Assembly (NCBI RefSeq): GCF_024732245.1
Contig: NZ_CP093845.1
Span: 1,178,001-1,242,000, forward strand
DNA from: Dietzia sp. B32
Lineage (GTDB): Bacteria; Actinomycetota; Actinomycetes; Mycobacteriales; Mycobacteriaceae
DNA length: 64,000 nucleotides
Reading direction: 5' to 3'
The notes under the pieces were generated by a model that did not search any database, was not told where the DNA came from, and saw nothing but the letters and a program-made list of their open reading frames with translations. Made by a program: the position numbers and the translations under genes. This document shows positions 1 to 64,000 of the stretch, piece by piece; position 1 is the first letter of the stretch; the number at the start of each line of letters is the position of its first letter.

Positions 1-633
1 GACGGCGATCAGCTCGCCGCTGAGCCGGTTGACCTGGCCGGGTTCGAGCACCCGGAACAGCGGCTGGAAGCTGCCCACCAGCGCGTCGAGGTCCAGCGCC
101 GGGGTGGTGCGGTCGAGCCCGATGGTGGCGCCCTCGGGGAGCGTCGAAGCATGGACGGGCGCGCCGTCCGAGCCGGCGGTCGCATCAGGCGGGTCCGTGC
201 CGTCGGTCAGCTCGAGATAGCGGTCACCGACCAGGTTGAGGTACCGCACCGTGGCCCCGGTCGTGACGCGGGGCCGGTAGTCGTCGTGCAGGCTGAACCG
301 CACGGTGACCAGGGGTGCACCCGCGGTCGTCTCCGCGCCCGCCCCGGCCCCGGGCGCGGTCTCCGGCGTGGTAAACTCCACCGAGTCCACACGGCCCACC
401 TCCACGCCGTGCACGCGGACCGTCTCGCCTCGCTCGAGGCCGGAGACATCGGAGAACTCGGCGGCGTACGACGCCGACTCCCCGAACCGCACCTGCGCGA
501 ACACCACCCACAGCCCGGCCAGGACGAGCAGCATGACCAGGGTGTAGATCGCGGCCGGGATCGTCGATCCGGTGCGCCGGCGGTGGGGCCGCGGTGCCCG
601 GTGCGTCCCCGACCCGGCCTGTTCCCGGCTCAT
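1..633 (-). CDS. mceB: MceB-family protein, partial (3' end outside window)
   Basis: This frame opens with an ATG at 633 whose first bases overlap the TGA of the upstream mceA (ATGA overlap), and it runs without a stop to base 1, giving 211 codons. A single hydrophobic segment lies at about residues 28-47, followed by an MCE/MlaD-like domain that contains the sequences VSGLERGETVRVHGVEVG and RYLNLVGDRYLEL. MCE proteins are exported, membrane-anchored subunits of a lipid-uptake ABC importer and form a channel across the envelope. As the second mce gene after two permease genes it is named mceB by position. The operon continues beyond the left edge, so its total number of mce genes is unknown. 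The family call is firm; the lipid substrate cannot be read from sequence. Confidence 0.9.
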   Translation of the reverse strand, partial: MSREQAGSGTHRAPRPHRRRTGSTIPAAIYTLVMLLVLAGLWVVFAQVRFGESASYAAEFSDVSGLERGETVRVHGVEVGRVDSVEFTTPETAPGAGAGAETTAGAPLVTVRFSLHDDYRPRVTTGATVRYLNLVGDRYLELTDGTDPPDATAGSDGAPVHASTLPEGATIGLDRTTPALDLDALVGSFQPLFRVLEPGQVNRLSGELIAV

Positions 634-1799
634 CCCATCCCCTCCGTGAGCAGCACCCACAGCGGGGCCGCATCGAGTTCGGGCGAGGTGTTGCCGCGTT
701 CGAAGGGGTTCATCCCGACGTCGGCCACGAGATAGTCCGCGTTGCCGTCCTCGGGCGTGCGCACGGGCAGCTCCCCGCACCGTGGACCCCCGCCGGCGCG
801 CACCACGGGCAGGTCGTCCGGATAGCGGTACGGGTCGACGCCCAGCAGCAGGGTCGAGTTGAGCACCATCGAGTACCCGTTGGCCCCCGACGCCGGCTCC
901 GCCAGCTGCCGTGCCCGGTCCGCGCCCCGGAAGAAGCACGGGATGGCCGGCGCGTAGTACTCCAGCAGTTCGGCGGTGGGCCGCAGGTAGCCGACCGCGT
1001 CGGCGATCTCCTGCACATGGGGCTCAAGGAGGGCGTTGCCCTCGATGGCGACGCCGGCGATCGCCGGCAGCAGCACGTCGAGCGTGTCCGCCTGGTCGGT
1101 GAGGGTCCGCGCCGGCACCCGCAGGCCGCCCAGCGCGGAGACCAGCTCCGGGGCGGCCGCCGCGAGCCCGTCCGCCGCCGCGGCCCCCGCCCGCAGGTCA
1201 CGCTGCAGCGAGCCCAGCTCCGGGGTGAGTGCCCCCGTGAACTCCGACAGCGCCACGGTCGCCTGCCCGATCTCCTCGCCCCGCCCCCGCACCCCCTGCG
1301 CGAGTGCACCCGTGACCGCGGCCGCCTTCTCCGGCTGCACGGCCACCATGACCTCCGTCAGCGACTGGAACACCGTCTGGGTCTCGGTGGTCACCGACTC
1401 CGCCCGGAGCGCGTCACCCGGGGCCAGCACGGCGGTGGCGGCGCGGACCTCGTCGTCGTCATCCGAGAGCACCACCCGCTTGCCGCCGAACAGGGTGCTG
1501 GAGGTGATGTCCGCCGTCGTGTCGGCGGGCAGCGCCGACGAGTACTCGCGGTCGAGTTCGAGCTCGATGCGCGCGCCGTCGCCGTCGGGGTGCACCGACG
1601 CCACCGTCCCGATCCGGACCCCGTGCCGCATGACCATCGCGCCCGGCTCCAGCACCAGCCCCGACCGGTCGGCGTGGAGGGTGAGGTCCATGGTGCGCGC
1701 CCACCCACCCCGGAAGGACACGGCGACGACGCCGAGGACCGCCATCACCAGAACGAGTGCCGCCAGCACGGTCAGCCGACCTGTCGCACGGGCACCCAC
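630..1799 (-). CDS. mceA: MceA-family lipid-uptake protein
   Basis: 389 aa, first MCE protein of the operon, with a GTG start one base after the yrbEB stop. Residues about 9-29 form an uncleaved membrane anchor. The MCE domain follows at about 36-115 with the typical GLVLEPGAMVMRHGVRIG stretch. The rest is the long helical, Ala-rich region that builds the MCE needle. A VLSDDDDEVRAA run (nucleotides 1444-1464) is a poly-Asp insertion of a kind that also appears in unrelated proteins of this window. It probably works with YrbEA/YrbEB and an MceG-type ATPase encoded elsewhere. Family assignment is secure; the cargo (fatty acids, sterols or other lipids) is unknown. Confidence 0.92.
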   Translation of the reverse strand: MGARATGRLTVLAALVLVMAVLGVVAVSFRGGWARTMDLTLHADRSGLVLEPGAMVMRHGVRIGTVASVHPDGDGARIELELDREYSSALPADTTADITSSTLFGGKRVVLSDDDDEVRAATAVLAPGDALRAESVTTETQTVFQSLTEVMVAVQPEKAAAVTGALAQGVRGRGEEIGQATVALSEFTGALTPELGSLQRDLRAGAAAADGLAAAAPELVSALGGLRVPARTLTDQADTLDVLLPAIAGVAIEGNALLEPHVQEIADAVGYLRPTAELLEYYAPAIPCFFRGADRARQLAEPASGANGYSMVLNSTLLLGVDPYRYPDDLPVVRAGGGPRCGELPVRTPEDGNADYLVADVGMNPFERGNTSPELDAAPLWVLLTEGMG

Positions 1800-1800
1800 G

Positions 1801-2661
1801 TCAGCCCGCCAGCCTCACGGTGGGCGCGTCGCCGTACAGGGCGAGCGAGATGAGCAGGGTCACCAACACGACCGCGGTCAGGGACATGCGGACCGCCCGG
1901 CCGGTGGCCACGCCCACCCCCGAGGGACCGCCGGTGGCCGTGAAGCCGTAGTAGGTGTGGATGACCATCACCGTCAGGGCCATGGCGATCGCCTGCGCGA
2001 ACGACCACACCACGTCCACCGGGTTGAGGAAGGTCTGGAAGTAGTGGTCGTAGACGCCCGGTGACTGGCCCAGCACCGCCACGGTCGCCACCCGGCTGGC
2101 CAGGAACGACGCGAGGACCGAGAGCGAGTACAGCGGGATCACCGTGAGCAGACCGGCCACGATGCGGGTGCCCACGAGGTAGCGGACCGGGTCGACCGCC
2201 ATCACCTCGAGGGCGTCGATCTCCTCGCTGATGCGCATCGCGCCCAGCTGCGCCGTGGTGCCGGCGCCGATGGTCGCGGCCAGCCCGACCCCGGCTGTGA
2301 CCGGGGCGACCACCCGGATGTTGACGTACGCGGCGAGGAAGCCGGTGAGGGCCTCCACCCCGATGTCGCCGAGCGAGTTGTAGCCCTGGACCGCCACCGT
2401 GGCGCCGGCGAACAGGGTGATGAACCCGAGGATCGCCAGGCTGCCGCCGAACATCGCCAACACGCCCGTGCCCAGGCCGACCTCCGACGTCACCCGCAGA
2501 GTCTCGCGACCCTGGCGCACCGGTGCGGAGAGGGCGGCGCGCAGGGCGCGGGCGACGAAGAGCAGGGCGTCGCCGAGCTCGTCGACGCGCTCGAGCGGGC
2601 CGCGCCCGCCCCCGGCGCGGTGCGGCGTCACGCGAGGCTCGCCCGTGCCGCCGGCGGTCAT
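1801..2661 (-). CDS. yrbEB: YrbE/MlaE-family ABC permease (second subunit)
   Basis: 286 aa integral membrane protein of the MlaE/YrbE family, the permease half of Mce lipid importers. After a cytoplasmic N-terminus of about 45 residues come several hydrophobic segments and the family core GAGTTAQLGAMRISEEIDAL, the coupling-helix region (EExDAL motif) that contacts the ATPase. Its ATG overlaps the yrbEA stop by 4 bp, and mceA starts one base after its own stop, so the genes are translationally coupled. In this family YrbEA and YrbEB form a heterodimer. Confidence is high because of motif, size and operon position. Confidence 0.93.
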   Translation of the reverse strand: MTAGGTGEPRVTPHRAGGGRGPLERVDELGDALLFVARALRAALSAPVRQGRETLRVTSEVGLGTGVLAMFGGSLAILGFITLFAGATVAVQGYNSLGDIGVEALTGFLAAYVNIRVVAPVTAGVGLAATIGAGTTAQLGAMRISEEIDALEVMAVDPVRYLVGTRIVAGLLTVIPLYSLSVLASFLASRVATVAVLGQSPGVYDHYFQTFLNPVDVVWSFAQAIAMALTVMVIHTYYGFTATGGPSGVGVATGRAVRMSLTAVVLVTLLISLALYGDAPTVRLAG

Positions 2662-3422
2662 CGGCCGCCCACCTGGATGCCGATCGCCGTGAGGACGAGG
2701 TTGGCCAGGAACAGGGCGACGAAGGAGAACACGACCGTCTCGTTGACCGCGTCGCCGACGCTCTTCGGACCGCCGGTGACGGCCAACCCGCGGTAGCAGG
2801 CGACGAGACCGGCGATGAGCCCGAACAGCGCGGCCTTGACCTCGGACAGGATGAGTTCGGCCGGGCCGACGAGCAACGTGATCCCGGCCGCGAACGCCCC
2901 GGGGTCGACGTGATTGAGGTATACGGAGAACACGAACCCGCCGGCCAGTCCGATCGCACAGACGGCAGCGTTGAGGGTGGCCGCCACGAGGGCCGAGGCC
3001 AACGCCCGCGGCAGGACCAGGTGGGTGGCCGGGTCCAGGCCGAGCACCTCGAGGGCGGCGATCTCGTCGCGGATCGTGCGCGAGCCCAGGTCGGCGGCCA
3101 CCGCGGTCGCTCCCGTACCCGCGACCACGAGCACGGTGACGAGGGGGCCGATCTGGGTGACGGCACCCAGGCCCGCCCCGGCGCCGGCCATGTCGCTGGC
3201 GCCGATCTCACCGAGCAGCGAGTTGAGGGTGAACACCACCAGCACGGTGAACGGCAGCGCCATGAGCACGGTGGGAACCAGCGAGACGCGGGCGATGACC
3301 CAGTACTGGTCCACGAACTCCCGCCACCGCCACGGGCCGGTGACCAGCCCCGCAAGGGCGTCGATGGACAGGGCGTAGAAGTCGCCGACGGACCGGACCG
3401 CGGTCGTCACCCGACTCACCAT
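2658..3422 (-). CDS. yrbEA: YrbE/MlaE-family ABC permease (first subunit)
   Basis: 254 aa MlaE-family permease opening the mce operon. It carries the conserved block DLGSRTIRDEIAALEVLGLD (E-x-x-AL coupling motif) and several membrane spans. The frame stays open for 109 codons upstream, but that part is low-complexity and unlike the family. The ATG at 3422 is preceded by GGGGGAGGG at a good distance and gives the usual family length, so I chose it. Upstream at 3455-3468 lies the near-palindrome ATACCCCAGGGTAC, which may belong to the operon promoter. The role is transport of lipid across the inner membrane together with Mce proteins. Confidence 0.92.
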   Translation of the reverse strand: MVSRVTTAVRSVGDFYALSIDALAGLVTGPWRWREFVDQYWVIARVSLVPTVLMALPFTVLVVFTLNSLLGEIGASDMAGAGAGLGAVTQIGPLVTVLVVAGTGATAVAADLGSRTIRDEIAALEVLGLDPATHLVLPRALASALVAATLNAAVCAIGLAGGFVFSVYLNHVDPGAFAAGITLLVGPAELILSEVKAALFGLIAGLVACYRGLAVTGGPKSVGDAVNETVVFSFVALFLANLVLTAIGIQVGGR

Positions 3423-3814
3423 CGCCGCCCTCCCCCTGTGTGCGTGGCCGAACCATACCCCAGGGTACTGACGAGGTGGTGACCCAAGACACAGTCTGCG
3501 CCGACCGGACGCGCCGCGCGGGCGATCGTGGCAGGCGCGGTCCAGTCGCACGGTCGCCGGCCCCGCAGCCGCCACCCCTCGCAGCCGCGCACTCGCCGAC
3601 CCTCGCAGCCGCCAACCCCTCGCAGCCGCGCGCTCCAGAATCAGCCGGACGGCATATATCCCAGCAGGCTGATGCCCGGGCGCGCGGCTGTGGAGAAGCC
3701 GGGGCCGCGGCCGCCGTCCCCGGCTTTCCACAGCCCTGTCCGCCTCCACAGACCCGCCTGTCCGAGGCCTGCTCCGAGACGTGGGTCCGGAACCGGCGCG
3801 GCATCGTCGGTGCC
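3423..3814. repeat. 392-bp intergenic region with CGCAGCCGC repeats and a nested palindrome
   Basis: This divergent intergenic stretch holds four copies of CGCAGCCGC starting at 3564, 3580, 3604 and 3621. The last copy opens a nested palindrome. Its outer arms are CAGCCGCGCGC (3622-3632) and GCGCGCGGCTG (3680-3690), and its inner arms are ATCAGCC (3640-3646) and GGCTGAT (3667-3673). Related structures occur at 4777-4848 and 37427-37497. It must also contain promoters for yrbEA (leftward) and the nuclease-like gene (rightward), but I cannot place them reliably. No coding potential beyond chance is visible. Confidence 0.7.
3455..3468. promoter_or_regulatory. Near-palindrome ATACCCCAGGGTAC upstream of the mce operon
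   Basis: TACCC and GGGTA half-sites separated by only two bases lie about 35 bp upstream of the yrbEA start. The sequence read on the minus strand also contains TATGGT, a possible -10 element. The half-sites match those of CsoR/RicR copper operators, but the spacer is too short for that family, so copper control is not claimed. It may be a promoter part or an operator for another regulator. Confidence 0.3.
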
Positions 3815-4750
3815 ATGAACACTCTTCCGTTCGCCGTAGGTGAACCCTTCCCCTCCTCCGAGGCCCTGCGTCTCGGGCACTCGTCCAGACTTCTCGCGAA
3901 GGGAGTCGAGGCCGGATACCTGATCAAGCTCAGACATGGCTGGTACTGCCGGACACCGGCAGCCGAGGAGTCCCGGGCCGTCGCGATCCGGCGGAGCATC
4001 TCGGTGGCACTCGCGGACGCTGCCGAGGACACCGTCGCCAGTCACACGTCGGCGGCCCTGCTGCATGGGCTCCCGCTGGTCGGGACCGCCGAATCCCCCA
4101 CCATCCATCTCACCGGGTCGAGGCCGAATGGCGGGCGCACCGCTCGGGGACTGTTGCACCACACCTCTCCGGCCCCTCCGACTGCCGTCGACGTCGAGGG
4201 GCTGCGAGCCACCACGGTTCCGCGGACTGTCGCGGACCTGTCGAGGACCTGCGGGTTCGTTCCGGGAGTGTGCGCCGCGGACGCCGCCCTGCGGACCGGA
4301 CTCATGACGCCGCGCGATTTCGCCGACGAGGTCGAGCGGCACCGTGGCCGGACCGGGGTCGGGACCGCACGCGCAGTCGCCGACTTCGCGGACGGGTTGA
4401 GCGAGAGCCCGGGCGAATCTCTCTCGAGATGCCTGATGTCGCGGTGGGCGGAGGTACCGAGGCCCCGACTGCAACACGAGTTCCGTGACCCGCAGGGAGG
4501 CTTCATCGCCAGGACCGACTTCGACTGGGACGGGCGACTGGTCGGGGAATTCGACGGTCGCTCCAAGTACACCGGCCAGGGAATGGAGGGCGAGGACCCC
4601 GGGCTGGTGGCGTGGCGCGAGAAGCGGCGGGAGGATTCGATCCGCGCGCTGGGGATCGTGGTGGTGCGCTGGGTCTGGGCTGACCTGCGCTCGCCGGCGA
4701 GGTTGCGCCGGATTCTCCGCGACGGTCTCGATCGCGCGGGCTTACGCTGA
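3815..4750 (+). CDS. AbiEi-like N-terminal domain fused to a DUF559/PD-(D/E)XK nuclease-like domain
   Basis: 311 aa. The N-terminal part (about 10-95) resembles the winged-helix domain of AbiEi-type antitoxins and related regulators, with the pattern LLAKGVEAGYLIKLRHGWY followed by ASHTSAALLHGLPL. The C-terminal part (about 190-305) looks like a DUF559/Vsr-type fold: D235/D237, then EFDGRSKY with E245, D247 and K251, matching D-x(n)-E-x-D-x-x-x-K of PD-(D/E)XK enzymes. The start at 3815 was chosen because the open frame upstream is repeat DNA. No AbiEii-type nucleotidyltransferase toxin is next to it, so it is an orphan. Such proteins are common in actinobacterial genomes and their function is unproven. 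It is flanked on both sides by structured repeats. Confidence 0.75.
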   Translation: MNTLPFAVGEPFPSSEALRLGHSSRLLAKGVEAGYLIKLRHGWYCRTPAAEESRAVAIRRSISVALADAAEDTVASHTSAALLHGLPLVGTAESPTIHLTGSRPNGGRTARGLLHHTSPAPPTAVDVEGLRATTVPRTVADLSRTCGFVPGVCAADAALRTGLMTPRDFADEVERHRGRTGVGTARAVADFADGLSESPGESLSRCLMSRWAEVPRPRLQHEFRDPQGGFIARTDFDWDGRLVGEFDGRSKYTGQGMEGEDPGLVAWREKRREDSIRALGIVVVRWVWADLRSPARLRRILRDGLDRAGLR

Positions 4751-4776
4751 CTCCCCTGCCTCGCACCGCCACCCTC

Positions 4777-4848
4777 CGCAGCCGCGCACTCCAGAGTCAT
4801 TCTGCCGCGACATGTACCGTCCGGATGACTCTGAGGCGCGCGGCTGCG
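4777..4848. repeat. Nested palindromic intergenic repeat (copy B)
   Basis: Outer arms CGCAGCCGCGC (4777-4787) and GCGCGGCTGCG (4838-4848) are perfectly complementary. Inner arms CAGAGTCAT (4792-4800) and ATGACTCTG (4825-4833) are also perfect. The outer arm and the following CTCCAGA match copy A at 3622-3690. The whole could fold into a long interrupted hairpin or cruciform between two convergent genes. It has no coding potential. Confidence 0.8.
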
Positions 4849-4907
4849 GGGAAGGGAGGGGAAGGGAGGGGAAGGGAGACGGGGCGGAGCGGGCCGGGAA
4901 ATGCGGG

Positions 4908-4943
4908 AAGGCCCCGCGTCCGGGCAACCGGTCGCGGGGCCTT
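4908..4943 (-). terminator. Hairpin terminator after rplA
   Basis: AAGGCCCCGCG (4908-4918) pairs perfectly with CGCGGGGCCTT (4933-4943) around a 14-nt loop. It lies just downstream of the rplA stop on the minus strand. It has a GC-rich stem of 11 bp and no long U tract, which is usual for actinobacteria. Confidence 0.75.
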
Positions 4944-4977
4944 CCGCCGTACTGGTGGCGTCTCTCAGGCGAGCTGG

Positions 4978-5706
4978 TCAGCTCGCAGCGGAGTCGGCGC
5001 CTGCCTCGAGGAGCTTGGAGATCGCCGAGGAGTCGACCGGGATGCCGGGGCCGGTCGTGGTGGAGATGGTGATCTTCTGCAGGTAGCGGCCCTTGGAGGA
5101 GGACGGCTTGAGTCGCATGATCTCGTCGATCGCGGCCTGGTAGTTCTCCGTGAGCTGCTCGGTCGAGAACGACGCCTTGCCCACGATGAAGTGCAGGTTG
5201 TTGGCCTTGTCGGTGCGGAAGGTGATCTTGCCGCCCTTGATGTCGCCCACGGCCTTGGTGACGTCCATCGTGACGGTGCCCGTCTTGGGGTTGGGCATGA
5301 GACCACGCGGGCCGAGCACACGGGCCACACGGCCGACCTTGGCCATCTGGTCCGGGGTCGCGATCGCGGCGTCGAAGTCGAGCCAACCGCCCTGGATACG
5401 CTCGATGAGCTCCTCGGAGCCCACGGCGTCGGCGCCGGCGGCCTCGGCCTCGGTGGCCTTCTCGCCCGCGGCGAAGACGATGACGCGGGCGGTCTTACCG
5501 GTACCGTGCGGAAGGTTCACGGTGCCACGGACCATCTGGTCCGCCTTGCGGGAGTCGACGCCAAGTCGCATGGCGACCTCGACGGTGGAGTCCATCTTCG
5601 TCGAGCCGGTCTCCTTGGCCAGGGCCAGGGCGTCCAGAGGCGAGTACAGCTTGGTGCGGTCGACCTTCTCAGCTGCGGCCTTGAAGGCCTTGCTGTTCTT
5701 GCTCAT
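4978..5706 (-). CDS. rplA: 50S ribosomal protein L1
   Basis: 242 aa, matching the usual L1 length with a short Ala/Ser C-terminal tail. Diagnostic L1 sequences are present: [20 protein letters not shown] near the N-terminus and [17 protein letters not shown] in the middle. L1 binds 23S rRNA at the mobile L1 stalk and often represses its own operon at the mRNA level. It follows rplK by 91 bp in the standard L11-L1 order and ends at a strong hairpin. Confidence 0.98.
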
Positions 5707-5797
5707 GTCAGTTCCATTCCTGCCGCGTCGAACACGCGGCGGTCGGGTGTGGTGCGGGCCTGAGCTGCCCTCCCACAGTTACTTGGGGTGGCGGAGG

Positions 5798-6232
5798 TCA
5801 GGCCTCGACCGTGATGCCCATGGAACGGGCGGTGCCGGCGATGATCTTCGCGGCCTGGTCGACGTCGTTGGCGTTGAGGTCCTCCAACTTGGTCTGCGCG
5901 ATCTCGCGGACCTGGTCCATGGAGACCTTGCCGACCTTGGCGGAGTGCGGGGTGCCGGAGCCCTTCTGCAGGCCGGCGGCCTTGAGCAGGAGCTTGGCGG
6001 CCGGCGGCGTCTTCAGCTTGAAGTCGAACGACCGGTCCTCGTAGACCGTGATCTCGACCGGCACGACGTTTCCGCGCTGGTTCTCGGTGGCGGCGTTGTA
6101 GGCCTTGCAGAACTCCATGATGTTGACACCATGGGCACCCAGAGCCGGACCGACCGGCGGGGCCGGGTTGGCTGCGCCGGCCTGGATCTGGAGCTTGATG
6201 AGCCCTGAGACCTTCTTCTTCTTCGGAGGCAT
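5798..6232 (-). CDS. rplK: 50S ribosomal protein L11
   Basis: 144 aa. The N-terminus [20 protein letters not shown] and the proline-rich [19 protein letters not shown] are classic L11 features, followed by the RNA-binding C-terminal domain. The ATG at 6232 was chosen because AGGA precedes it and the length fits L11; the longer open frame upstream is non-conserved. L11 forms the GTPase-associated centre with 23S rRNA and the stalk. It lies upstream of rplA and is separated from nusG by a hairpin at 6414-6456. Confidence 0.98.
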
Positions 6233-6413
6233 CGTCTTCCTGATTCTTCGACTGGATCTCGGCTCCGCGCTGTACACGCGGGCGGCCGACTGTCGTGTGC
6301 GCCCCGTCCCCCACTCGACCCCGGAGGGCATGCGGGAACACAGGCGCAACCTTGGAGAGTCTACGCGCGCGGCGGGTCGGAACCCTAATCGCCTCCGCGG
6401 ACCGTGCACACAG

Positions 6414-6456
6414 ACGCCCGACCCGCCCCACGCCGGGCGCGGGACGGGTCGGGCGT
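6414..6456 (-). terminator. Hairpin terminator between nusG and rplK
   Basis: ACGCCCGACCCG (6414-6425) pairs perfectly with CGGGTCGGGCGT (6445-6456). It sits right after the nusG stop codon on the minus strand, so nusG and rplK are likely separate transcripts or partly attenuated. Confidence 0.75.
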
Positions 6457-6470
6457 GTGAGTGCTGCGGG

Positions 6471-7415
6471 TCAGTCGATCTTCTCGACCTGCGTGAAGCC
6501 GAGCTCCACCGGGGTCTCGCGGCCGAAGATCGACACCAGGACCTTGAGCTTCTGCGCGGCGGGATCCACCTCGGAGATCGAGGCGGGCAGGGTCGCGAAC
6601 GGGCCGTCCATGACGGTGACCGACTCGCCGACCGCGAACTCCACCTCGACGTTCTGCGGGGCGAAGCCCTGATCGTCGGCGGTGCCCGCGGCGACGGACT
6701 TCTTCTCGGGCTTGGGGGCCAGGAACTTGGCCACGTCGCTCAGTGAGAGCGGCGTCGGGCTGCCGGAGGCGCCGCCGGTCGCGCTGACGAACCCGGTGAC
6801 GCCAGGGGTGTTGCGCACGACGCCCCACGACTCGTCGTCGAGCTCCATCCGCACCAGCACGTAGCCGGGCAGGACCTTCCGGTTGGCAACCTTCTTCTGG
6901 CCGTTCTTGACCTCGGTGAACTCCTCGACGGGGACCTCGACCTGGAAGATCTTGTCCTCGGCGCCCAGCGTCACGGCGCGGGTCTCGAGGTTGGCCTTCA
7001 CCTTGTTCTCGTACCCGGCGTAGGAGTGGATGACGAACCAGTCGCCGGGGAGCTTGCGCAGCTGACGCTTGAACGCGATGATCGGGTCGATCGCGGGCGC
7101 GGCCTCCTCGGCCGGGGCCTCGGCGGACTCATCGGTGGCCTCGAGCGCCGACTCGGCGAGCTCGTCCTCCGGAGCGGTCTCGTCGCCCTCGGGGACGGTC
7201 TCACCCTCGACGTCCTCGTCGAGCGCCGTCTCGACGGCGTCCGCGTCAACGGCGTCGGTGTCGGCGCCAGCAGCGTCGGCGTCGGTGTCGACGCCAACAG
7301 CGTCGGTGTCAGCTGTGTCGGCGGGATCCGCAGCCGTGTCACCGAGCGCCGCGTCCGCCTCGGTCGCGGCCTGCTCGGCGCCCTCGGCCTCGGGGCTCTG
7401 ATCGATGTCGCTCAC
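6471..7415 (-). CDS. nusG: Transcription elongation/antitermination factor NusG with long acidic N-terminal extension
   Basis: 314 aa, much longer than the roughly 180-aa E. coli NusG. Residues 1 to about 112 are an Asp/Glu/Ala/Thr-rich, probably disordered extension with imperfect repeats such as [19 protein letters not shown]. The NGN domain follows ([20 protein letters not shown] onward), then the C-terminal KOW domain ([17 protein letters not shown]). NusG binds RNA polymerase and links it to Rho or to ribosomes. Acidic extensions on NusG are common in actinobacteria, but this one is at the long end. The position after secE is the conserved one. Confidence 0.96.
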
Positions 7416-7478
7416 GGAAATGCGGTCCTCTCGGGTTTCGGCGGTCCGGATCTCGCCCCGGACCCCAGCGGCAGGTCT

Positions 7479-7820
7479 CTAGCGGTCGAAGACGAGCTCG
7501 ACGAGCTTGCCCGCGCCGAAGTCGACGCCCGAGACCAGCGCGGTCATGAAGATGAGGAACAGGAACACCACGATGGTGTAGGTGACCATCTGGTTCCGCG
7601 TCGGCCAGATGACCTTACGGAGCTCGTCCACGACCTGCTTGATGTACTGGAACGGATTCGCGCGGTCAGTCCGCGTGTCCTCCGGCTTGTCCGCGTCCGT
7701 GCGGACCCGGCCCGCCACGGCGGTGTCGCCGCGGCCGGCCTTACCGGTGGGGACGGCAGCGGCGGCGTCGGAATCGCGGACGCCGCTGATGTCGACGTCG
7801 TCGTCGCGATCCTGGCTCAC
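7479..7820 (-). CDS. secE: Preprotein translocase subunit SecE
   Basis: 113 aa. A hydrophilic N-terminal half is followed by the SecE signature (FQYIKQVVDELRKVIWPTRN) and one membrane span (YTIVVFLFLIFMTALVSGV). SecE clamps SecY in the Sec translocon. The GTG at 7820 was chosen because GGAGGT precedes it at ideal spacing; the open frame upstream reads into the tRNA-Trp region. The tRNA-Trp, secE, nusG order is the standard actinobacterial one. Confidence 0.96.
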   Translation of the reverse strand: MSQDRDDDVDISGVRDSDAAAAVPTGKAGRGDTAVAGRVRTDADKPEDTRTDRANPFQYIKQVVDELRKVIWPTRNQMVTYTIVVFLFLIFMTALVSGVDFGAGKLVELVFDR

Positions 7821-7856
7821 GCGGCTACCTCCGGGTCGTCTGGCTTGCGGTAAGTG

Positions 7857-7929
<73 letters not shown>

Positions 7930-8093
7930 TCGGCCGGTCACCCGGCCACCCGTGCCCTCCCGCGCCTGCGGGCCGCACGAACGCCTCGACTCTACAGTGT
8001 CGGCGACTGCCCGGGGCAGCGCGGTCCGCGACCGCGTTCGGTCGGGCGTCCCAGTATACGACAGCGTTGCCGGTGGCCCGAAATCGTGCGTCG

Positions 8094-8564
8094 TCACCCG
8101 GCGAGGGAGACCGTGACGATCGCCTTGCCGAACACCTTCGACCCGCCACAGGTCACGGCGAGCGCGACGTCCGCGGTCGATCCGTCCTCGGCCACCTTCC
8201 TCACCGACCCCGCCACCTCGAGCCGGGCGGGTTCGTCGGCGGGGACGACCACGGGCCCGGCGAACCGGAACGAGGTCGCCACCACGCGGTCGGCTCCCCC
8301 GGCCCACTCGGCCACGACCCCGATCGCCAGGGCGGAGGTGAGCATCCCGTGCGCCACCACCCCGGGCAGGCCGAGTGCCCGCGCCGCGTCGTCGTCCAGG
8401 TGGATGGGGTTGTGGTCCCCCGACGCCTCGGCGTAGCGACGCAGGTCGTCCCGCGAGATCGGCAGGGTCCGCGACGGCAGGACGTCCCCGGTGGCCGCGG
8501 TCCTCGTCGTCGTCGTCGTGTCCTGCCCGTCCTTGCCCTGCCCGTCCTCGTCCCGGCCGGTCAT
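8094..8564 (-). CDS. hadB: (3R)-hydroxyacyl-ACP dehydratase subunit HadB
   Basis: 156 aa MaoC-like hot-dog protein. The catalytic motif is clear: YAEASGDHNPIHLDDDAAR (Asp/His of the R-hydratase motif), followed by GVVAHGMLTSAL. HadB carries the active site of the HadAB dehydratase of type II fatty acid synthase, which removes water during mycolic acid chain elongation. A Thr-rich N-terminal stretch of about 30 residues is extra. The ATG overlaps the hadA stop by 4 bp. The usual mycobacterial hadC is not found between hadB and tRNA-Trp. Confidence 0.92.
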   Translation of the reverse strand: MTGRDEDGQGKDGQDTTTTTRTAATGDVLPSRTLPISRDDLRRYAEASGDHNPIHLDDDAARALGLPGVVAHGMLTSALAIGVVAEWAGGADRVVATSFRFAGPVVVPADEPARLEVAGSVRKVAEDGSTADVALAVTCGGSKVFGKAIVTVSLAG

Positions 8565-8956
8565 TCCTCCACCTCCGCGGTGAGCAGCGCACTGGTCAGG
8601 GTCTGGACCGGCTCGCCGTCGGCGTCGCGCAGCACCGTGTCGAACCCGATCATCCGCCCGCCGCGCGCCGATCGCACCCCGGTGACCGTGGCGGTGGCGG
8701 TGAGGACGTCGCCGACGCGGATCGGTCGGTGGTGCTCGCTGGACTGCGCGGTGTGCAGGGTGCGCGCGAGGTCGATGCGCAGGGCGGGGTGCTCCATCAC
8801 CGCGCGTTGGACCGGCGCGGTCAGGGCGGCCGCGAGGGTGACGGGGACCTGGTCGGTCGGCGCGCCCACCGCCCCGGCGAAGCGCGTCACCACCGCGTCG
8901 GTGACCGTGACCGGATCCCCGACGACGACGAGGTCATCAGCGTTGTCTGTGCTCAC
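8561..8956 (-). CDS. hadA: (3R)-hydroxyacyl-ACP dehydratase subunit HadA
   Basis: 131 aa, related to MaoC N-terminal domains; the open frame continues upstream for another 319 codons, but that is antisense to the ilvG-like gene. The GTG at 8956 gives the expected family length. Eight bases upstream lies TAGCGT (8970-8965), a good -10 element, so the transcript may be leaderless. HadA lacks the catalytic motif and stabilises substrate in the HadAB dimer. Recognisable family pieces are PVTVTDAVVTRFAGAVGA and EHHRPIRVGDVLTATATV. In mycobacteria rpmG, metT and thrT lie just upstream; here an oppositely oriented gene block intervenes. Confidence 0.88.
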   Translation of the reverse strand: MSTDNADDLVVVGDPVTVTDAVVTRFAGAVGAPTDQVPVTLAAALTAPVQRAVMEHPALRIDLARTLHTAQSSEHHRPIRVGDVLTATATVTGVRSARGGRMIGFDTVLRDADGEPVQTLTSALLTAEVEE

Positions 8957-8964
8957 AGGCGCCG

Positions 8965-8970
8965 ACGCTA
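8965..8970 (-). promoter_or_regulatory. Predicted -10 element of hadA
   Basis: TAGCGT on the minus strand lies 8 nt from the GTG of hadA, consistent with a leaderless or near-leaderless hadAB transcript. No clear -35 is seen. Confidence 0.45.
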
Positions 8971-9050
8971 CCCGAGGGCGAGTCCGCCGAACCGCTGATA
9001 CGAGTCGTCCCCGCCTCCTACGGTGGGGGCAGTCGAGCAGGGAGTGCGAT

Positions 9051-10811
9051 GTGAGCCACGACGAGCCGGCCCCGCAGGCCGGGCAGGAGAAGGCTGGGCG
9101 GTCGCCGGGCGGACCCGGCGGAGACGCCCCCACACCGGTGGAGGGGCACGGCGGCTCGCACGCCACGGCCGTCGCCGCCGCGCACGGGGTGCGGACGATG
9201 TTCACGCTCTCCGGGGCGCACGTGTTCCCCATGTACGACGCCGCGGAGAAGGAGGACCACGGCGTCGCACTGCTGGACGTGCGGCACGAGCAGACGGCCG
9301 CGTTCGCCGCCGAGGCCACCGGCAAGCTCACCCGCTCCCCCGGCCTGGCCGTCCTCACCGCCGGCCCGGGCGTGACCAACGGCGTGTCCGCGCTGGCGCA
9401 GGCGTCGTTCTCGGGCGCGCCGATGGTGGTGCTCGGCGGACGCGCACCGGCCGGCCGCTGGGGCACCGGCAGCCTGCAGGAGTTCGACCACGTCCCGGTG
9501 GTACGGCCGGTGACCGTGTCCGCCGAGACCGCCCGGGACACCTCCGACATCGCCGCCGCCACCCACCGCGCGTTCACCGCCGCCCGCACCGCGCACCGCG
9601 GGCCAGCGTTCCTCGACGTGCACATGGACCACTTCTTCGACCGGTGCTCCTCGGTCCGCCCGGGCCCCGGTCTCGCCGACGACGGCTCCCCCGCCGCCGC
9701 GCCGGACCGCTCCCCCGACACCGACGCCGTCGACCGGATCGCCGACCTGCTGGTCGGCGCCGAGCGGCCCGTCCTGGTGCTGGGCTCCGACGTGTGGGCC
9801 GGCCGGGGCGAGGACGCGGCGCTGCGGTGCGTCGAGTCGCTGGGCCTGCCCGTCATCCCCAACGGCATGGGCCGCGGGATCGTCCCCGCGGGGCACCGGC
9901 TGCTGGTGGCCAAGGCGCGCGGGATGGCGTTCGGCGCGGCGGACGTGGTGGTCGTGGTGGGTACGCCCCTGGACTTCCGGCTCGGCTACGGGGTATTCGG
10001 CGGCAAGGAGGGCGCGACCCCGGCGACCGTGGCGCACATCGCGGACTCCCCCGGTCAACTGGGCCACCACGCCTCCCCGGCCGTGGCCACCGCGGGCGAC
10101 CTCGGGCTCGTGCTGGACGCGGTGGTCGAGGCCGTGCAGCGCCGGTCGGGGGCGGCCCGCCCGGACTGGTCGACCTGGGCGGCCACGCTGCGGGAGAAGG
10201 CCGACGCCACCCATGCCGCCGACCTGCAGCTCCTCGGAGCCTCGGCCGACCCCGTCCATCCCGCCCGGATCTACGGCGAGCTCCTTCCACGGCTGGCCCA
10301 GGACGCCGTGGTGATCGGCGACGGCGGCGACTTCGTGTCCTACGCCGGCAAGTTCATCGAACCCGCCCGGCCGGGCAACTGGCTGGACCCGGGCCCTTTC
10401 GGGTGCCTGGGTGCGGGGCTGGGCGCGGCGATCGCGGCCCGCATCGCCCGGCCGTCCAGCCAGGTGGTGCTGCTGCTGGGCGACGGCGCCGCGGGGTTCT
10501 CCCTCATCGACGTGGACACCCTCGTGCGGCACAAGCTGCCCGTGGTGATGGTGATGGGCAACAACGGGGCGTGGGGCCTGGAGAAGGGGCCCATGCAGAT
10601 GCTCTACGGCTACGACGTGATCGCCGACCTCGCGCCGCGGACCCGCTACGACGAGGTGGTCAAGGCCCTCGGCGGCGCGGGCGAGATGGTCACCGACCCC
10701 GCGCAGATCGGCCCGGCGCTGGACCGGGCTTTCGCCAGCGGCGTGCCGTACCTGGTCAATGTGGTCACCGACGTGGAGGCCATGTATCCCCGCTCGACAT
10801 TCGGAGTCTGA
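9051..10811 (+). CDS. ilvG: Acetolactate synthase-like ThDP enzyme (IlvG / Rv1820 type)
   Basis: 586 aa. The N-terminal pyrimidine-binding domain has the catalytic Glu in VRHEQTAAFAAEATGK. The C-terminal domain has the ThDP/Mg motif GDGAAGFSLIDVDTL...GNN. Sequences such as LTAGPGVTNGVSALAQ and GGRAPAGRWGTGSLQE resemble, from memory, the mycobacterial IlvG (Rv1820) catalytic subunit rather than IlvB. The GTG at 9051 follows GGAG, and a TACGGT -10 lies at 9019-9024. The first 35 residues are Gly/Pro-rich and not conserved. It is the first gene of a plus-strand block with a molybdenum oxidoreductase six bases downstream. No regulatory IlvN subunit is nearby. Real substrate is uncertain: acetolactate synthase activity is plausible, but related ThDP lyases or decarboxylases cannot be excluded. 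Confidence 0.8.
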   Translation: MSHDEPAPQAGQEKAGRSPGGPGGDAPTPVEGHGGSHATAVAAAHGVRTMFTLSGAHVFPMYDAAEKEDHGVALLDVRHEQTAAFAAEATGKLTRSPGLAVLTAGPGVTNGVSALAQASFSGAPMVVLGGRAPAGRWGTGSLQEFDHVPVVRPVTVSAETARDTSDIAAATHRAFTAARTAHRGPAFLDVHMDHFFDRCSSVRPGPGLADDGSPAAAPDRSPDTDAVDRIADLLVGAERPVLVLGSDVWAGRGEDAALRCVESLGLPVIPNGMGRGIVPAGHRLLVAKARGMAFGAADVVVVVGTPLDFRLGYGVFGGKEGATPATVAHIADSPGQLGHHASPAVATAGDLGLVLDAVVEAVQRRSGAARPDWSTWAATLREKADATHAADLQLLGASADPVHPARIYGELLPRLAQDAVVIGDGGDFVSYAGKFIEPARPGNWLDPGPFGCLGAGLGAAIAARIARPSSQVVLLLGDGAAGFSLIDVDTLVRHKLPVVMVMGNNGAWGLEKGPMQMLYGYDVIADLAPRTRYDEVVKALGGAGEMVTDPAQIGPALDRAFASGVPYLVNVVTDVEAMYPRSTFGV

Positions 10812-10817
10812 ACTGAC

Positions 10818-12332
10818 GTGATCAACCCTGATTTCCCGTTGTGGCTACGTGCCTCCCACCTGATCAACTTCATCCTGATCGGCATGTTGCTCCGCTCTGG
10901 CTGGGAGATCCTTTCCTCGATGCCGCGGTTGTGGTGGCGCAACGACTGCAAGCCCGGGACCGAGTGGTTGCGCTTCACCCGCCGGAAACTGCCACGGGAG
11001 GAGGGCGTCTACACGTCCCTGATGGACGAGAAATCCCTGTCGCCGATGATCGGCCTGCCGGGTCGGGAGAACATCGGGCTGGGCCGGCACTGGCACGGGA
11101 TCTCGGTGATGCTGTGGGTGCTCAACGGCCTGGTGTACGTGGTGCTGCTGTTCGCGACCGGACTGTGGCGCCGCATCATCCCCACCTCGTGGAGCGTGTT
11201 CGGCGAGGCGTGGGAGTCGATCCGGATGTACCTCGGGTTCCGGGCTCCGGCGATCGAACACTTCGACCCGTATGACGCCGCACAGATGCTGGCCTACACC
11301 GCCGTCATCTTCGTCCTCGCTCCGCTGCTCATCCTCACCGGCGTGGCGATGGCGCCGGCGGTGCGGTCGCGGTTCCCCTGGTACGTCAAGCTCTGGGGTG
11401 GCCACCAGGGTGCCCGGTCGCTGCACTTCATCCTCATGGTGCTCATCTCGGCGTTCATCGTCATGCATGTCGGGCTGGTGTTCCTGGTGCACGCCGAGCA
11501 CAACGTGGTGCACATGGTGTTCGGCACCACCGACACGGCACGATCCGCCCAGGCCTTCACCATCACGATCGCCACCGTCGTGGCCGTGGTCCTGTTCTGG
11601 ATCGCCCTGAGTTACTGGTCGCTGGCCGACCGCGCCCGGGCGCAGCGGTTCACCGCCGGGGTGTCCGAGATCGGCCGCCGCCTCTTCCTCAACCGGATGC
11701 GACCGCGGATGGGGCGGCAGAACACCTACACCGACGACGACATCTCCGAGTTCCACTGGACCAACGGCCTGCCGCCCACCGAGGACGAGTCGCCGGAGTG
11801 GGTGGCGGCGGCCCGGGATGACGACTGGTCGGGTTACACCGTGACCATCGGCGACGACCTCTCGGGCACGGCGAAGACCCTTACCCTCGACGATCTCGCG
11901 GAGCTTCCGCGCACCTCCTACGTGGCCGTGCACACCTGCATGCAGGGCTGGTCCGCCACGTCCCGGTGGACCGGAGTGCGGCTGCGCGACCTGCTCGGCC
12001 CCAGGCCCGAAGGTGCGAACTACGTGCTGATCGACTCCTACGGATTGGCCCAGAAGATGTACGACAACCGGCCGCGGGAGCCGTTCTACGCGGTCCTGGA
12101 CCTCGAAACGGTCTACGAGGACGACACGATCCTGGCCTATGAGCGCAACGGGAACCCCGTCGAGACCCACCTCGGCGCCCCGGCACGCCTGCGGGTGGAG
12201 TCCAACCACGGGTACAAGCACGTCAAGTGGGTGCGCTCGATCCGGTGGATAGCTGACTACGCCGAGTACGGTGACGGCCGTGGCGGGACCCGCGAGGATT
12301 CCGCGCTGCAGGCGTTCAACGGAAGGATCTGA
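10818..12332 (+). CDS. Membrane cytochrome b fused to a sulfite-oxidase-family molybdopterin domain
   Basis: 504 aa. Residues 1 to about 275 form a di-heme cytochrome b-like membrane domain with about four to five spans and candidate haem ligands H14 (RASHLINF), the LGRHWHGISV His residues, GARSLHFIL and VMHVGLV. Residues about 325-490 are a molybdopterin-binding domain of the sulfite oxidase/MsrP class, with the expected Mo-ligating Cys at 374 in VAVHTCMQGWSATSRWTGVRL. The fusion suggests that electrons pass directly between the Mo centre and the quinone pool or respiratory chain. Start is GTG at 10818, six bases after ilvG. The substrate (sulfite, sulfoxide, nitrate or other) is unknown. 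modABC at 23.1-25.8 kb could supply molybdate. Confidence 0.85.
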   Translation: MINPDFPLWLRASHLINFILIGMLLRSGWEILSSMPRLWWRNDCKPGTEWLRFTRRKLPREEGVYTSLMDEKSLSPMIGLPGRENIGLGRHWHGISVMLWVLNGLVYVVLLFATGLWRRIIPTSWSVFGEAWESIRMYLGFRAPAIEHFDPYDAAQMLAYTAVIFVLAPLLILTGVAMAPAVRSRFPWYVKLWGGHQGARSLHFILMVLISAFIVMHVGLVFLVHAEHNVVHMVFGTTDTARSAQAFTITIATVVAVVLFWIALSYWSLADRARAQRFTAGVSEIGRRLFLNRMRPRMGRQNTYTDDDISEFHWTNGLPPTEDESPEWVAAARDDDWSGYTVTIGDDLSGTAKTLTLDDLAELPRTSYVAVHTCMQGWSATSRWTGVRLRDLLGPRPEGANYVLIDSYGLAQKMYDNRPREPFYAVLDLETVYEDDTILAYERNGNPVETHLGAPARLRVESNHGYKHVKWVRSIRWIADYAEYGDGRGGTREDSALQAFNGRI

Positions 12333-12333
12333 C

Positions 12334-12597
12334 GTGCCCGAGATCGTGTCGTGCCGCTTCGAGGTCAGCGGGGTCCGGACCGACAGAGACGTCAAGAAGG
12401 CGCTGCAGGCGCTCTACGACATCTTCGCCGAGCACGGACTGGGCCAGGCGACCTTCGAGCTCACCGGAGCCGAACACGCGCAGCTGCACGTCAAACACCC
12501 GGACACGGTCCGCCCCGACCCGGCGATCATCGACCGCGCCCTCGCTCGGGCCGGAGATTTCCGCGTCGTCTCCTCCCGGCTCCACTCGCCGGACTGA
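12334..12597 (+). CDS. Uncharacterised 87-aa protein between the Mo-oxidoreductase and the Crp/Fnr gene
   Basis: A GTG start at 12334 lies one base after the upstream stop and behind GGAAGGA, so it is coupled to the Mo-oxidoreductase gene. The product is soluble and mixed alpha/beta, with a beta-alpha-beta order (IVSCRFEVSG, a helix VKKALQALYDIFAEHGL, then ATFELTG and QLHVKHPD). It vaguely recalls ferredoxin-like folds such as HMA domains but has only one Cys and no CxxC. I do not recognise a family. The tight coupling suggests a role with the redox enzyme or its regulator. Confidence 0.75.
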   Translation: MPEIVSCRFEVSGVRTDRDVKKALQALYDIFAEHGLGQATFELTGAEHAQLHVKHPDTVRPDPAIIDRALARAGDFRVVSSRLHSPD

Positions 12598-12625
12598 ACC
12601 GACCGCCACGAGAAGAGTCCCGGTC

Positions 12626-13366
12626 ATGACCCGCAACCCCGTCCGGCGCAACTGCGCCCATCCCCATTCCTGCTCGGACGAGACCCGGCTGCGGGTCCTG
12701 GCCGAGTCACCGCTGACCGGCGAGCTGACCCCGGCCGAACACCGTGACCTGAACAGACACCTGTCCGCCTGGTCCTGGGCGGAGGGCGATCCGCTGATGC
12801 TCGCCGGGGATGAGCTGCACGGCTCCTACCTGGTGGTTTCGGGCCGCGTGCGGGTCACCCGTGACACTGTCGAGGGACACGAGATCACGGTCGACATCGC
12901 CGCCCCGGGAGATCCCGTGGGCCCGCTGCGCTCCGAGACCGGCACCGCGATCGATTCGGCCTGGGCGATGGAGACCACCTGTGCGTTGTTCCTCCCCGCC
13001 GAGGCCCTGGCGGAGGTCGTCGGGAACCACCCCCGCTTCGCGCTCGCGGTGCTGCAGCAGCAGCAGGAGCGCCTCGAGCAGGCGCGTGAGCGGGAGATCG
13101 GGCACGCCACCCGCTCGGTGGAGCAGCGGGTTGGTTCGGTGCTGCGGTACCTCGACGACAAACTCGGCAGTAGACAACGGGACGGTGCGAGCCTGCTCCA
13201 GGTCCGACTGCGACGCGACGACATCGCGGGACTCGCCGGCACGACGGTCGAGTCCGCCTCCCGCGTGATGGCCCGCCTCAAGAAAGCGGGCGTCATCGAC
13301 TCCGGCCGCGAATGGGTGTCGATCCTCGACCACGCCGCACTCGATCGGGTGATCGACGGAAAATAG
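12626..13366 (+). CDS. Crp/Fnr-family transcriptional regulator, FNR-like
   Basis: 246 aa. A cyclic-nucleotide-binding-like beta-roll covers about 35-150, with a long dimerisation helix and a C-terminal winged helix. The recognition helix reads TVESASR, which keeps the E-x-x-S-R residues that FNR uses to read TTGA half-sites. Cysteines sit at 10 and 16 (NCAHPHSC) and at 119 (METTCALFL, aligned with Cys122 of E. coli FNR). That gives three Cys plus nearby His residues instead of the classic four Cys. A redox- or oxygen-sensing Fe-S cluster is therefore possible but unproven. A perfect TTGAC-CGGG-GTCAA site lies 26 bp beyond its stop, before the HMA gene, its likely target. Confidence 0.88.
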   Translation: MTRNPVRRNCAHPHSCSDETRLRVLAESPLTGELTPAEHRDLNRHLSAWSWAEGDPLMLAGDELHGSYLVVSGRVRVTRDTVEGHEITVDIAAPGDPVGPLRSETGTAIDSAWAMETTCALFLPAEALAEVVGNHPRFALAVLQQQQERLEQAREREIGHATRSVEQRVGSVLRYLDDKLGSRQRDGASLLQVRLRRDDIAGLAGTTVESASRVMARLKKAGVIDSGREWVSILDHAALDRVIDGK

Positions 13367-13391
13367 CCGCTCACCTCGAGTTCTTCGTTGA

Positions 13392-13405
13392 TTGACCGGG
13401 GTCAA
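13392..13405. promoter_or_regulatory. FNR-type operator TTGAC-CGGG-GTCAA
   Basis: A perfect 5-4-5 palindrome between the Crp/Fnr gene and the HMA gene. Its centre (13398.5) is 41.5 bp from the start predicted from the TAACGT -10 element (13428-13433), exactly where class II FNR/CRP activators bind. The neighbouring regulator keeps the FNR recognition residues, so activation of the HMA/ATPase operon is the natural reading. Confidence 0.7.
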
Positions 13406-13427
13406 GGAAGTCCGCTTCCGCTCCTCC

Positions 13428-13433
13428 TAACGT
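13428..13433 (+). promoter_or_regulatory. Predicted -10 element for the HMA/P-type ATPase operon
   Basis: TAACGT, identical to the -10 element predicted for menB in this window. It implies initiation near 13440 and a leader of about 50 nt before the HMA start. There is no good -35, which fits an activator-dependent promoter served by the upstream operator. Confidence 0.5.
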
Positions 13434-13439
13434 AAGTGG

Positions 13440-13458
13440 TGCACGTAGGGAACGTGCA
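13440..13458. promoter_or_regulatory. Inverted repeat TGCACG-N7-CGTGCA in the HMA leader
   Basis: Perfect 6-bp arms starting at the predicted transcription start. It could be a second operator that blocks initiation or a short hairpin in the 5' leader. It resembles no operator I can name. Confidence 0.4.
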
Positions 13459-13489
13459 AGAACCACAGACTCGAAGGAGAGGGATCACC

Positions 13490-13726
13490 ATGAGTGTCCG
13501 CGAACAGGTCAAGAGCATCGTCCTGCGTTCGGACGAATTCTCGTGCCCGTCGTGCATCGCGAAGATCGAGAACAAGTTGAACGATCTGGACGGTGTCGAG
13601 TCCGCTGAGGTCAAGTTCGCCTCCGGACGGGTTCTGGTCGACTACGACCCCGCGAAGGTCTCGGTACGTGACCTCGTCGCAGCGGTCGCCGAGGTCGGCT
13701 ACGCGGTCAAGCCGTCGGCGTTCTGA
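13490..13726 (+). CDS. HMA-domain metallochaperone with CPSC metal site
   Basis: 78 aa, a single heavy-metal-associated ferredoxin-like domain. The metal site is C19-P-S-C22 in DEFSCPSCIAKIENKL, where typical copper chaperones have M-x-C-x-x-C with other spacer residues. The beta-alpha-beta pattern (VESAEVKFASGRVLVDYDP, then VRDLVAAVAEVGYAVK) is complete. The ATG at 13490 follows AAGGAGA. It lies 41 bp upstream of a P-type ATPase that lacks an N-terminal HMA domain, so it probably delivers metal to that pump. Metal identity (Cu, Zn, Fe or another) is open. Confidence 0.9.
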   Translation: MSVREQVKSIVLRSDEFSCPSCIAKIENKLNDLDGVESAEVKFASGRVLVDYDPAKVSVRDLVAAVAEVGYAVKPSAF

Positions 13727-13767
13727 CGCGACCGCACCGACCGCACGTCAGACGAGGAGAACAGGCA

Positions 13768-15696
13768 ATGTTGAAGTCATGGAGAACCTGGGGCGTGGTC
13801 GCTGCCTCCGGTCTGCTCATCATCGCGTCGTGGCTGGTCGGGCGGCTGACCTCGGCCGAGACGGTCGCGGACGGGCTGATGATCGCCGCCGCCGTCGTGG
13901 CCGGCTACCGGATCGCCGTCTCGGCGGTCCAGGCACTGCGCGTCCGGATGGTGTCGATCGACCTGCTCGTCGTGGTCGCGGCCGTCGGCGCGATGTTCAT
14001 CGACAACTACTGGGAGTCGGCCGCGGTCACCTTCCTGTTCGCCCTCGGCAAGGCGCTGGAGCGGGCGACCCTCAACCGCACCCGGCGGGCCCTGTCCGAC
14101 CTCGTCGATTCGGCACCCGAGACCGCCACCGTCCTGCGTGACGGCGAGCCGGAGGTCGTCGAGGTGTGGGAACTCGAACCCGGCGACATCGTGGTGGTGC
14201 GCAACGGCGAGCAGATCCCCGTCGACGGCCGCGTCATCTCCGGCAACGGCGGCGTGGACGAGGCCACCATCACCGGCGAGTCCGTCCCGGCGGAGAAGTC
14301 CGAGGGCTCCGAGGTCTTCGCCGGAACCTGGCTGCGCTCGGGAGTCCTGCGGGTCGAGGCCATCGGCATCGGGGCGGACACCACCCTGGCCCGGATCGTC
14401 CACCGCGTCGAGGACGCCCAGGACGACAAGGCCCGCACCCAGACCTTCATGGAGAAATTCTCCCGCTGGTACACCCCCGCGGTGATGCTCGCGGCGCTGA
14501 TCGTAGGCCTGCTGCCCTGGTCACTGGTCGCCACCATGGACAACCTCGAATTGGCGCTGACCCTGCTGGTGATCGGCTGCCCCGGCGCCCTGGTGATCTC
14601 GATCCCCGTCTCGATCGTGGCCGGCATCGGCCGCTCCGCCAGGGACGGCGTCCTCATCAAGGGCGGCGAATACCTCGAGAGTTCGGCGAGGGTCGACGCG
14701 GTCGTCGTCGACAAGACCGGCACCCTCACCAACGGCCGACCGGTGCTGACCGACGTCGACATACTCGACGACGACTACTCGCGTGAGCAGGTCCTCCTGC
14801 TGGCCGCCCGCGCCGAGACCGCGTCCGAGCACCCGCTCGCCGAGGCGATCATCTCGGGTGCCCGGGAGGCCGGACTGGAGATCGACCTGGTCGAGGCGGC
14901 CGAGCCCGTCGCCGGCAAGGGCATCCGCGCCGAGGTGGATGGCCGAGTGGTCGCGGTGGGCTCCGCGGATCTCCTCGACCACCGGCCTGACAACGCACGG
15001 ATCCTCGAGCTCAACGAGCAGGGCAGGACCGCGATGTTCGTCGGGGTCGATGGCCGGGCGATCGGCATCGTCGCGGTGGCCGACACCATCCGGGACGACG
15101 CCCCGGCCGCGATCCGTGCCCTGCATGACGCCGGGATCCGGGTGGTCATGGCGACCGGGGATGCCGAGCGGGTGGCCCGCAACGTCGGCACCGAGCTCGG
15201 GGTCGACGAGATCCGCGCCGAGCTGATGCCGGAGGACAAGGTCGAGATCGTGAGGGAGCTGCAATCCCGCGGTCATACCGTGGCCATGGTCGGCGACGGG
15301 GTCAACGACACCCCGGCACTGGCACTGGCCGACATCGGGGTGGCGATGGGGGCCGCCGGATCCCCCGCCGCGATCGAGACCGCCGACATCGCGCTGATGG
15401 CCGATCGGCTCCCCCGCCTGCCGTATGCGCTGGGCCTGGCCAAGCGGACCGTCCGGACCATGCGGGTCAACATCGCGATCGCCCTGGTGACCGTTGCCGC
15501 CCTGCTGGCGGGACTGTTCCTGGGTGGGGTGACCATGTCGGTCGGCATGCTGGTCCACGAGGTGTCCGTCCTCGCGGTCATCGCGATCGCCATGCTGCTC
15601 CTGCGACCCACCCTCGCACAGGGCGGGGCGGAGGCGCCGCGACGGGAAAAGAGTCTCGACCTCGGAGCCGGGGATCAGGCGACGGTCAGGGTCTGA
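13768..15696 (+). CDS. P1B-type heavy-metal-transporting ATPase with CPG motif
   Basis: 642 aa. It has the actuator TGES motif, the phosphorylation site D315 in VVDKTGTLTNG, H355-P356 in SEHPLAEAI and the hinge MVGDGVNDTPALALADIG, so it is a complete P1B ATPase. In the membrane metal-site helix the motif is C271-P-G (IGCPGALVISIPVS) instead of the usual CPC, SPC, TPC or CPH, so the transported ion cannot be assigned by standard rules. There is no N-terminal HMA domain; the separate HMA protein upstream would fill that role. The last 25 residues are a polar tail. The likely task is metal export, or metal delivery to an exported or membrane metalloenzyme, under FNR-like control. A strong hairpin at 15758-15792 ends the unit. 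Confidence 0.92.
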   Translation: MLKSWRTWGVVAASGLLIIASWLVGRLTSAETVADGLMIAAAVVAGYRIAVSAVQALRVRMVSIDLLVVVAAVGAMFIDNYWESAAVTFLFALGKALERATLNRTRRALSDLVDSAPETATVLRDGEPEVVEVWELEPGDIVVVRNGEQIPVDGRVISGNGGVDEATITGESVPAEKSEGSEVFAGTWLRSGVLRVEAIGIGADTTLARIVHRVEDAQDDKARTQTFMEKFSRWYTPAVMLAALIVGLLPWSLVATMDNLELALTLLVIGCPGALVISIPVSIVAGIGRSARDGVLIKGGEYLESSARVDAVVVDKTGTLTNGRPVLTDVDILDDDYSREQVLLLAARAETASEHPLAEAIISGAREAGLEIDLVEAAEPVAGKGIRAEVDGRVVAVGSADLLDHRPDNARILELNEQGRTAMFVGVDGRAIGIVAVADTIRDDAPAAIRALHDAGIRVVMATGDAERVARNVGTELGVDEIRAELMPEDKVEIVRELQSRGHTVAMVGDGVNDTPALALADIGVAMGAAGSPAAIETADIALMADRLPRLPYALGLAKRTVRTMRVNIAIALVTVAALLAGLFLGGVTMSVGMLVHEVSVLAVIAIAMLLLRPTLAQGGAEAPRREKSLDLGAGDQATVRV

Positions 15697-15757
15697 TCCG
15701 GCAGCGTGTGACCACCGGGCGGGCTCGAGCCCGGGTCCGAGAGAGGTGAGGCGTACG

Positions 15758-15792
15758 ACGAAGGCCGCCCGCGGCGAGCGGGCGGCCTTCGT
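15758..15792 (+). terminator. Strong hairpin terminator after the P-type ATPase
   Basis: ACGAAGGCCGCCCGC (15758-15772) pairs perfectly over 15 bp with GCGGGCGGCCTTCGT (15778-15792) around a GGCGA loop. It separates the ATPase from the oppositely oriented tRNA-Met and could serve both directions. Confidence 0.85.
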
Positions 15793-15800
15793 GTTGAGAG

Positions 15801-15874
15801 TACCGGTGGGGGGACTCGATCCCCCGACCTCACGATTATGAGTCGTGCGCTCTAACCAGCTGAGCTACACCGGC
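15801..15874 (-). tRNA. metT: tRNA-Met (anticodon CAT)
   Basis: On the minus strand it reads GCCGGTG TAGCTCAGCTGG with anticodon loop CTCATAA (CAT) and T-arm GGATCGAGTCC; the 3' acceptor strand is CACCGGT. Positions 1 and 72 would form a G-U pair. The elongator form is inferred from the overall sequence; an Ile tRNA with modified CAT cannot be wholly excluded. Confidence 0.88.
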
Positions 15875-15916
15875 ATGCCCTGCCAGTCGGGCGATCGAGC
15901 CGCCCCGCACAGTGCG

Positions 15917-15989
15917 AGCCCCCTGTCGGAATCGAACCGACGACCTTTTCCTTACCATGGAAACGCTCTGCCGACTGAGCTAAGGGGGC
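15917..15989 (-). tRNA. thrT: tRNA-Thr (anticodon GGT)
   Basis: On the minus strand the acceptor stem GCCCCCT (15989-15983) pairs with AGGGGGC (15924-15918). The anticodon arm is TTTCC-ATGGTAA-GGAAA with anticodon GGT. It lies upstream of tRNA-Met in the thrT-metT order known from mycobacteria, where rpmG and hadA normally follow. Confidence 0.94.
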
Positions 15990-16120
15990 GGGCCGCGCTT
16001 CGCTGTTGGTCTCCCAACCGCTTGGCGCGTAAGCCTTTAGCAGATTACACACACCGCCGAACGCGGCACAAATCGCCCGGTAGGACGCGGATCCGCCGGG
16101 CCCACTGGCAGGATGGCCGG

Positions 16121-16855
16121 ATGCGCATCTCCGTGGTGATCCCCGTCCTCGACGACGCCCGCGAACTCGAGGGATGCCTGGCCGCGCTCGCCACTCAGAC
16201 GCGCCTGCCCGACGAGGTCGTGGTGGTGGACAACGGGTGCACGGACGACAGCGTGGCCGTCGCACTCGGCGCGGACCCCCGGGTGGCCGCCCGGGTGGTC
16301 GCAGAACCGGTCCGTGGCATCCCCGCGGCGGCCGCGACCGGTTACGACTCCGCGACGGGCGACATCATTGCCCGACTGGACGCCGACTCCCGGCCCGGCC
16401 CGGAGTGGGTCTCCCGGATCGAGGCCGCGTTCGTCGCCGACGCCGAGCTCGCCGCCCTCTCCGGCCCGGGCGAGTTCATCGGGTTGACGGGGTGGCGGGC
16501 CCGCGCCGCGACGCTGCTGTACATGGACGCGTTCTTCGTCTCCGTCGGCGCCGCGATGGCACACCCGGTCCTGTTCGGTTCGAACCTGGCGATGCGTCGC
16601 GAGGCGTGGGAGCAGGTCCGCGACGGGGTCAACCGAACCGACCCGGAACTGCACGACGACATCGACCTGTCGTTCCAGTTCGGGGCCGACGATCGCCTGC
16701 TGGTCGACCGCTCGCTGACCGTGGGGATCTCCGCCCGGCCCTTCGACGACCCCGCGGCCATGCGGCGGCGCTTCTCGCGGGCGTTCCGGACGATCTTCCG
16801 CAACTGGCGCACGAGCCCGCCGTCGCAGCGCTGGATAGAGCGCGTCCGACGCTGA
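16121..16855 (+). CDS. Family 2 glycosyltransferase
   Basis: 244 aa GT-A type enzyme: MRISVVIPVLDDARELEGCL at the N-terminus, VVVDNGCTDDS for nucleotide binding and ARLDADSRPGPEWV with the DxD motif. There are no clear membrane spans beyond a moderately hydrophobic middle region. A CAGGAT -10-like sequence ends 6 nt before the ATG, suggesting leaderless expression. It converges on the carotenoid operon; carotenoid glycosylation is conceivable but not shown, and a cell-wall or mycofactocin-type role is equally possible. Alone on its strand. Confidence 0.85.
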   Translation: MRISVVIPVLDDARELEGCLAALATQTRLPDEVVVVDNGCTDDSVAVALGADPRVAARVVAEPVRGIPAAAATGYDSATGDIIARLDADSRPGPEWVSRIEAAFVADAELAALSGPGEFIGLTGWRARAATLLYMDAFFVSVGAAMAHPVLFGSNLAMRREAWEQVRDGVNRTDPELHDDIDLSFQFGADDRLLVDRSLTVGISARPFDDPAAMRRRFSRAFRTIFRNWRTSPPSQRWIERVRR

Positions 16856-16954
16856 CCCGGGCCCGGCCACTGGCGCCCGGCGGCGGGGCGGCGCGTAGAC
16901 GGGTGGGACGGCGCGGGCCCGGTCGGCCGCACCAGCCGGTGAGACGGCGCGGGC

Positions 16955-18256
16955 TCACGCCCAGACGAGCACCGACCAGAGGATGAGCTGGGTGACGCAG
17001 AACCCGGCCAGCATGTTGAGCACCAGGAAGCGCTTCCAGCCCTCGTTGGTCGCCTCGGCGGTGGTGTCGGTGACCCGCGTGTAGGCGGCCACGGTGGCGA
17101 GGTACGGCAGGATGGCGAACGCCGCCCCCGACGCGGGCCACGGCGCGGCGATCAGCAGCACCAGTACCGCGGCGGCGTAGCAGGCCAGCGCGAACCACAC
17201 GGCTGCCCGTGCGCCGAGGACGGTGGCGACCGATTTCAGGCCGGCTTCGCGGTCGAAGCGCACGTCCTGCACGGCGCCGAACGCCTGGGACGCCGCGCCC
17301 CAGAGCATGAACGCGATCAGGCACGCCCACACCCCGCCCCCGAGGTCCGCGCCGGCGATGGTCCAGCCGACGATCGCCGGGGAGACGAAGTGGAACGCCG
17401 AGGTCACCGAGTCCAGGAACGGGATCTCCTTGAACCGCAGACCCTTGGCGCTGTAGGCGATCACCGCGAACGCGCTCGCCGCCAGCCACAGCGACGACTC
17501 GAGCGTCCCGACCACCACGAGGTAGACCAGGAACGGCACGGTCGTCACGGCCGAGGCCACGAGCGTCGCCGTGTGCCGCGATCGTTCCAGCACCGAGCCC
17601 TCCACGCCGCCCTTGCGGGGGTTGCGCAGGTCCGACTCGTAGTCGAAGACGTCGTTGATGCCGTACATCGCGAGGTTGTACGGCACCAGGAAGAAGATCG
17701 TGCCGATCACGCCCAGCAGGTCGAAGCCGCCCGTGGCCAGGAAGTACGCCAGCGCGAACGGGGCGGCGGTGTTCACCCACGAGACCGGGCGGGACGACCA
17801 GAAGAGGGTGGTGAGCAGACCCGGTGTCGCCGGCCGCTCGGGGGTGCGGACCTTGTCGTCGTCGTCCTCCCCCGGCTCCGGGGTGCCCGCCAGCGCCGCG
17901 TCCCCGCGGCCCGACACCGTCGGGCTGCCCGCCACGGCACCGGCCCGCGGCCGGGCGGTGAGCACGAACCAGACCGAGGGCATGAACACGGCCACGGCCA
18001 CGGCGTAGGCGAAGTCCTCGATGGGGGCCACGCCCAGGCGGATGCCGCTGGTCAGCGCGTCGTCGTAGGCCACGAGCCCGGCGGAGATCATGATGTTGTC
18101 GAAGATCGCCGTGAGGACGAGCAGCACCACGAGCGAGCCGCCGACCCCGGTCAGCCAGCGTCGACGCTCGGGCCCCCGCAGGCGCCACAGCGCGATGAGC
18201 GCGGCGGCCACCACGGGGATGGCCATCGTGAAGTTGATGGTCGAGTAGATGCTCAC
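16955..18256 (-). CDS. Fused lycopene cyclase subunit (CrtYd-like) and lycopene elongase/UbiA prenyltransferase (CrtEb-like)
   Basis: 433 aa. Residues 1 to about 105 are a heterodimeric lycopene cyclase subunit with three membrane spans and the conserved PIEDFAYAVAV motif. A linker of about 50 residues rich in Gly/Glu/Asp (EDDDDK) follows. Residues about 150-433 are a UbiA-type prenyltransferase with NDVFDYESD and VQDVRFDREAG metal-binding motifs, typical of lycopene elongases that add two C5 units. The GTG at 18256 overlaps the crtYc stop (GTGA). From memory, C50 beta-cyclic carotenoid clusters of Dietzia contain such a fused gene (lbtBC). Together with crtYc it probably makes a cyclic C50 carotenoid. 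Confidence 0.88.
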   Translation of the reverse strand: MSIYSTINFTMAIPVVAAALIALWRLRGPERRRWLTGVGGSLVVLLVLTAIFDNIMISAGLVAYDDALTSGIRLGVAPIEDFAYAVAVAVFMPSVWFVLTARPRAGAVAGSPTVSGRGDAALAGTPEPGEDDDDKVRTPERPATPGLLTTLFWSSRPVSWVNTAAPFALAYFLATGGFDLLGVIGTIFFLVPYNLAMYGINDVFDYESDLRNPRKGGVEGSVLERSRHTATLVASAVTTVPFLVYLVVVGTLESSLWLAASAFAVIAYSAKGLRFKEIPFLDSVTSAFHFVSPAIVGWTIAGADLGGGVWACLIAFMLWGAASQAFGAVQDVRFDREAGLKSVATVLGARAAVWFALACYAAAVLVLLIAAPWPASGAAFAILPYLATVAAYTRVTDTTAEATNEGWKRFLVLNMLAGFCVTQLILWSVLVWA

Positions 18257-18630
18257 GAGCGCGCCCCCGCCCCGTCGTTCTGTGCGCCGCCGGACCGCGC
18301 GCCCCGCCGCGCCGAGACGTGCTCGACGGCCGTGACCACGCCCGTCGCACACACCAGTGCGAGGTGCGACAGGAACGCGAGGAAGACGACCTCCTCGAGC
18401 GGGATCTCCGGCGCGACCAGGAGGCCGGTCATGAAGTCGGTCTGCCCGCGGAAGAACACCCCGCTGCGCACCCCGAGCACATCCCAGGTGAGCAGCAGGG
18501 CCACCGCCGCGGTCACGGTGAGGGCGGTCGCGGCCGGCGCGCGGAACGCCGCGAGCTTCCACCGGTGGTCGATGACGAGGATGCCGGCGAACGAGATGAC
18601 CTGGACCGCCAGGTAGGCCAGTCCGATCAC
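18253..18630 (-). CDS. crtYc: Lycopene cyclase subunit (CrtYc / LbtA-like)
   Basis: 125 aa with three hydrophobic segments and the cyclase motif EIPLEEVVFLAFLSHLAL (PxEE). It pairs with the CrtYd domain encoded just downstream to form the heterodimeric cyclase. The GTG at 18630 overlaps the crtI stop (GTGA). The C-terminal tail of about 20 residues is Arg/Gly/Ala-rich. The open frame upstream belongs to the antisense of crtI and was not used. Confidence 0.88.
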   Translation of the reverse strand: MIGLAYLAVQVISFAGILVIDHRWKLAAFRAPAATALTVTAAVALLLTWDVLGVRSGVFFRGQTDFMTGLLVAPEIPLEEVVFLAFLSHLALVCATGVVTAVEHVSARRGARSGGAQNDGAGARS

Positions 18631-20282
18631 CGGTCGAACACCGAGCCCCGATCGAACACCGTGCCCCCGCCGGGCTCGGCCACGGGCGCGGTGCTCGTGT
18701 CCCCGCGCACGTGCTTGAGGATCAACTCGGCGCTGATGAGGCACATCGGCAGCCCGATCCCGGGGATGGTCGAGGCGCCGGCGTAGTACAGCCCGTCGAC
18801 GTGCTTGCTGACGTTGCGGGTGCGGAAGAACGCGCTCTGCGCCAGCGTGTGCGCGGGACCGAGGGCGGTGCCGCGCCACGCGCCGAGGTCGTCCTCGAGG
18901 TCGGCGGGCGCGATGGTGCGGCGCACGACGATCCGCTCGGCCAGGTCGTCGATGCCGGTCCAGTCGGCGATCTGGGCGATGGCCTGGTCGGCGGCCGCCT
19001 CGATCGCCGCGTCCCCCGCGCCGTCCACGCCGCCGTGACCGAGGGAGGGGTCGGCGGGGATGGGGACCAGGACGAAGAGGTTCTCGTGCCCCTCCGGGGC
19101 GATGCCCGCGTCCGGGTCGGTGTCGGTGGCGCTGGGGCGGCACACGTAGAGCGACGCCGGGTCGGGGATGTGGGGCTTCTCGCCGAAAATGGCGTCGAAC
19201 CCCTCCTCCCACCGGTCGGTGAACAGCAGCGTGTGATGGGCCAGTTGCGGCAGCTCACCGCGCACACCGAGCAGCATGAGCAGCGCGCCGGGCCCGGGGG
19301 TCTTCGAATCCCAGTAGGACTGTGGGTACGTGCGGAGGTGGTCGGGCAGCCACCGGGTCTCGAGGTGGTGGAGGTCCGCGGCCCCGACGACGAGGTCGGC
19401 CGGAAGCGTCCGCTCCTCCCCTGCCCGGTCGCGCACCCGGACGCCCCTCACCCGGGCCCCCGAGCGGCGGGACCCGCGACCGCGGGCGCCCTCGGATGTG
19501 GTGACCAGTTCGATCGCCTCGGTGCCCGTGTGGATGGCCACCCCCTGCTGCTCGGCGACCCGGCGGACCGCGGCGATCACCTCGGTGAACCCTCCACGCG
19601 GGTAAAGGACACCGTCGGTGAGGTCGAGGTGGCTCATGAGGTGGTAGATCGACGGCGCCAGGTACGGCGAGGACCCCAGGAACACCGCGGGGTAGCCGAG
19701 GATCTGCTGGATGCGGCGGTCGCTGAACCGACGGGCCACGAACGAGTGCAGCGGCTGGACGAGGCGCGCGACCAGCGACCCGGCGCGGGCCAGCACATCG
19801 GGACGCACCAGGGCCGGGTACGAGGTGAAGTTGGTGTAGAGGAACCGCTTGAGCGCGAGGTCGTAGGTGGTCTGCGCCGAGTCGAGGTAGGTGCCGAGAA
19901 CGCGGCCGGCGCCCGGCTCGAGCGACTCGAACAGCGCGGTCGAGGCGGCGCGGTCCGAGCGGACGTCGAGCGACTCGGGCCGGTTCTCGAAGTACACGCG
20001 GTACCCGGGGTCCAGGCGCACCAGGTCCAGCTGCTCGTCGGCGGAGGTGCCACAGAGGCGGAAGAAGTGGTCGAACACCTCCGGCATGAGGTACCAGGAC
20101 GGCCCGGTGTCGAAGCGGAATCCGCCGGACGACCAGCTCCCGGCGCGCCCGCCGACCGAGTCGGTGGCCTCGACCAGGGTGACATCGCGGCCCTCGTGGG
20201 CCAGCAGCGCGGCGGTTGCCAGGCCGGCGATACCGCCGCCCACCACCACGACCGGCCCGTCCGGGGCCTGCCGGCGGCTCAT
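18627..20282 (-). CDS. crtI: Phytoene desaturase (carotene desaturase)
   Basis: 551 aa flavoenzyme. N-terminal dinucleotide fold VVVVGGGIAGLATAALLA followed by DSVGGRAGSWSSGGFRFDTG; C-terminal family motif GLYYAGASTIPGIGLPMCLIS. It converts phytoene to lycopene by four desaturations. It includes a short Arg/Gly-rich insertion near residue 262 (ARGRGSRRSGARVRG). Its ATG overlaps the crtB stop. Operon order crtE-crtB-crtI supports the call. Confidence 0.96.
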   Translation of the reverse strand: MSRRQAPDGPVVVVGGGIAGLATAALLAHEGRDVTLVEATDSVGGRAGSWSSGGFRFDTGPSWYLMPEVFDHFFRLCGTSADEQLDLVRLDPGYRVYFENRPESLDVRSDRAASTALFESLEPGAGRVLGTYLDSAQTTYDLALKRFLYTNFTSYPALVRPDVLARAGSLVARLVQPLHSFVARRFSDRRIQQILGYPAVFLGSSPYLAPSIYHLMSHLDLTDGVLYPRGGFTEVIAAVRRVAEQQGVAIHTGTEAIELVTTSEGARGRGSRRSGARVRGVRVRDRAGEERTLPADLVVGAADLHHLETRWLPDHLRTYPQSYWDSKTPGPGALLMLLGVRGELPQLAHHTLLFTDRWEEGFDAIFGEKPHIPDPASLYVCRPSATDTDPDAGIAPEGHENLFVLVPIPADPSLGHGGVDGAGDAAIEAAADQAIAQIADWTGIDDLAERIVVRRTIAPADLEDDLGAWRGTALGPAHTLAQSAFFRTRNVSKHVDGLYYAGASTIPGIGLPMCLISAELILKHVRGDTSTAPVAEPGGGTVFDRGSVFDR

Positions 20283-21139
20283 CGGGCCACCGCCCGACCA
20301 CGACCGGCCGCGGCGCGGCCGATCACCACGAGCTTGACCGGATCCGGCACCCGCACCCGGCCCGCGCTCACCCCGGACGCCCCGGCCGCCCGCAGGCGGT
20401 CGTTGAGTTCGGCGAACAGGTCGTGGGCGGCGGCCACCGCCAGCCGGTCACGGCCCGGGATCCGGTGTATCGCCGCCCGTGCGATGCGCAGGTCCGCGTC
20501 CACGTCGTCGGCCAACTCGCTCACGTCCTCCTCCGTCAGTGCCCGCGGGTCACGGCCCGGCAGGTAGTTGCGACCGAGGTCCGTGAAGTCTTCCCGGATG
20601 TCCCGGAGGAAGTTCACCTTCTGGAACGCCGCACCGAGTGCGCGCGCTCCGGCGGCCATCTCGTCGTCGTCGCCCAGTCCCCCACCGGCGAACGTCCGCA
20701 GACACATCTCCCCGATGACCTCCGCCGACCCGTGGATGTACCGGCGCAGGGATTCCTCGGTGTGCTCGGTGACGTCGATGTCGGCCTCCATCGAGTCGTA
20801 GAACGGATCCACCAGGCGCGCGTCGATCCCGAAGCGCCGCGCGGTGTCGGCGAAGGCGTGCGTCACCGGATCGGGGTCCAGGCCACGCTCGATCGCGCGG
20901 TGCGTCCGGCGGCGGGCCTCCGCGATGAGCTCGCGCGCGGCGACCGGGTCGTCCATCGCCCCGTCGACGACCTCGTCCCCGACCCGCGCCCACGCGTAGA
21001 TCGCGGCGACGTGCGGGCGGGTGGCGGGCGCGAGCAGTCGGCAGGCCAGTGCGAACGACGTGGAGTACCGACGCAGGATCACCTCGCTGCACCGGCGGGC
21101 GGCGTCGGTGAACTCCGCGTGGGGGCTCTGCTGGGTCAT
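20279..21139 (-). CDS. crtB: Phytoene synthase
   Basis: 286 aa squalene/phytoene synthase. Both Asp-rich motifs are seen: DEVVDG near residue 54 and DIREDFTDLGRNYLP near 178, with the RRYSTSFALA segment near the start. It condenses two GGPP molecules to phytoene. The ATG overlaps the crtE stop by 4 bp. A GDDDEM loop near residue 156 is acidic but not unusual. Confidence 0.96.
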   Translation of the reverse strand: MTQQSPHAEFTDAARRCSEVILRRYSTSFALACRLLAPATRPHVAAIYAWARVGDEVVDGAMDDPVAARELIAEARRRTHRAIERGLDPDPVTHAFADTARRFGIDARLVDPFYDSMEADIDVTEHTEESLRRYIHGSAEVIGEMCLRTFAGGGLGDDDEMAAGARALGAAFQKVNFLRDIREDFTDLGRNYLPGRDPRALTEEDVSELADDVDADLRIARAAIHRIPGRDRLAVAAAHDLFAELNDRLRAAGASGVSAGRVRVPDPVKLVVIGRAAAGRGRAVAR

Positions 21140-22155
21140 CGGGTCCTCTCCAGGGCGGTGGCCAGGTGGGGGGCGAGGGCGGCCCGGACGTCATGGGGCA
21201 CGGCCGGGGAGTCCAGCGCGGCGCGGGCGGCGGTGATGAGGTCCTCGGCGATGCCCACCGCGTGCTCGCGGGCGCCGCACCCGCGCAGCAGCTCGCGTGC
21301 GGTGTCGGGGTCGGGGGCGGGCCGGCCGAGCGCGGCGTCGATCTCCGGCCAGACCTCGGTGGTCGCGGCGAAGGCCAGCAGGACGGTCGGCGCGCGGCGG
21401 ATCAGGTCGCCCTCGTTGGACTTGCCCGTCTCGGCCGGGTCGCCGAACACGCCCAGCACGTCGTCGATCACCTGGTACGCGGTCCCCAGGTGGCGGCCCA
21501 CCTCGTGCAGGGGGTCGATGACCTCGTCGGACGCGCCGGCGAGCACCGCGCCCAGGACCAGGGGCAGACACACGGAGTAGGCGGCGGTCTTGGCCGCGCC
21601 GATCGCCAACGCCCGCTCACGGTCGGCGAGCTCGCGCTCGACGGCGCCGTGGACGTCGGCGTACTCCCCGGCGATCGAGGCCACGACCGCGCTCTGCACC
21701 TCGTCGAGCACACGATGCAGGACCGGCGCGGGGACGGGCAGTCGGGCGAACCCGGCCATCGCGGCCACGAGCAGCAGGTCGCCGCCGAGCAGCCCGCCGA
21801 CCTGTCCGACGTGACGCGCGGTCTCGGTGCCGAGGCCGGACTCGACGGCCCGCGCGGTGGTCCGCCCCTGCAGGTTGGGCTGGCCGCGGCGCTGGTCGTC
21901 CCCGTCCGCCAGGTCGTCGTGCACGAGGAACGCCTCGTGCAGCAACTCCAGCGCCTGCCCGGTGGCCACCCGCACGGCCTCGTCGCGCCCTCCGGCCGAG
22001 GAGTAGACGGCGTCGAAGAGCGCCGAGCGCATCCCCTTGCCAGCACGGGTGGTCCGCCCCAGGTCATAGACCCACTCGTCCACCGCCGAACCCAGTCCCG
22101 CCGGCAGATCGTGGGAGGTCATCCGATGTGCGGCGGTCATCGAAAGGAGTGTCAT
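21136..22155 (-). CDS. crtE: Geranylgeranyl diphosphate synthase
   Basis: 339 aa trans-prenyltransferase. First Asp-rich motif HDDLADGDDQRRGQP; second motif QVIDDVLGVFGDPAETGKSNEGD, in which the usual final Asp is replaced by Gly, as in other actinobacterial CrtE/IdsA enzymes I remember. The start is uncertain: ATGs exist at 22155, 22140 and 22122, and none has a strong ribosome-binding site. I kept 22155. It heads the crt operon and provides GGPP for CrtB. A perfect 14-bp palindrome lies 49 bp upstream. Confidence 0.92.
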   Translation of the reverse strand: MTLLSMTAAHRMTSHDLPAGLGSAVDEWVYDLGRTTRAGKGMRSALFDAVYSSAGGRDEAVRVATGQALELLHEAFLVHDDLADGDDQRRGQPNLQGRTTARAVESGLGTETARHVGQVGGLLGGDLLLVAAMAGFARLPVPAPVLHRVLDEVQSAVVASIAGEYADVHGAVERELADRERALAIGAAKTAAYSVCLPLVLGAVLAGASDEVIDPLHEVGRHLGTAYQVIDDVLGVFGDPAETGKSNEGDLIRRAPTVLLAFAATTEVWPEIDAALGRPAPDPDTARELLRGCGAREHAVGIAEDLITAARAALDSPAVPHDVRAALAPHLATALERTR

Positions 22156-22203
22156 GTCGTGTTGTTCGGAGCCGGGGCCGTCGTGGATACGTCTCACCTC
22201 GAT

Positions 22204-22217
22204 TCTCGTCGACGAGA
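22204..22217. promoter_or_regulatory. Palindrome TCTCGTC-GACGAGA upstream of crtE
   Basis: A perfect 14-bp palindrome, 49 bp before the chosen crtE start in the only long non-coding stretch ahead of the carotenoid operon. It is a candidate operator. No MarR/CrtR-type regulator gene is next to it, so the cognate protein is unknown. Confidence 0.45.
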
Positions 22218-22311
22218 TGCGCCCGTGACAGGTCGTGTGGTCGTGACGCTGGCGTCCGCGCGTGTTCACGTTGTCACGGATCCCCGCGCCGAGAGGCCCG
22301 AAATGCACGAA

Positions 22312-22334
22312 GACCCCCGCTTGTGGCAGGGGTC
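22312..22334 (-). terminator. Hairpin downstream of tRNA-Tyr
   Basis: GACCCC-C-GC / GC-A-GGGGTC with a TTGTG loop and one mismatch. It lies right after the tRNA-Tyr 3' end on the minus strand and is probably its terminator. Confidence 0.5.
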
Positions 22335-22339
22335 CCGCG

Positions 22340-22421
22340 TGCCAGATGATGGATTCGAACCAACGTAGGCTAAGCCGACGGATTTACAATCCGCTCCCTT
22401 TGGCCGCTCGGGCAATCTGGC
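22340..22421 (-). tRNA. tyrT: tRNA-Tyr (anticodon GTA)
   Basis: On the minus strand the acceptor stem GCCAGAT pairs perfectly with ATCTGGC. It has the long variable arm of class II tRNAs and the anticodon loop TTGTAAA (GTA). 82 nt. Adjacent to yajQ, as remembered from mycobacteria. Confidence 0.94.
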
Positions 22422-22515
22422 GTGCACCTCAAGGGCGCTACGACACGATACAACGGCTGTGACCCCTGGTGCCAAATCGGGGTGTTCAGGGGTGGTGCGG
22501 CGGCGCCCCCCACCC

Positions 22516-22559
22516 GGCCGCTGGCGGCCTCCGGCGCGGCCGGTGGCGGCCTCCGGTCC
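22516..22559. repeat. 22-bp tandem repeat (two imperfect copies)
   Basis: Two adjacent 22-bp units (22516-22537 and 22538-22559) share GGCCG-TGGCGGCCTCCGG with three differences. They lie in the leader region of yajQ and have no evident function. Confidence 0.6.
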
Positions 22560-22611
22560 GGCGCCGGGCGGGTAGCCTGGCCGGAACATCCCCAACGACA
22601 GGAGAGCGTCC

Positions 22612-23106
22612 ATGGCCTCGGAGTCCTCGTTCGACATCGTCTCGGAGTTCGACCGCCAGGAGGTGGACAACGCCCTGAACCAGGCCGCCAAGGAGCTGGG
22701 CACCCGCTACGACTTCCGCGGGACCGACGCGAGCATCGAGTGGAAGGGCGAGGACGCGGTGGAGATCGTCGCCAACTCCGAGGACCGCGTGCTGGCCGCC
22801 AAGGACGTCTTCGTGGAGAAGCTGGTGCGCCGGGGCCTGAGCATGAAGGCGCTCGAGGTGGGCGAGCCGATGCCGTCGGGCAAGTCCTTCCGCCTGGTCG
22901 GGTCGCTCAAGCAGGGCATCGACAAGGAGAACGCCAAGAAGATCACCAAGCTGCTGCGCGACGAGGGCCCCAAGGGCGTGAAGGCGCAGATCCAGGGCGA
23001 GGAGATCCGCGTGTCCTCCAAGAAGCGCGACGATCTGCAGGAGTGCATCTCGTTGCTCAAGGGCGCCGACTTCGAGGTCGCGCTGCAGTTCACCAACTAC
23101 CGCTAG
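22612..23106 (+). CDS. yajQ: YajQ-family nucleotide-binding protein
   Basis: 164 aa, two ferredoxin-like repeats of the UPF0234/YajQ family. It begins [20 protein letters not shown] and contains [11 protein letters not shown] and [21 protein letters not shown], all diagnostic. Some members bind cyclic di-GMP; the physiological role is unsettled. AGGAG precedes the ATG. It stands alone, with tRNA-Tyr divergent upstream and modA 11 bp downstream. Confidence 0.95.
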
Positions 23107-23117
23107 TCGCGCGGACG

Positions 23118-23888
23118 GTGCCCGGTCGAGGTCCGCGCCGCGCCGCCGCGCTGGTCACCGCCGTGGGACTGTGCGCGCTCGCGGGGTGCGCGCGCGGGGG
23201 CGACGACGACGAGGGCGCGCAGCAGCTGACCGTCGTCGCCGCCGCGTCGCTCAGCGAAGCCTTCACCGAGATCGCCGACGACTTCGAGGCGGCTCACCCC
23301 GGCGTGACGATCCGGCTGGGTTTCGACGGCTCCTCCGGCCTGGTGGACCAGCTGTCCGGTGGCGCCCCGGCGGACGTGTTCGCCTCCGCCGACACCCGGA
23401 CGATGGACCGCGCCGTCGCCGAGGGGCTGGTCGCCGGTGAGCCGGCGAGGCTGGCCACCAACGTGCTCACGCTCATCACCCCGCCCGGCAATCCCGCTGG
23501 GGTCACCGGGCTCGACGACTCGTTGGACGGTGCACGACTCGTGGTGTGCGCGTCCGTCGTGCCGTGTGGTGCCGCTGCACGCACGCTGGCCGACGCCGCC
23601 GGGATCCGGCTGGCCCCGGTGAGCGAGGAGTCCACGGTCACCAACGTGCGCGGGAAGGTCACCTCCGGTGAGGCCGACGCGGGGATCGTCTACGTCACCG
23701 ACGCCCGCGCCGTCGCCGACCGTGTCGAGCAGGTCCCGATCGCCGGCGCCGACGCGGCGCCCAACGTCTACCCGCTGGCGGTCCTCGACCGGGCCACGGA
23801 CCCCGCCCTGGCCCGCCGCTTCGTCGACGCCGTCACCGGCCCCGAGGGGCGTGCGGTCCTCGCCGAACACGGCTTCGGTCCGCCGTGA
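23118..23888 (+). CDS. modA: Molybdate ABC transporter substrate-binding lipoprotein
   Basis: 256 aa. A short signal peptide ends in a lipobox (LCALAGC), so the mature protein is probably a lipoprotein. The binding domain starts with VVAAASLSEAFTEIADDFE and includes GSSGLVDQLSGGAPADVFASAD, typical ModA ligand-loop sequences. The GTG at 23118 lies 11 bp after yajQ. It is the first gene of modABC, each gene overlapping the next. It captures molybdate, and possibly tungstate, outside the membrane. Confidence 0.93.
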   Translation: MPGRGPRRAAALVTAVGLCALAGCARGGDDDEGAQQLTVVAAASLSEAFTEIADDFEAAHPGVTIRLGFDGSSGLVDQLSGGAPADVFASADTRTMDRAVAEGLVAGEPARLATNVLTLITPPGNPAGVTGLDDSLDGARLVVCASVVPCGAAARTLADAAGIRLAPVSEESTVTNVRGKVTSGEADAGIVYVTDARAVADRVEQVPIAGADAAPNVYPLAVLDRATDPALARRFVDAVTGPEGRAVLAEHGFGPP

Positions 23889-24679
23889 CCCGCCCGCCGC
23901 TGCCCCGCTGGCTGCTCGTCGCCGCCATGCTCGCCGTCCTCCTGGCGGCCGTGCCCCTCGCGGGCCTGGCGGTGCGCGTCCCGTGGGCGCGGGTCCCCGA
24001 GCTCCTCGCCTCCGAGGCCGCCCGGGACGCGGTGTGGCTGAGCCTGCGCACGTGCGCGGTCTCCACCGTGCTGTGCATCCTGCTCGGGGCCCCGCTGGCG
24101 GTGCTGCTGTCCCGCAGCCGCGGGCCCCTGGCGGCGCTGGCGCGCACGATCACGGCGCTGCCGATGGTCCTGCCCCCGGTCGTGGCCGGCCTGGCCCTGC
24201 TCATCACGCTCGGGCGCACCGGAGTCGTGGGCCGCCATCTGTCGGTGCTGGGGATCGAGATCGGGTTCACCACCGCGGCCGTGGTGATCGCGCAGACGTT
24301 CGTGGCGATGCCCTTCCTCGTGGTGGCGCTCGAGGGCGCGCTGCGCTCGGTGGACCCGGGCCTCGAGCGGACCGCCGCCTCACTGGGCGCCTCGCCGACC
24401 CGGGTCCTGACGACCGTGACGCTGCCGCTCGTCCTGCCGGCCCTCGTCGCCGGCGCGACGATGTCGTTCGCCCGCGCCCTGGGAGAGTTCGGAGCCACCC
24501 TCACCTTTGCCGGTTCCCTGCAGGGCACCACCCGCACCCTCCCGCTGGAGATCTACCTCGGCCGCGAGGCCGACACCGAGACCGCCCTCGCCCTGGCCGT
24601 CGTGCTCATCGCGGTCGCGGCCGTGCTCATGACGGTCTCCGCCCTCGTCGCCCGCCGGGCGGTGACGGGCCGTGGCTGA
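23885..24679 (+). CDS. modB: Molybdate ABC transporter permease
   Basis: 264 aa with five to six membrane spans and the EAA-loop ERTAASLGASPTRVLTTVTLP. SFARALGEFGATLTFAGS is the characteristic ModB/CysT family C-terminal block. The GTG start overlaps the modA stop (GTGA). It forms the channel for molybdate with ModC as ATPase. Confidence 0.95.
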   Translation: MTRPPLPRWLLVAAMLAVLLAAVPLAGLAVRVPWARVPELLASEAARDAVWLSLRTCAVSTVLCILLGAPLAVLLSRSRGPLAALARTITALPMVLPPVVAGLALLITLGRTGVVGRHLSVLGIEIGFTTAAVVIAQTFVAMPFLVVALEGALRSVDPGLERTAASLGASPTRVLTTVTLPLVLPALVAGATMSFARALGEFGATLTFAGSLQGTTRTLPLEIYLGREADTETALALAVVLIAVAAVLMTVSALVARRAVTGRG

Positions 24680-25814
24680 GCACCCCGCCGCCGAGCTCCA
24701 CTGCCGGGTCGGCGACCGCGACGTCGACCTGGACCTCACCGTCCCCGCGGGCCGCCGAGTCGCGCTCGTCGGCCCCAACGGCGCGGGCAAGTCCACGGCC
24801 CTGGCCCTGCTCGCCGGGCACCTGCGACCGGATTCGGGCAAGGTCCGGATCGGCGGCCGCGTCGTGGGCTCGCCCCGCACCCATCTGCCCGCCCACCGCC
24901 GCCGCGTGGTGTCGCTCGAGCAGCGGCCCGGGCTGCTGCCCCACCTGTCCGCCCTGGACAACGTCGCGTACGGCCCGCGCGCCCGTGGCATCCGCAGGCG
25001 GGCCGCACTCGACCGCGCCCGCACCGAGCTCGAGGCCGTGGGCTGCGCCGACCACGCCGACCGCAGGCCCCACGAGCTGTCCGGCGGGCAGGCGCAGCGC
25101 GTCGCCCTCGCCCGGGCGCTCGCCGTGGATCCGGAGCTCGTCCTGCTCGATGAGCCCCTGGCCGCCCTCGACGTGGAGGTCGCGCCCGCGATCCGGCGTC
25201 TCCTCGCTGATCGGCTCACCGGACGGGCCGTGGTCCTGGTGACCCATGATCCGCTGGACCTGTGGTCGCTGGCCGACGATGTCGTCGTCGTCGCCTCCGG
25301 CCGCGTCACCCAGTCCGGCACGGTCGAGGAGGTCCTGGCGCGCCCCGCGTCCGATTTCGCCGCGCGCCTGGCCGGGGTCTCACTGGTGGAAGGAGTCGCC
25401 GACGACGACGAGCTCCTCACCCCCGGTGGCGACCTCGTCTCGGGGGTCCGCGCGGACGCGGTGGCGGGATGGCGGTCGGGAGCGCGGGCGGTGGCGACCG
25501 TCGATCCGCGGGCGGTGGCCGTCCACGTCGATCCCGCACGCGCCGTCGACTCTCCGCCGGCTCCGGTCCCCACGACACCGACCCCGCCGTCCGCGCACGC
25601 GCCTGCATCGAGCCCGCGGAACGCCTGGCCCGCGCGGGTGGTCTCCCTCGCCCCCGCCGGGGCGTTGACGCGGGTGACGGCCGAGCTCCGGGACGGTCAG
25701 CGGGTCGACGCCGAGATCACCAGCCGCTCGGCCGCCGAACTCGCGCTCGCTCCGGGCTGTCCCGTGATCCTGGTGGTCAAGGCGGCCCAGGTCGCGCTGT
25801 ATCCGCGTCGCTGA
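24672..25814 (+). CDS. modC: Molybdate ABC transporter ATP-binding protein
   Basis: 380 aa. Walker A GPNGAGKST, signature LSGGQAQRVALARAL and Walker B LVLLDEP mark the ATPase domain (about 20-230). The C-terminal part (about 305-375) is a TOBE/Mop-type domain that could bind oxyanion. Between them is a Pro/Thr/Ala-rich linker of about 40 residues. The GTG overlaps modB by 8 bp. It could support the Mo-oxidoreductase at 10.8-12.3 kb. Confidence 0.93.
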   Translation: MAEHPAAELHCRVGDRDVDLDLTVPAGRRVALVGPNGAGKSTALALLAGHLRPDSGKVRIGGRVVGSPRTHLPAHRRRVVSLEQRPGLLPHLSALDNVAYGPRARGIRRRAALDRARTELEAVGCADHADRRPHELSGGQAQRVALARALAVDPELVLLDEPLAALDVEVAPAIRRLLADRLTGRAVVLVTHDPLDLWSLADDVVVVASGRVTQSGTVEEVLARPASDFAARLAGVSLVEGVADDDELLTPGGDLVSGVRADAVAGWRSGARAVATVDPRAVAVHVDPARAVDSPPAPVPTTPTPPSAHAPASSPRNAWPARVVSLAPAGALTRVTAELRDGQRVDAEITSRSAAELALAPGCPVILVVKAAQVALYPRR

Positions 25815-25848
25815 CCGGCACTCCCCCGGGCCCGGCAGACGGCGGAGG

Positions 25849-26895
25849 TCAGCCGACGCGGTCGACGGTGAAACGCACGAGCCGGCGAAGCGCCTCGTTC
25901 GCGGGACCGGCGGGCAGGGCGTCGAGTTCGGTCATGGCGTCGTCGACGTACTTCTCCAGGGTGGCCCGGGCACGCCGCATGCCGTCCGATGCGCGCAGAA
26001 GGTCGAGCGCCTCCGCCACCTCGGCGTCATCGGTCAGGGGCTCGGAGAGCAGCTCGCGCAGTCGGGCGCTGTCCGCGGAGCCGTTCTCCATCGCGTAGAT
26101 CATCGGCAGGGTGTGCACGCCCTCGCGCAGGTCCGTGCCGGGGGTCTTGCCCGACTCGGCGGACGGGGAGGCGATGTCGATGATGTCGTCGGCGATCTGG
26201 AAGGCGATCCCCACCGCGTCGCCGAGACGGCGCAGGTGCTCGATCTGCTCGCCGGTCGCTCCCGAGTACCTGCCGCCGAACTGGGCGGCGGCGGCGATGA
26301 GCGAACCGGTCTTCTCCCAGATCACCCGCAGGTAGTGCTCAGCGGCGCCCTCGTCCCGACCTCCGACGCCCGGGCCGACGGTTTCGCGCATCTGCCCGGT
26401 CACGAGCTCGGCGAACGTCTGGGCGATGAGCTGCACGGCCTCGGGCCCGAGGTCGGCCAGCAGCATCGAGGAATGGGCGAAGAGGAAGTCGCCGGCGAGG
26501 ATCGCGGTGGAGTTGTCCCATCGACTGTTCGCCGACTCGACACCACGGCGCATGGAGGCCTCGTCCATGACGTCGTCGTGGTACAGCGTGGCCAGGTGGA
26601 TCATCTCGCACACCACGGCGGCCTTGACGAGCCGCTCGCGGTCGGGTGCGGGGCCCAGTGCGCCGGACAGCAGCGTGACGACGGGCCGGAATCGTTTGCC
26701 TCCGGCGGTCACCAGGTGCAGGGCGACCTCGGAGAGGAAGTCCTCGCCGGTCTGGAGCCGGTCGACGAGCAGCGTCTCGACCTCGTCGAGCCGCGCACGC
26801 AACTCGGCTGCGAGGTCGGCGTCGCCGACGTCCACGCCCGCCACCGTGTGGTCGGTCGCCGTCTCCGCGGTGCCGGTCACTGAATCGCTCGACAT
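25849..26895 (-). CDS. grcC: Long-chain polyprenyl diphosphate synthase (GrcC/IspB-type)
   Basis: 348 aa. Asp-rich motifs HDDVMDEASMRRG and QIADDIIDI are complete, and GGKRFRPVVTLLSGAL is present. The gene sits head-to-head with a menaquinone reductase and near menG, so it most likely makes the C35-C45 side chain of menaquinone. The ATG at 26895 was chosen over a longer frame because GAGTGGGG precedes it and the upstream part is not conserved. The acidic N-terminal 30 residues are variable in the family. Chain length cannot be read from sequence with certainty. Confidence 0.92.
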   Translation of the reverse strand: MSSDSVTGTAETATDHTVAGVDVGDADLAAELRARLDEVETLLVDRLQTGEDFLSEVALHLVTAGGKRFRPVVTLLSGALGPAPDRERLVKAAVVCEMIHLATLYHDDVMDEASMRRGVESANSRWDNSTAILAGDFLFAHSSMLLADLGPEAVQLIAQTFAELVTGQMRETVGPGVGGRDEGAAEHYLRVIWEKTGSLIAAAAQFGGRYSGATGEQIEHLRRLGDAVGIAFQIADDIIDIASPSAESGKTPGTDLREGVHTLPMIYAMENGSADSARLRELLSEPLTDDAEVAEALDLLRASDGMRRARATLEKYVDDAMTELDALPAGPANEALRRLVRFTVDRVG

Positions 26896-27030
26896 CCCCA
26901 CTCGTCCTCGTCGCCAGGTCCGGGGCGGCGTCGACCGCCCCTGCCGACAGACTACGGTCCCGGGTCGCGGGCTGCGGCACCCCACCCCGCCCGAGGTCCC
27001 GGCGACCGCCGCCCCCGCCGACCTGCCACC

Positions 27031-28284
27031 ATGGAGCGCATGGAGTCAGGTATGGGTCTTCCCGCGTCGACGGACGTCCTGGTGGTGGGCTGCGGCCCGG
27101 CCGGTTCGGCGACCGCCACGTGGTTGGCGCGTGCCGGACGCGAGGTCACGGTGCTGGACGCGGCGCGGTTCCCGCGCGACAAGACCTGCGGCGACGGGCT
27201 CACGCCGCGGGCGATGCTGGAGGTCGACCGGCTGGGGCTCGGCGGGTGGGCGCGGGACCGCATCACCATCCGCGGTCTCGAACTGCGGGGCTTCGGCCAC
27301 TCCCGCCGGGTGCCGTGGCCGGCCGGTGAGCACGGCGGTACGGGGTCGGCGGTGCGGCGGACGGTGTTCGACGACCGGCTCCGGCAGGCGGCCGTGGCGG
27401 CGGGCGCCGTCGTCCATGACGGCGTGCGCGTGACCGACGTGGAGAGGGGCGACGACGGCGAGGTGACCGCCGTCCGGACCGAGGGCGGTCGCGTGGAGTG
27501 CCGAACCCTCGTGGTGGCCGATGGCGTGCGGTCGCCGGTGGGTCGGCTGCTCGGTCGGACCTGGCATCGCGACACGGTGTACGCCGTGGCGGCGCGATCC
27601 TATGTCCGGTCCGGGCGACACGATCACCCGTGGATCGGCTCCGATCTCGAGCTGCGCGACGAGGCGGGCGCCATCCAGCCGGGCTACGGCTGGGTGTTCC
27701 CGCTCGGCGACGGCGAGGTCAACCTCGGGGTGGGTGCGCTGGCGACCTCGGCGCGGCCGGCGAACGTCGCCGTCAAGGAGCTCCTGCAGCACTACGCCCG
27801 TAGCGTCCGCGAGGACTGGGCCCTGGAGAACGAGCCGCGGGCGGTGACGTCCGCGTTGTTGCCGATGGGCGGGGCGGTCTCGACGGTGGCCGGTCCCAAC
27901 TGGGCCGCGGTCGGTGACGCCGCGGCGTGCGTGAACCCGCTCAACGGCGAAGGGATCGACTATGCGCTGGAGGGCGGCCGCCTACTGGCGGAGCTCGTCG
28001 TGACGGGCCGCGGCGACCTGACGACAGCGTGGCCGCAGATCCTGCGGGAGACGTACGGCGAGTCGTTCGCGATCGCCCGCGACGCCGCGCGACTACTGAC
28101 GTTCCCGCAGTTCCTGCCGCTGGCGGGACCGATCGGGATGCGTTCGCAGGCGCTGATGACCGCGGCGGTGCGGTGCATGTCCAACACGGTCGCCGATTCG
28201 GACCGCGATGTGGTGGCCCGCGGCTGGCGGGCGGCGGGGTCGATCTCCCGCAGGTTGGACCGCCGGCCCCTCTTCGCGGACTGA
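27031..28284 (+). CDS. menJ: Geranylgeranyl reductase-family flavoprotein, probable menaquinone reductase MenJ
   Basis: 417 aa FAD-dependent enzyme with DVLVVGCGPAGSATATWLA at the N-terminus, FPRDKTCGDGLTPRAM, and the second FAD motif AVGDAAACVNPLNGEGIDYA. The mycobacterial homologue MenJ (Rv0561c) saturates one isoprene unit of menaquinone; position beside the polyprenyl synthase and menG supports that role over chlorophyll or archaeal lipid reductases. ATGs at 27031, 27040 and 27052 are all possible; the last gives MGLPASTDVLVV, the closest to family starts. Confidence 0.88.
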   Translation: MERMESGMGLPASTDVLVVGCGPAGSATATWLARAGREVTVLDAARFPRDKTCGDGLTPRAMLEVDRLGLGGWARDRITIRGLELRGFGHSRRVPWPAGEHGGTGSAVRRTVFDDRLRQAAVAAGAVVHDGVRVTDVERGDDGEVTAVRTEGGRVECRTLVVADGVRSPVGRLLGRTWHRDTVYAVAARSYVRSGRHDHPWIGSDLELRDEAGAIQPGYGWVFPLGDGEVNLGVGALATSARPANVAVKELLQHYARSVREDWALENEPRAVTSALLPMGGAVSTVAGPNWAAVGDAAACVNPLNGEGIDYALEGGRLLAELVVTGRGDLTTAWPQILRETYGESFAIARDAARLLTFPQFLPLAGPIGMRSQALMTAAVRCMSNTVADSDRDVVARGWRAAGSISRRLDRRPLFAD

Positions 28285-28377
28285 GCCGCCCCCGGGCCTC
28301 CGCCCCGCCCGGGTTACGCGTCGGGAATGGACCAGAGCGGCAGCGCAAGCGGCCGGAAAGCGTACAAAGACGGCGCG

Positions 28378-28411
28378 CACCCCGGGAGGTCGACTCAGCG
28401 CGCCCGGGGTG
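28378..28411. terminator. Convergent hairpin between menJ and menG
   Basis: CACCCCGGG (28378-28386) pairs perfectly with CCCGGGGTG (28403-28411). It lies in the 172-bp gap between two convergent genes and could end both transcripts. Nothing else is recognisable in the gap. Confidence 0.6.
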
Positions 28412-28456
28412 GCGCCGCGTTCGCTGTGCCCGCGCCGGGGTCAGGCGGGGCCGGGG

Positions 28457-29146
28457 TCAGGCGGGGCGGCGCGCCAGGTGGATGGCCGCGATCCCTCCGG
28501 TGAGGTTGGTGACGCTGCAGCGCTCCCAGCCGCTGGCCTCGATGATCTCGAGCAGGGCCTGCTGGTCCGGCCAATCGCGGATGGACTCGGCCAGGTAGAC
28601 GTACGCGTCCGGGTTGGAGGACACGCTGGTGGCGATCTTGGGCAGCGCCCGCATGAGGTAGTTCATGTACAGCGCGCGGAAGGGCGGGAACACGGGCGTG
28701 GAGAACTCCACCACGGCCAGGCGCCCGCCCGGCCTGACCACCCGCGCCATCTCGCGCAGACCGGCGGCGGTGTCCTGGACGTTGCGCAGCCCGAAGCTGA
28801 TGGTGGCGGCGTCGAAGGAGTCGTCGGCGAACGGCAGCCTCATGGCGTCGCCCGCGACCTTGGGCACGTCCCGGCCGGAGCCCGCCCGCAGCATCCCCAG
28901 CGAGAAGTCCGCGGCCACGCACCACGCGCCGGACTTGGCGAGCTCGACGGTCGACACCGCGGTGCCGGCGGCCAGGTCGAGGATCCGCTCCCCGGGCCGC
29001 GGCGCGAGCAGCGAGCGGGCCCGCCGCCGCCACACGTGATCCATCCCCCCGGAGAGGATGGTGTTGGTCAGGTCGTAGCGCTTGGCGACACCGTCGAACA
29101 TCGACGCGACGTCGCGGGGCTGCTTGTCGAGATTGGCGCGGGACAC
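28457..29146 (-). CDS. menG: Demethylmenaquinone methyltransferase
   Basis: 229 aa class I SAM methyltransferase of the UbiE/MenG type. Motifs: [15 protein letters not shown] site [26 protein letters not shown] (UbiE signature) and [17 protein letters not shown]. It methylates demethylmenaquinone in the last ring step. The GTG at 29146 gives the family-typical N-terminus; the frame runs open upstream, antisense to nothing conserved. It follows mgtA by 37 bp in the menD-DUF3592-mgtA-menG order seen in mycobacteria. Confidence 0.95.
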
Positions 29147-29183
29147 GCCGTCGACGCTACCCGCCCCGGGTGGACGCGGCCGA

Positions 29184-30455
29184 TCAGGCCACCACACGTG
29201 GGGTTCGGCTTCCGACCACACCTCGCGCGCCCACGCCGACCCTGCCCGAATCGGACCGGGCGCCCGCGGCCGCGTAGTGGTCGAAGAGCTGGGCGCAGAT
29301 CGCGTCCCAGGTGCGACCGAGAACGGTGGCGCGGGCCCCGGCGGCCAGTCGCTCGTGGTCGGCGAGCACCGCGTCCACGGCGTGCGACACCTCGTCGGCG
29401 TACCGGCGCGGATCGAGCAGGACGCCGTTGACCCCGGCCTGCACGAGGTCGCGGGGCCCGCCCTGGTCGGGGCCGACGACGGGCACGCCGGACGCCTGCG
29501 CCTCCTGGATGGACTGGCAGAACGTCTCGAACTCCCCGGGGTGGCAGAACACGTCCATCGTGGCGTAGGCCTGCCCCAGCTGGTCGCCGTGGAGCTCGCC
29601 GGTGAAGATCGCGTGCGGCATGGCGGCTCGGAGTGCGGGGCGATCGGGGCCGTCGCCGACGACGACGAGGTGGAGGTCTCCCCCCGGGCCCGACCGGTCG
29701 GCCAGTGACCGAAGGCGCTCGACGTGCTTCTCCGGGGCGAGCCTGCCGACGAACCCCACGACGGGCCGCCCCTGCGGGGACCACAGCGCGTGCAGGGCCG
29801 CACTGCGCCGGGACGGCGAGAAGCGCTCGGTGTCGACGCCCCGACCCCACCGGTACAGGCGCGGGATGCCGTGGGCCGCGAGATCCTCCATCGCCGCGGT
29901 CGACGGGGCGAGGGTGCGGTCGCAGGTCGCGTGGATGGCCCGGGTCCAGGCCCAGGCCGCGTCGGCGACGACGCCGACCCCGTAGGCGTCGGCGAACCCG
30001 GCGACATCGGTCTGGTAGACGGCCACCGAGGGCACGCCCAGGGCGCGGGCCGCGACGGCACCGGCGGCGCCGAGCACGAACGGGGACGCGAGGTGCACCA
30101 CGTCGGGGTCGAAGTCGCGCAGGGCGCCGAACACGCTCGGGCTGGGTGCGCCGACCGGCAGCGACGACACCACCGGAACCTTCACCGCGGTGACCCGGTG
30201 GACGGGATAGCCCAGGTGGTGATCCGGGCCGGGCCCCTCCGCGTCCGGGCCGCCGAACAGCGGGGCGACCGCGCTGACCAGCGGGTGCGTCCGGACGGCG
30301 TCGGCGGCGCCCTGCCAGAGGCCGACCTGCCCGGACGGGGCCACCACCAGGCAGTCGTGACCGTGCCGCCGCGCGTACTCCAGCACGCGCAGGACGGAGT
30401 TGGTGACGCCGTTGACGTTCGGCAGGAACGATTCGGTGACGATGGCTACGCGCAC
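29184..30455 (-). CDS. mgtA: GT4 mannosyltransferase, MgtA-like
   Basis: 423 aa glycosyltransferase family 4 enzyme. N-terminal [20 protein letters not shown] is the GT4 acceptor-domain start, and [15 protein letters not shown] plus [20 protein letters not shown] form the donor site. In mycobacteria and corynebacteria the protein at this location (MgtA, formerly PimB) adds mannose from GDP-mannose to a glucuronosyl diacylglycerol for lipomannan synthesis. The C-terminal 25 residues are a Gly/Arg-rich tail. GTG at 30455 was chosen; upstream frame is non-conserved. Acceptor specificity is inferred from synteny. Confidence 0.88.
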
Positions 30456-30492
30456 GACCCCACTGTCGCCGGGCCGGGCCACGGGCCGGTGT

Positions 30493-30978
30493 TCAGCGGG
30501 AGACGAGGCGTCGAATTCGTGGTGCCGCCGGGTGAACCCTCGGCGACGCGGCGGCATAGGCGAGTGCCGCCAGCGGGATGACCACCGCGGGCACGGACAG
30601 GGCGGGCACCACCGCGACGGTCCAGCTGCGGCCGGAGACCCGCACGAGGTCCGGGTTGGCGCGGCGGAACTCGACCTGCACCCGCTGCCCTTCGACGAGC
30701 CCGGTCGGGTAGAACACGCCCGTCACCGGGCGGACGGTCCGGCCGCCGCCGGCGTCGAACTCCACGGCGGCCCGCCGGTCCGTGACCTCGGTGACGGTCG
30801 CGGTGGCGCTGCCCATGTCCCCGTCGATCCGCTGGTCGTCGACGAAGCACGCCAGCACGATGAGCACCGCCGTGAGCAGCGAGAACACTCCTGCGGTCAC
30901 GGCCACCACCCGTACGCCCCACCGGATGCGGCGGGCGCGACGGATCTGGCGTGCCGTGACCGTGGCCGCGGCGGTCAC
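30493..30978 (-). CDS. DUF3592-like membrane protein (Rv0556 position)
   Basis: 161 aa with one span at about 23-43 (VRVVAVTAGVFSLLTAVLI) and a second at about 122-143. Between them is a small extracytoplasmic beta-domain resembling DUF3592 (ATVTEVTDRRAAVEF, GVFYPTGLVEGQRVQVEFR). The GTG overlaps the menD stop (GTGA), so it is translated with menD. A membrane protein occupies the same place in mycobacteria. Function is unknown; close coupling suggests a link to menaquinone or mannolipid synthesis, but there is no direct evidence. Confidence 0.8.
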   Translation of the reverse strand: MTAAATVTARQIRRARRIRWGVRVVAVTAGVFSLLTAVLIVLACFVDDQRIDGDMGSATATVTEVTDRRAAVEFDAGGGRTVRPVTGVFYPTGLVEGQRVQVEFRRANPDLVRVSGRSWTVAVVPALSVPAVVIPLAALAYAAASPRVHPAAPRIRRLVSR

Positions 30979-32729
30979 CCGTCCGCCACGGCTTCCGCGC
31001 GCAGGGCCGCGTGGAGGTCGCGCAGACCCTGCCTGTCTGTCGCGACCCGCACCACCCGCAGCCCCTCGGGGACGATGTCCCGGTGCCCGTGCGGGAACGC
31101 CGGCTGCGCGAGCAGGGCCTCGAGACCGGCGGGGTCGGTGTCGGTGAAGGGCACCCCGAAACCCGCGCACAGGGCTCCCAGATCGGTGCCGTGCGGGGTG
31201 CCGAAGACGCGCTCGAAGTCGGCGGCCAGGCGCGGGTCCCCCTGCTCGAGCAGGGAGAAGATGCCGCCGCCGTCGTCGTCGGCCACCACGATCGTCAGAT
31301 CGTCGGGGTGACGTTCCCGCGGCCCGAGCAGCAGCCCGGACACGTCGTGCAGGAAGGTGAGGTCGCCGACCAACGCGACGGTCCGCCCCGGGGCGGAGAG
31401 CGCGACCCCGATCGCGGTGGAGACCGTTCCGTCGATCCCCGACGCCCCGCGGTTGGCGTACATCGCCACATCCGGGTCGAGCGGACCCACGAACGACAGG
31501 TCCCGCACGGCGTTGGAGGCGCCCACCACGAGGTTGTCCCCGGCCCGGACCCCGCGGGCCACGGCGCGCGCCACGTGCAGACCCGTCGGCGCGCCGGACT
31601 CGAGGTGCCGGTCCAGTAGCCGGTCCACGGCGGCGCGGGCGCGGGCGTCGGCGCGGGCGGTGGTCTCGGTCCACCCCTGGTCCACGCCCCACCCGGTGAG
31701 GACGGAATCGGCGAGCTCGGCGGCGCTCCCGGTGGGGTTGGGCGAGCGCGGGCCGGCGTCGAGGATCACGAGGTCGACGTCCGGGTCCGCCAGCAGCCGG
31801 GTGACGGCACGGTGGAGCGTCGGCCGACCGGTGACCACCACCTGCTGGGGCCGCAGCGCCGGGATCGCCAGCGGGTGCACGGGGTGCAGCGGGACGGGCG
31901 CCCCGGGTTCGGCCACCGTCGGCACCGTCACCAGACCCGAGACCGGGGCCGCCCCGACCCCCGAGATGACCAACGTGGGCCGCGTGAGATCCACCGCCAC
32001 GGCCGACTCGGCGGGCGCGGAGTCGACCCCCGCTCCCGCCCGCTGCACCCACGGGCGACCGTCCGCACGCCCCGCCGGCAGACGACCGGCCCCCGAGCTG
32101 CCGCCGACCTCGTCGTCGTCGTCGTTCCCCGCTGCGTCTGACCCGAGGGCGAAGTCCTCGTCGCCCTCGCCCGGCACGAGCGGCTCGCGGAACGCGATGT
32201 CGACCTGCACCGGACCCGGGTCGGCGTGCGCGGTGGCGGTGAGGATCGCCCGGCCGATCGCCGACCGCCAGTGCCGGTGCTCCGCTTCCGGGTCCCCCGC
32301 CGCGCCGAGTTCGACGACCGCCCGCGCGTGCGGGCCGAACAGCCCCACCTGGTCGATGGTCTGGTTGGCGCCGGTCCCGCGGAGCTCGGGCGGCCGGTTG
32401 GCCGTGAGCGCGAGGAGCGGCACTCCCGAATGCGCGGCCTCCACCATCGCCGGGTGCAGGTTGGCCACCGCCGTGCCGGAGGTGACGACGACGGGGACCG
32501 GCCGCTTCGACCCCAGCGCGAGCCCCAGCGCCGTGAACCCGGCAGCGCGTTCGTCGATCCGCACGTGCAGGGCGAGTCGGCCGGACCGTTCGGCGGCGGC
32601 CAGGGCCAGGGCCAACGGGGCGCTGCGCGAACCCGGGCAAAGGACCGCGTCGGTGATCCCGTGGCGGATCAACTCGTCGACCAGGACACGGGCCTGCGCG
32701 GTACTCGGGTTGCTCACGGTGGGGTTCAT
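30975..32729 (-). CDS. menD: 2-succinyl-5-enolpyruvyl-6-hydroxy-3-cyclohexene-1-carboxylate synthase
   Basis: 584 aa ThDP enzyme. MenD hallmarks: VLCPGSRSAPLALALA, RIDERAAGFTALGLA, VTSGTAVANLHPAMVEA and GDLTFLHD in the cofactor domain. It joins 2-oxoglutarate-derived succinic semialdehyde to isochorismate in menaquinone synthesis. A loop near residue 203 carries NDDDDEVGGSSGAG, a poly-Asp insertion. First gene of the menD-DUF3592-mgtA-menG unit. Confidence 0.96.
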   Translation of the reverse strand: MNPTVSNPSTAQARVLVDELIRHGITDAVLCPGSRSAPLALALAAAERSGRLALHVRIDERAAGFTALGLALGSKRPVPVVVTSGTAVANLHPAMVEAAHSGVPLLALTANRPPELRGTGANQTIDQVGLFGPHARAVVELGAAGDPEAEHRHWRSAIGRAILTATAHADPGPVQVDIAFREPLVPGEGDEDFALGSDAAGNDDDDEVGGSSGAGRLPAGRADGRPWVQRAGAGVDSAPAESAVAVDLTRPTLVISGVGAAPVSGLVTVPTVAEPGAPVPLHPVHPLAIPALRPQQVVVTGRPTLHRAVTRLLADPDVDLVILDAGPRSPNPTGSAAELADSVLTGWGVDQGWTETTARADARARAAVDRLLDRHLESGAPTGLHVARAVARGVRAGDNLVVGASNAVRDLSFVGPLDPDVAMYANRGASGIDGTVSTAIGVALSAPGRTVALVGDLTFLHDVSGLLLGPRERHPDDLTIVVADDDGGGIFSLLEQGDPRLAADFERVFGTPHGTDLGALCAGFGVPFTDTDPAGLEALLAQPAFPHGHRDIVPEGLRVVRVATDRQGLRDLHAALRAEAVADG

Positions 32730-32739
32730 CGCCCCCAGC

Positions 32740-33738
32740 CTAGTCGGGGTGGGGCGGCGATCCGGCCGCGAGCGTGAGCCGCTCGGCCAGCTCCGCCAGC
32801 CGCTCCCGCAGCCCGTCCGGCGACTCCACGGTGAACGGGCCCGGCAACCGACCGAGGTACCAGGCCAGCACCTCGAGATCCGCGCCCCCGGTCTCCAGCC
32901 GGCAGGCCGGACCGTCGGGGTGGTCGGAGGGGCGGAGCTCGGTGACCGTGCCGTAGGTGGGCGGGAACTGCTCGACCACCGCGTCCGCGGGCGCGAACAC
33001 CAGCACCCGGGCCAGGTGTTGGTACGGCGCCGCGGTCACGGCGTACTGGACGTGCGCGGCCGGATCGGGCACGTCCGGGCGGGGCGTGAAGCGCCACCGG
33101 CTGCGGTGCACGGCCCGGATGCGGTCGAGGCGGAAGGTGCGCCAGTCCGCGCGGTCGAGGTCGTAGGACAGCAGGTACCAGCGCCGGCCCAGGACGACGA
33201 TCCGGTACGGCTCCACCCGACGCTCGGTGTCCCGGCCCGCCCGATCCCGGTACGCCAACCGCACCTGCTCGGTGCCCCGGACCGCATGTCCCAGGTCGAT
33301 GAGCATCTCCGGCTCGACCGGGGTGTCCGAGCCGGGGACCGCGACCATCGACTCGGTGACGTCGGCGACCCGCTCGCGCAGCCGTCCGGGCATGACCTGG
33401 TCCAGCTTGGTCAGGGCGCGCAGCGCGTGCTCCCCGACGCCCGCCACGGCGCCGCCCGCGGCCAGCCGCAGGGCGATCGCCACGGCCACGGCCTCGCGGT
33501 CGTCGAGCAACAGCGGCGGCAACCGCCGGCCCGACCCCAGCCGGTACCCACCACCCGCGCCGCGCTCGGACTCCACCGGATACCCCAGGTCACGCAGCCG
33601 GTCGACGTCGCGGCGGATCGACCGGGTGGTCACGCCCAGCTCGGCCGCCAACTCGTCGCCCGTCCACACCGATCGCCGTTGCAGGAGGTCGAGAAGGGCC
33701 AGCACACGCTGGGTGGTCGGCATCCTGTCGTCGTTCAT
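32740..33738 (-). CDS. WYL-domain transcriptional regulator (YafY family)
   Basis: 332 aa. N-terminal helix-turn-helix type 11 (TQRVLALLDLLQRRSVWTGDELAAELGVTTRSIRRDVDRL) followed by a WYL domain at about 140-220 (RRWYLLSYDLDRADWRTFRLDRI) and a C-terminal WCX region. Such proteins sense small ligands or nucleic acids and often control the neighbouring gene. It is divergent from a DinB-like gene; an inverted repeat at 33756-33788 lies between them. Likely autoregulated and controlling the DinB pair. Confidence 0.9.
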   Translation of the reverse strand: MNDDRMPTTQRVLALLDLLQRRSVWTGDELAAELGVTTRSIRRDVDRLRDLGYPVESERGAGGGYRLGSGRRLPPLLLDDREAVAVAIALRLAAGGAVAGVGEHALRALTKLDQVMPGRLRERVADVTESMVAVPGSDTPVEPEMLIDLGHAVRGTEQVRLAYRDRAGRDTERRVEPYRIVVLGRRWYLLSYDLDRADWRTFRLDRIRAVHRSRWRFTPRPDVPDPAAHVQYAVTAAPYQHLARVLVFAPADAVVEQFPPTYGTVTELRPSDHPDGPACRLETGGADLEVLAWYLGRLPGPFTVESPDGLRERLAELAERLTLAAGSPPHPD

Positions 33739-33755
33739 GACAGCAGTGTTCCACC

Positions 33756-33788
33756 CTCAGCGGACCGATCCTGTCCGGTTGGGCTGAG
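33756..33788. promoter_or_regulatory. Nested inverted repeat between WYL regulator and DinB gene
   Basis: Outer arms CTCAGC (33756-33761) and GCTGAG (33783-33788); inner arms CGGAC (33761-33765) and GTCCG (33773-33777). It occupies the 86-bp divergent promoter region and is the best candidate operator for the WYL regulator. Confidence 0.5.
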
Positions 33789-33824
33789 ACGCTGTGCGGA
33801 CACCACCACCGTCAGGAGAACACC

Positions 33825-34403
33825 GTGACCACCACGACCCGCCCCATCGACTGGACAGCCCAGCTCGTCGACCAACTCGAATACCACTGGAACGGCCACC
33901 TGCGGCCGCGCCTGGAGGGGATGACCGACGCCGAGTACCACTTCTCCCCCGCGGCCGACGAGCGCACCTGGGACATCCGCCCCCGCGGGGCCGGCACCGC
34001 GCCCATGCAGGGCGGCGAGGGCGAATTCACCATCGACTTCGAGTTCCCTGAACCCGTCCCCGCCCCGTTCACGACCATCGCGTGGCGGATCGGCCACGTC
34101 GTCGTCGGGGTCCTGGGCGCCCGGTGGCACTCCCACTTCGGCGGACCGCCCCACGACTACATGACCCACACCTACGCCGGGGACGCCGCGGGCGGACTCG
34201 CCCAACTCGAGCGCACCTACGTCGGCTGGATGGAGGGCGTGCGGGCGCTGGACCCCGAGACGCTCGCCCGACCCATCGGCGAGTCCGAGGGACCGTGGGC
34301 CGACTACCCCATGGCCGCCCTGGTCCTGCACATCAACCGTGAGGTCATCCACCACGGGGCCGAGATGTGCCTGCTGCGGGACCTCTACGCGCACACCCGC
34401 TGA
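33825..34403 (+). CDS. DinB-like protein
   Basis: 192 aa, DinB-superfamily four-helix bundle. Candidate metal ligands: H41/H38-type residues in LEYHWNGHL, H in AWRIGHVVVGV and HHGAE near the C-terminus (NREVIHHGAEMCLL), the usual three-His arrangement. Relatives include DNA-damage-induced DinB of Bacillus and thiol transferases such as mycothiol-dependent enzymes. GTG at 33825 follows AGGAG. Divergent from the WYL regulator and 109 bp upstream of a second DinB-like gene. Confidence 0.82.
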   Translation: MTTTTRPIDWTAQLVDQLEYHWNGHLRPRLEGMTDAEYHFSPAADERTWDIRPRGAGTAPMQGGEGEFTIDFEFPEPVPAPFTTIAWRIGHVVVGVLGARWHSHFGGPPHDYMTHTYAGDAAGGLAQLERTYVGWMEGVRALDPETLARPIGESEGPWADYPMAALVLHINREVIHHGAEMCLLRDLYAHTR

Positions 34404-34512
34404 CACGACGGCCCCGCCGTCGTCCCACGGCCCGCCGCGAACGCCCATCCACCGGACACCCACCCGAACCCCCGCACCCCGAACACCCGCACCCGTTACC
34501 AGAGGAGTCGTC

Positions 34513-35130
34513 ATGCCCTTGTTCCCCGCCACCCGCGACACCGAGCGAGAGAACCTGCTCGAATGGATCGACGCCGCGCTCGTCAACGCCCGGTCGATCG
34601 TCCACGGCCTCACCGGCGATCAGCTCCGCACGTGCCCCGTGCCCACCAGCGAGCTGACGCTGGGGTGGCTCATCCTGCACATCGGCGAGGTCGCCGAGGG
34701 CTGGCTGGGCCGCGCCGCCGCCGCACCCGACGCACCCGACACCGGCCGATCACTGCCCGAGCAGTTCGCCTGGGCCAAGACCGTGAACCGGGCCGACCCC
34801 GACGCCACCGCCGAGGAGATCCTCGCCGAGTTCGACCGACGGCACGCCGCCGCGCTCGAGCACCTGCGCGACGCCGACCTGGACGCGCCGGTACCGGTGC
34901 CCACCGAGATGCCGTGGTTTCCTCCCGGCCTACCGCCGTTCAACGGTCGCTGGGCGGCGCTGCACGCACTGAACGAGATCGCCCGACACTCCGGGCACGC
35001 CGACATCCTGCGCGAGGCGGTCGACAACCGCACGATGTACGAGTTGATCGCCGAGGACCAGAGCATCGACATGTCCTACATCGGGGCCTGGTTCGCCGCG
35101 CACCCGGAGGTGCCGGCGCCGCAGTGGTGA
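34513..35130 (+). CDS. DinB-like protein (DUF664 type)
   Basis: 205 aa helix bundle. Putative metal-binding His residues appear in GWLILHIGEVAEGW and NEIARHSGHADILREA; the RHSGHADILRE block is typical of DUF664/mycothiol-dependent families. AGAGGAG precedes the ATG; the longer upstream frame is a Pro/Thr-rich non-coding stretch. Together with the preceding gene it forms a probable regulon of the WYL protein. Substrate unknown; mycothiol-linked detoxification is possible in this group of organisms. Confidence 0.85.
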   Translation: MPLFPATRDTERENLLEWIDAALVNARSIVHGLTGDQLRTCPVPTSELTLGWLILHIGEVAEGWLGRAAAAPDAPDTGRSLPEQFAWAKTVNRADPDATAEEILAEFDRRHAAALEHLRDADLDAPVPVPTEMPWFPPGLPPFNGRWAALHALNEIARHSGHADILREAVDNRTMYELIAEDQSIDMSYIGAWFAAHPEVPAPQW

Positions 35131-35158
35131 CCGGCGGGGGTTGATCCCGGCGTCGGGC

Positions 35159-36649
35159 TCAGTCCTCGTCGTACCAGCCGTCGAACGACGTGAACTGGCC
35201 CTCGATCATCCCCGCCACCGCCCCCGGTTCGGGAATGAGTTCGGCGTCGGTGGCGATGCCCACGGAGACCTTTCCGTTGTAGCTGAAGATGCAGATCCCG
35301 AGCGCCTGGTCGCCGCTCATCGGCACCCAGCCGAGCATCCCCGCCACCGGCGTACCGGCGAGGGTGACCGCGGAGACGGGCCCGGGCACCGAGGTCAGCT
35401 GGCCGACGGTCTTGTTGGCGAACAGGTCGATCACGGCGTGCGCCACCGGGCCGGGCGTGACGGCCACGGTGAGCATCGTGGCGAAGTTGACGTGCGGCTC
35501 GAGCGAATAGCGCACCCGGGTCATCGACGTGGTGATCGCCTCGAGCAGCTCGTCGGTGTCGTCGATCCACAGCGGCAGCCGCATGAGGATGAGAGTGATG
35601 TGATTGCCCAGCTCGTCGGGCAGCTCGTCGCCGACCGGGGAGACCGCCATCGGCACCATGAGGTTGATATCGGAGACCCGCCGGTCGCCCTGGGTGTCGA
35701 GGTACTGCGTGAGCGCCTTGGACACGGCGGCCAGCATCACGGTCGTGACGGTCGTGTCGTGCACCTTCGCCACCCGCTTGACCGCCGCCAGGTCCAGCCC
35801 CGAGATCCAGGAGACCTTCTTCTCCGCGTGCGACTTGCCGCTCCACGACAGGTCGGCCGATCGCGGCTCGAACAGCAACCGGAAAACGCCCCGGTAGGTG
35901 TTCGCGGTCCGGTTCTCGGCGCTGATGTTGTCCGTCAACGACTCCACCAAGCGGGTCGGGACCCGCGTCAGCGACCGGCCGGGGGCCGCGACGTCCCGCG
36001 CCAGGCGGGCCAGGGTCACCGGGAACCGGACGGTGGCGCCGGTCAGCCCCCGCGCGATTCCCCACGAGTCCTTGGCCAGCCCGGCGCCGGCGCCGGTGAC
36101 CGCCCCGAGGATGCCGCCGCCGGAGGGCGCGAGATCCCGGCCCACGCTGGGCAACGGCGAGTCGTCCTCGTGGTCGCACAGGCCCAGCACGAGTTGCGTG
36201 AGCCGGATCCCGTCGACCACGCCGTGCTGGACGCGGAACAGGATCAGCGCGCCCGCCTGCGTCGCCTCGTGCCCGAAATAGCCCTCGATGAACTCGGCGC
36301 GCCACATCGGCTGGCCCTTCGGCAGCTGCACCGCCATCTGTTCGGCGACGTACGCCTCGGCCTCGGCGCGACCGCCCGGTTCTGGCAGGCGGCTGTGCAC
36401 GAGGTGGTTGGCGATGTCGTAGTCGGGGTCGTCCACCCAGTACCAGCGACGGCCTCTGCGGACGGGGATGCGGTGGAACACCGGATAGGCGTCGACCATC
36501 CTCGTCTGGATGGCCCGGGCGACCTCGTCCCAGTCGGGGATCTCGGCGAACCACACCAGGCAGTTGATGTACATGAGGTTGTCCGGGCGGTCCATGAGCA
36601 GCCACAGCTGGTCGCGCAGGGGGATCCGGACCCCGTCGTTCGCCGCCAT
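35159..36649 (-). CDS. Wax ester synthase/diacylglycerol acyltransferase (WS/DGAT) family protein
   Basis: 496 aa. The acyltransferase core is seen at residues 141-147, QHGVVDG, where the canonical HHxxxDG has Gln for the first His; the second His (142), normally the catalytic base, is kept. Downstream NFATMLTVAVTPGP and NKTVGQLTSVPGPVSAVTLAG correspond to the second half of the fold (family motif around S-N-x-PGP). It probably uses acyl-CoA to make wax esters or triacylglycerol, storage lipids common in this group. ATG at 36649 has AGGAG eight bases upstream. Monocistronic. Confidence 0.88.
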   Translation of the reverse strand: MAANDGVRIPLRDQLWLLMDRPDNLMYINCLVWFAEIPDWDEVARAIQTRMVDAYPVFHRIPVRRGRRWYWVDDPDYDIANHLVHSRLPEPGGRAEAEAYVAEQMAVQLPKGQPMWRAEFIEGYFGHEATQAGALILFRVQHGVVDGIRLTQLVLGLCDHEDDSPLPSVGRDLAPSGGGILGAVTGAGAGLAKDSWGIARGLTGATVRFPVTLARLARDVAAPGRSLTRVPTRLVESLTDNISAENRTANTYRGVFRLLFEPRSADLSWSGKSHAEKKVSWISGLDLAAVKRVAKVHDTTVTTVMLAAVSKALTQYLDTQGDRRVSDINLMVPMAVSPVGDELPDELGNHITLILMRLPLWIDDTDELLEAITTSMTRVRYSLEPHVNFATMLTVAVTPGPVAHAVIDLFANKTVGQLTSVPGPVSAVTLAGTPVAGMLGWVPMSGDQALGICIFSYNGKVSVGIATDAELIPEPGAVAGMIEGQFTSFDGWYDED

Positions 36650-36781
36650 CGCCACGGCTCCTCTCGCTCGCCCGCCACTTCGCCCTCGAGACCACCGATT
36701 CGTCCCCACGCTAGAGCAGCGTTGACATGCCCCACCGCGCTATGGCCGAAGCGGCAGGGCATCCGGCGGCACAATGGGCGG

Positions 36782-37372
36782 ATGCGCATCGTTCACACCC
36801 CGGATGATCCCCCCGCCAAGGGCATGTACGCCCTGCTCACCGCGTCGATCACCCCGCGCCCGATCGCGTGGGTGTCGACGATCTCCGCCGACGGGGTGCC
36901 CAACCTCGCCCCGTACTCCTTCTTCACCGTCGCCTGCGCCGACCCGGCGATCCTGTCCGTGACCTCGATCGGCCACAAGGACACCTACCGCAACGTCGTG
37001 GACACCGGCGAGTTCGTGGTGAACATCGGCACCGAGTCGCTGATGGAGGTCATGAACGCGACCTCGGCGCCCGTCGGTCCGGAGGTCGACGAGTTCGAGA
37101 TGCAGGGTCTGACGGCGGATCCGTCGGACGTCGTCGCACCGCCACGGGTGGCCGAGGCGCCGATCGCGTTCGAGTGCGTACGCCACGACGTGATCGACCT
37201 GGGCACCAGTGCGATGCTGCTCGGGCGGGTGGTGAGCGTGACCATCGATGACGAGATGCTCGCCGACGACGGCCTGCCCGACTTCGGATCACTGCTGCCG
37301 CCCTCACGGTTGGGCCGCCACCAGTGGGGGTACGCCCCGCGCACGCGAGAACTGCCGCGGCCGAGGAAGTAG
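36782..37372 (+). CDS. Flavin reductase-like domain protein
   Basis: 196 aa FMN-binding split-barrel protein of the flavin reductase family: TPRPIAWVSTISADGVPNLAPYS, then VTSIGHKDTYRNVVDTGEFVVNI. Members either reduce free flavin or bind FMN for unknown reactions. The CACAAT sequence ends 6 nt before the ATG, so translation may be leaderless. Divergent from the WS/DGAT gene. No partner monooxygenase is adjacent. Confidence 0.88.
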   Translation: MRIVHTPDDPPAKGMYALLTASITPRPIAWVSTISADGVPNLAPYSFFTVACADPAILSVTSIGHKDTYRNVVDTGEFVVNIGTESLMEVMNATSAPVGPEVDEFEMQGLTADPSDVVAPPRVAEAPIAFECVRHDVIDLGTSAMLLGRVVSVTIDDEMLADDGLPDFGSLLPPSRLGRHQWGYAPRTRELPRPRK

Positions 37373-37426
37373 GCGCGCCCAGCCCGCCGCCGCCCGGCTC
37401 ACCGCCGCCGTCCTCGAGCGCCCCGA

Positions 37427-37497
37427 CGCAGCCGCGCGCAACTCCGGCACCCGCTCACGGTGTTTCGTGAGCGGCTGCAGTGATTGCGCGCGGGTGC
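37427..37497. repeat. Nested palindromic intergenic repeat (copy C)
   Basis: The left arm CGCAGCCGCGCGC is the same as in copy A (3621-3633). Outer arms GCAGCCGCGCGCAA and TTGCGCGCGGGTGC pair at 13 of 14 positions; inner arms CGCTCACG (37452-37459) and CGTGAGCG (37466-37473) are perfect with loop GTGTTT. It lies between two convergent genes and may also terminate transcription. Confidence 0.75.
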
Positions 37498-37500
37498 ACG

Positions 37501-37605
37501 GGGCGATGGCCGGGCGGGCCGGCAGTGCCGGGGCAGGGCGATGGCCGGGCGGGCCGGCAGTGCCGGGGCAGGGCCGGGGCGGGCCGGGGCAGGGCCGGGC
37601 CGGGC
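37501..37605. repeat. 35-bp perfect tandem repeat followed by degenerate copies
   Basis: Units 37501-37535 and 37536-37570 are identical (GGGCGATGGCCGGGCGGGCC...GGGGCA). A shortened 21-bp copy and GGGCC runs follow up to the menC stop. It may be a minisatellite prone to slippage; no coding role is seen. Confidence 0.8.
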
Positions 37606-37608
37606 GAC

Positions 37609-38703
37609 TCAGAGGAGCTCGTGGCAGCGGCGGATCCGGTCCAGCCACCAGTCGCGGACCTCGCCGCTCACACGCAGGCCCTCCAGTCGCGCCAGGTCCG
37701 GCGCCACCGGGCGGACCGGGAGGCAGCCGTCCTCCAGGGAGAACGTGCCCGGTTCGACGACGTCCTCGACGAAGAACCCGCCGGTGCCCAGTCCGGCGGC
37801 GGGGATCTCGTCGTCGTCGTCGGATCCGGGACGGCCACGCCCGGCACCACCGGGCATCGCGGCAGCCGCGGCGACCCCCGCGGCGACCCCCACCGCCGAG
37901 TCGAGCGCACTGGAGACCGTCACCGGCACCCCGAGCTCGGCGGCGACGGAGAGCAGGCGGCGCGGCCCCCCGAGCGGCGCGACCTTGACCACCGCCCTGT
38001 CGGCACCACCCGCCCGGACGACGCGCAGCGGGTCGTCGGCGCGGCGGATCGACTCGTCGGCGGCCACGTCCACGTGCACTCCGTCGGCCGCCAACCGGGC
38101 CCGCAGCTCGACCAGTTCCTCCACCGTCGCGCAGGGCTGTTCGGCGTACTCCAGGCCCGGCCCGTCCAGCGACACCGGACCGCTGCCCGGGGCCCGCGCG
38201 ACGTCGTCCGCACGCACCGCCTGGTCCAGCACCCGGATCGCGTGGGCCGCCTCGGCGACCGACCACGCCCCGTTGGCGTCCACCCGCACGCGCGCGCCCG
38301 GGCGGGCCTGCAGGACGGCGGCGACGCGGGCGACGTCGTCGACGAGCTGCTGCCCTTTCTCGGCCACCTTGACCTTGACCGTCGTGCAGCCCGGGAACCG
38401 GTCGAGGACGCCCGCGACCTCGCCGGCAGCGACCGCCGGGACCGTGGCGTTGACCGGGACCCGGGAGCGCAGCGCCGGCGGCGGTCCCTGCCACGCCATC
38501 TCCAGCGCGGAGGCGAGCCAGTGGGCGGCCTCGGGATCGTCGTACTCCGCGAAGGGGCCGAACTCGCCCCACCCCGCCGGGCCCTCGATCAGCGCCACCT
38601 CCCGCTCGGTGATGCCGCGGAACCGCACCCGCATCGGCAGGGCCACCACGCGCACACGGGCGAGCAGATCGTCGATCGACTCGGGGCCCGGTACGGATGT
38701 CAT
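37609..38703 (-). CDS. menC: o-Succinylbenzoate synthase
   Basis: 364 aa enolase-superfamily enzyme. KVKVAEKG holds the K-x-K acid/base pair; DANGAWS, EYAEQPC and DVAADESIRR give the three metal-binding acids; VKVAPLGG holds the second Lys. It dehydrates SHCHC to o-succinylbenzoate for menaquinone. A GSDDDDEIPAAG acidic insertion sits at residues around 297. Its -10 TAGCGT (38715-38710) lies 6 nt from the ATG and overlaps the menB -10, so both genes appear to start from abutting leaderless promoters. Confidence 0.94.
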   Translation of the reverse strand: MTSVPGPESIDDLLARVRVVALPMRVRFRGITEREVALIEGPAGWGEFGPFAEYDDPEAAHWLASALEMAWQGPPPALRSRVPVNATVPAVAAGEVAGVLDRFPGCTTVKVKVAEKGQQLVDDVARVAAVLQARPGARVRVDANGAWSVAEAAHAIRVLDQAVRADDVARAPGSGPVSLDGPGLEYAEQPCATVEELVELRARLAADGVHVDVAADESIRRADDPLRVVRAGGADRAVVKVAPLGGPRRLLSVAAELGVPVTVSSALDSAVGVAAGVAAAAAMPGGAGRGRPGSDDDDEIPAAGLGTGGFFVEDVVEPGTFSLEDGCLPVRPVAPDLARLEGLRVSGEVRDWWLDRIRRCHELL

Positions 38704-38709
38704 GGCTCC

Positions 38710-38719
38710 ACGCTAACGT
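38710..38719. promoter_or_regulatory. Overlapping divergent -10 elements of menC and menB (ACGCTAACGT)
   Basis: Read rightward, TAACGT (38714-38719) ends 7 nt before the menB ATG. Read leftward, TAGCGT (38715-38710) ends 6 nt before the menC ATG. The two hexamers share two base pairs, so polymerases could not occupy both at once. Both transcripts are predicted to be leaderless. Confidence 0.55.
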
Positions 38720-38726
38720 CGAACCC

Positions 38727-39710
38727 ATGACCGAGAGCAGCGCACCGCAGGACCAGGCCGCCAACCCCTTCGATCCGTCGCAGTGGCGGGAGGTCGAGGG
38801 CTTCCGGAACGGGGAGGACCTGACCGACCTGACCTACCACCGCCACGTGGGCGAGGGCCGGGTCAACGGGATAGTGCGGATCGCGTTCGACCGGCCCGAC
38901 GTTCGCAACGCCTTCCGCCCGCACACGGTGGACGAGCTGTACCGGGTCTTCGACCATGCGCGCCGCTCCCCCGACGTCGGCACCATCCTGTTCACCGGCA
39001 ACGGGCCCAGCTCGCGCGATGGCGGGTGGGCGTTCTGCTCGGGCGGCGACCAGCGGATCCGGGGCCGGTCCGGCTACCAGTACTCGACCGAGCACGATTC
39101 GGACGTCGCCGGCGCCACGGCCGACAAGGTCGACGAGGCGCGCGTGAAGGCCGAGGGCGGGCGGCTGCACATCCTCGAGGTGCAGCGGCTCATCCGCACC
39201 ATGCCGAAGGTCGTCATCTGCCTGGTCAACGGGTGGGCGGCCGGCGGCGGGCACTCGTTGCACGTGGTGAGCGACCTGACCCTGGCCTCCCGCGAGCACG
39301 CCCGGTTCAAGCAGACCGACGCGGATGTGGGCTCGTTCGACGCCGGCTACGGCAGTGCCTACCTGGCCAAGCAGGTGGGCCAGAAGTTCGCGCGCGAGAT
39401 CTTCTTCCTGGGCCAGGCCTACACCGCCGAGGAGATGTTCCAGATGGGCGCGGTCAACCGGGTCGTGGACCACGCCGAGCTGGAGAACACCGCGATCGAG
39501 TGGGCGCGGCAGATCAACGGCAAGTCGCCCACGGCGCAGCGGATGCTGAAGTTCGCGTTCAACCTCACCGACGACGGGCTCATGGGCCAGCAGGTGTTCG
39601 CCGGCGAGGCCACCCGTCTGGCGTACATGACCGACGAGGCGGTGGAGGGCCGGGACGCGTTCCTCGAGAAGCGCGAGCCCAACTGGGACGACTACCCGTA
39701 CTACTACTGA
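38727..39710 (+). CDS. menB: 1,4-Dihydroxy-2-naphthoyl-CoA synthase
   Basis: 327 aa crotonase-fold enzyme. MenB signatures: FDRPDVRNAFRPHTVDELY, the oxyanion loop WAFCSGGDQRIRG, and DVGSFDAGYGSAYLAKQVGQ with the catalytic Asp/Tyr region. It closes the naphthoate ring from o-succinylbenzoyl-CoA. The actinobacterial extra segment of about 25 residues (GYQYSTEHDSDVAGATADKVDEARVK region) is present. The ATG at 38727 was chosen over 38697 because it fits the -10 spacing and family length. Confidence 0.96.
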   Translation: MTESSAPQDQAANPFDPSQWREVEGFRNGEDLTDLTYHRHVGEGRVNGIVRIAFDRPDVRNAFRPHTVDELYRVFDHARRSPDVGTILFTGNGPSSRDGGWAFCSGGDQRIRGRSGYQYSTEHDSDVAGATADKVDEARVKAEGGRLHILEVQRLIRTMPKVVICLVNGWAAGGGHSLHVVSDLTLASREHARFKQTDADVGSFDAGYGSAYLAKQVGQKFAREIFFLGQAYTAEEMFQMGAVNRVVDHAELENTAIEWARQINGKSPTAQRMLKFAFNLTDDGLMGQQVFAGEATRLAYMTDEAVEGRDAFLEKREPNWDDYPYYY

Positions 39711-39730
39711 CGGCCGGGGGCTCACCGGCC

Positions 39731-40987
39731 GTGGCCGTGAATCGCGAACTGTGCACCCTGCCCGTCCCCGGCGGCCCCGAGGTCGCCGAGGTGTTCCCCG
39801 CGCTGGAGCAGATGCTCGCCGACCGCGGGCCGGCGCTGCTGCCGGTGCCGGCCGACGACCCCGCGCGCACCCGGATCCTCGTCGACAGCCAACGCCCCGG
39901 CGACCCGATCGACGACCTTACCGCCCTGGTGGTGAGCACCTCGGGGTCGACGGGCACCCCCAAGGGCGCGATGCTCTCCGCCGCCGCGCTCGCCGCCTCC
40001 GCCGAGTCGACCGACACCGTGCTCGGCGGGCCAGGCCGGTGGCTGCTCGCCCTGCCCGCCCACCACATCGCCGGGCTGCAGGTGATCCTGCGATCACTGC
40101 GCGCCGGGCACGAGCCGGTCGTGATGGACGTGACCCGCGGGTTCGACCCCGCGTCCCTTCCCGACGCGGTGGCCGCGTGCCGGGCAGGCACCACGGCCGG
40201 GGGCGGCGCCGGTGCCTGGGGCGGCGCCGGGTCCGTGGCCGGGGGCGGGGCCGGGGGCGACAGCCCACGCGCCTACACCTCGCTCGTCCCGGGCCAGCTG
40301 GCCAAGGTCCTCGACGGCGGCCCGCCCGAGGCGATCGCCGCGCTGGCCGAGCTCGACGCGGTCCTGCTCGGCGGGGCCGCGGCCGCGCCGGAGCTGCTCG
40401 CCCGCGCCACCGACGCCGGGATCCGGGTGGTCCGGACCTACGGCATGAGCGAGACCGCGGGTGGATGTGTGTACGACGGCGAACCGCTCCCCGGGGTCAC
40501 GGTGGAGGTCGACGACGACGAGGGCCGCGTCTGGCTGGCCGGCCCGCAGCTCGCGTCGGGGTACAGGAACGCGCCTGATCACCCCGCGTTCGCCCGGCCG
40601 GGATGGTTCCGCACCGATGATGCGGGCCGGGTCGGCCACGATGGCAGGCTCCGGATCCTGGGAAGGCTCGACGAGGCGTTGAGTGTGGGTGGGTTGACGC
40701 TCCTCCCGCAGACCGTGGAGGACGCCCTCCGCGGGCATCCGGCGGTGGTCGACGTCGTCGTCGTCGGGATCCCGGACGACCGGCTCGGGACCAGGCCGGT
40801 CGCGGCGGTCACGCTCCGCTCCCCCGCGTCGCCGGACGACCTGCGCGCACACGTGGTCGCGTCGCTCGGGGCGCACTCGGCGCCGGCGGTCGTCGCCGTG
40901 CTGGACGCATTGCCGACGCTGCCGGGCGGCAAGGTGGACCGACGCGGCGTCGCGGCGGGGTTCGTCGGTGGGACAATCAGGGCATGA
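39731..40987 (+). CDS. menE: o-Succinylbenzoate-CoA ligase
   Basis: 418 aa AMP-forming ligase, at the short end for MenE. The phosphate-binding loop reads [15 protein letters not shown]; the A5 motif is [11 protein letters not shown] and the A8 region is [29 protein letters not shown] provides the C-terminal Lys. It activates o-succinylbenzoate for MenB. Gly/Ala-rich insertion near residue 155-175 ([19 protein letters not shown]) is unusual. GTG at 39731 (or 39737) starts 20 bp after menB; the menA ATG overlaps its stop. Confidence 0.93.
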
Positions 40988-41940
40988 GCCGCGAGACCGA
41001 TCCCACCACCTCCCGCGGGGCCACTCCCGCCACCGACGCCGACGCCACCACCGAGCACGGGGGCGCCACGCTCTCCCACTGGCTTGAGGGCGCGCGGCCC
41101 CGCACCTGGCCCAACGCGTTCGCGCCCGTGCTCGTCGGCTCGGCGGCCGCGGCGCTCGCCGGCGGGTTCGTGTGGTGGCAGGCACTGCTCGCACTGGCGG
41201 TGGCGTGGTCGTTCATCGTGGGCGTCAACTACGCCAACGACTACTCCGACGGCATCCGCGGCACCGACGACGATCGCGTGGGCCCGCTGCGACTGGTGGG
41301 CTCCGGGCTCGCCCGTCCCGCCGCGGTCAAGCGTGCGGCATTCGGGTTCCTCGGGCTGGGCGGGCTCGCCGGGCTGGTGCTCAGTGCGACGTCCGCTCCG
41401 TGGCTGATCCTCGTGGGCGTGGGGTGCATCCTCGCCGCCTGGTTCTACACGGGCGGCAGGACCCCGTACGGCTACCGCGGGTTCGGTGAGGTCGCGGTGT
41501 TCGTGTTCTTCGGCCTGGTCGCGGTGATCGGCACCCAGTTCACGCAGCTCGGGTCGGTGACCTGGTACGCGGTGGTCGCGGCCGTGGCGGTGGGGAGCTT
41601 CTCTTGCGCGGTGAACCTCACCAACAACCTGCGGGACATCCCCTCGGACACCGAATCGGGCAAGGTCACGCTGGCCGTGCGGCTGGGCGACTCCCGCACC
41701 CGTGGCCTGCACGCGGTCCTGGAACTGCTGGTCCCGCTGGTGGCGACGCTCGCGTTGATCCCGGCGACACCCTGGGCCCTGCTGGGACTGCTCGCCTCGC
41801 CTGTGGCGTGGAAGGCCAACGGTCCGGTTCGGGCACGCGCCACGGGTGCCGGACTCATCCCCGCACTGACGATGGCCGGGATGGCGATGCTCGCATGGAG
41901 CGTGCTGGTGAGCGTGGGGTTCGTCATCGCCTCGCTCTGA
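40984..41940 (+). CDS. menA: 1,4-Dihydroxy-2-naphthoate polyprenyltransferase
   Basis: 318 aa UbiA-family membrane enzyme with about eight to nine spans. Prenyl-diphosphate motif [19 protein letters not shown] and second motif [17 protein letters not shown] are characteristic of MenA. It attaches the polyprenyl chain to the naphthoate ring. Translationally coupled to menE (ATGA). A strong hairpin follows. Confidence 0.96.
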
Positions 41941-41966
41941 CACGGCGTACCCCGCCGGGGGCAGAC

Positions 41967-42002
41967 GACGGCGGCCGATCCCCTCGGGGACCGGCCGCCG
42001 TC
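41967..42002. terminator. Bidirectional hairpin after menA
   Basis: GACGGCGGCCG (41967-41977) pairs perfectly with CGGCCGCCGTC (41992-42002), with an inner TCCCC/GGGGA stem. It lies between convergent menA and a secreted-protein gene. Confidence 0.8.
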
Positions 42003-42017
42003 GGCGTTCGCGTAGGG

Positions 42018-42647
42018 CTACTTCCCGAGCGAGCCCTCGGGCACGGCGTTCCAGGCGGACTGGATGCCGTTGTTGATGGCCAGGGCGGCACCACGAATGG
42101 CGTCCTTGACCTCGTTCGGCACCGGCAGGGTGTCGATGTCGGCGAGGTTGATCGTGCCGGGAGCAGGAGCAGAGACGGGGGCGGGTACGGGCGCGGGTCG
42201 CGGCGCCGGAGCAGGTGCCGGGCCGGGCGCGGGTGCGGGTGCCGGAGCAGTCCCGCCTCCTCCGCCACCACCGGTGACGGTGACCGTGGTGGACTCGGTG
42301 CGCACCGGCACCCCGAAGATGAATGCGGTCGCGACGGGCTTGTAGACCCCGGCGACGGTGGGCGTGCCCTTGATCGCGGTGGTGGCCGGATCGTAGGTCA
42401 ACCCGGGCGGCAGACCCTGGAACTGGATCGAGGCACCGGGGGGCGGGGTGACGTAGTCGCTGACCCGCCGCTCCATGTACTCACCGACGCGCAGCGTCAG
42501 GGAGGGCAGGGCCGCCGGGGTGACGTCGGTGGCCTCGACGACCACGGGAGTGCGGTCGGGCGCCTCCGTCTGGCCGGACGCGACCCCGACCGCGGCCATG
42601 GCGGCGAGTGCGGTGGCGGAAGCGATGACAGGACGGGAGATACGCAT
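42018..42647 (-). CDS. Exported protein with He_PIG-like Ig domain (array member 1)
   Basis: 209 aa. A signal peptide covers about 1-27 (MRISRPVIASATALAAMAAV, ending near VASGQ). The central domain contains GLPPGLTYDPATTAIKGTPT and AGVYKPVATAF, the pattern of putative Ig (He_PIG) domains. A Pro/Ala repeat linker (about 137-170, APAPAPGPAPAP) leads to a C-terminal helix region. No sortase motif. ATG at 42647 follows GAAAGG. It is one of four exported proteins encoded in tandem; function unknown, surface-exposed by inference. Confidence 0.8.
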   Translation of the reverse strand: MRISRPVIASATALAAMAAVGVASGQTEAPDRTPVVVEATDVTPAALPSLTLRVGEYMERRVSDYVTPPPGASIQFQGLPPGLTYDPATTAIKGTPTVAGVYKPVATAFIFGVPVRTESTTVTVTGGGGGGGTAPAPAPAPGPAPAPAPRPAPVPAPVSAPAPGTINLADIDTLPVPNEVKDAIRGAALAINNGIQSAWNAVPEGSLGK

Positions 42648-42798
42648 AGAGGCCTTTCGGTGGGTGCCGTCGCCAGATCGCGACCGCCCCACGGTAACCC
42701 ACCGATACACCACACCCCGGAGCCATCTCATCAAGTGAGACGACATCCGGGGTGGAGGTGGTCACCGGCGGCCTACCCGGCCGCCGGGAGTTCGGTGG

Positions 42799-44139
42799 TC
42801 AGCCGCGGCCGTTGGCGACCGTCGGGCCCGGGGCCTGGACCGTGCTGGGGGCGCCGGCGGCCACGGTGGGGGCGATCGATCCGGACGAGCCACTGTTGCC
42901 GGTGTCGCTGGACCCGCCCGTGTCGCTGGACCCGCCGGTGGTGGTCCCGCCCGTGGTGGTCGAGCCGGGCAGGGCCGGGAGGATCGCCGAGGAGCCCGGG
43001 ACCGAGGACCCGCCGCCCAGGACGAGGCTGAGTCCGGCGATGCCGAGCAGGGCGGCGCCGGTCAGGGCCAGCCCGGGAGCCAGAGCACCGAGCGAACCGG
43101 TGTCCGCGGGGAACGACGAACCCGGGACGGTGATCTCGCCGCCGCCGGTGAGGTCGGCGCCGGTCACGATCTCGGCGCCGGTCTGGGTCCCGCCGGTCGT
43201 GGTGGAGCCGGGAAGGGTGGAGCCCGTGGTCCCGGTGTCACCGTCGGTGGTCGAACCGGTCTCAGCGTCCGAGTCGATCAGGGATCCGAGCGGGGCCAGC
43301 GGCCCCAGGCTCTGGGTGTCCAGTCCGCCGGTGGCGTCGCCGGTCGCCTCGCCGGTGGCAGTGGAGCCCGGGGTGCCGAGCGAACCGTTGGTGGGGACGT
43401 CCGTGCCGGGGGTCTCGGTGTCCGGACCCTCCGGTCCACCGTTCGACAGGCTGCCGAGGCCGAACTCACCGTTGGCCGCGCTCCCGAGGGGGCCGGCGGG
43501 CGCGTCGGGGGCGTCCGGGTTCTCGGGGGTGACCCCGCCCTGGCCCGTGGAGCCGGCCGCGAGTTCGGTGACCGAGCCCGCGTCGCCGCCGAGAGCGGAG
43601 ACGATGCCCGCCACCGCACCGAGGATGGCGTCCGTCCCGTCGGAACCGGTGGTGATCTCGCCGCCGGCCTGGGCCTGGCCGCCGAGGCTGCCGTCGACTG
43701 TGGCGGTGGCCTCACCGGAGGCGCCGGCAGGGGCGGAGCCGTCGGGGTTGTTGATCGTCAGGGTGACGGGGACGGTGACGAGCCCGCCGAGGCCGCGTCC
43801 GGTCACCTGGATCGTGTACACACCCGGGGTGGTCACGGTGCCGGAGATGCCGCCGTTGCCGTCGTATTCCAGCCCCTCCGGCAGTCCGGTGACGTCCTCG
43901 ATCACGAAGCCGGCCGACTGGGAGGCCTGGACGAGCGCCCCCGCGTTGAAGGAGAACTCCATCCCCGCGTTGAACGACGGTGCGGCGACCGCCACGGTCT
44001 GGACGTCGTCACGGACGGTGGGGGCATCGGGAGCGGCAATGACCATCCCGCCCACGAGCGCGACCGCTGCTGCGGCTGCGACGGGGGCGGCAAGGCGACC
44101 CCGGACGATACGACGAGGACGGGCGAGGCGAGCACGCAT
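42799..44139 (-). CDS. Large exported Gly/Thr/Ser-rich acidic protein with He_PIG-like domain (array member 2)
   Basis: 446 aa. Twin-Arg-like basic N-terminus (ARPRRIVRGR) and a hydrophobic segment form the signal region (1-40). An Ig-like module at about 60-130 has VTGLPEGLEYDGNGGISGTV and TPGVYTIQVTG. Then follows more than 200 residues of low complexity rich in Gly, Ser, Thr, Asp and Glu, with motifs such as GSTTTGG. A hydrophobic stretch near 340-375 (APGLALTGAALLGIAGLSLV) could be a second membrane anchor. Start chosen by AAGGAACC ribosome site. Family not recognised; surface or cell-wall location inferred. Confidence 0.78.
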   Translation of the reverse strand: MRARLARPRRIVRGRLAAPVAAAAAVALVGGMVIAAPDAPTVRDDVQTVAVAAPSFNAGMEFSFNAGALVQASQSAGFVIEDVTGLPEGLEYDGNGGISGTVTTPGVYTIQVTGRGLGGLVTVPVTLTINNPDGSAPAGASGEATATVDGSLGGQAQAGGEITTGSDGTDAILGAVAGIVSALGGDAGSVTELAAGSTGQGGVTPENPDAPDAPAGPLGSAANGEFGLGSLSNGGPEGPDTETPGTDVPTNGSLGTPGSTATGEATGDATGGLDTQSLGPLAPLGSLIDSDAETGSTTDGDTGTTGSTLPGSTTTGGTQTGAEIVTGADLTGGGEITVPGSSFPADTGSLGALAPGLALTGAALLGIAGLSLVLGGGSSVPGSSAILPALPGSTTTGGTTTGGSSDTGGSSDTGNSGSSGSIAPTVAAGAPSTVQAPGPTVANGRG

Positions 44140-44216
44140 CGGCTGGTTCCTTCCGGAGGGGTTCAGATCGCTCACTCCGCGGAACGGGAGCGCAGACCAT
44201 TACGGAAGCCACTCTA

Positions 44217-44300
44217 ACCACACGCACACTAACTGTCTACTCCTGTCACATATGTCACTCAAGAATCAGGAGTCACACTGGTAACACACCCCAGGGGTAT
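44217..44300. promoter_or_regulatory. Direct GTCAC repeats and palindrome upstream of array member 2
   Basis: GTCAC-ATAT-GTCAC occurs at about 44246-44259 and a further GTCAC at 44272-44276; ACATATGT forms an 8-bp palindrome. The 16-mer TGTCACATATGTCACT matches the GlxR/CRP consensus TGTGA-N6-TCACA at 8 of 10 fixed positions. ACCCC-A-GGGGT follows at 44288-44298. Similar GTCAC repeats lie upstream of array member 4, suggesting shared control. Confidence 0.4.
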
Positions 44301-44380
44301 ATCGCGGCCGATGGATACCTCTTTAGGCGGCCTCGACCCACCCGGGCCGGAACAGGCGGGGAGGCAGGGCCGGAACGACC

Positions 44381-44413
44381 GCGGCCCGGCCCCCGTGGTG
44401 GGGACCGGGCCGC
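44381..44413 (-). terminator. Hairpin terminator after array member 3
   Basis: GCGGCCCGG (44381-44389) pairs with CCGGGCCGC (44405-44413), extended inward by CCCC/GGGG around a GTGGT loop. Just beyond the stop of the minus-strand gene. Confidence 0.75.
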
Positions 44414-44434
44414 AGCCGAGCGGGAGCGAGGAGA

Positions 44435-45217
44435 TCAGGCGGCGGGGACCGGAACCGAGGTCGCCGGGGTGGGCTCGCCGGCATCGGCGGCATCCGAACC
44501 CGTCTCGGCCGGGGCGCCACCCGGGCCCCCGTCGCCGGTCTCGGCACCCGAGGTCGTGGACGAGCCGGACGAGGTCGCCGTCGAGGTCACGGGCGCGCTG
44601 CTGCTGGTGGGCGTTCCGGAGACCGTGGTGACCGGATTGCCGTCCCCATCGACGATGACGGTGACCGGCGGCGGGACCATCTCGCCACCGAGAACCAGGG
44701 TGCACAGCCCCTCGCCGAGCGAGCCGGTCTCACCGACCAACGCGGCGCCCCCACCCTCACCCGCGACCACATCGAGCAGGTTGGGGAAGGAGTCCAGGGC
44801 CGAGGTGATCAGATCGAGGACACCGGTGGGGATGCCGTCGATCCCGAACAGCGGGTAGAACTTCGCGACCGAACCGCCCAGGGCGGGCAGCTCGCAGACC
44901 CCGTCGGTCGAGGGAACGAGGTCGCCGAGGCTGGTGTCCTCTCCGCTCGCGGAATCGAGGTCGCCCAGCGAGCCGTCACCGAGGGAACCGGACCCGGCGA
45001 CCTCGTCACCGTCGGACTCCCCCTCGGCGGGGCCGTCCGAGCCGGCGGCGAGGCTACCCGCGTCGAGGCTGCCGCCCTCCAGACTTCCGAGCGAGATGCT
45101 GCCGGAGTCGGCATCACCGGCGAGGGATCCGTCGTCCTGCGCGTTGACGACCGGGACGGACAGGGCGACCAGCGCGAGAGCGGCGGCAGAGGCGGTGACG
45201 ACCTTGCGGGTGAACAT
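44435..45217 (-). CDS. Exported acidic GSL-repeat protein (array member 3)
   Basis: 260 aa with a clear Sec signal peptide (MFTRKVVTASAAALALVALS, cleavage after VNA-QDD). Residues about 30-105 are acidic and contain many GSL/GSLxxGSL repeats. The middle (about 107-180) is a compact region with two Cys (GVCELPALGG and GEGLCTLVLGG), probably a disulfide. The end is Ser/Thr/Gly/Pro-rich. No Ig-like motif, unlike its neighbours. The similar Cys spacing in member 4 (DLCAVLGD ... EILCTLSPSLLGG) suggests a related domain. Function unknown. Confidence 0.8.
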   Translation of the reverse strand: MFTRKVVTASAAALALVALSVPVVNAQDDGSLAGDADSGSISLGSLEGGSLDAGSLAAGSDGPAEGESDGDEVAGSGSLGDGSLGDLDSASGEDTSLGDLVPSTDGVCELPALGGSVAKFYPLFGIDGIPTGVLDLITSALDSFPNLLDVVAGEGGGAALVGETGSLGEGLCTLVLGGEMVPPPVTVIVDGDGNPVTTVSGTPTSSSAPVTSTATSSGSSTTSGAETGDGGPGGAPAETGSDAADAGEPTPATSVPVPAA

Positions 45218-45312
45218 GTGTGATGAACCCTCTTCGACGACGACGGACGTGATCGAGCCACTGCGCCCCGGTGGGCCGCCTCAGGTCGACAGGAGGACTC
45301 TAGCGCGGTGAA

Positions 45313-45345
45313 CCGCGCCCGGGACAGACATTGCCGCGGGCGCGG
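45313..45345 (-). terminator. Hairpin terminator after array member 4
   Basis: CCGCGCCCG (45313-45321) pairs perfectly with CGGGCGCGG (45337-45345), directly downstream of the stop at 45352 on the minus strand. Confidence 0.7.
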
Positions 45346-45351
45346 CGGGAC

Positions 45352-46392
45352 TCACTGCCCGAGGCTGCCCGCGCCCGTGGTGAGCAGACCCAGCAGCGCG
45401 GCCGGGCCACCCTCGAGCGCCGCCGCGCCGGTGGCCGGGCCACCGGTGGTCGCACCGCCGACGGCGGCGCCGCCGGTGGTGGTCTCCGCGCCGGAGGTGG
45501 CGGCGCCGCCGGCCAGGCCACCGAGCAGCGACGGGGAGAGGGTGCACAGGATCTCCCCGACGGAGCCGAGGCTCTTGACCGACCCGCCCTCACCGAGCAC
45601 CGACGGGAGCAGGTTGACGACCGTGTTGACCAGGACCATCACGAGGCCGGACGACTCGGCGTTCTCCCCGCCCGTCACCAGTGGCAGCAGCTGCGCCAGC
45701 GAGGCGCCGTCCATCTGCCCGTCCCCGAGGACCGCACACAGGTCCGGGGTGGTGCCGACCTCGTCGTCGTCGTCCCCGGTGGCCCCGTCGGTGTCATCGC
45801 CGGCACCGTCGTCGGTGCCCGTTCCGCCGGTCCCGTCACCCTCGAGACCGTCACCCTCGAGACCGTCGCCCGCCAGCGTCGGATCGCCGGGGGTCGCGGC
45901 GAGCGTGGGGCCGGACGGCGTCGCGGCGGTGGTGGACGGGCTCGTCGTCGCCCCCTCCCCCGGGCCACCGGCGCCGTCGGTGACGGTGATGGCGACCTTC
46001 TCCGACCGCGAGACCCCCGAGTTGGAAACGGTGACGAGCACCTCGTACTCGCCGGCCCGGGTGGGCGTGCCGGAGATGATCCACCCGTCCTGGGTGAGAC
46101 CGTCCGGCAGTCCGGTGACCTGCACCGTCGTCCCGGCCGGGATCGTGCCACCGGCGGCCTGGGCCACGACGGGCTCGAGGTCGAGGTTGACGGCCGTACC
46201 GAGCGGGAGCTCCTGCGCATCGGCCTGACCGGTCGCGTTCTGGGTCAGCTGGATGTCGTCGGCATCGACGGCGGCGGGCGCGCCCACCGCCGCGACGGTG
46301 CCACCGCCGACCACGGCGAGCGCGGCCAGGGCGCCGCCGAGGGCGAGCGAACGGGAGCGGGGGGCGGTGCGGTGCGAGCGTCGCTGGAACAT
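45352..46392 (-). CDS. Exported protein with He_PIG-like Ig domain and Cys-containing C-terminal domain (array member 4)
   Basis: 346 aa. Signal region about 1-42 (RRSHRTAPRSRSLALGG then hydrophobic). Ig-like module at about 85-140 with GLPDGLTQDGWIISGTPT and AGEYEVLVTVSNSG. Acidic linker with DGLEGDGLEGDG repeats and DDDDEV. A C-terminal region (about 205-300) has two Cys (DLCAVLGDGQ and EILCTLSPSLL), similar to member 3, and a Gly/Ala/Thr tail. It thus combines the parts of members 1/2 and 3. Secreted or wall-associated; function unknown. Confidence 0.8.
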   Translation of the reverse strand: MFQRRSHRTAPRSRSLALGGALAALAVVGGGTVAAVGAPAAVDADDIQLTQNATGQADAQELPLGTAVNLDLEPVVAQAAGGTIPAGTTVQVTGLPDGLTQDGWIISGTPTRAGEYEVLVTVSNSGVSRSEKVAITVTDGAGGPGEGATTSPSTTAATPSGPTLAATPGDPTLAGDGLEGDGLEGDGTGGTGTDDGAGDDTDGATGDDDDEVGTTPDLCAVLGDGQMDGASLAQLLPLVTGGENAESSGLVMVLVNTVVNLLPSVLGEGGSVKSLGSVGEILCTLSPSLLGGLAGGAATSGAETTTGGAAVGGATTGGPATGAAALEGGPAALLGLLTTGAGSLGQ

Positions 46393-46436
46393 GAGGTCAC
46401 CTTGTCGTCCGGGAGCTGGGCACGACCGGGTCCGGC

Positions 46437-46475
46437 CCAGTCACACACGTACCATACGTCACATCAGTCACATGG
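46437..46475. promoter_or_regulatory. GTCAC direct repeats upstream of array member 4
   Basis: Three GTCAC(A) elements occur in about 39 bp, in the 174-bp gap between this gene and the ABC exporter. The same element is repeated before array member 2. They could bind a shared activator. Spacings are irregular, so the call is tentative. Confidence 0.35.
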
Positions 46476-46566
46476 GCCACAGGTGCGGCGCCGTGTCCGA
46501 CCGGGTCTCCACCACCGGGGTCCCTACACTCACCTCCGGACGCCACGCCGCGACGGAAGGACCCAC

Positions 46567-47322
46567 GTGACCCCACCCCCAGAGATCGCGATCCGGGCCC
46601 ACGGCCTGCGCAAGACCTATTCCCACGGGCGGGTGAGGGTGCGCGCACTGGACGGCGTGGACGTGGCGATCGACAGGGGGCGCTGGACTGCCGTCATGGG
46701 TCCGTCCGGCAGCGGCAAGTCCACCCTCATGCACTGCCTGGCCGGCCTGGACACCCCCGACCACGGCACGGTCTCCATCGGATCGACCGAGATCACCCGC
46801 CTCGGTGACGCGGGGCGGACCCGGCTGCGGCGCACCCGGGTGGGCTTCGTCTTCCAGTCCTTCAACCTCGTGCCGGCGCTCTCGGTGCGCGAGAACATCG
46901 TGCTCCCCGTACGCATGGCGTTCCGCCGCCCGGACCGGTCGCGACTCGACTCGCTCGTCGGCGAGCTCGGGATCGGCGACCTGCTCAAGCGGCGGCCCCA
47001 CGAGTTGTCCGGCGGCCAGCAGCAGCGGGTGGCGATCGCCCGCGCGCTGTTGCCGAGCCCGGACGTCGTGTTCGCCGACGAGCCGACCGGGAACCTCGAC
47101 TCCGAATCCGGTGAGGCCGTGCTGACACTGCTCGGCGCGTGCGTCCGCGAGGCCGGACAGACCGTCGTCATGGTCACCCACGACGCGCACGCCGCCGCAC
47201 ACACCGACACCGTGCTCGTGCTGGCCGACGGACGGATCGCCGACGAGGTCCCCTCCCCCACGCCCGAGTCGGTGCACACCGCCATGCGTTCCCTCACCGG
47301 TCGTCGACCGGTCACCACGTGA
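46567..47322 (+). CDS. ABC transporter ATP-binding protein, MacB/LolD type
   Basis: 251 aa. Walker A MGPSGSGKST, Q-loop FVFQSFNLVPALSV, signature LSGGQQQRVAIARAL and Walker B VVFADEPTGNLDS are typical of MacB/LolD/FtsE-like ATPases. GTG at 46567 has GGAAGG upstream. Its stop overlaps the permease start (GTGA). With the FtsX-like protein it makes a mechanotransmission-type exporter, possibly acting on lipoproteins, peptides or envelope components; substrate unknown. Confidence 0.94.
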   Translation: MTPPPEIAIRAHGLRKTYSHGRVRVRALDGVDVAIDRGRWTAVMGPSGSGKSTLMHCLAGLDTPDHGTVSIGSTEITRLGDAGRTRLRRTRVGFVFQSFNLVPALSVRENIVLPVRMAFRRPDRSRLDSLVGELGIGDLLKRRPHELSGGQQQRVAIARALLPSPDVVFADEPTGNLDSESGEAVLTLLGACVREAGQTVVMVTHDAHAAAHTDTVLVLADGRIADEVPSPTPESVHTAMRSLTGRRPVTT

Positions 47323-49922
47323 GCCCGCACCTCGTCCTGGGTCAGCTGCGGGCGCATGCCGGCCGCTACCTGGGCACCATCCTGGCGATCGCGGTGGCGG
47401 TCGGATTCGTCCTGGCCTCGGTGGGCGTGCTGCGCACGATGACCGCCAGCGCCGACGCGACCTTCGGCATGCGGTACTCGGGCACCGCCGTGCTCGTGCA
47501 GAACCTCGGCGACCGCACCTCCGCCGGCACCGATGCCGCGCGCGACGAGGCGGCCGAGTCCCAGCGGCTCGGCCTGGAGGCCATCGCCGCCACCCCGGGG
47601 GTGCGTGCCGCGACCGTGGACGCGCAGACGTACGTGCGGGTCCGTGTCGAGGGTCGCGCGCAACAGGTGACGACGACGACGACGATCGCCACCGACGACG
47701 GGCTGCGCTGGCAGCCGTTGGCGGACGGGCGGCTACCCGGGGCCCCGGGCGAGGTGGCGGTGCGCGGTGACGCCGACCTCCCGGTGGGCGCCACGTTCGA
47801 GGTGCAGCCGACCGGCGTGGGCGAACCCACCACGGTCACGGTGGTCGGGCTGTTCGACCTGTCGGGGCAGCCGGACATGAAGACGGCCTTCCCGCTCTAC
47901 ACCGTCGATGAACAGGTGCAACAGTGGGCGCCGAACGGAGCCGGCGGGGACGTCCGCGTCGCCGGCGACGGCACGGTTCCCGACGCGGCACTGGCGGCGG
48001 AGATCGAGCGACGGCTGGGACAGATCCCGGGCACGTCCGCCGTCGAGGTGTCCACCGGCGCGGCCGAGGCGGACGCGCTCGCGGAATCGTTCATCGGCAG
48101 TCGCGACGTCTACACCAGGGCCCTGCTGGCCTTCACCGTTCTCGCCGTGGCCGTGGCCGCGCTGGTGATCGGCACGACGTTCGCGGTGGTGTTCGCCGCC
48201 CGCGTTCGGGAGACGGCGCTGCTGCGCTGCCTGGGCGCCTCGCGCCTGCAGTTGCGGCTGTCCGGGATGGCCGAGGCCCTGTTCGTGGGCGTGTCCGCCA
48301 CCGCCGCGGGGCTGGCGCTGGGCCGGTTCGCGGTGTCACTGGCGGCTCGCGAGGCCCCGAGGCTCGGCGTGACGATCCCCCTGCAGGAGGTCAGCGTCCC
48401 CGGATCCGCCTATCTCCTCGCCGCGGCGGTGGGCGTCGGCGTCACCCTCGCCACCGCCCTCCCGCCGCTGTGGCGGGCCACCTCCGGTAGCCCACTGGAG
48501 GCGCTGCGCCCGGCCGATGTGCGGCCCGACCCGTGGTGGCGGCGGCTGCCGATGGTCGCGGTGGGTGCCGCCGCGGCGGTGTTCGGCTGGCACTCCATGT
48601 CGGCGGCGGTCGCGGCCCGTGACGTCGTCGAGGCCGGGGCGTGGGGCGTCCTCGCCTTCCTGGGTGTGCTGGCCGTGGCCGCGGGGGCCCTACCGACCCT
48701 GCTCGGGGCGCTCGGCAGCATCGTGGGACTGCTGCTCGGCCCGGTGGGCCTGCTCGGCGCACGGAACACCGCCCGCAGTCCGCGCCGCACCGCCGCCACC
48801 TCGGCGGCCGTCCTGGTGGGCGTCACGCTCACCGCGACGATGGTGACCGGCATCGCCCTGCTCGGACCGGCCATCCAGGCCCGGCTCGTCGATCGCGTCC
48901 CGCTGGACATCGCCGTCTCCGCCCCGGGCGGAGACACCCTTCCCGCCGCCCTGCCGGGGACGCTGGCGGAGCTCCCGGGCGTGGGCGAGTCCCTGGTGGT
49001 GACCGACATGTACGCGGAGGACCCCCGGGGCAGGCGCACGGTCCTCCGGGTCGCCGAACCGGAGCGGGTCGGCGACGTGATGCGCCGCAACGTCATCCTC
49101 CCCGGCCCCGGGGAGATCGTCCTCCCGGAGTCCTCCCCCGTGGCCGCCGGCGCCCGCGACGGGGACACGGTCCGGTTCACCTTCTTCTCCGACGACGACG
49201 GTCGTGACCTCGTGGTGCGCCGGACCGGTGATCAGTGGGCCCTGGCCGCGCCCGGGAGCGTGCCGGCCTGGCCCGTGGCGCAGTTGCCCGACGGGTCGCC
49301 GTGGCCGGAGGGCGTCGAGGTGCCCACCGAGTTCGTGCCCCGCACCGAGGTGTGGCTGCGCATGGACGACTCCCTGGAGGGCGAGCAGCTCGAGGCGGCC
49401 CTCCAGGGGGTGCGATCCGCCGTGGCGGACGCGGCCCCCGACCTCGCCGTGACGGAGAGTTTCGCCTCCCGCGAGCAGATCGCCACCTCCGTCCGGACCA
49501 TCCTCACCTCCAGCTCGCTCCTGCTGGCGGTGGCGGTCGCGCTGGCGCTGGTGGGGGTCGCCAACACGCTCACCCTGGCGGTCCGGGAGCGGACCCGGGA
49601 GATCACCCTGCTCCGGGGCGTGGGGGTCACCCGCACCGGCGTGTGGCTGATGCTCGTCCTGGAGACCCTGCTGGTCGCGGTCTGCGCCGCGGCCCTCGGC
49701 GTGGCGCTGGGCGCGGCCTTCGGGTCCGCCGGCGCCACCGCACTGACCGGAGCCGGGGCGGCTGCGGGAGGCGGGATCGTCGGTGGTCTGTCCCAACTCG
49801 GTAACGACGGCGTGCCCGTCGGCGATCTGGTGAATGTGGGTGTCGGGGGTGTCCTCGCGGCACTCCTCGCCGCCGCGGTCGCGTCCCTCGGGGCGGTCAG
49901 ATCCCGTGTCGGCACCGGGTGA
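47319..49922 (+). CDS. FtsX/MacB-family ABC permease with two FtsX domains
   Basis: 867 aa. Membrane spans occur near the start (ILAIAVAVGFVLASVGVL), in a first FtsX block (about 265-400), a central pair (about 420-530) and a C-terminal block (about 715-860). Large extracytoplasmic domains lie at about 40-260 and 535-710. Such ten-span proteins act as type VII ABC exporters. The start GTG was chosen for its overlap with the ATPase gene. It could serve the neighbouring exported proteins or lipoprotein, but that is only position-based. Confidence 0.92.
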   Translation: MSPHLVLGQLRAHAGRYLGTILAIAVAVGFVLASVGVLRTMTASADATFGMRYSGTAVLVQNLGDRTSAGTDAARDEAAESQRLGLEAIAATPGVRAATVDAQTYVRVRVEGRAQQVTTTTTIATDDGLRWQPLADGRLPGAPGEVAVRGDADLPVGATFEVQPTGVGEPTTVTVVGLFDLSGQPDMKTAFPLYTVDEQVQQWAPNGAGGDVRVAGDGTVPDAALAAEIERRLGQIPGTSAVEVSTGAAEADALAESFIGSRDVYTRALLAFTVLAVAVAALVIGTTFAVVFAARVRETALLRCLGASRLQLRLSGMAEALFVGVSATAAGLALGRFAVSLAAREAPRLGVTIPLQEVSVPGSAYLLAAAVGVGVTLATALPPLWRATSGSPLEALRPADVRPDPWWRRLPMVAVGAAAAVFGWHSMSAAVAARDVVEAGAWGVLAFLGVLAVAAGALPTLLGALGSIVGLLLGPVGLLGARNTARSPRRTAATSAAVLVGVTLTATMVTGIALLGPAIQARLVDRVPLDIAVSAPGGDTLPAALPGTLAELPGVGESLVVTDMYAEDPRGRRTVLRVAEPERVGDVMRRNVILPGPGEIVLPESSPVAAGARDGDTVRFTFFSDDDGRDLVVRRTGDQWALAAPGSVPAWPVAQLPDGSPWPEGVEVPTEFVPRTEVWLRMDDSLEGEQLEAALQGVRSAVADAAPDLAVTESFASREQIATSVRTILTSSSLLLAVAVALALVGVANTLTLAVRERTREITLLRGVGVTRTGVWLMLVLETLLVAVCAAALGVALGAAFGSAGATALTGAGAAAGGGIVGGLSQLGNDGVPVGDLVNVGVGGVLAALLAAAVASLGAVRSRVGTG

Positions 49923-50035
49923 CCGGGGGGTCGCGGGTGATATCGCCGCAACTCCGTCATCCCTCCGGAGAGTGAGAAAGAACCCACTCCGCCAGTCCGG
50001 TAGCCATCCTTTGACAGAACTGAGACACTATCGTT

Positions 50036-50911
50036 ATGCAAATTCGGGTGCTCCTCGTCGCCGGCGCAACTGCGCTGGTGGCCGCGTCATGCGCGCAGCC
50101 GGAGCCACAGGTGCTCTCGGAAGCGCCGCGCTCCGCGTCCGCCACGGAGGTCGCGTCGCCGACCCAGACGACGGAGCGTGATGAGCAGCCCGGAAAGTTC
50201 ATCGCACGCTGCGCCACTGAGGCCGACGGCGGCACCCCGGGCCTGACCATCTTCACCGACGGCTCGCAGAACGTCACCGATCACTGCCTGAGCAGGTACT
50301 ACATCGGGGTCCAGCCGGCTCCCGGGGCGTTGTACGTCCCCGACGAGGAGGCGGGCACCTACGCGCCGTCCTACGAGTCCGCGCCGGTCGACACCACCGC
50401 TCAGCAGTGGACGCCCGCCCAGCCACGGACCGATGTCGGGCCCGAGGATGACCGCGATCTCCTCGCTGACGGGGAGACGACCGGGCAGCCGGGCGACCCG
50501 GACTCCGGCCAATCCCCCACGGACGAGCCCGGCGCCCCCACGACCCCGACCGACGGGACCTCGCCCACGACGCCGCCGACCACCGACCCCGGTGGCACCG
50601 AGCCGGGCGAGACGGACCCGACCGCCCCCGGCACCTCCGTCCCCGGAACCACCACGCCCGGTACGACCACGCCGGACACCACCGTCCCCGGTGAGACCGT
50701 GACCGAGGGGACCGGTTCGTCCGAGCAGGCGGCGGTGCCCACGGTCACCGAGGCGCCGCAGGACCAGCAGCCGGGCCCCCTGACGTCGGTGATGTCTACC
50801 GAGCCGTCGGGTTCGTTCGGATCCGGGGCGCCCGCCGAGCCGCCGACCTCCGTCGGGTTCCCCGCGTTCCGCTGGCCCGGGTCGTTCTGGCCGGGCGGCC
50901 CGCAGGACTGA
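50036..50911 (+). CDS. Lipoprotein with Thr/Pro-rich stalk
   Basis: 291 aa. The N-terminus MQIRVLLVAGATALVAASC carries a lipobox with Cys19. Residues about 50-110 form a small domain with two Cys (ARCATEADG and DHCLSRYY); the remaining part is rich in Thr, Pro, Gly, Asp (TTPGTTTPDTT) and resembles a wall-spanning stalk, ending in FRWPGSFWPGGPQD. A TTGACA lies at 50011-50016, but a 17-18-bp spacer would put the -10 over the start codon, so the start may be GTG at 50048 or another promoter is used. Function unknown. Confidence 0.8.
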   Translation: MQIRVLLVAGATALVAASCAQPEPQVLSEAPRSASATEVASPTQTTERDEQPGKFIARCATEADGGTPGLTIFTDGSQNVTDHCLSRYYIGVQPAPGALYVPDEEAGTYAPSYESAPVDTTAQQWTPAQPRTDVGPEDDRDLLADGETTGQPGDPDSGQSPTDEPGAPTTPTDGTSPTTPPTTDPGGTEPGETDPTAPGTSVPGTTTPGTTTPDTTVPGETVTEGTGSSEQAAVPTVTEAPQDQQPGPLTSVMSTEPSGSFGSGAPAEPPTSVGFPAFRWPGSFWPGGPQD

Positions 50912-50922
50912 CCGGCGGCGAG

Positions 50923-50947
50923 CCGACCGGGCGCTCTGTCCGGTCGG
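50923..50947. terminator. Hairpin between convergent lipoprotein and DUF4229 genes
   Basis: CCGACCGG (50923-50930) pairs perfectly with CCGGTCGG (50940-50947) in the 48-bp gap between two convergent stops. Confidence 0.6.
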
Positions 50948-50959
50948 GCCCTGTTCCGG

Positions 50960-51310
50960 TCAGGCCTCGTTCATCCGGCGACGCAGGTCGTCTCGCTTCT
51001 CGCGGCGTCCCGAGTCGACCGCCGCGATGTCGGAGTTGATCTGCGCCCGCATCCGGCTGAACAGCACCATCGACAGCGGCAGCGCGATCACGACGGAGAT
51101 GATCGCGGCGACGAGCACCGGTACCTGCACTCCCGCGAGACTGCCGACCCCGATGATGACCAGCGTCAACGCCACCACCAGCAGGAGGCGGACGACGGTG
51201 TAGACGACCATGTTGCGGGCCAGGCGCGCACCGGGTGAGGCCCCCGCCGGGGTGGTCGTCGGGCTGACCGCCCCATCCGCAGGGTGTGTTGACTCGTCTC
51301 GCTCGCTCAT
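50960..51310 (-). CDS. DUF4229-like small membrane protein
   Basis: 116 aa with two spans (about 32-55, MVVYTVVRLLLVVALTLVII, and about 62-85) and a charged C-terminal tail (RREKRDDLRRRMNEA). It matches the DUF4229 pattern of small actinobacterial membrane proteins. ATG at 51310 and GTG at 51316 are both possible starts. Divergent by 39 bp from a 53-aa membrane ORF. Function unknown. Confidence 0.75.
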   Translation of the reverse strand: MSERDESTHPADGAVSPTTTPAGASPGARLARNMVVYTVVRLLLVVALTLVIIGVGSLAGVQVPVLVAAIISVVIALPLSMVLFSRMRAQINSDIAAVDSGRREKRDDLRRRMNEA

Positions 51311-51349
51311 GGTCACCAGGATACGTATCGTGGTGGAGAGGAGGTTCGA

Positions 51350-51511
51350 GTGATCTGGCTGTTCGCACTCATCGGAGTGGTGACCGTGGCGATCCTGCTG
51401 TGGCGGGCCTTCGGGCCCGGCTCACGGTCGGCTCCCCCACGCGTGATCGCCCCGGACGACGACCCCGACTTCCTGCGGGATCTGGATCGTCGCAAACCGC
51501 TCGACCCCTGA
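51350..51511 (+). CDS. 53-aa single-span membrane protein
   Basis: GTG at 51350 behind AGGAGG (51339-51344). The product starts with one hydrophobic segment (VIWLFALIGVVTVAILLW), followed by a basic/acidic tail ending RDLDRRKPLDP. It is too short for most gene callers. Its stop codon lies inside the hairpin 51503-51530. The strong ribosome site and typical codon usage support it as real; no function known. Confidence 0.7.
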   Translation: MIWLFALIGVVTVAILLWRAFGPGSRSAPPRVIAPDDDPDFLRDLDRRKPLDP

Positions 51512-51530
51512 CGCCTCGGGCGCAGGGGTC
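51503..51530 (+). terminator. Hairpin overlapping the stop of the 53-aa ORF
   Basis: GACCCCTG (51503-51510) pairs with CAGGGGTC (51523-51530), plus CGC/GCG inside with a single bulged A. The stem includes the TGA of the small ORF; it separates convergent genes. Confidence 0.6.
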
Positions 51531-51572
51531 GCGGCGGAGCTCTGTCCGGCAGCGTGCCCCGCGAGTGCCCGG

Positions 51573-52097
51573 TCAGCTGCGGGCGAGCAGGCGGACGATG
51601 GAATCCACGGCGTCGCTGATCTGCGCCCCCGTACGGTCGAACACCTCGGGCTCCCGGCCGATCGGATCCTCCACGTCGAGCGCGGGGTCGTCGGTGTCGA
51701 TGTCCAGCCTCGCCCGTGACAGGCCCGCGAGCGTGACGGCGTCGTCGGAGTCGGCGATCCGGGCGGCCTCCAGGATCGTGTAGGTCTTCTTCCACAACAG
51801 CGGCGCCAGCTCCTGCACGGCATCGCGGTGGGCGCGCGTCGCGGTGAGTACGAGATCGCGTCCGGTGAGCAACCGGGAGGTGAGCAGCCGTGAGGAGAAC
51901 CCGCCCCCGTCACCCCCGTAGCCCTGCAGTACCCGCAGGGACTCCCGGTGGATCTCCACGCCGTTGGCCGCCCGTGTCCCCGCCGAGTCGACCGTCACGT
52001 CCAGTCCCGCCGCCTCCGCGCGCCTGGCCAACAGACGTTCGGCCAGCGGGGAACGACACATGTTGCCGGTACACACCGTCATCACCGAGATCGCCAT
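51573..52097 (-). CDS. Low-molecular-weight protein tyrosine phosphatase
   Basis: 174 aa. The active-site P-loop is C9-T-G-N-M-C14-R15-S16 (C-x5-R-S), and the general-acid Asp is in DVEDPIGREPEVFD. The VDSAGTRAANG segment is also typical. It would remove phosphate from tyrosine residues or act in exopolysaccharide control. No tyrosine kinase gene is adjacent. Confidence 0.93.
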   Translation of the reverse strand: MAISVMTVCTGNMCRSPLAERLLARRAEAAGLDVTVDSAGTRAANGVEIHRESLRVLQGYGGDGGGFSSRLLTSRLLTGRDLVLTATRAHRDAVQELAPLLWKKTYTILEAARIADSDDAVTLAGLSRARLDIDTDDPALDVEDPIGREPEVFDRTGAQISDAVDSIVRLLARS

Positions 52098-52175
52098 GCC
52101 GACGATCCTAGTGTGCCGTCGTGGCGCGCATTTCCCTCCGGACCTCGGACCCCGGCCCCCTACCGCCTCCGCCCG

Positions 52176-52952
52176 TCACTCCCCGCGCCACTGCGGGGTG
52201 CGCTTCTCCAGGAACGCGGTCATGCCCTCCTGGGCGTCACAGGTGACGGCGTTGGTGGCCATCGTCTCGGCCATTTCGCGGTACGCCTCGTCCTGGGGCA
52301 GGTCGATCTGCAGGTAGAAGGCCTGCTTGCCGATCTCCAACGTCAATGGGCTGGCGTCGGCGATCTGCACCGCGAGTTCGTCCGCCCGGGAGCGCAGCCG
52401 GTCGGCGGGGACCGCCTCGTTGATCAGTCCCCAGTCCACGGCGGTGGCGGCGTCGATGGTCTCGCCGGTCAACAGCATCTGCATGGCGCGCTTGCGACCG
52501 ACGGCGCGGGAGACCGCCACCATCGGGGTGGAGCAGAACAGGCCGATCTTCACGCCGGGGGTACCGAAGCGTGCGGTGTCGACGGCCACGGCCAGGTCGC
52601 AGGTGGCGACGAGCTGGCATCCTGCGGCTATCGCGTGGCCCTGCACCTCGGCGATCACCGGCTGCCTGATCGCCTGGATGGTCTCCATGAGCTGGACGCA
52701 GGTGGTGAAGACCTCGCGCTCCTGCGTGAGCGAGCGGTCGACCATCTCGCTGATCTCGTGTCCGGCGGACAGCGCGGGTCCCGAGCCGGTGAGCACGACG
52801 ACCCGGCAGTCCGGGTCGTCACCGAGGTCGCGGATCGCCCCCGTCGCCTCCCGCATCATCTGCAGGGAGAGCGGGTTGCGCCGCTCGGGCCGATCGAGGG
52901 TGACGCGCGCGATCGGGCCGCTGCGCTCGACGAGGACGAACGGGGTGCTCAT
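52176..52952 (-). CDS. Enoyl-CoA hydratase/isomerase family protein
   Basis: 258 aa crotonase. PERRNPLSLQMMREATGAI, the oxyanion-hole strand ALSAGHEISEM and QGHAIAAGCQLVATCDLAVA are family features. The second catalytic Glu expected in classic hydratases (position after GVKIGLFCSTPM) is not evident, so isomerase, dehalogenase-like or other crotonase chemistry is possible. Single gene. Confidence 0.9.
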   Translation of the reverse strand: MSTPFVLVERSGPIARVTLDRPERRNPLSLQMMREATGAIRDLGDDPDCRVVVLTGSGPALSAGHEISEMVDRSLTQEREVFTTCVQLMETIQAIRQPVIAEVQGHAIAAGCQLVATCDLAVAVDTARFGTPGVKIGLFCSTPMVAVSRAVGRKRAMQMLLTGETIDAATAVDWGLINEAVPADRLRSRADELAVQIADASPLTLEIGKQAFYLQIDLPQDEAYREMAETMATNAVTCDAQEGMTAFLEKRTPQWRGE

Positions 52953-53044
52953 GGGACCTCCGGAGGGGATGAGGGGCTGGCGCCTCCCCTGGTTCTACCC
53001 CGTGGCCCCGGTCGACGGGCCGGGACGGGGCCCGGACGCCCCCA

Positions 53045-53080
53045 CCGGACGCGGCGGACCCTCCGGACGCGGCGGGCCCT
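53045..53080. repeat. 18-bp tandem repeat
   Basis: CCGGACGCGGCGG(A/G)CCCT occurs twice in a row (53045-53062, 53063-53080) with one difference, in the gap between the enoyl-CoA hydratase and the small Cys-rich gene. No function evident. Confidence 0.6.
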
Positions 53081-53114
53081 CCGGTGGCGCCGGACACCGG
53101 GGCCCGGCCGGGAG

Positions 53115-53249
53115 TCAGGTCGCGGCGGTCCCGTGCCGGCCGTCGCACCACTGCTCGGCGGGCACGGTGGCCTTCACCTGGTCGACGTGCTCACCGCAGC
53201 CGTCCCAGGTGGTCTTGCCGCAGACGGGGCAGGTGACGGGGTAACACAT
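53115..53249 (-). CDS. 44-aa Cys-rich small protein behind a CsoR/RicR-like operator
   Basis: ATG at 53249 with GAGGAG at ideal spacing. The protein begins MCYPVTCPVCGKTTWDGCGE and has Cys at 2, 7, 10, 18 and 35 and His at 21 and 39. C7-P-V-C10 plus C18 or H21 suggests a small zinc-ribbon or metal-binding knuckle. I recall similar short proteins in other actinobacteria as hypothetical. The promoter region carries TACCC-TAGG-GGGTA (53275-53288), the pattern of CsoR/RicR copper operators, overlapping a TATGTA -10 (53276-53271). A copper-induced metal-binding or storage role is the hypothesis; zinc binding in a structural role is the main alternative. Confidence 0.75.
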   Translation of the reverse strand: MCYPVTCPVCGKTTWDGCGEHVDQVKATVPAEQWCDGRHGTAAT

Positions 53250-53274
53250 AAGAATCTCCTCAGATCCGACTACA

Positions 53275-53288
53275 TACCCTAGGGGGTA
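53275..53288. promoter_or_regulatory. CsoR/RicR-like copper operator TACCC-TAGG-GGGTA
   Basis: Inverted half-sites TACCC (53275-53279) and GGGTA (53284-53288), with four bases between them, in the extended form ATACCCTAGGGGGTA. From memory, CsoR operators (TACCC-TACG-GGGGTA) and RicR sites (TACCC-N5-GGGTA) have this form. It overlaps the likely -10 of the 44-aa gene, so a repressor there would block transcription until metal binds. Confidence 0.6.
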
Positions 53289-53304
53289 CGCCTGTGAGGG
53301 TAGG

Positions 53305-53964
53305 TCAGTTCTCGTCCGGGCGCCACACGGCGTCCACGGCGGACGTCGCCTCCCTCAAGTGTTCGACGTGGGCCTCACACGCCTCCCACTGTGGCAGCCG
53401 CCCCGCGGCGGCGACGTCGAGCAGGCTCGGGGCGTCGCGGTCGCGCTCGCTCATGACGTGCTCGATCGAGGTGCCGTCGAGGGCCGTCCCCGGCCAGTCG
53501 ATGGCGATCTTGGGGTCGAACGCGTCGATGACGTGCTCGGCCCCGGGGCGCCACCCCTCCGAGCAGAAGTACATCACCGTGGACTGCGGCTCGAGCGCCA
53601 GGAAGCCGTGCGCCACGCCCTCGGGGATGTAGAGGGCCCGCTGCTCGACCGAGTCGAGGATGACCCCGGCCCACTCGCCGAACGTCGGCGAGCCCACCCG
53701 GATGTCCACCACCACGTCGAACACGGTGCCGGACGGGCACAACACGTACTTGGCCTGACCGGGCGGGACCTCCGCGAAGTGCAGGCCGCGCAGCACACCC
53801 TCCCCGGAGACCGAGACGTTGACCTGCGCGAGGTCGAAGCGGTGGCCGGTCATACGGCGGAAGTTCTCGTCGGTGAACGCCTCGTGGAACACCCCGCGGT
53901 CGTCGGAGATCTGCCGAGGGGTGATCTCCCACGCCCCCGACACGCTGAGCTCGCGCAGCTGCAC
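53305..53964 (-). CDS. rmlC: dTDP-4-dehydrorhamnose 3,5-epimerase
   Basis: 219 aa cupin enzyme. ISDDRGVFHEAFTDENFRRM, VNVSVSGEGVLRGLHF with the catalytic His, and YIPEGVAHGFLALEP are RmlC hallmarks. GTG at 53964 follows AGGAAGG. It supplies dTDP-L-rhamnose together with RmlB, RmlA and RmlD; these are encoded 3 kb away, after three other genes. C-terminal 20 residues are variable. Confidence 0.95.
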   Translation of the reverse strand: MQLRELSVSGAWEITPRQISDDRGVFHEAFTDENFRRMTGHRFDLAQVNVSVSGEGVLRGLHFAEVPPGQAKYVLCPSGTVFDVVVDIRVGSPTFGEWAGVILDSVEQRALYIPEGVAHGFLALEPQSTVMYFCSEGWRPGAEHVIDAFDPKIAIDWPGTALDGTSIEHVMSERDRDAPSLLDVAAAGRLPQWEACEAHVEHLREATSAVDAVWRPDEN

Positions 53965-54017
53965 GTCGGTCCCGCCTTCCTGTCGTCTGTCGATCCGACC
54001 CGTGGATCCCGACCACC

Positions 54018-54569
54018 CTAGCCGCGCATCGCCTCCACGATCTGCGCCGCCGTCCACTCGCCGATGAGCAGGCACCGCATCGCGTCGTCGTGGACGGACG
54101 CGTCCTCGCGCCACCCGGTGACGACGAACTGGAACACGTAGGTGGCCTCGTCGTCGCTCCATCCCACGATCAGACTGGAGGTGGCCATCCGCCCCGGTTC
54201 GGCCGTGTAGGTGCCGCGCAGGTAGCGGTAGACGCTGCGGACGGCGCCGGCGGACTCGTCGCCCTCGCCGGCCACCTGCTCGAGCAGGGTCCACTCGGCC
54301 AGCGCATCGGCCGTGGCGACGATCATCTCGACCGCCTGCTCGGTGTCCATCGCCGGGGCGACGCGTGCGCAGGTGGCGACGGCGTTGGGCGAGAACCCGT
54401 CGCGGTGTGCGCCCGGGTCCACGTAGATCACCGCGGACGGCTCGGGCGATTCGATGCGCTGCCACGGCGGGCTGTCCACCCAGGTAAGCGGCTGTGCGGC
54501 CACGGCCATGGGCGGGCTCGCGTCCAGCGAGCGACCGGTCGAGGCGCAGTATTCCTGGATCGAGGTCAT
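54018..54569 (-). CDS. LpqN-like protein without lipobox
   Basis: 183 aa. The layout, with WQRIESPEPSAVIYVDPGA, then DGFSPNAVATCARVAP and a C-terminal YVFQFVVTGWREDASVHDDA, resembles LpqN/LpqT-type mycobacterial domains (PsbP-like fold). It has no signal peptide or lipobox, so it is presumably cytosolic, unlike most LpqN proteins. Function unknown. It lies between the SDR gene and rmlC on the same strand. Confidence 0.65.
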   Translation of the reverse strand: MTSIQEYCASTGRSLDASPPMAVAAQPLTWVDSPPWQRIESPEPSAVIYVDPGAHRDGFSPNAVATCARVAPAMDTEQAVEMIVATADALAEWTLLEQVAGEGDESAGAVRSVYRYLRGTYTAEPGRMATSSLIVGWSDDEATYVFQFVVTGWREDASVHDDAMRCLLIGEWTAAQIVEAMRG

Positions 54570-54588
54570 CGTGGGCTCCCGGGCCCCG

Positions 54589-55395
54589 TCAGCCCTGGAG
54601 GCCCGCGCCGACGATGTGCGCGCCCCCGTCGACGACGAGGGTCTGCCCGGTCATCCAGTGCGCGTCATCGGAGAGCAGGAACGCCACGGGCCCGGCGATG
54701 TCGTCGGGCACCCCCAGTCGCCCGGCCGGCAGCGCCGCCGACATGGCCTCTTCGCGGCCGGAGTACAGCGCCTCGGCGAACCTGGTCTTGACCACGCCCG
54801 GGGCGACGGCGTTGACGCGCACGGCCGGGCCGACCTCCACGGCGAGCTCCTGGGTCAGCCGCATGACCAGCGCCTTGGTGGCGCCGTACCAGCCGATCCC
54901 CGGCGAGGGGGCCAGGCCGGCGATGGAGGCGATGTTCACCACGGCGCCGCCGCGCTCCCCCAGCCCGGCGTGGTAGATCTTCTGCGTCCACGACAGGGTC
55001 CCGAGGGCGTTGACCTCGGTGATCTTGCGGGCGGCGGCGAGGTCGATGTCGACGGTGCGGCCGAAGACGGGGTTGATGCCGGTGTTGTTGACCAGCAGGT
55101 CGATGGGGCCGAACTTCTCCTCGGCGCGGGCGATGACCTCGCGCTGGTGGTCCTCGTCGTCGCTCTTGCCGGCCACGGCGAGCACCCGGTCCGGCGCGCC
55201 GAGCTCGGCGACGGCCTCGTCGAGGCCCTCCTGTCCCCGGGCGGTGATGACCACCGAGGCCCCCTCCGCGAGCAGGCGTCCCGCGATCCCCAGGCCGATC
55301 CCCCGGCTCGCCCCGGTGACGAGCGCGGTGCGTCCTGCGAAGCGGTCGGGGACGACAGGGCCGGTGCGGGGGGCGGGAAGGGGGGTAGCGGTCAC
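54589..55395 (-). CDS. Short-chain dehydrogenase/reductase, FabG-like
   Basis: 268 aa SDR. NAD(P) motif TALVTGASRGIGLGIAG, NNTGINPVF, catalytic Ser in VVNIASIAG, and Y-x-x-x-K in WYGATKALVMRL. GTG at 55395 follows AAGGAG. Typical C-terminus QTLVVDGGAH. It may reduce 3-oxoacyl thioesters or another carbonyl; substrate unknown. Divergent from the DUF2236 gene. Confidence 0.92.
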   Translation of the reverse strand: MTATPLPAPRTGPVVPDRFAGRTALVTGASRGIGLGIAGRLLAEGASVVITARGQEGLDEAVAELGAPDRVLAVAGKSDDEDHQREVIARAEEKFGPIDLLVNNTGINPVFGRTVDIDLAAARKITEVNALGTLSWTQKIYHAGLGERGGAVVNIASIAGLAPSPGIGWYGATKALVMRLTQELAVEVGPAVRVNAVAPGVVKTRFAEALYSGREEAMSAALPAGRLGVPDDIAGPVAFLLSDDAHWMTGQTLVVDGGAHIVGAGLQG

Positions 55396-55600
55396 GACCG
55401 TCTCCTTATGAGGGTGGGATGGCGTCTGGTGTGCGCCTCCCAGCCTAGAGGCCGTGCGGCTGGGGGCCCGCCGAGACGGGGTCTCTCGGGATTCTCTCAG
55501 CGGACCCTCCGGGATTCCTTCACCTGCGGGTCGCCGGGCGCTAGAGTTGTTGACGGGTCTCATCCGGCCGCTCCCTCAGGCGGCGCTACTATCCCGGGGT

Positions 55601-56473
55601 GTGTGCATGTCACCACTAGTTCCACGCGCTGGCGCGGAGTCGGCGGCGTGTTCGATCCTCGACATCCCCGGCCCGCGCTGGTTCGGGCAGGACGATCCGA
55701 TCTGGCGCGTCCACGGTGACGCGTCCACCCCGATCGGGATCACCACCGGCCTTCTCATGCTGACCGCCGACCCCTCCTACTCCGCCGTGGTGGCCGCGTG
55801 CGGAGCCGAGGAGCACCCGTGGTCGGTGGACGACTACCTGCACGACCTCGTGGAGATCTCGACGTTCGGCACGGTCGACGACGCCATGGTGACCATCGAG
55901 CACGCCCGCCGTGACCACAGTTCCTTCTCCGGCACCACCGAGCACGGCGACTACTACTACGGCTCGGACCCCGCGCTGATCGAGTGGGCGCAGGCCGCGA
56001 TGGCGTGGGCCCTGCTCGCCGCGTTCCAGCGCTTCTCGGGGCGGCAGCTCTCCCCCGCCGATTCCGACCGGTACGTGTGTCAGTGGTCGGGCCTCGCGCG
56101 GCTCCACGGCGCCCGGAGTTTCCCCTCGACCGTCCGCGAGCTCGAGCAACTGTTGCGTGGGTCCCGCGGTCGCGCCCGGGCCACCGTCGCCGGTCGCCGC
56201 GCCGCGGCCAAGCTTCGCGAGGACGCCAACGCCTGCCCCGGGGTCACGGAGAACTCGGTGATCGCCCACCGGTCGTGCACCACGGTCGTGGACGCCGCCG
56301 CGAGCCTGGTGCCCTCGGAGGTGCGTCGCGCGCTGGATCTGCCGCACCGTCCGATGGACCGCACCGCCGTGTTCGGGCGGATCACCAAGGCACACGAGGG
56401 CCTCGCGCGGCCGAGACTGACGACCCGCGCACCGATCGCAGCCCCGTCGGCGATGCGGTCCCGGACCGCCTGA
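55601..56473 (+). CDS. DUF2236 (MpaB/rubber-oxygenase-like) family protein
   Basis: 290 aa from the GTG at 55601, or 288 from the ATG at 55607. Family-like segments: FGQDDPIWRVHGDASTPIG near the start, LMLTADPSYSAVVAACG, and VTIEHARRDHSSFSGT. Many DUF2236 relatives bind haem and act as oxygenases; I see His residues compatible with that but cannot assign the axial ligand. A TACTAT -10 (55587-55592) ends 8 nt before the GTG, suggesting leaderless expression. Confidence 0.75.
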   Translation: MCMSPLVPRAGAESAACSILDIPGPRWFGQDDPIWRVHGDASTPIGITTGLLMLTADPSYSAVVAACGAEEHPWSVDDYLHDLVEISTFGTVDDAMVTIEHARRDHSSFSGTTEHGDYYYGSDPALIEWAQAAMAWALLAAFQRFSGRQLSPADSDRYVCQWSGLARLHGARSFPSTVRELEQLLRGSRGRARATVAGRRAAAKLREDANACPGVTENSVIAHRSCTTVVDAAASLVPSEVRRALDLPHRPMDRTAVFGRITKAHEGLARPRLTTRAPIAAPSAMRSRTA

Positions 56474-56521
56474 GCGTCCCGACCCGGGCCATACGGACCC
56501 GACGCGCCCGGCCGGTGGCGG

Positions 56522-57085
56522 TCACCAGTGACCGTTGACGCCGCCCTTGATCCATCCTGCGATCTCCCACACGAGATGCACGGGCAGCATCACGCGGTCG
56601 AGCCGGTCGATGGGTGTCATCCGCACGTCCAGCCCGGTGGCGCCCCGCATCCACGTTCCGGCCCGCAGCGTGTGGGGCCGGTTGGTCACCACCAGGATCC
56701 GTTCCCACCCGCGCGCCCGGGCGATCGCCGCGACCGACTGCGCCTCGCCCCACGTGGTGCGCGGGTCGGGTGAGAAGCACACCACCTCGGCGCCGGACGG
56801 GCGGGCCGGACCGGTGCACAGCCGCCGGGCCACCTTCTCCGAGTTCCCGCCGGGATTGCTTACCAGCAGGGTGTCGGCGTATCCCGCCTCCACGAGATCG
56901 CGGGCGTACAGGTGTCGCCCGTCGTCCGCGCCGGCCAGCATGACCACGGCGTCGGCGCGCACGGGGTCGTCCGCGCGGGGCTGCAACAGGAACGCACCCC
57001 ACGCGGTGAGCGCGAGCACACCGACGGTGGCGGTGGCCGCGACGGCGATCCCGGCCGCGAGCACTCCGCGGCGGGTCCGGTTCAC
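56522..57085 (-). CDS. YdcF-family (DUF218) membrane-anchored protein
   Basis: 187 aa. N-terminal hydrophobic segment (about 8-35) followed by a DUF218 domain: RADAVVMLAGADDGRHLYA, ADTLLVSNPGG, and WGEAQSVAAIARARGWERIL. Relatives (YdcF, SanA) influence envelope permeability, and the catalytic role is unclear. GTG overlaps the rmlD stop (GTGA), so it is cotranscribed with the rhamnose genes. Confidence 0.88.
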   Translation of the reverse strand: MNRTRRGVLAAGIAVAATATVGVLALTAWGAFLLQPRADDPVRADAVVMLAGADDGRHLYARDLVEAGYADTLLVSNPGGNSEKVARRLCTGPARPSGAEVVCFSPDPRTTWGEAQSVAAIARARGWERILVVTNRPHTLRAGTWMRGATGLDVRMTPIDRLDRVMLPVHLVWEIAGWIKGGVNGHW

Positions 57086-58064
57086 GACCCGGGACCCGGG
57101 AGCTCGCCCCGCTCCCGCTGTCGCTGGGCGATCCAGCCCTCGTGGGCGATCGCGCGGACGAGATCCTGCCTCCAGTCGTCCATCGGCGCCAGCCCGGCGG
57201 CACGCCACGAGGCGTCGGAGAGCACGGAGAAGGCCGGCCTCGGGGCGGGGCGCGCGAACTCCTCGCTGGAGCAGGGTCGCACCCGCTCGGGATCCGCCCC
57301 GAACCACGTGAACACCGCCCGGGCGAGGTCGAACCACGTCGTGCGGCCTCCCCCTGCCAGGTGAAGGGTCAGGCCCCTCGCGTCGAACTCGCCCCCGGCA
57401 TCCCTGGCCACGAGGCCGAGCAGTCGATCGGCCAGCGGCGCCGTGTAGGTGGGCGAACCCCACTGATCGTCGACCACGGTGAGCGTCTCGCGCTCCCGTT
57501 CCAGTCGGGCCATGGTGGCCACGAAGTCGGACCCGCGCAGCCCCTCCCCCGCGCGTTCGGGCCCGCTGTACACCCACGCGGTGCGCACGATCGTCGTCTC
57601 GGGGTACACCGACAGCGCCGCCCGTTCCCCCGCGAGCTTGGTGCGTCCGTACGCGGTCGCCGGCGCGGTCGGGTCGTGCGGCTCGAGAGCCGGAGCGGTG
57701 GCCGGGTCACCCCCGCCGGGGACCTCGCCCGAGAAGACGTAGTCGGTGCTGATGTGGAACAACCGGATCCCGCGGTCGCGGCACGCCACGGCCAGCGACT
57801 CCACCCCGTCGGCGTTGACCGCGTGGGCGGTGGACTCGTCGGCCTCCGCGCCGTCGACGTCGGTGTATGCGGCCGCGTTGATCACGACCTCCGGTTCGTG
57901 GCGGTCCAGGGCGGAGGCGATCGACGCCGGGTCGGTGACGTCGAGCTCGTCGCGTCCCACCGCGACCGCGCCGCCACCGAGCCGAGCCCTCGATTGCTTG
58001 TCGAGGTAGTGCCCGAGCTGCCCGCGGCCGCCCGTCGCGAGGATCCGCGGCCACCTGCCGGCGG

Positions 58065-58068
<4 letters not shown>
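57082..58068 (-). CDS. rmlD: dTDP-4-dehydrorhamnose reductase
   Basis: 328 aa extended [17 protein letters not shown] is the Rossmann start, [14 protein letters not shown] the RmlD signature, [12 protein letters not shown], and Y-G-R-T-K the catalytic pair. GTG overlaps the rmlA stop. It makes dTDP-L-rhamnose from the product of RmlC. Coupled to ydcF downstream. Confidence 0.95.
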
Positions 58069-61181
<3,113 letters not shown>

Positions 61182-61228
61182 GCCCTGATTGTGGCCCCTG
61201 CCGGTCGCGGGCGTCCCCGCCTCGCCGG

Positions 61229-62302
61229 TCAGTCGCGGTTGCGGGCCTGTTCCACCTGGGCCTGGCGGCGCACGTCGGCCGCGTCGTCGATGGTCTTCTG
61301 GTGCTTCTCGGCCGCCTTGTCGCTGGCCGTGGTGTCGCGCGGCGGGAGCTGGATGGTCTCCTCGGCGGGCAGCCCGGCCTGCAGCTCGCGGGCCCGCTCG
61401 ATCTCGGCGTCCACCTCCGCACCGAACAGCAGGGCGTTGTTGGTGATCCACAGCCAGAGCAGGAACACGATGACACCGGCCAGCGAGCCGTACGTGGCGT
61501 TGTAGCTGCTGAAGTTGGAGACGTAGAAGACGAACCCGGCGGTGGCGACCGCCCACACGATCAGGGCGACGATCGCGCCCACGGAGATCCACCGGAACCT
61601 GGGTTGCTTGACGTTGGGCGAGAACCCGTAGAGGACCGCCAGGATGACGACGACGACGAGGATCAGCGCCGGCCACTTGGCGATGCCCCACACGGTCACG
61701 GCGGTCTCGCCGAGTCCGACGAGATCACCCACCCACTCGGCGATCGGGCCGCTGATCACCAACATGAGCCCGGCCACGCAGACCAGGAGCAGCAGGACCG
61801 CGGTGAGCAGGATCATCGCGGGCTTGAGCTTCCAGAAGGGACGACCCTCCTCGACCTCGTAGATGTTGTTCATGGCCCGCCCGAACGCTCCCACGTACCC
61901 GGACGCCGTCCACAGGGCGCCCGCGATACCGGTGATCAGTGCGATCCCGGCGGCAGGGGTGTTGACGAGGGACTCGATGGGGCCCCGCAGTGTCGCGAGC
62001 GTCTCCTCCGGAGCGGCGCCCTCGAAGAGCCCCATCACGGCGTCGACCGTGGCCTGTCCCTGCCCGAACACGCCGAGCAGAGACACCACGGCGAGCAGGG
62101 CCGGGAACAGCGACAGCACCGCGAAGTACGTCAGCGCCGCGGCGAGGTCGGTGCAGTTGTCCTTGGAGAACTCACCGGCGGCGCGCTTGAGGCCGATCTT
62201 CCAGGCGCCGCCCTTGAGCTTGGTCGGGGACTCGGGCTTGCCCGCGTCGGGATCAGAGTCCGGGTCGGGTTTATCGGTGATGTCGCGGCTGCTCGTACTC
62301 AT
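61229..62302 (-). CDS. YihY/BrkB-family membrane protein (paralogue 2)
   Basis: 357 aa. DLAAALTYFAVLSLFPALLA, SGYVGAFGRAMNNIYEV and YGSLAGVIVFLLWLWITN align with the paralogue downstream, so the pair arose by tandem duplication. The N-terminal 30 residues are acidic/polar and the C-terminal 45 charged. ATG at 62302 follows GGAAAGG. Both paralogues end their membrane part with a shared PRDTTAS motif (QLPPRDTTASD and [11 protein letters not shown]). Function unknown. Confidence 0.92.
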   Translation of the reverse strand: MSTSSRDITDKPDPDSDPDAGKPESPTKLKGGAWKIGLKRAAGEFSKDNCTDLAAALTYFAVLSLFPALLAVVSLLGVFGQGQATVDAVMGLFEGAAPEETLATLRGPIESLVNTPAAGIALITGIAGALWTASGYVGAFGRAMNNIYEVEEGRPFWKLKPAMILLTAVLLLLVCVAGLMLVISGPIAEWVGDLVGLGETAVTVWGIAKWPALILVVVVILAVLYGFSPNVKQPRFRWISVGAIVALIVWAVATAGFVFYVSNFSSYNATYGSLAGVIVFLLWLWITNNALLFGAEVDAEIERARELQAGLPAEETIQLPPRDTTASDKAAEKHQKTIDDAADVRRQAQVEQARNRD

Positions 62303-62394
62303 GCCCAGGACCTTTCCACTAGCGGGCCTCCCCCGCATCCGGCTCGCCGACTCCCCCCACGGGATCATCGCCGACTCCCGGTGCGTTACCCTGA

Positions 62395-62412
62395 TTGGTG
62401 TCACGTCACCAA
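62395..62412. promoter_or_regulatory. Inverted repeat TTGGTG-N6-CACCAA in the divergent yihY/DoxX-like promoter region
   Basis: Perfect 6-bp arms with spacer TCACGT, 12 bp upstream of TACAAT (62424-62429), a good -10 for the rightward gene. It is a plausible TetR- or GntR-type operator for the small membrane gene, the yihY gene or both. Confidence 0.5.
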
Positions 62413-62472
62413 AGTGGCGTATCTACAATCTCAAGGTCACCTGACCATCGTTGAACCAGAGGGAGAATCACC

Positions 62473-62868
62473 GTGAGCCTGTCCAACGCCATCCTCCGCG
62501 GAGTCACCGGCGCCTTCGTCCTCAACTCGGGCCTGAGCAAGCGAGGCATGCCGACCGAGGCCGCCCAGGGCCTGCAGGGCTTCGCCGCGACGGGCGTTCC
62601 CGCCGTGACCAAGATGGATCCCGATTCCTTCGGCAAGTTCGTCGCCTACTCGGAGATCGGCATCGGCGCCGCCCTCCTCACCCCGGTCGTGCCCCGCAGG
62701 ATCGCGGGCGCCGCCCTCGGCGTGTTCTCCGCGGGCCTGCTGGCCATGTACTTCCGCAACCCCGCCATGACCGAGGACGACGGCATCCGCCCCAGCCAGG
62801 AGGGCATGTCCCTGGCCAAGGACGCGTTCATGGCCGCGATCGCCGGCGCGCTGGTCACCGACCGGTAG
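62473..62868 (+). CDS. Small DoxX-like membrane protein
   Basis: 131 aa, with GTG at 62473 behind GGGAG. Hydrophobic segments appear at about 6-20, 52-72 (FVAYSEIGIGAALLTPVV), 74-92 (AGAALGVFSAGLLAMYF) and 112-127. The overall pattern, including FVLNSGLSKRGMP and a late LAKDAFMAAIAG, resembles DoxX-type proteins of unknown function. It is preceded by a TACAAT -10 and an inverted repeat and followed by a strong hairpin, so it is a single-gene unit. Confidence 0.7.
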   Translation: MSLSNAILRGVTGAFVLNSGLSKRGMPTEAAQGLQGFAATGVPAVTKMDPDSFGKFVAYSEIGIGAALLTPVVPRRIAGAALGVFSAGLLAMYFRNPAMTEDDGIRPSQEGMSLAKDAFMAAIAGALVTDR

Positions 62869-62921
62869 TCCGACGGCCGGTGGGCGTCCGCGCCCGGCAC
62901 CCGGCACCCGGCACTCATAGT

Positions 62922-62964
62922 CGCGACGGCCCGGACCCGCATCCCGCGGGGCCGGGCCGTCGCG
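62922..62964 (+). terminator. Hairpin terminator after the DoxX-like gene
   Basis: CGCGACGGCCCGG (62922-62934) pairs perfectly over 13 bp with CCGGGCCGTCGCG (62952-62964). Confidence 0.8.
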
Positions 62965-63013
62965 CGTCCCCGGACCGGATGCGCGGGCCGCACATGTCGC
63001 CGACCATGGGGCG

Positions 63014-64000
63014 ATGACGCAGAACCCGGAATCCGATGTCCCGGCCCGCCGGATGCGGATAGTCGTCACCGGCGCCAGCGGGAACGTGGGGACCCCTCTC
63101 CTGCGCCGCCTGCTCGCCGACGGCCACGACGTGGTGGGACTGTGCCGCCGGATCCCACCGGCCACCGCCCCCTACGACGGTGCCGAGTGGCACCGGGTGG
63201 ACCTGTCCTACGCCCGCGCCGAGGATCTGGTGGGAATCTTCCGGGGAGCCGACGCGGTCATCCACCTCGCCTGGGGCTTCCAGCCGACCCGCGACGTGGA
63301 CCACCACCGGCGACTGGGCGTGGGCGGCACCGCGGCGGTCGTCGGCGCGTGCCGACTGGCTGGCGTGCCGCACCTCGTGCACCAGTCCTCGGTGGGCGCC
63401 TACGCCCCGGTGTCCGACGGTGGCCCCGGGGTGTCGGTGAGCAGTCGCGTGAGCGAGGATGCCGAGCTGGGCGGGGTGCCCACGGCCGCCTACAACCACC
63501 ACAAGACGGCCGCCGAACGCCTGCTGGACCAGCACGAGCGTGAACACCCCGGCAGCCCGACGATCGCCCGCATGCGGGCCGCGTTCATCGTGCACGGCGA
63601 GGCGGCCTCGGGCCTGGCGCGCTACTTCAGCCCCGCCGTCGCGCCCCTCCGGTTGATCCGGGCGCTGCCGATCCTGCCGGTGGACCGGCGCCTCACGGTG
63701 CCCCTGGTGCACGGCGACGACATGGCCTCGGCGCTCGCGGCCGCCGCGACGACCGGCGCGCAGGGCGCGTTCAACATCGCGGCCGAACCACCCGTGACCC
63801 GCGACATGATCGCCCGCGAGCTCGGGGCACGGCCGGTCGAACTGCCGCTGCGGATCCTGCGGCAACTGGTCCACGTCAGCTGGCTGCTGCACCTCCAGCC
63901 GCTGAGCATCGGCTGGGTCGACCTGGCGTTCGGGGTCCCGCTCATGCACACCACCCGCGCCCGGGCCGAACTCGGCTGGCACCCCACGGTCCCGGCCGAC
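63014..64000 (+). CDS. NAD-dependent epimerase/dehydratase, partial
   Basis: 329 codons from ATG 63014, running off the right edge without a stop. RIVVTGASGNVGTPLLRRLL is the Rossmann start; HLVHQSSVGAYAP holds the catalytic Ser and YNHHK the Y-x-x-x-K pair. The end (TTRARAELGWHPT) is typical of the C-terminal region of UDP-sugar epimerase-like extended SDRs, so little is missing. Substrate unknown. The convincing frame has several neighbouring ATGs; MRIVVTG at residue 14 is the alternative start. Confidence 0.88.
   Translation, partial: MTQNPESDVPARRMRIVVTGASGNVGTPLLRRLLADGHDVVGLCRRIPPATAPYDGAEWHRVDLSYARAEDLVGIFRGADAVIHLAWGFQPTRDVDHHRRLGVGGTAAVVGACRLAGVPHLVHQSSVGAYAPVSDGGPGVSVSSRVSEDAELGGVPTAAYNHHKTAAERLLDQHEREHPGSPTIARMRAAFIVHGEAASGLARYFSPAVAPLRLIRALPILPVDRRLTVPLVHGDDMASALAAAATTGAQGAFNIAAEPPVTRDMIARELGARPVELPLRILRQLVHVSWLLHLQPLSIGWVDLAFGVPLMHTTRARAELGWHPTVPAD

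Follow-up and report, generated by a model that had tools for sequence, protein, structure and literature searches.

Two kinds of regulon, governed by repressors of one family (PF02583), are the closest described relatives of the locus presented here. One is the CstR regulon, known from Staphylococcus aureus (CstR) and Streptomyces coelicolor (ScCsoR/SCO0620), with persulfide dioxygenase, rhodanese and TauE as partner genes. ScCsoR, a sensor of sulfane sulfur and persulfides, binds ATACC-n6-GGTAT, which has the geometry of a four-base (N4) spacer, and the published S. coelicolor circuit consists of four genes, none coding for a small Cys/His protein (PMC7533328). The other is the copper CsoR/RicR regulon (csoR-copZ-copA, or MymT in Mycobacterium tuberculosis), in which a similar palindrome is used: the copper CsoR of Streptomyces lividans binds ATATACCCCTNAGGGGTATAT, with a five-base (N5) spacer, TAC-X9-GTA (PMC3902906). 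Spacer length matters in this family, as changing it by one base costs the related Thermus repressor TTHA1953 10-15-fold in affinity, and TTHA1953 and CsoR paralogues do not cross-bind (PMC10318464). Small proteins have been described in comparable settings, such as TusA/DsrE in CstR-type clusters (the yrk cluster of Bacillus licheniformis), which are co-regulated with persulfide enzymes (PMC9918477). Mouse metallothionein-3, which is small and rich in Cys, binds zinc and sulfane sulfur together and is reduced by thioredoxin (PMC12618007).

The Dietzia sp. B32 system shares with the CstR regulon its N4-type operator, its partner genes and a CstR-type repressor devoid of the copper His, but departs from the S. 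coelicolor circuit in having a small Cys/His-rich protein, and from the copper regulon in its spacer, N4 at the small gene instead of N5. With a probability of about 0.74, this gene belongs to a CstR-type persulfide regulon as a metal-binding member.

A small Cys/His-rich gene and its family

The window, a stretch of 64,000 nucleotides of the Dietzia sp. B32 genome, carries the following features around the gene:

52176..52952, reverse strand: enoyl-CoA hydratase, downstream neighbour, outside the system (Pfam)
53115..53249, reverse strand: Cys/His-rich small protein of 44 residues (open reading frame, homologues, conservation, pN/pS)
53255..53261, reverse strand: ribosome binding site GAGGAGA (sequence; conserved in 20 Dietzia orthologues)
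53275..53288, no strand assigned: predicted CstR-type operator TACCC-TAGG-GGGTA, four-base spacer (spacer code; intact in 15/20 congeners)
53305..53970, reverse strand: RmlC-like dTDP-4-dehydrorhamnose 3,5-epimerase, upstream neighbour, outside the system (Pfam/NCBIfam)

The reading frame translates into MCYPVTCPVCGKTTWDGCGEHVDQVKATVPAEQWCDGRHGTAAT, with five Cys and two His in 44 residues, and its strong ribosome site, kept in congeners, lies 5 nt ahead of the ATG. An earlier note on this DNA had proposed a real, tiny Cys-rich gene with a good ribosome site, preceded by the TACCC-TAGG-GGGTA operator and overlooked by annotation; sequence and conservation agree with the first point, the operator is present at 53275-53288, and the frame is without an annotated feature in 38 of the 40 plasmid records listed, where the gene table is incomplete. 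The additional claim that the operator overlaps a -10 element was not confirmed, as the promoter scan gave no consensus promoter. The gene usually escapes annotation because of its small size. For example, the homologous frame of the Curtobacterium plasmid pC1a (L320 4001-4162) is absent from the public annotation; it sits between a "metal-sensitive transcriptional regulator" of the CsoR family and a rhodanese-DsrE-TauE-trxA-MBL array. Literature searches for the peptide motif returned nothing relevant, profile searches found no Pfam or NCBIfam model for the small protein, and the PDB search yielded no relative except short zinc-finger-like stretches.

The small protein is a member of a large, widespread and unnamed actinobacterial family. 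Among the 297 genomes of the class, 122 have a member, and the family reaches 52 of the 106 genera, among them Dietzia, Rhodococcus, Corynebacterium, Arthrobacter and Clavibacter, and also in streamlined genomes of 1.2-1.5 Mb. The family was recovered in all 22 congeners searched (in G012 weakly, at 55%, the level of a paralogue), and pairwise comparison of 20 Dietzia orthologues gives a pN/pS of ~0.37, with changes falling mostly at third positions. Members range from 34 to 66 residues, and the window protein is a short form of the pattern MCxxxxCxxCGKxTWxGCGxHV...C, without the F-x-x-R-L-F-like C-terminal tail that characterizes the longer homologues (108 of 197 sequences). The genome itself encodes a long-form paralogue of 56 residues (G000:C1:804922-805089; L033 4923-5090), ending in the tail FFAKMFSR and bearing a TACCC-CTAG-GGGTA operator 105 bp upstream. 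At L188, L193, L205 and L255 two family members are adjacent, in many cases a long form paired with a short one. The small gene is also kept at L224, L259 and L264 (genomes of 1.2-1.3 Mb) and L244 (~1.6 Mb), where neither operator nor sulfur neighbour was found and the class-wide search detected no CstR-type protein.

Operator sites and the neighbourhood of homologues

The exact pattern TACCC-N4-GGGTA occurs only six times in the 3.73 Mb genome (G000) and stands before both copies of the small gene, so the window operator is more than a chance match. Only exact sites were counted genome-wide, because counts allowing one mismatch did not rise above the reversed-pattern control (56 vs 87). One of the six, at G000:C1:1080815, lies within the gene for ribosomal protein L4 and is regarded as a chance occurrence. 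The other five are promoter sites, one each before the small gene, its paralogue, a CstB-like operon, a cstR-like gene and a thioredoxin gene. The CstB-like gene, of the metallo-beta-lactamase/rhodanese type, has rhodanese and TauE genes behind it. Behind the thioredoxin gene come an NDMA-dependent alcohol dehydrogenase gene and then the cstR-like gene, a CsoR-family gene of CstR type that has an N4 site of its own. The CstR-type repressor of this genome (G000:C1:1026505-1026831, reverse strand) has two Cys and no copper His (...SCKEIVTQ...ENIQECIA).

At L034 (4025-6740), two N4 operators frame the genes for thioredoxin, NDMA-dependent alcohol dehydrogenase, the cstR-like repressor and a DUF302-like protein, an unusual link between a persulfide-type repressor and an alcohol dehydrogenase. 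A formaldehyde (FrmR) reading of the cstR-like gene behind this dehydrogenase, which is of the NDMA-dependent type with a weaker match to S-hydroxymethylmycothiol dehydrogenase, fits less well than CstR, because another N4 site stands ahead of a gene resembling persulfide dioxygenase, and because this repressor carries two Cys and no copper-type His.

Within Dietzia, 15 of the 20 orthologues have an intact operator, at a distance from the start codon that varies from 39 to 96 bp, and the other five (L003, L004, L006, L007 and L017) lack one. L006 retains a half site, GATACCCATC, which suggests a recent loss of control.

Homologous loci were assembled in two sets, 80 named loci chosen by similarity and 100 loci that are mostly an even sample of the class, plus some near relatives. 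An exact N4 operator stands within 160 bp upstream of the gene in 35 of the 100 loci, where N3 and N5 spacings occur once each, the other spacings tried not at all, and shuffles gave 0/2000. Where the operator is absent, the gene often lies behind cstR, a CstB-like gene or a reductase gene. A CstR-type gene is found within 6 kb in 49 of the 100 loci, and the other neighbours include rhodanese (41), DUF302 (20), CoA-disulfide/persulfide-reductase-rhodanese (19), CstB-like (18) and TauE (14) genes. Altogether, 80 of the 100 loci carry either the operator, with one mismatch allowed and within 250 bp, or a sulfur neighbour, and 20 have neither. In control regions from the same genomes (40 arbitrarily placed stretches of 12 kb), a sulfur neighbour was encountered in 2/40, and no N4 or N5 site in 485 kb. 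Membership of the small gene in the regulon is, on these computational grounds, well supported.

Across genomes, the small gene and a CstR-type protein co-occur with an odds ratio of 5.6 (p 9e-12, a statistic that ignores phylogeny). The association is incomplete, as 31 of the 122 genomes with the small gene are without a CstR-type protein; together with the 20 bare loci, this means that the function cannot be tied to CstR in every case. In relatives of some of those 31 genomes the gene lies directly behind a CoA-persulfide-reductase-like gene, so the role of the small protein is probably broader than CstR control.

Conserved ligands and candidate role of the protein

Which residues could support such a role? 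C7, C10, C18, H21 and C35 are invariant in 197/197 distinct sequences and C2 in 193/194, in a set of which a part was chosen by a pattern containing some of the conserved residues, while the 100-locus set was not so chosen. The C-terminal ligand alternates between CxGH (126 of the 197 sequences), CxC (45) and CxGxH (25). A position that alternates between His and Cys is typical of metal ligands, and because of this alternation the small protein is likely to bind metal, probably Zn(II). A zinc-type site is suggested by the near-invariant Cys2, Cys7, Cys10, Cys18, His21 and Cys35 and the C-terminal His/Cys, of which C7-x2-C10-x7-C18-x2-H21 could hold one Zn(II), and C2, C35 and the terminal His/Cys may form a second site or a set of reactive thiols. 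The AlphaFold model, of moderate confidence (pLDDT 82, pTM 0.56), consists of a beta hairpin and a short helix; searching structures with it gave no E below 1 and no Z of 2 or more, with weak zinc-finger-like Foldseek matches.

The proposed sequence of events is modelled on S. coelicolor ScCsoR, by analogy with which the CstR-type repressor of this genome would bind the N4 palindrome at 53275-53288 and keep the promoter off. Persulfide or polysulfide would modify the CstR cysteines and release the repressor from the operator, and the 44-residue protein would then be made together with the persulfide dioxygenase-rhodanese, the rhodanese, the TauE exporter and thioredoxin. It would fold round its metal, probably Zn(II), at the C7-to-H21 motif, with C2, C35 and the C-terminal His/Cys as second ligand or thiol set, and could serve as a sulfane-sulfur/zinc handler, that is, an acceptor, buffer or adaptor for persulfide-clearing enzymes. 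We infer sulfur handling, and the protein probably belongs, so far unnoticed, to the cell's equipment against toxic sulfur species; its biochemical role, taken on its own, is held more tentatively, at somewhat less than even odds.

It is rather unlikely, though conceivable, that the protein represents a new functional class, a zinc-persulfide protein that would take up sulfane sulfur on its Cys ligands and hand this sulfur on to rhodanese, persulfide dioxygenase or CoA-persulfide reductase, as a bacterial counterpart of the zinc-persulfide cluster in metallothionein-3. That mouse protein is a precedent only, with no sequence relationship shown to the window protein, and has a much higher Cys content. 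The window protein has no recognisable match to metallothionein families in Pfam, NCBIfam or the PDB, so that its unlikeness to MymT, already pointed out from the letters, stands. Like TusA/DsrE, it is small and, by prediction, co-regulated with persulfide enzymes, but it has no Pfam relationship with them, matches none of their profiles and differs in its Cys/His pattern. What is new is the family of small proteins; the kind of regulon is a known one.

Among the alternatives, the one that survives best keeps the regulon and sees in the protein a zinc-finger adaptor or regulator whose partner is a protein or nucleic acid, and which itself neither carries nor buffers sulfur or zinc. The C-x2-C-x7-C-x2-H spacing, the hairpin and helix of the model and the Foldseek matches, none of them significant, speak for it, and a partner-binding Zn finger would show the same sequence features; however, the invariant C2 and C35 and the C-terminal His/Cys exceed the needs of a single zinc site, and we regard this alternative as possible but doubtful.

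Spacer length and the copper alternatives

Copper-type csoR genes, defined by a His located four positions ahead of the second Cys, have an N5 spacer at all 20 loci with an exact site in this genome and its relatives, and the only N5 site of this genome, TACCC-TAGGG-GGGTA, stands before csoR-copZ-copA. At the CstR-type loci with an exact site, which were mostly drawn from near the small gene and so do not sample CstR genes independently, the spacer is N4 in 13/14, N3 in 1/14 and never N5. The window operator, with four bases, is not of the copper type.

Dual control of the N4 site by CsoR (copper) and CstR (persulfide), as part of a shared thiol and metal stress, might be envisaged since the two operators differ by one spacer base and, as can be inferred, both stresses attack thiols; this is quite improbable, given that the spacers are cleanly separated across genomes and that the Thermus paralogues do not cross-bind (PMC10318464). 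Slightly less probable still is a peptide that CsoR/RicR regulates in response to copper and that serves in copper binding or copper signalling. The earlier note had assigned the operator to this copper type, and was right as to a small Cys-rich protein (five Cys, two His) under an operator of the CsoR family, but the copper branch finds no support: copper-type operators here and in relatives all have N5, as have the published copper sites (PMC3902906), no copper CsoR occurs within 6 kb in the 100 homologous loci, and copper genes are limited there to one CopZ and one CopA match. Spacer, genome-wide sites and homologue neighbours fit CstR, and copper is rejected as the main explanation. A spurious reading frame, which extreme shortness and missing annotation in most public plasmid records might suggest, is refuted by conservation: pN/pS is 0.37, the ribosome site is kept, homologues occur in 52/106 genera and the ligands are invariant.

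In Actinobacteria, the small gene seems to be a common component of persulfide defence that has been overlooked. The one-base difference in spacer length provides a simple rule for assigning operators in actinobacterial genome sequences to copper CsoR or to persulfide CstR, and makes regulon prediction in this repressor family directly testable.
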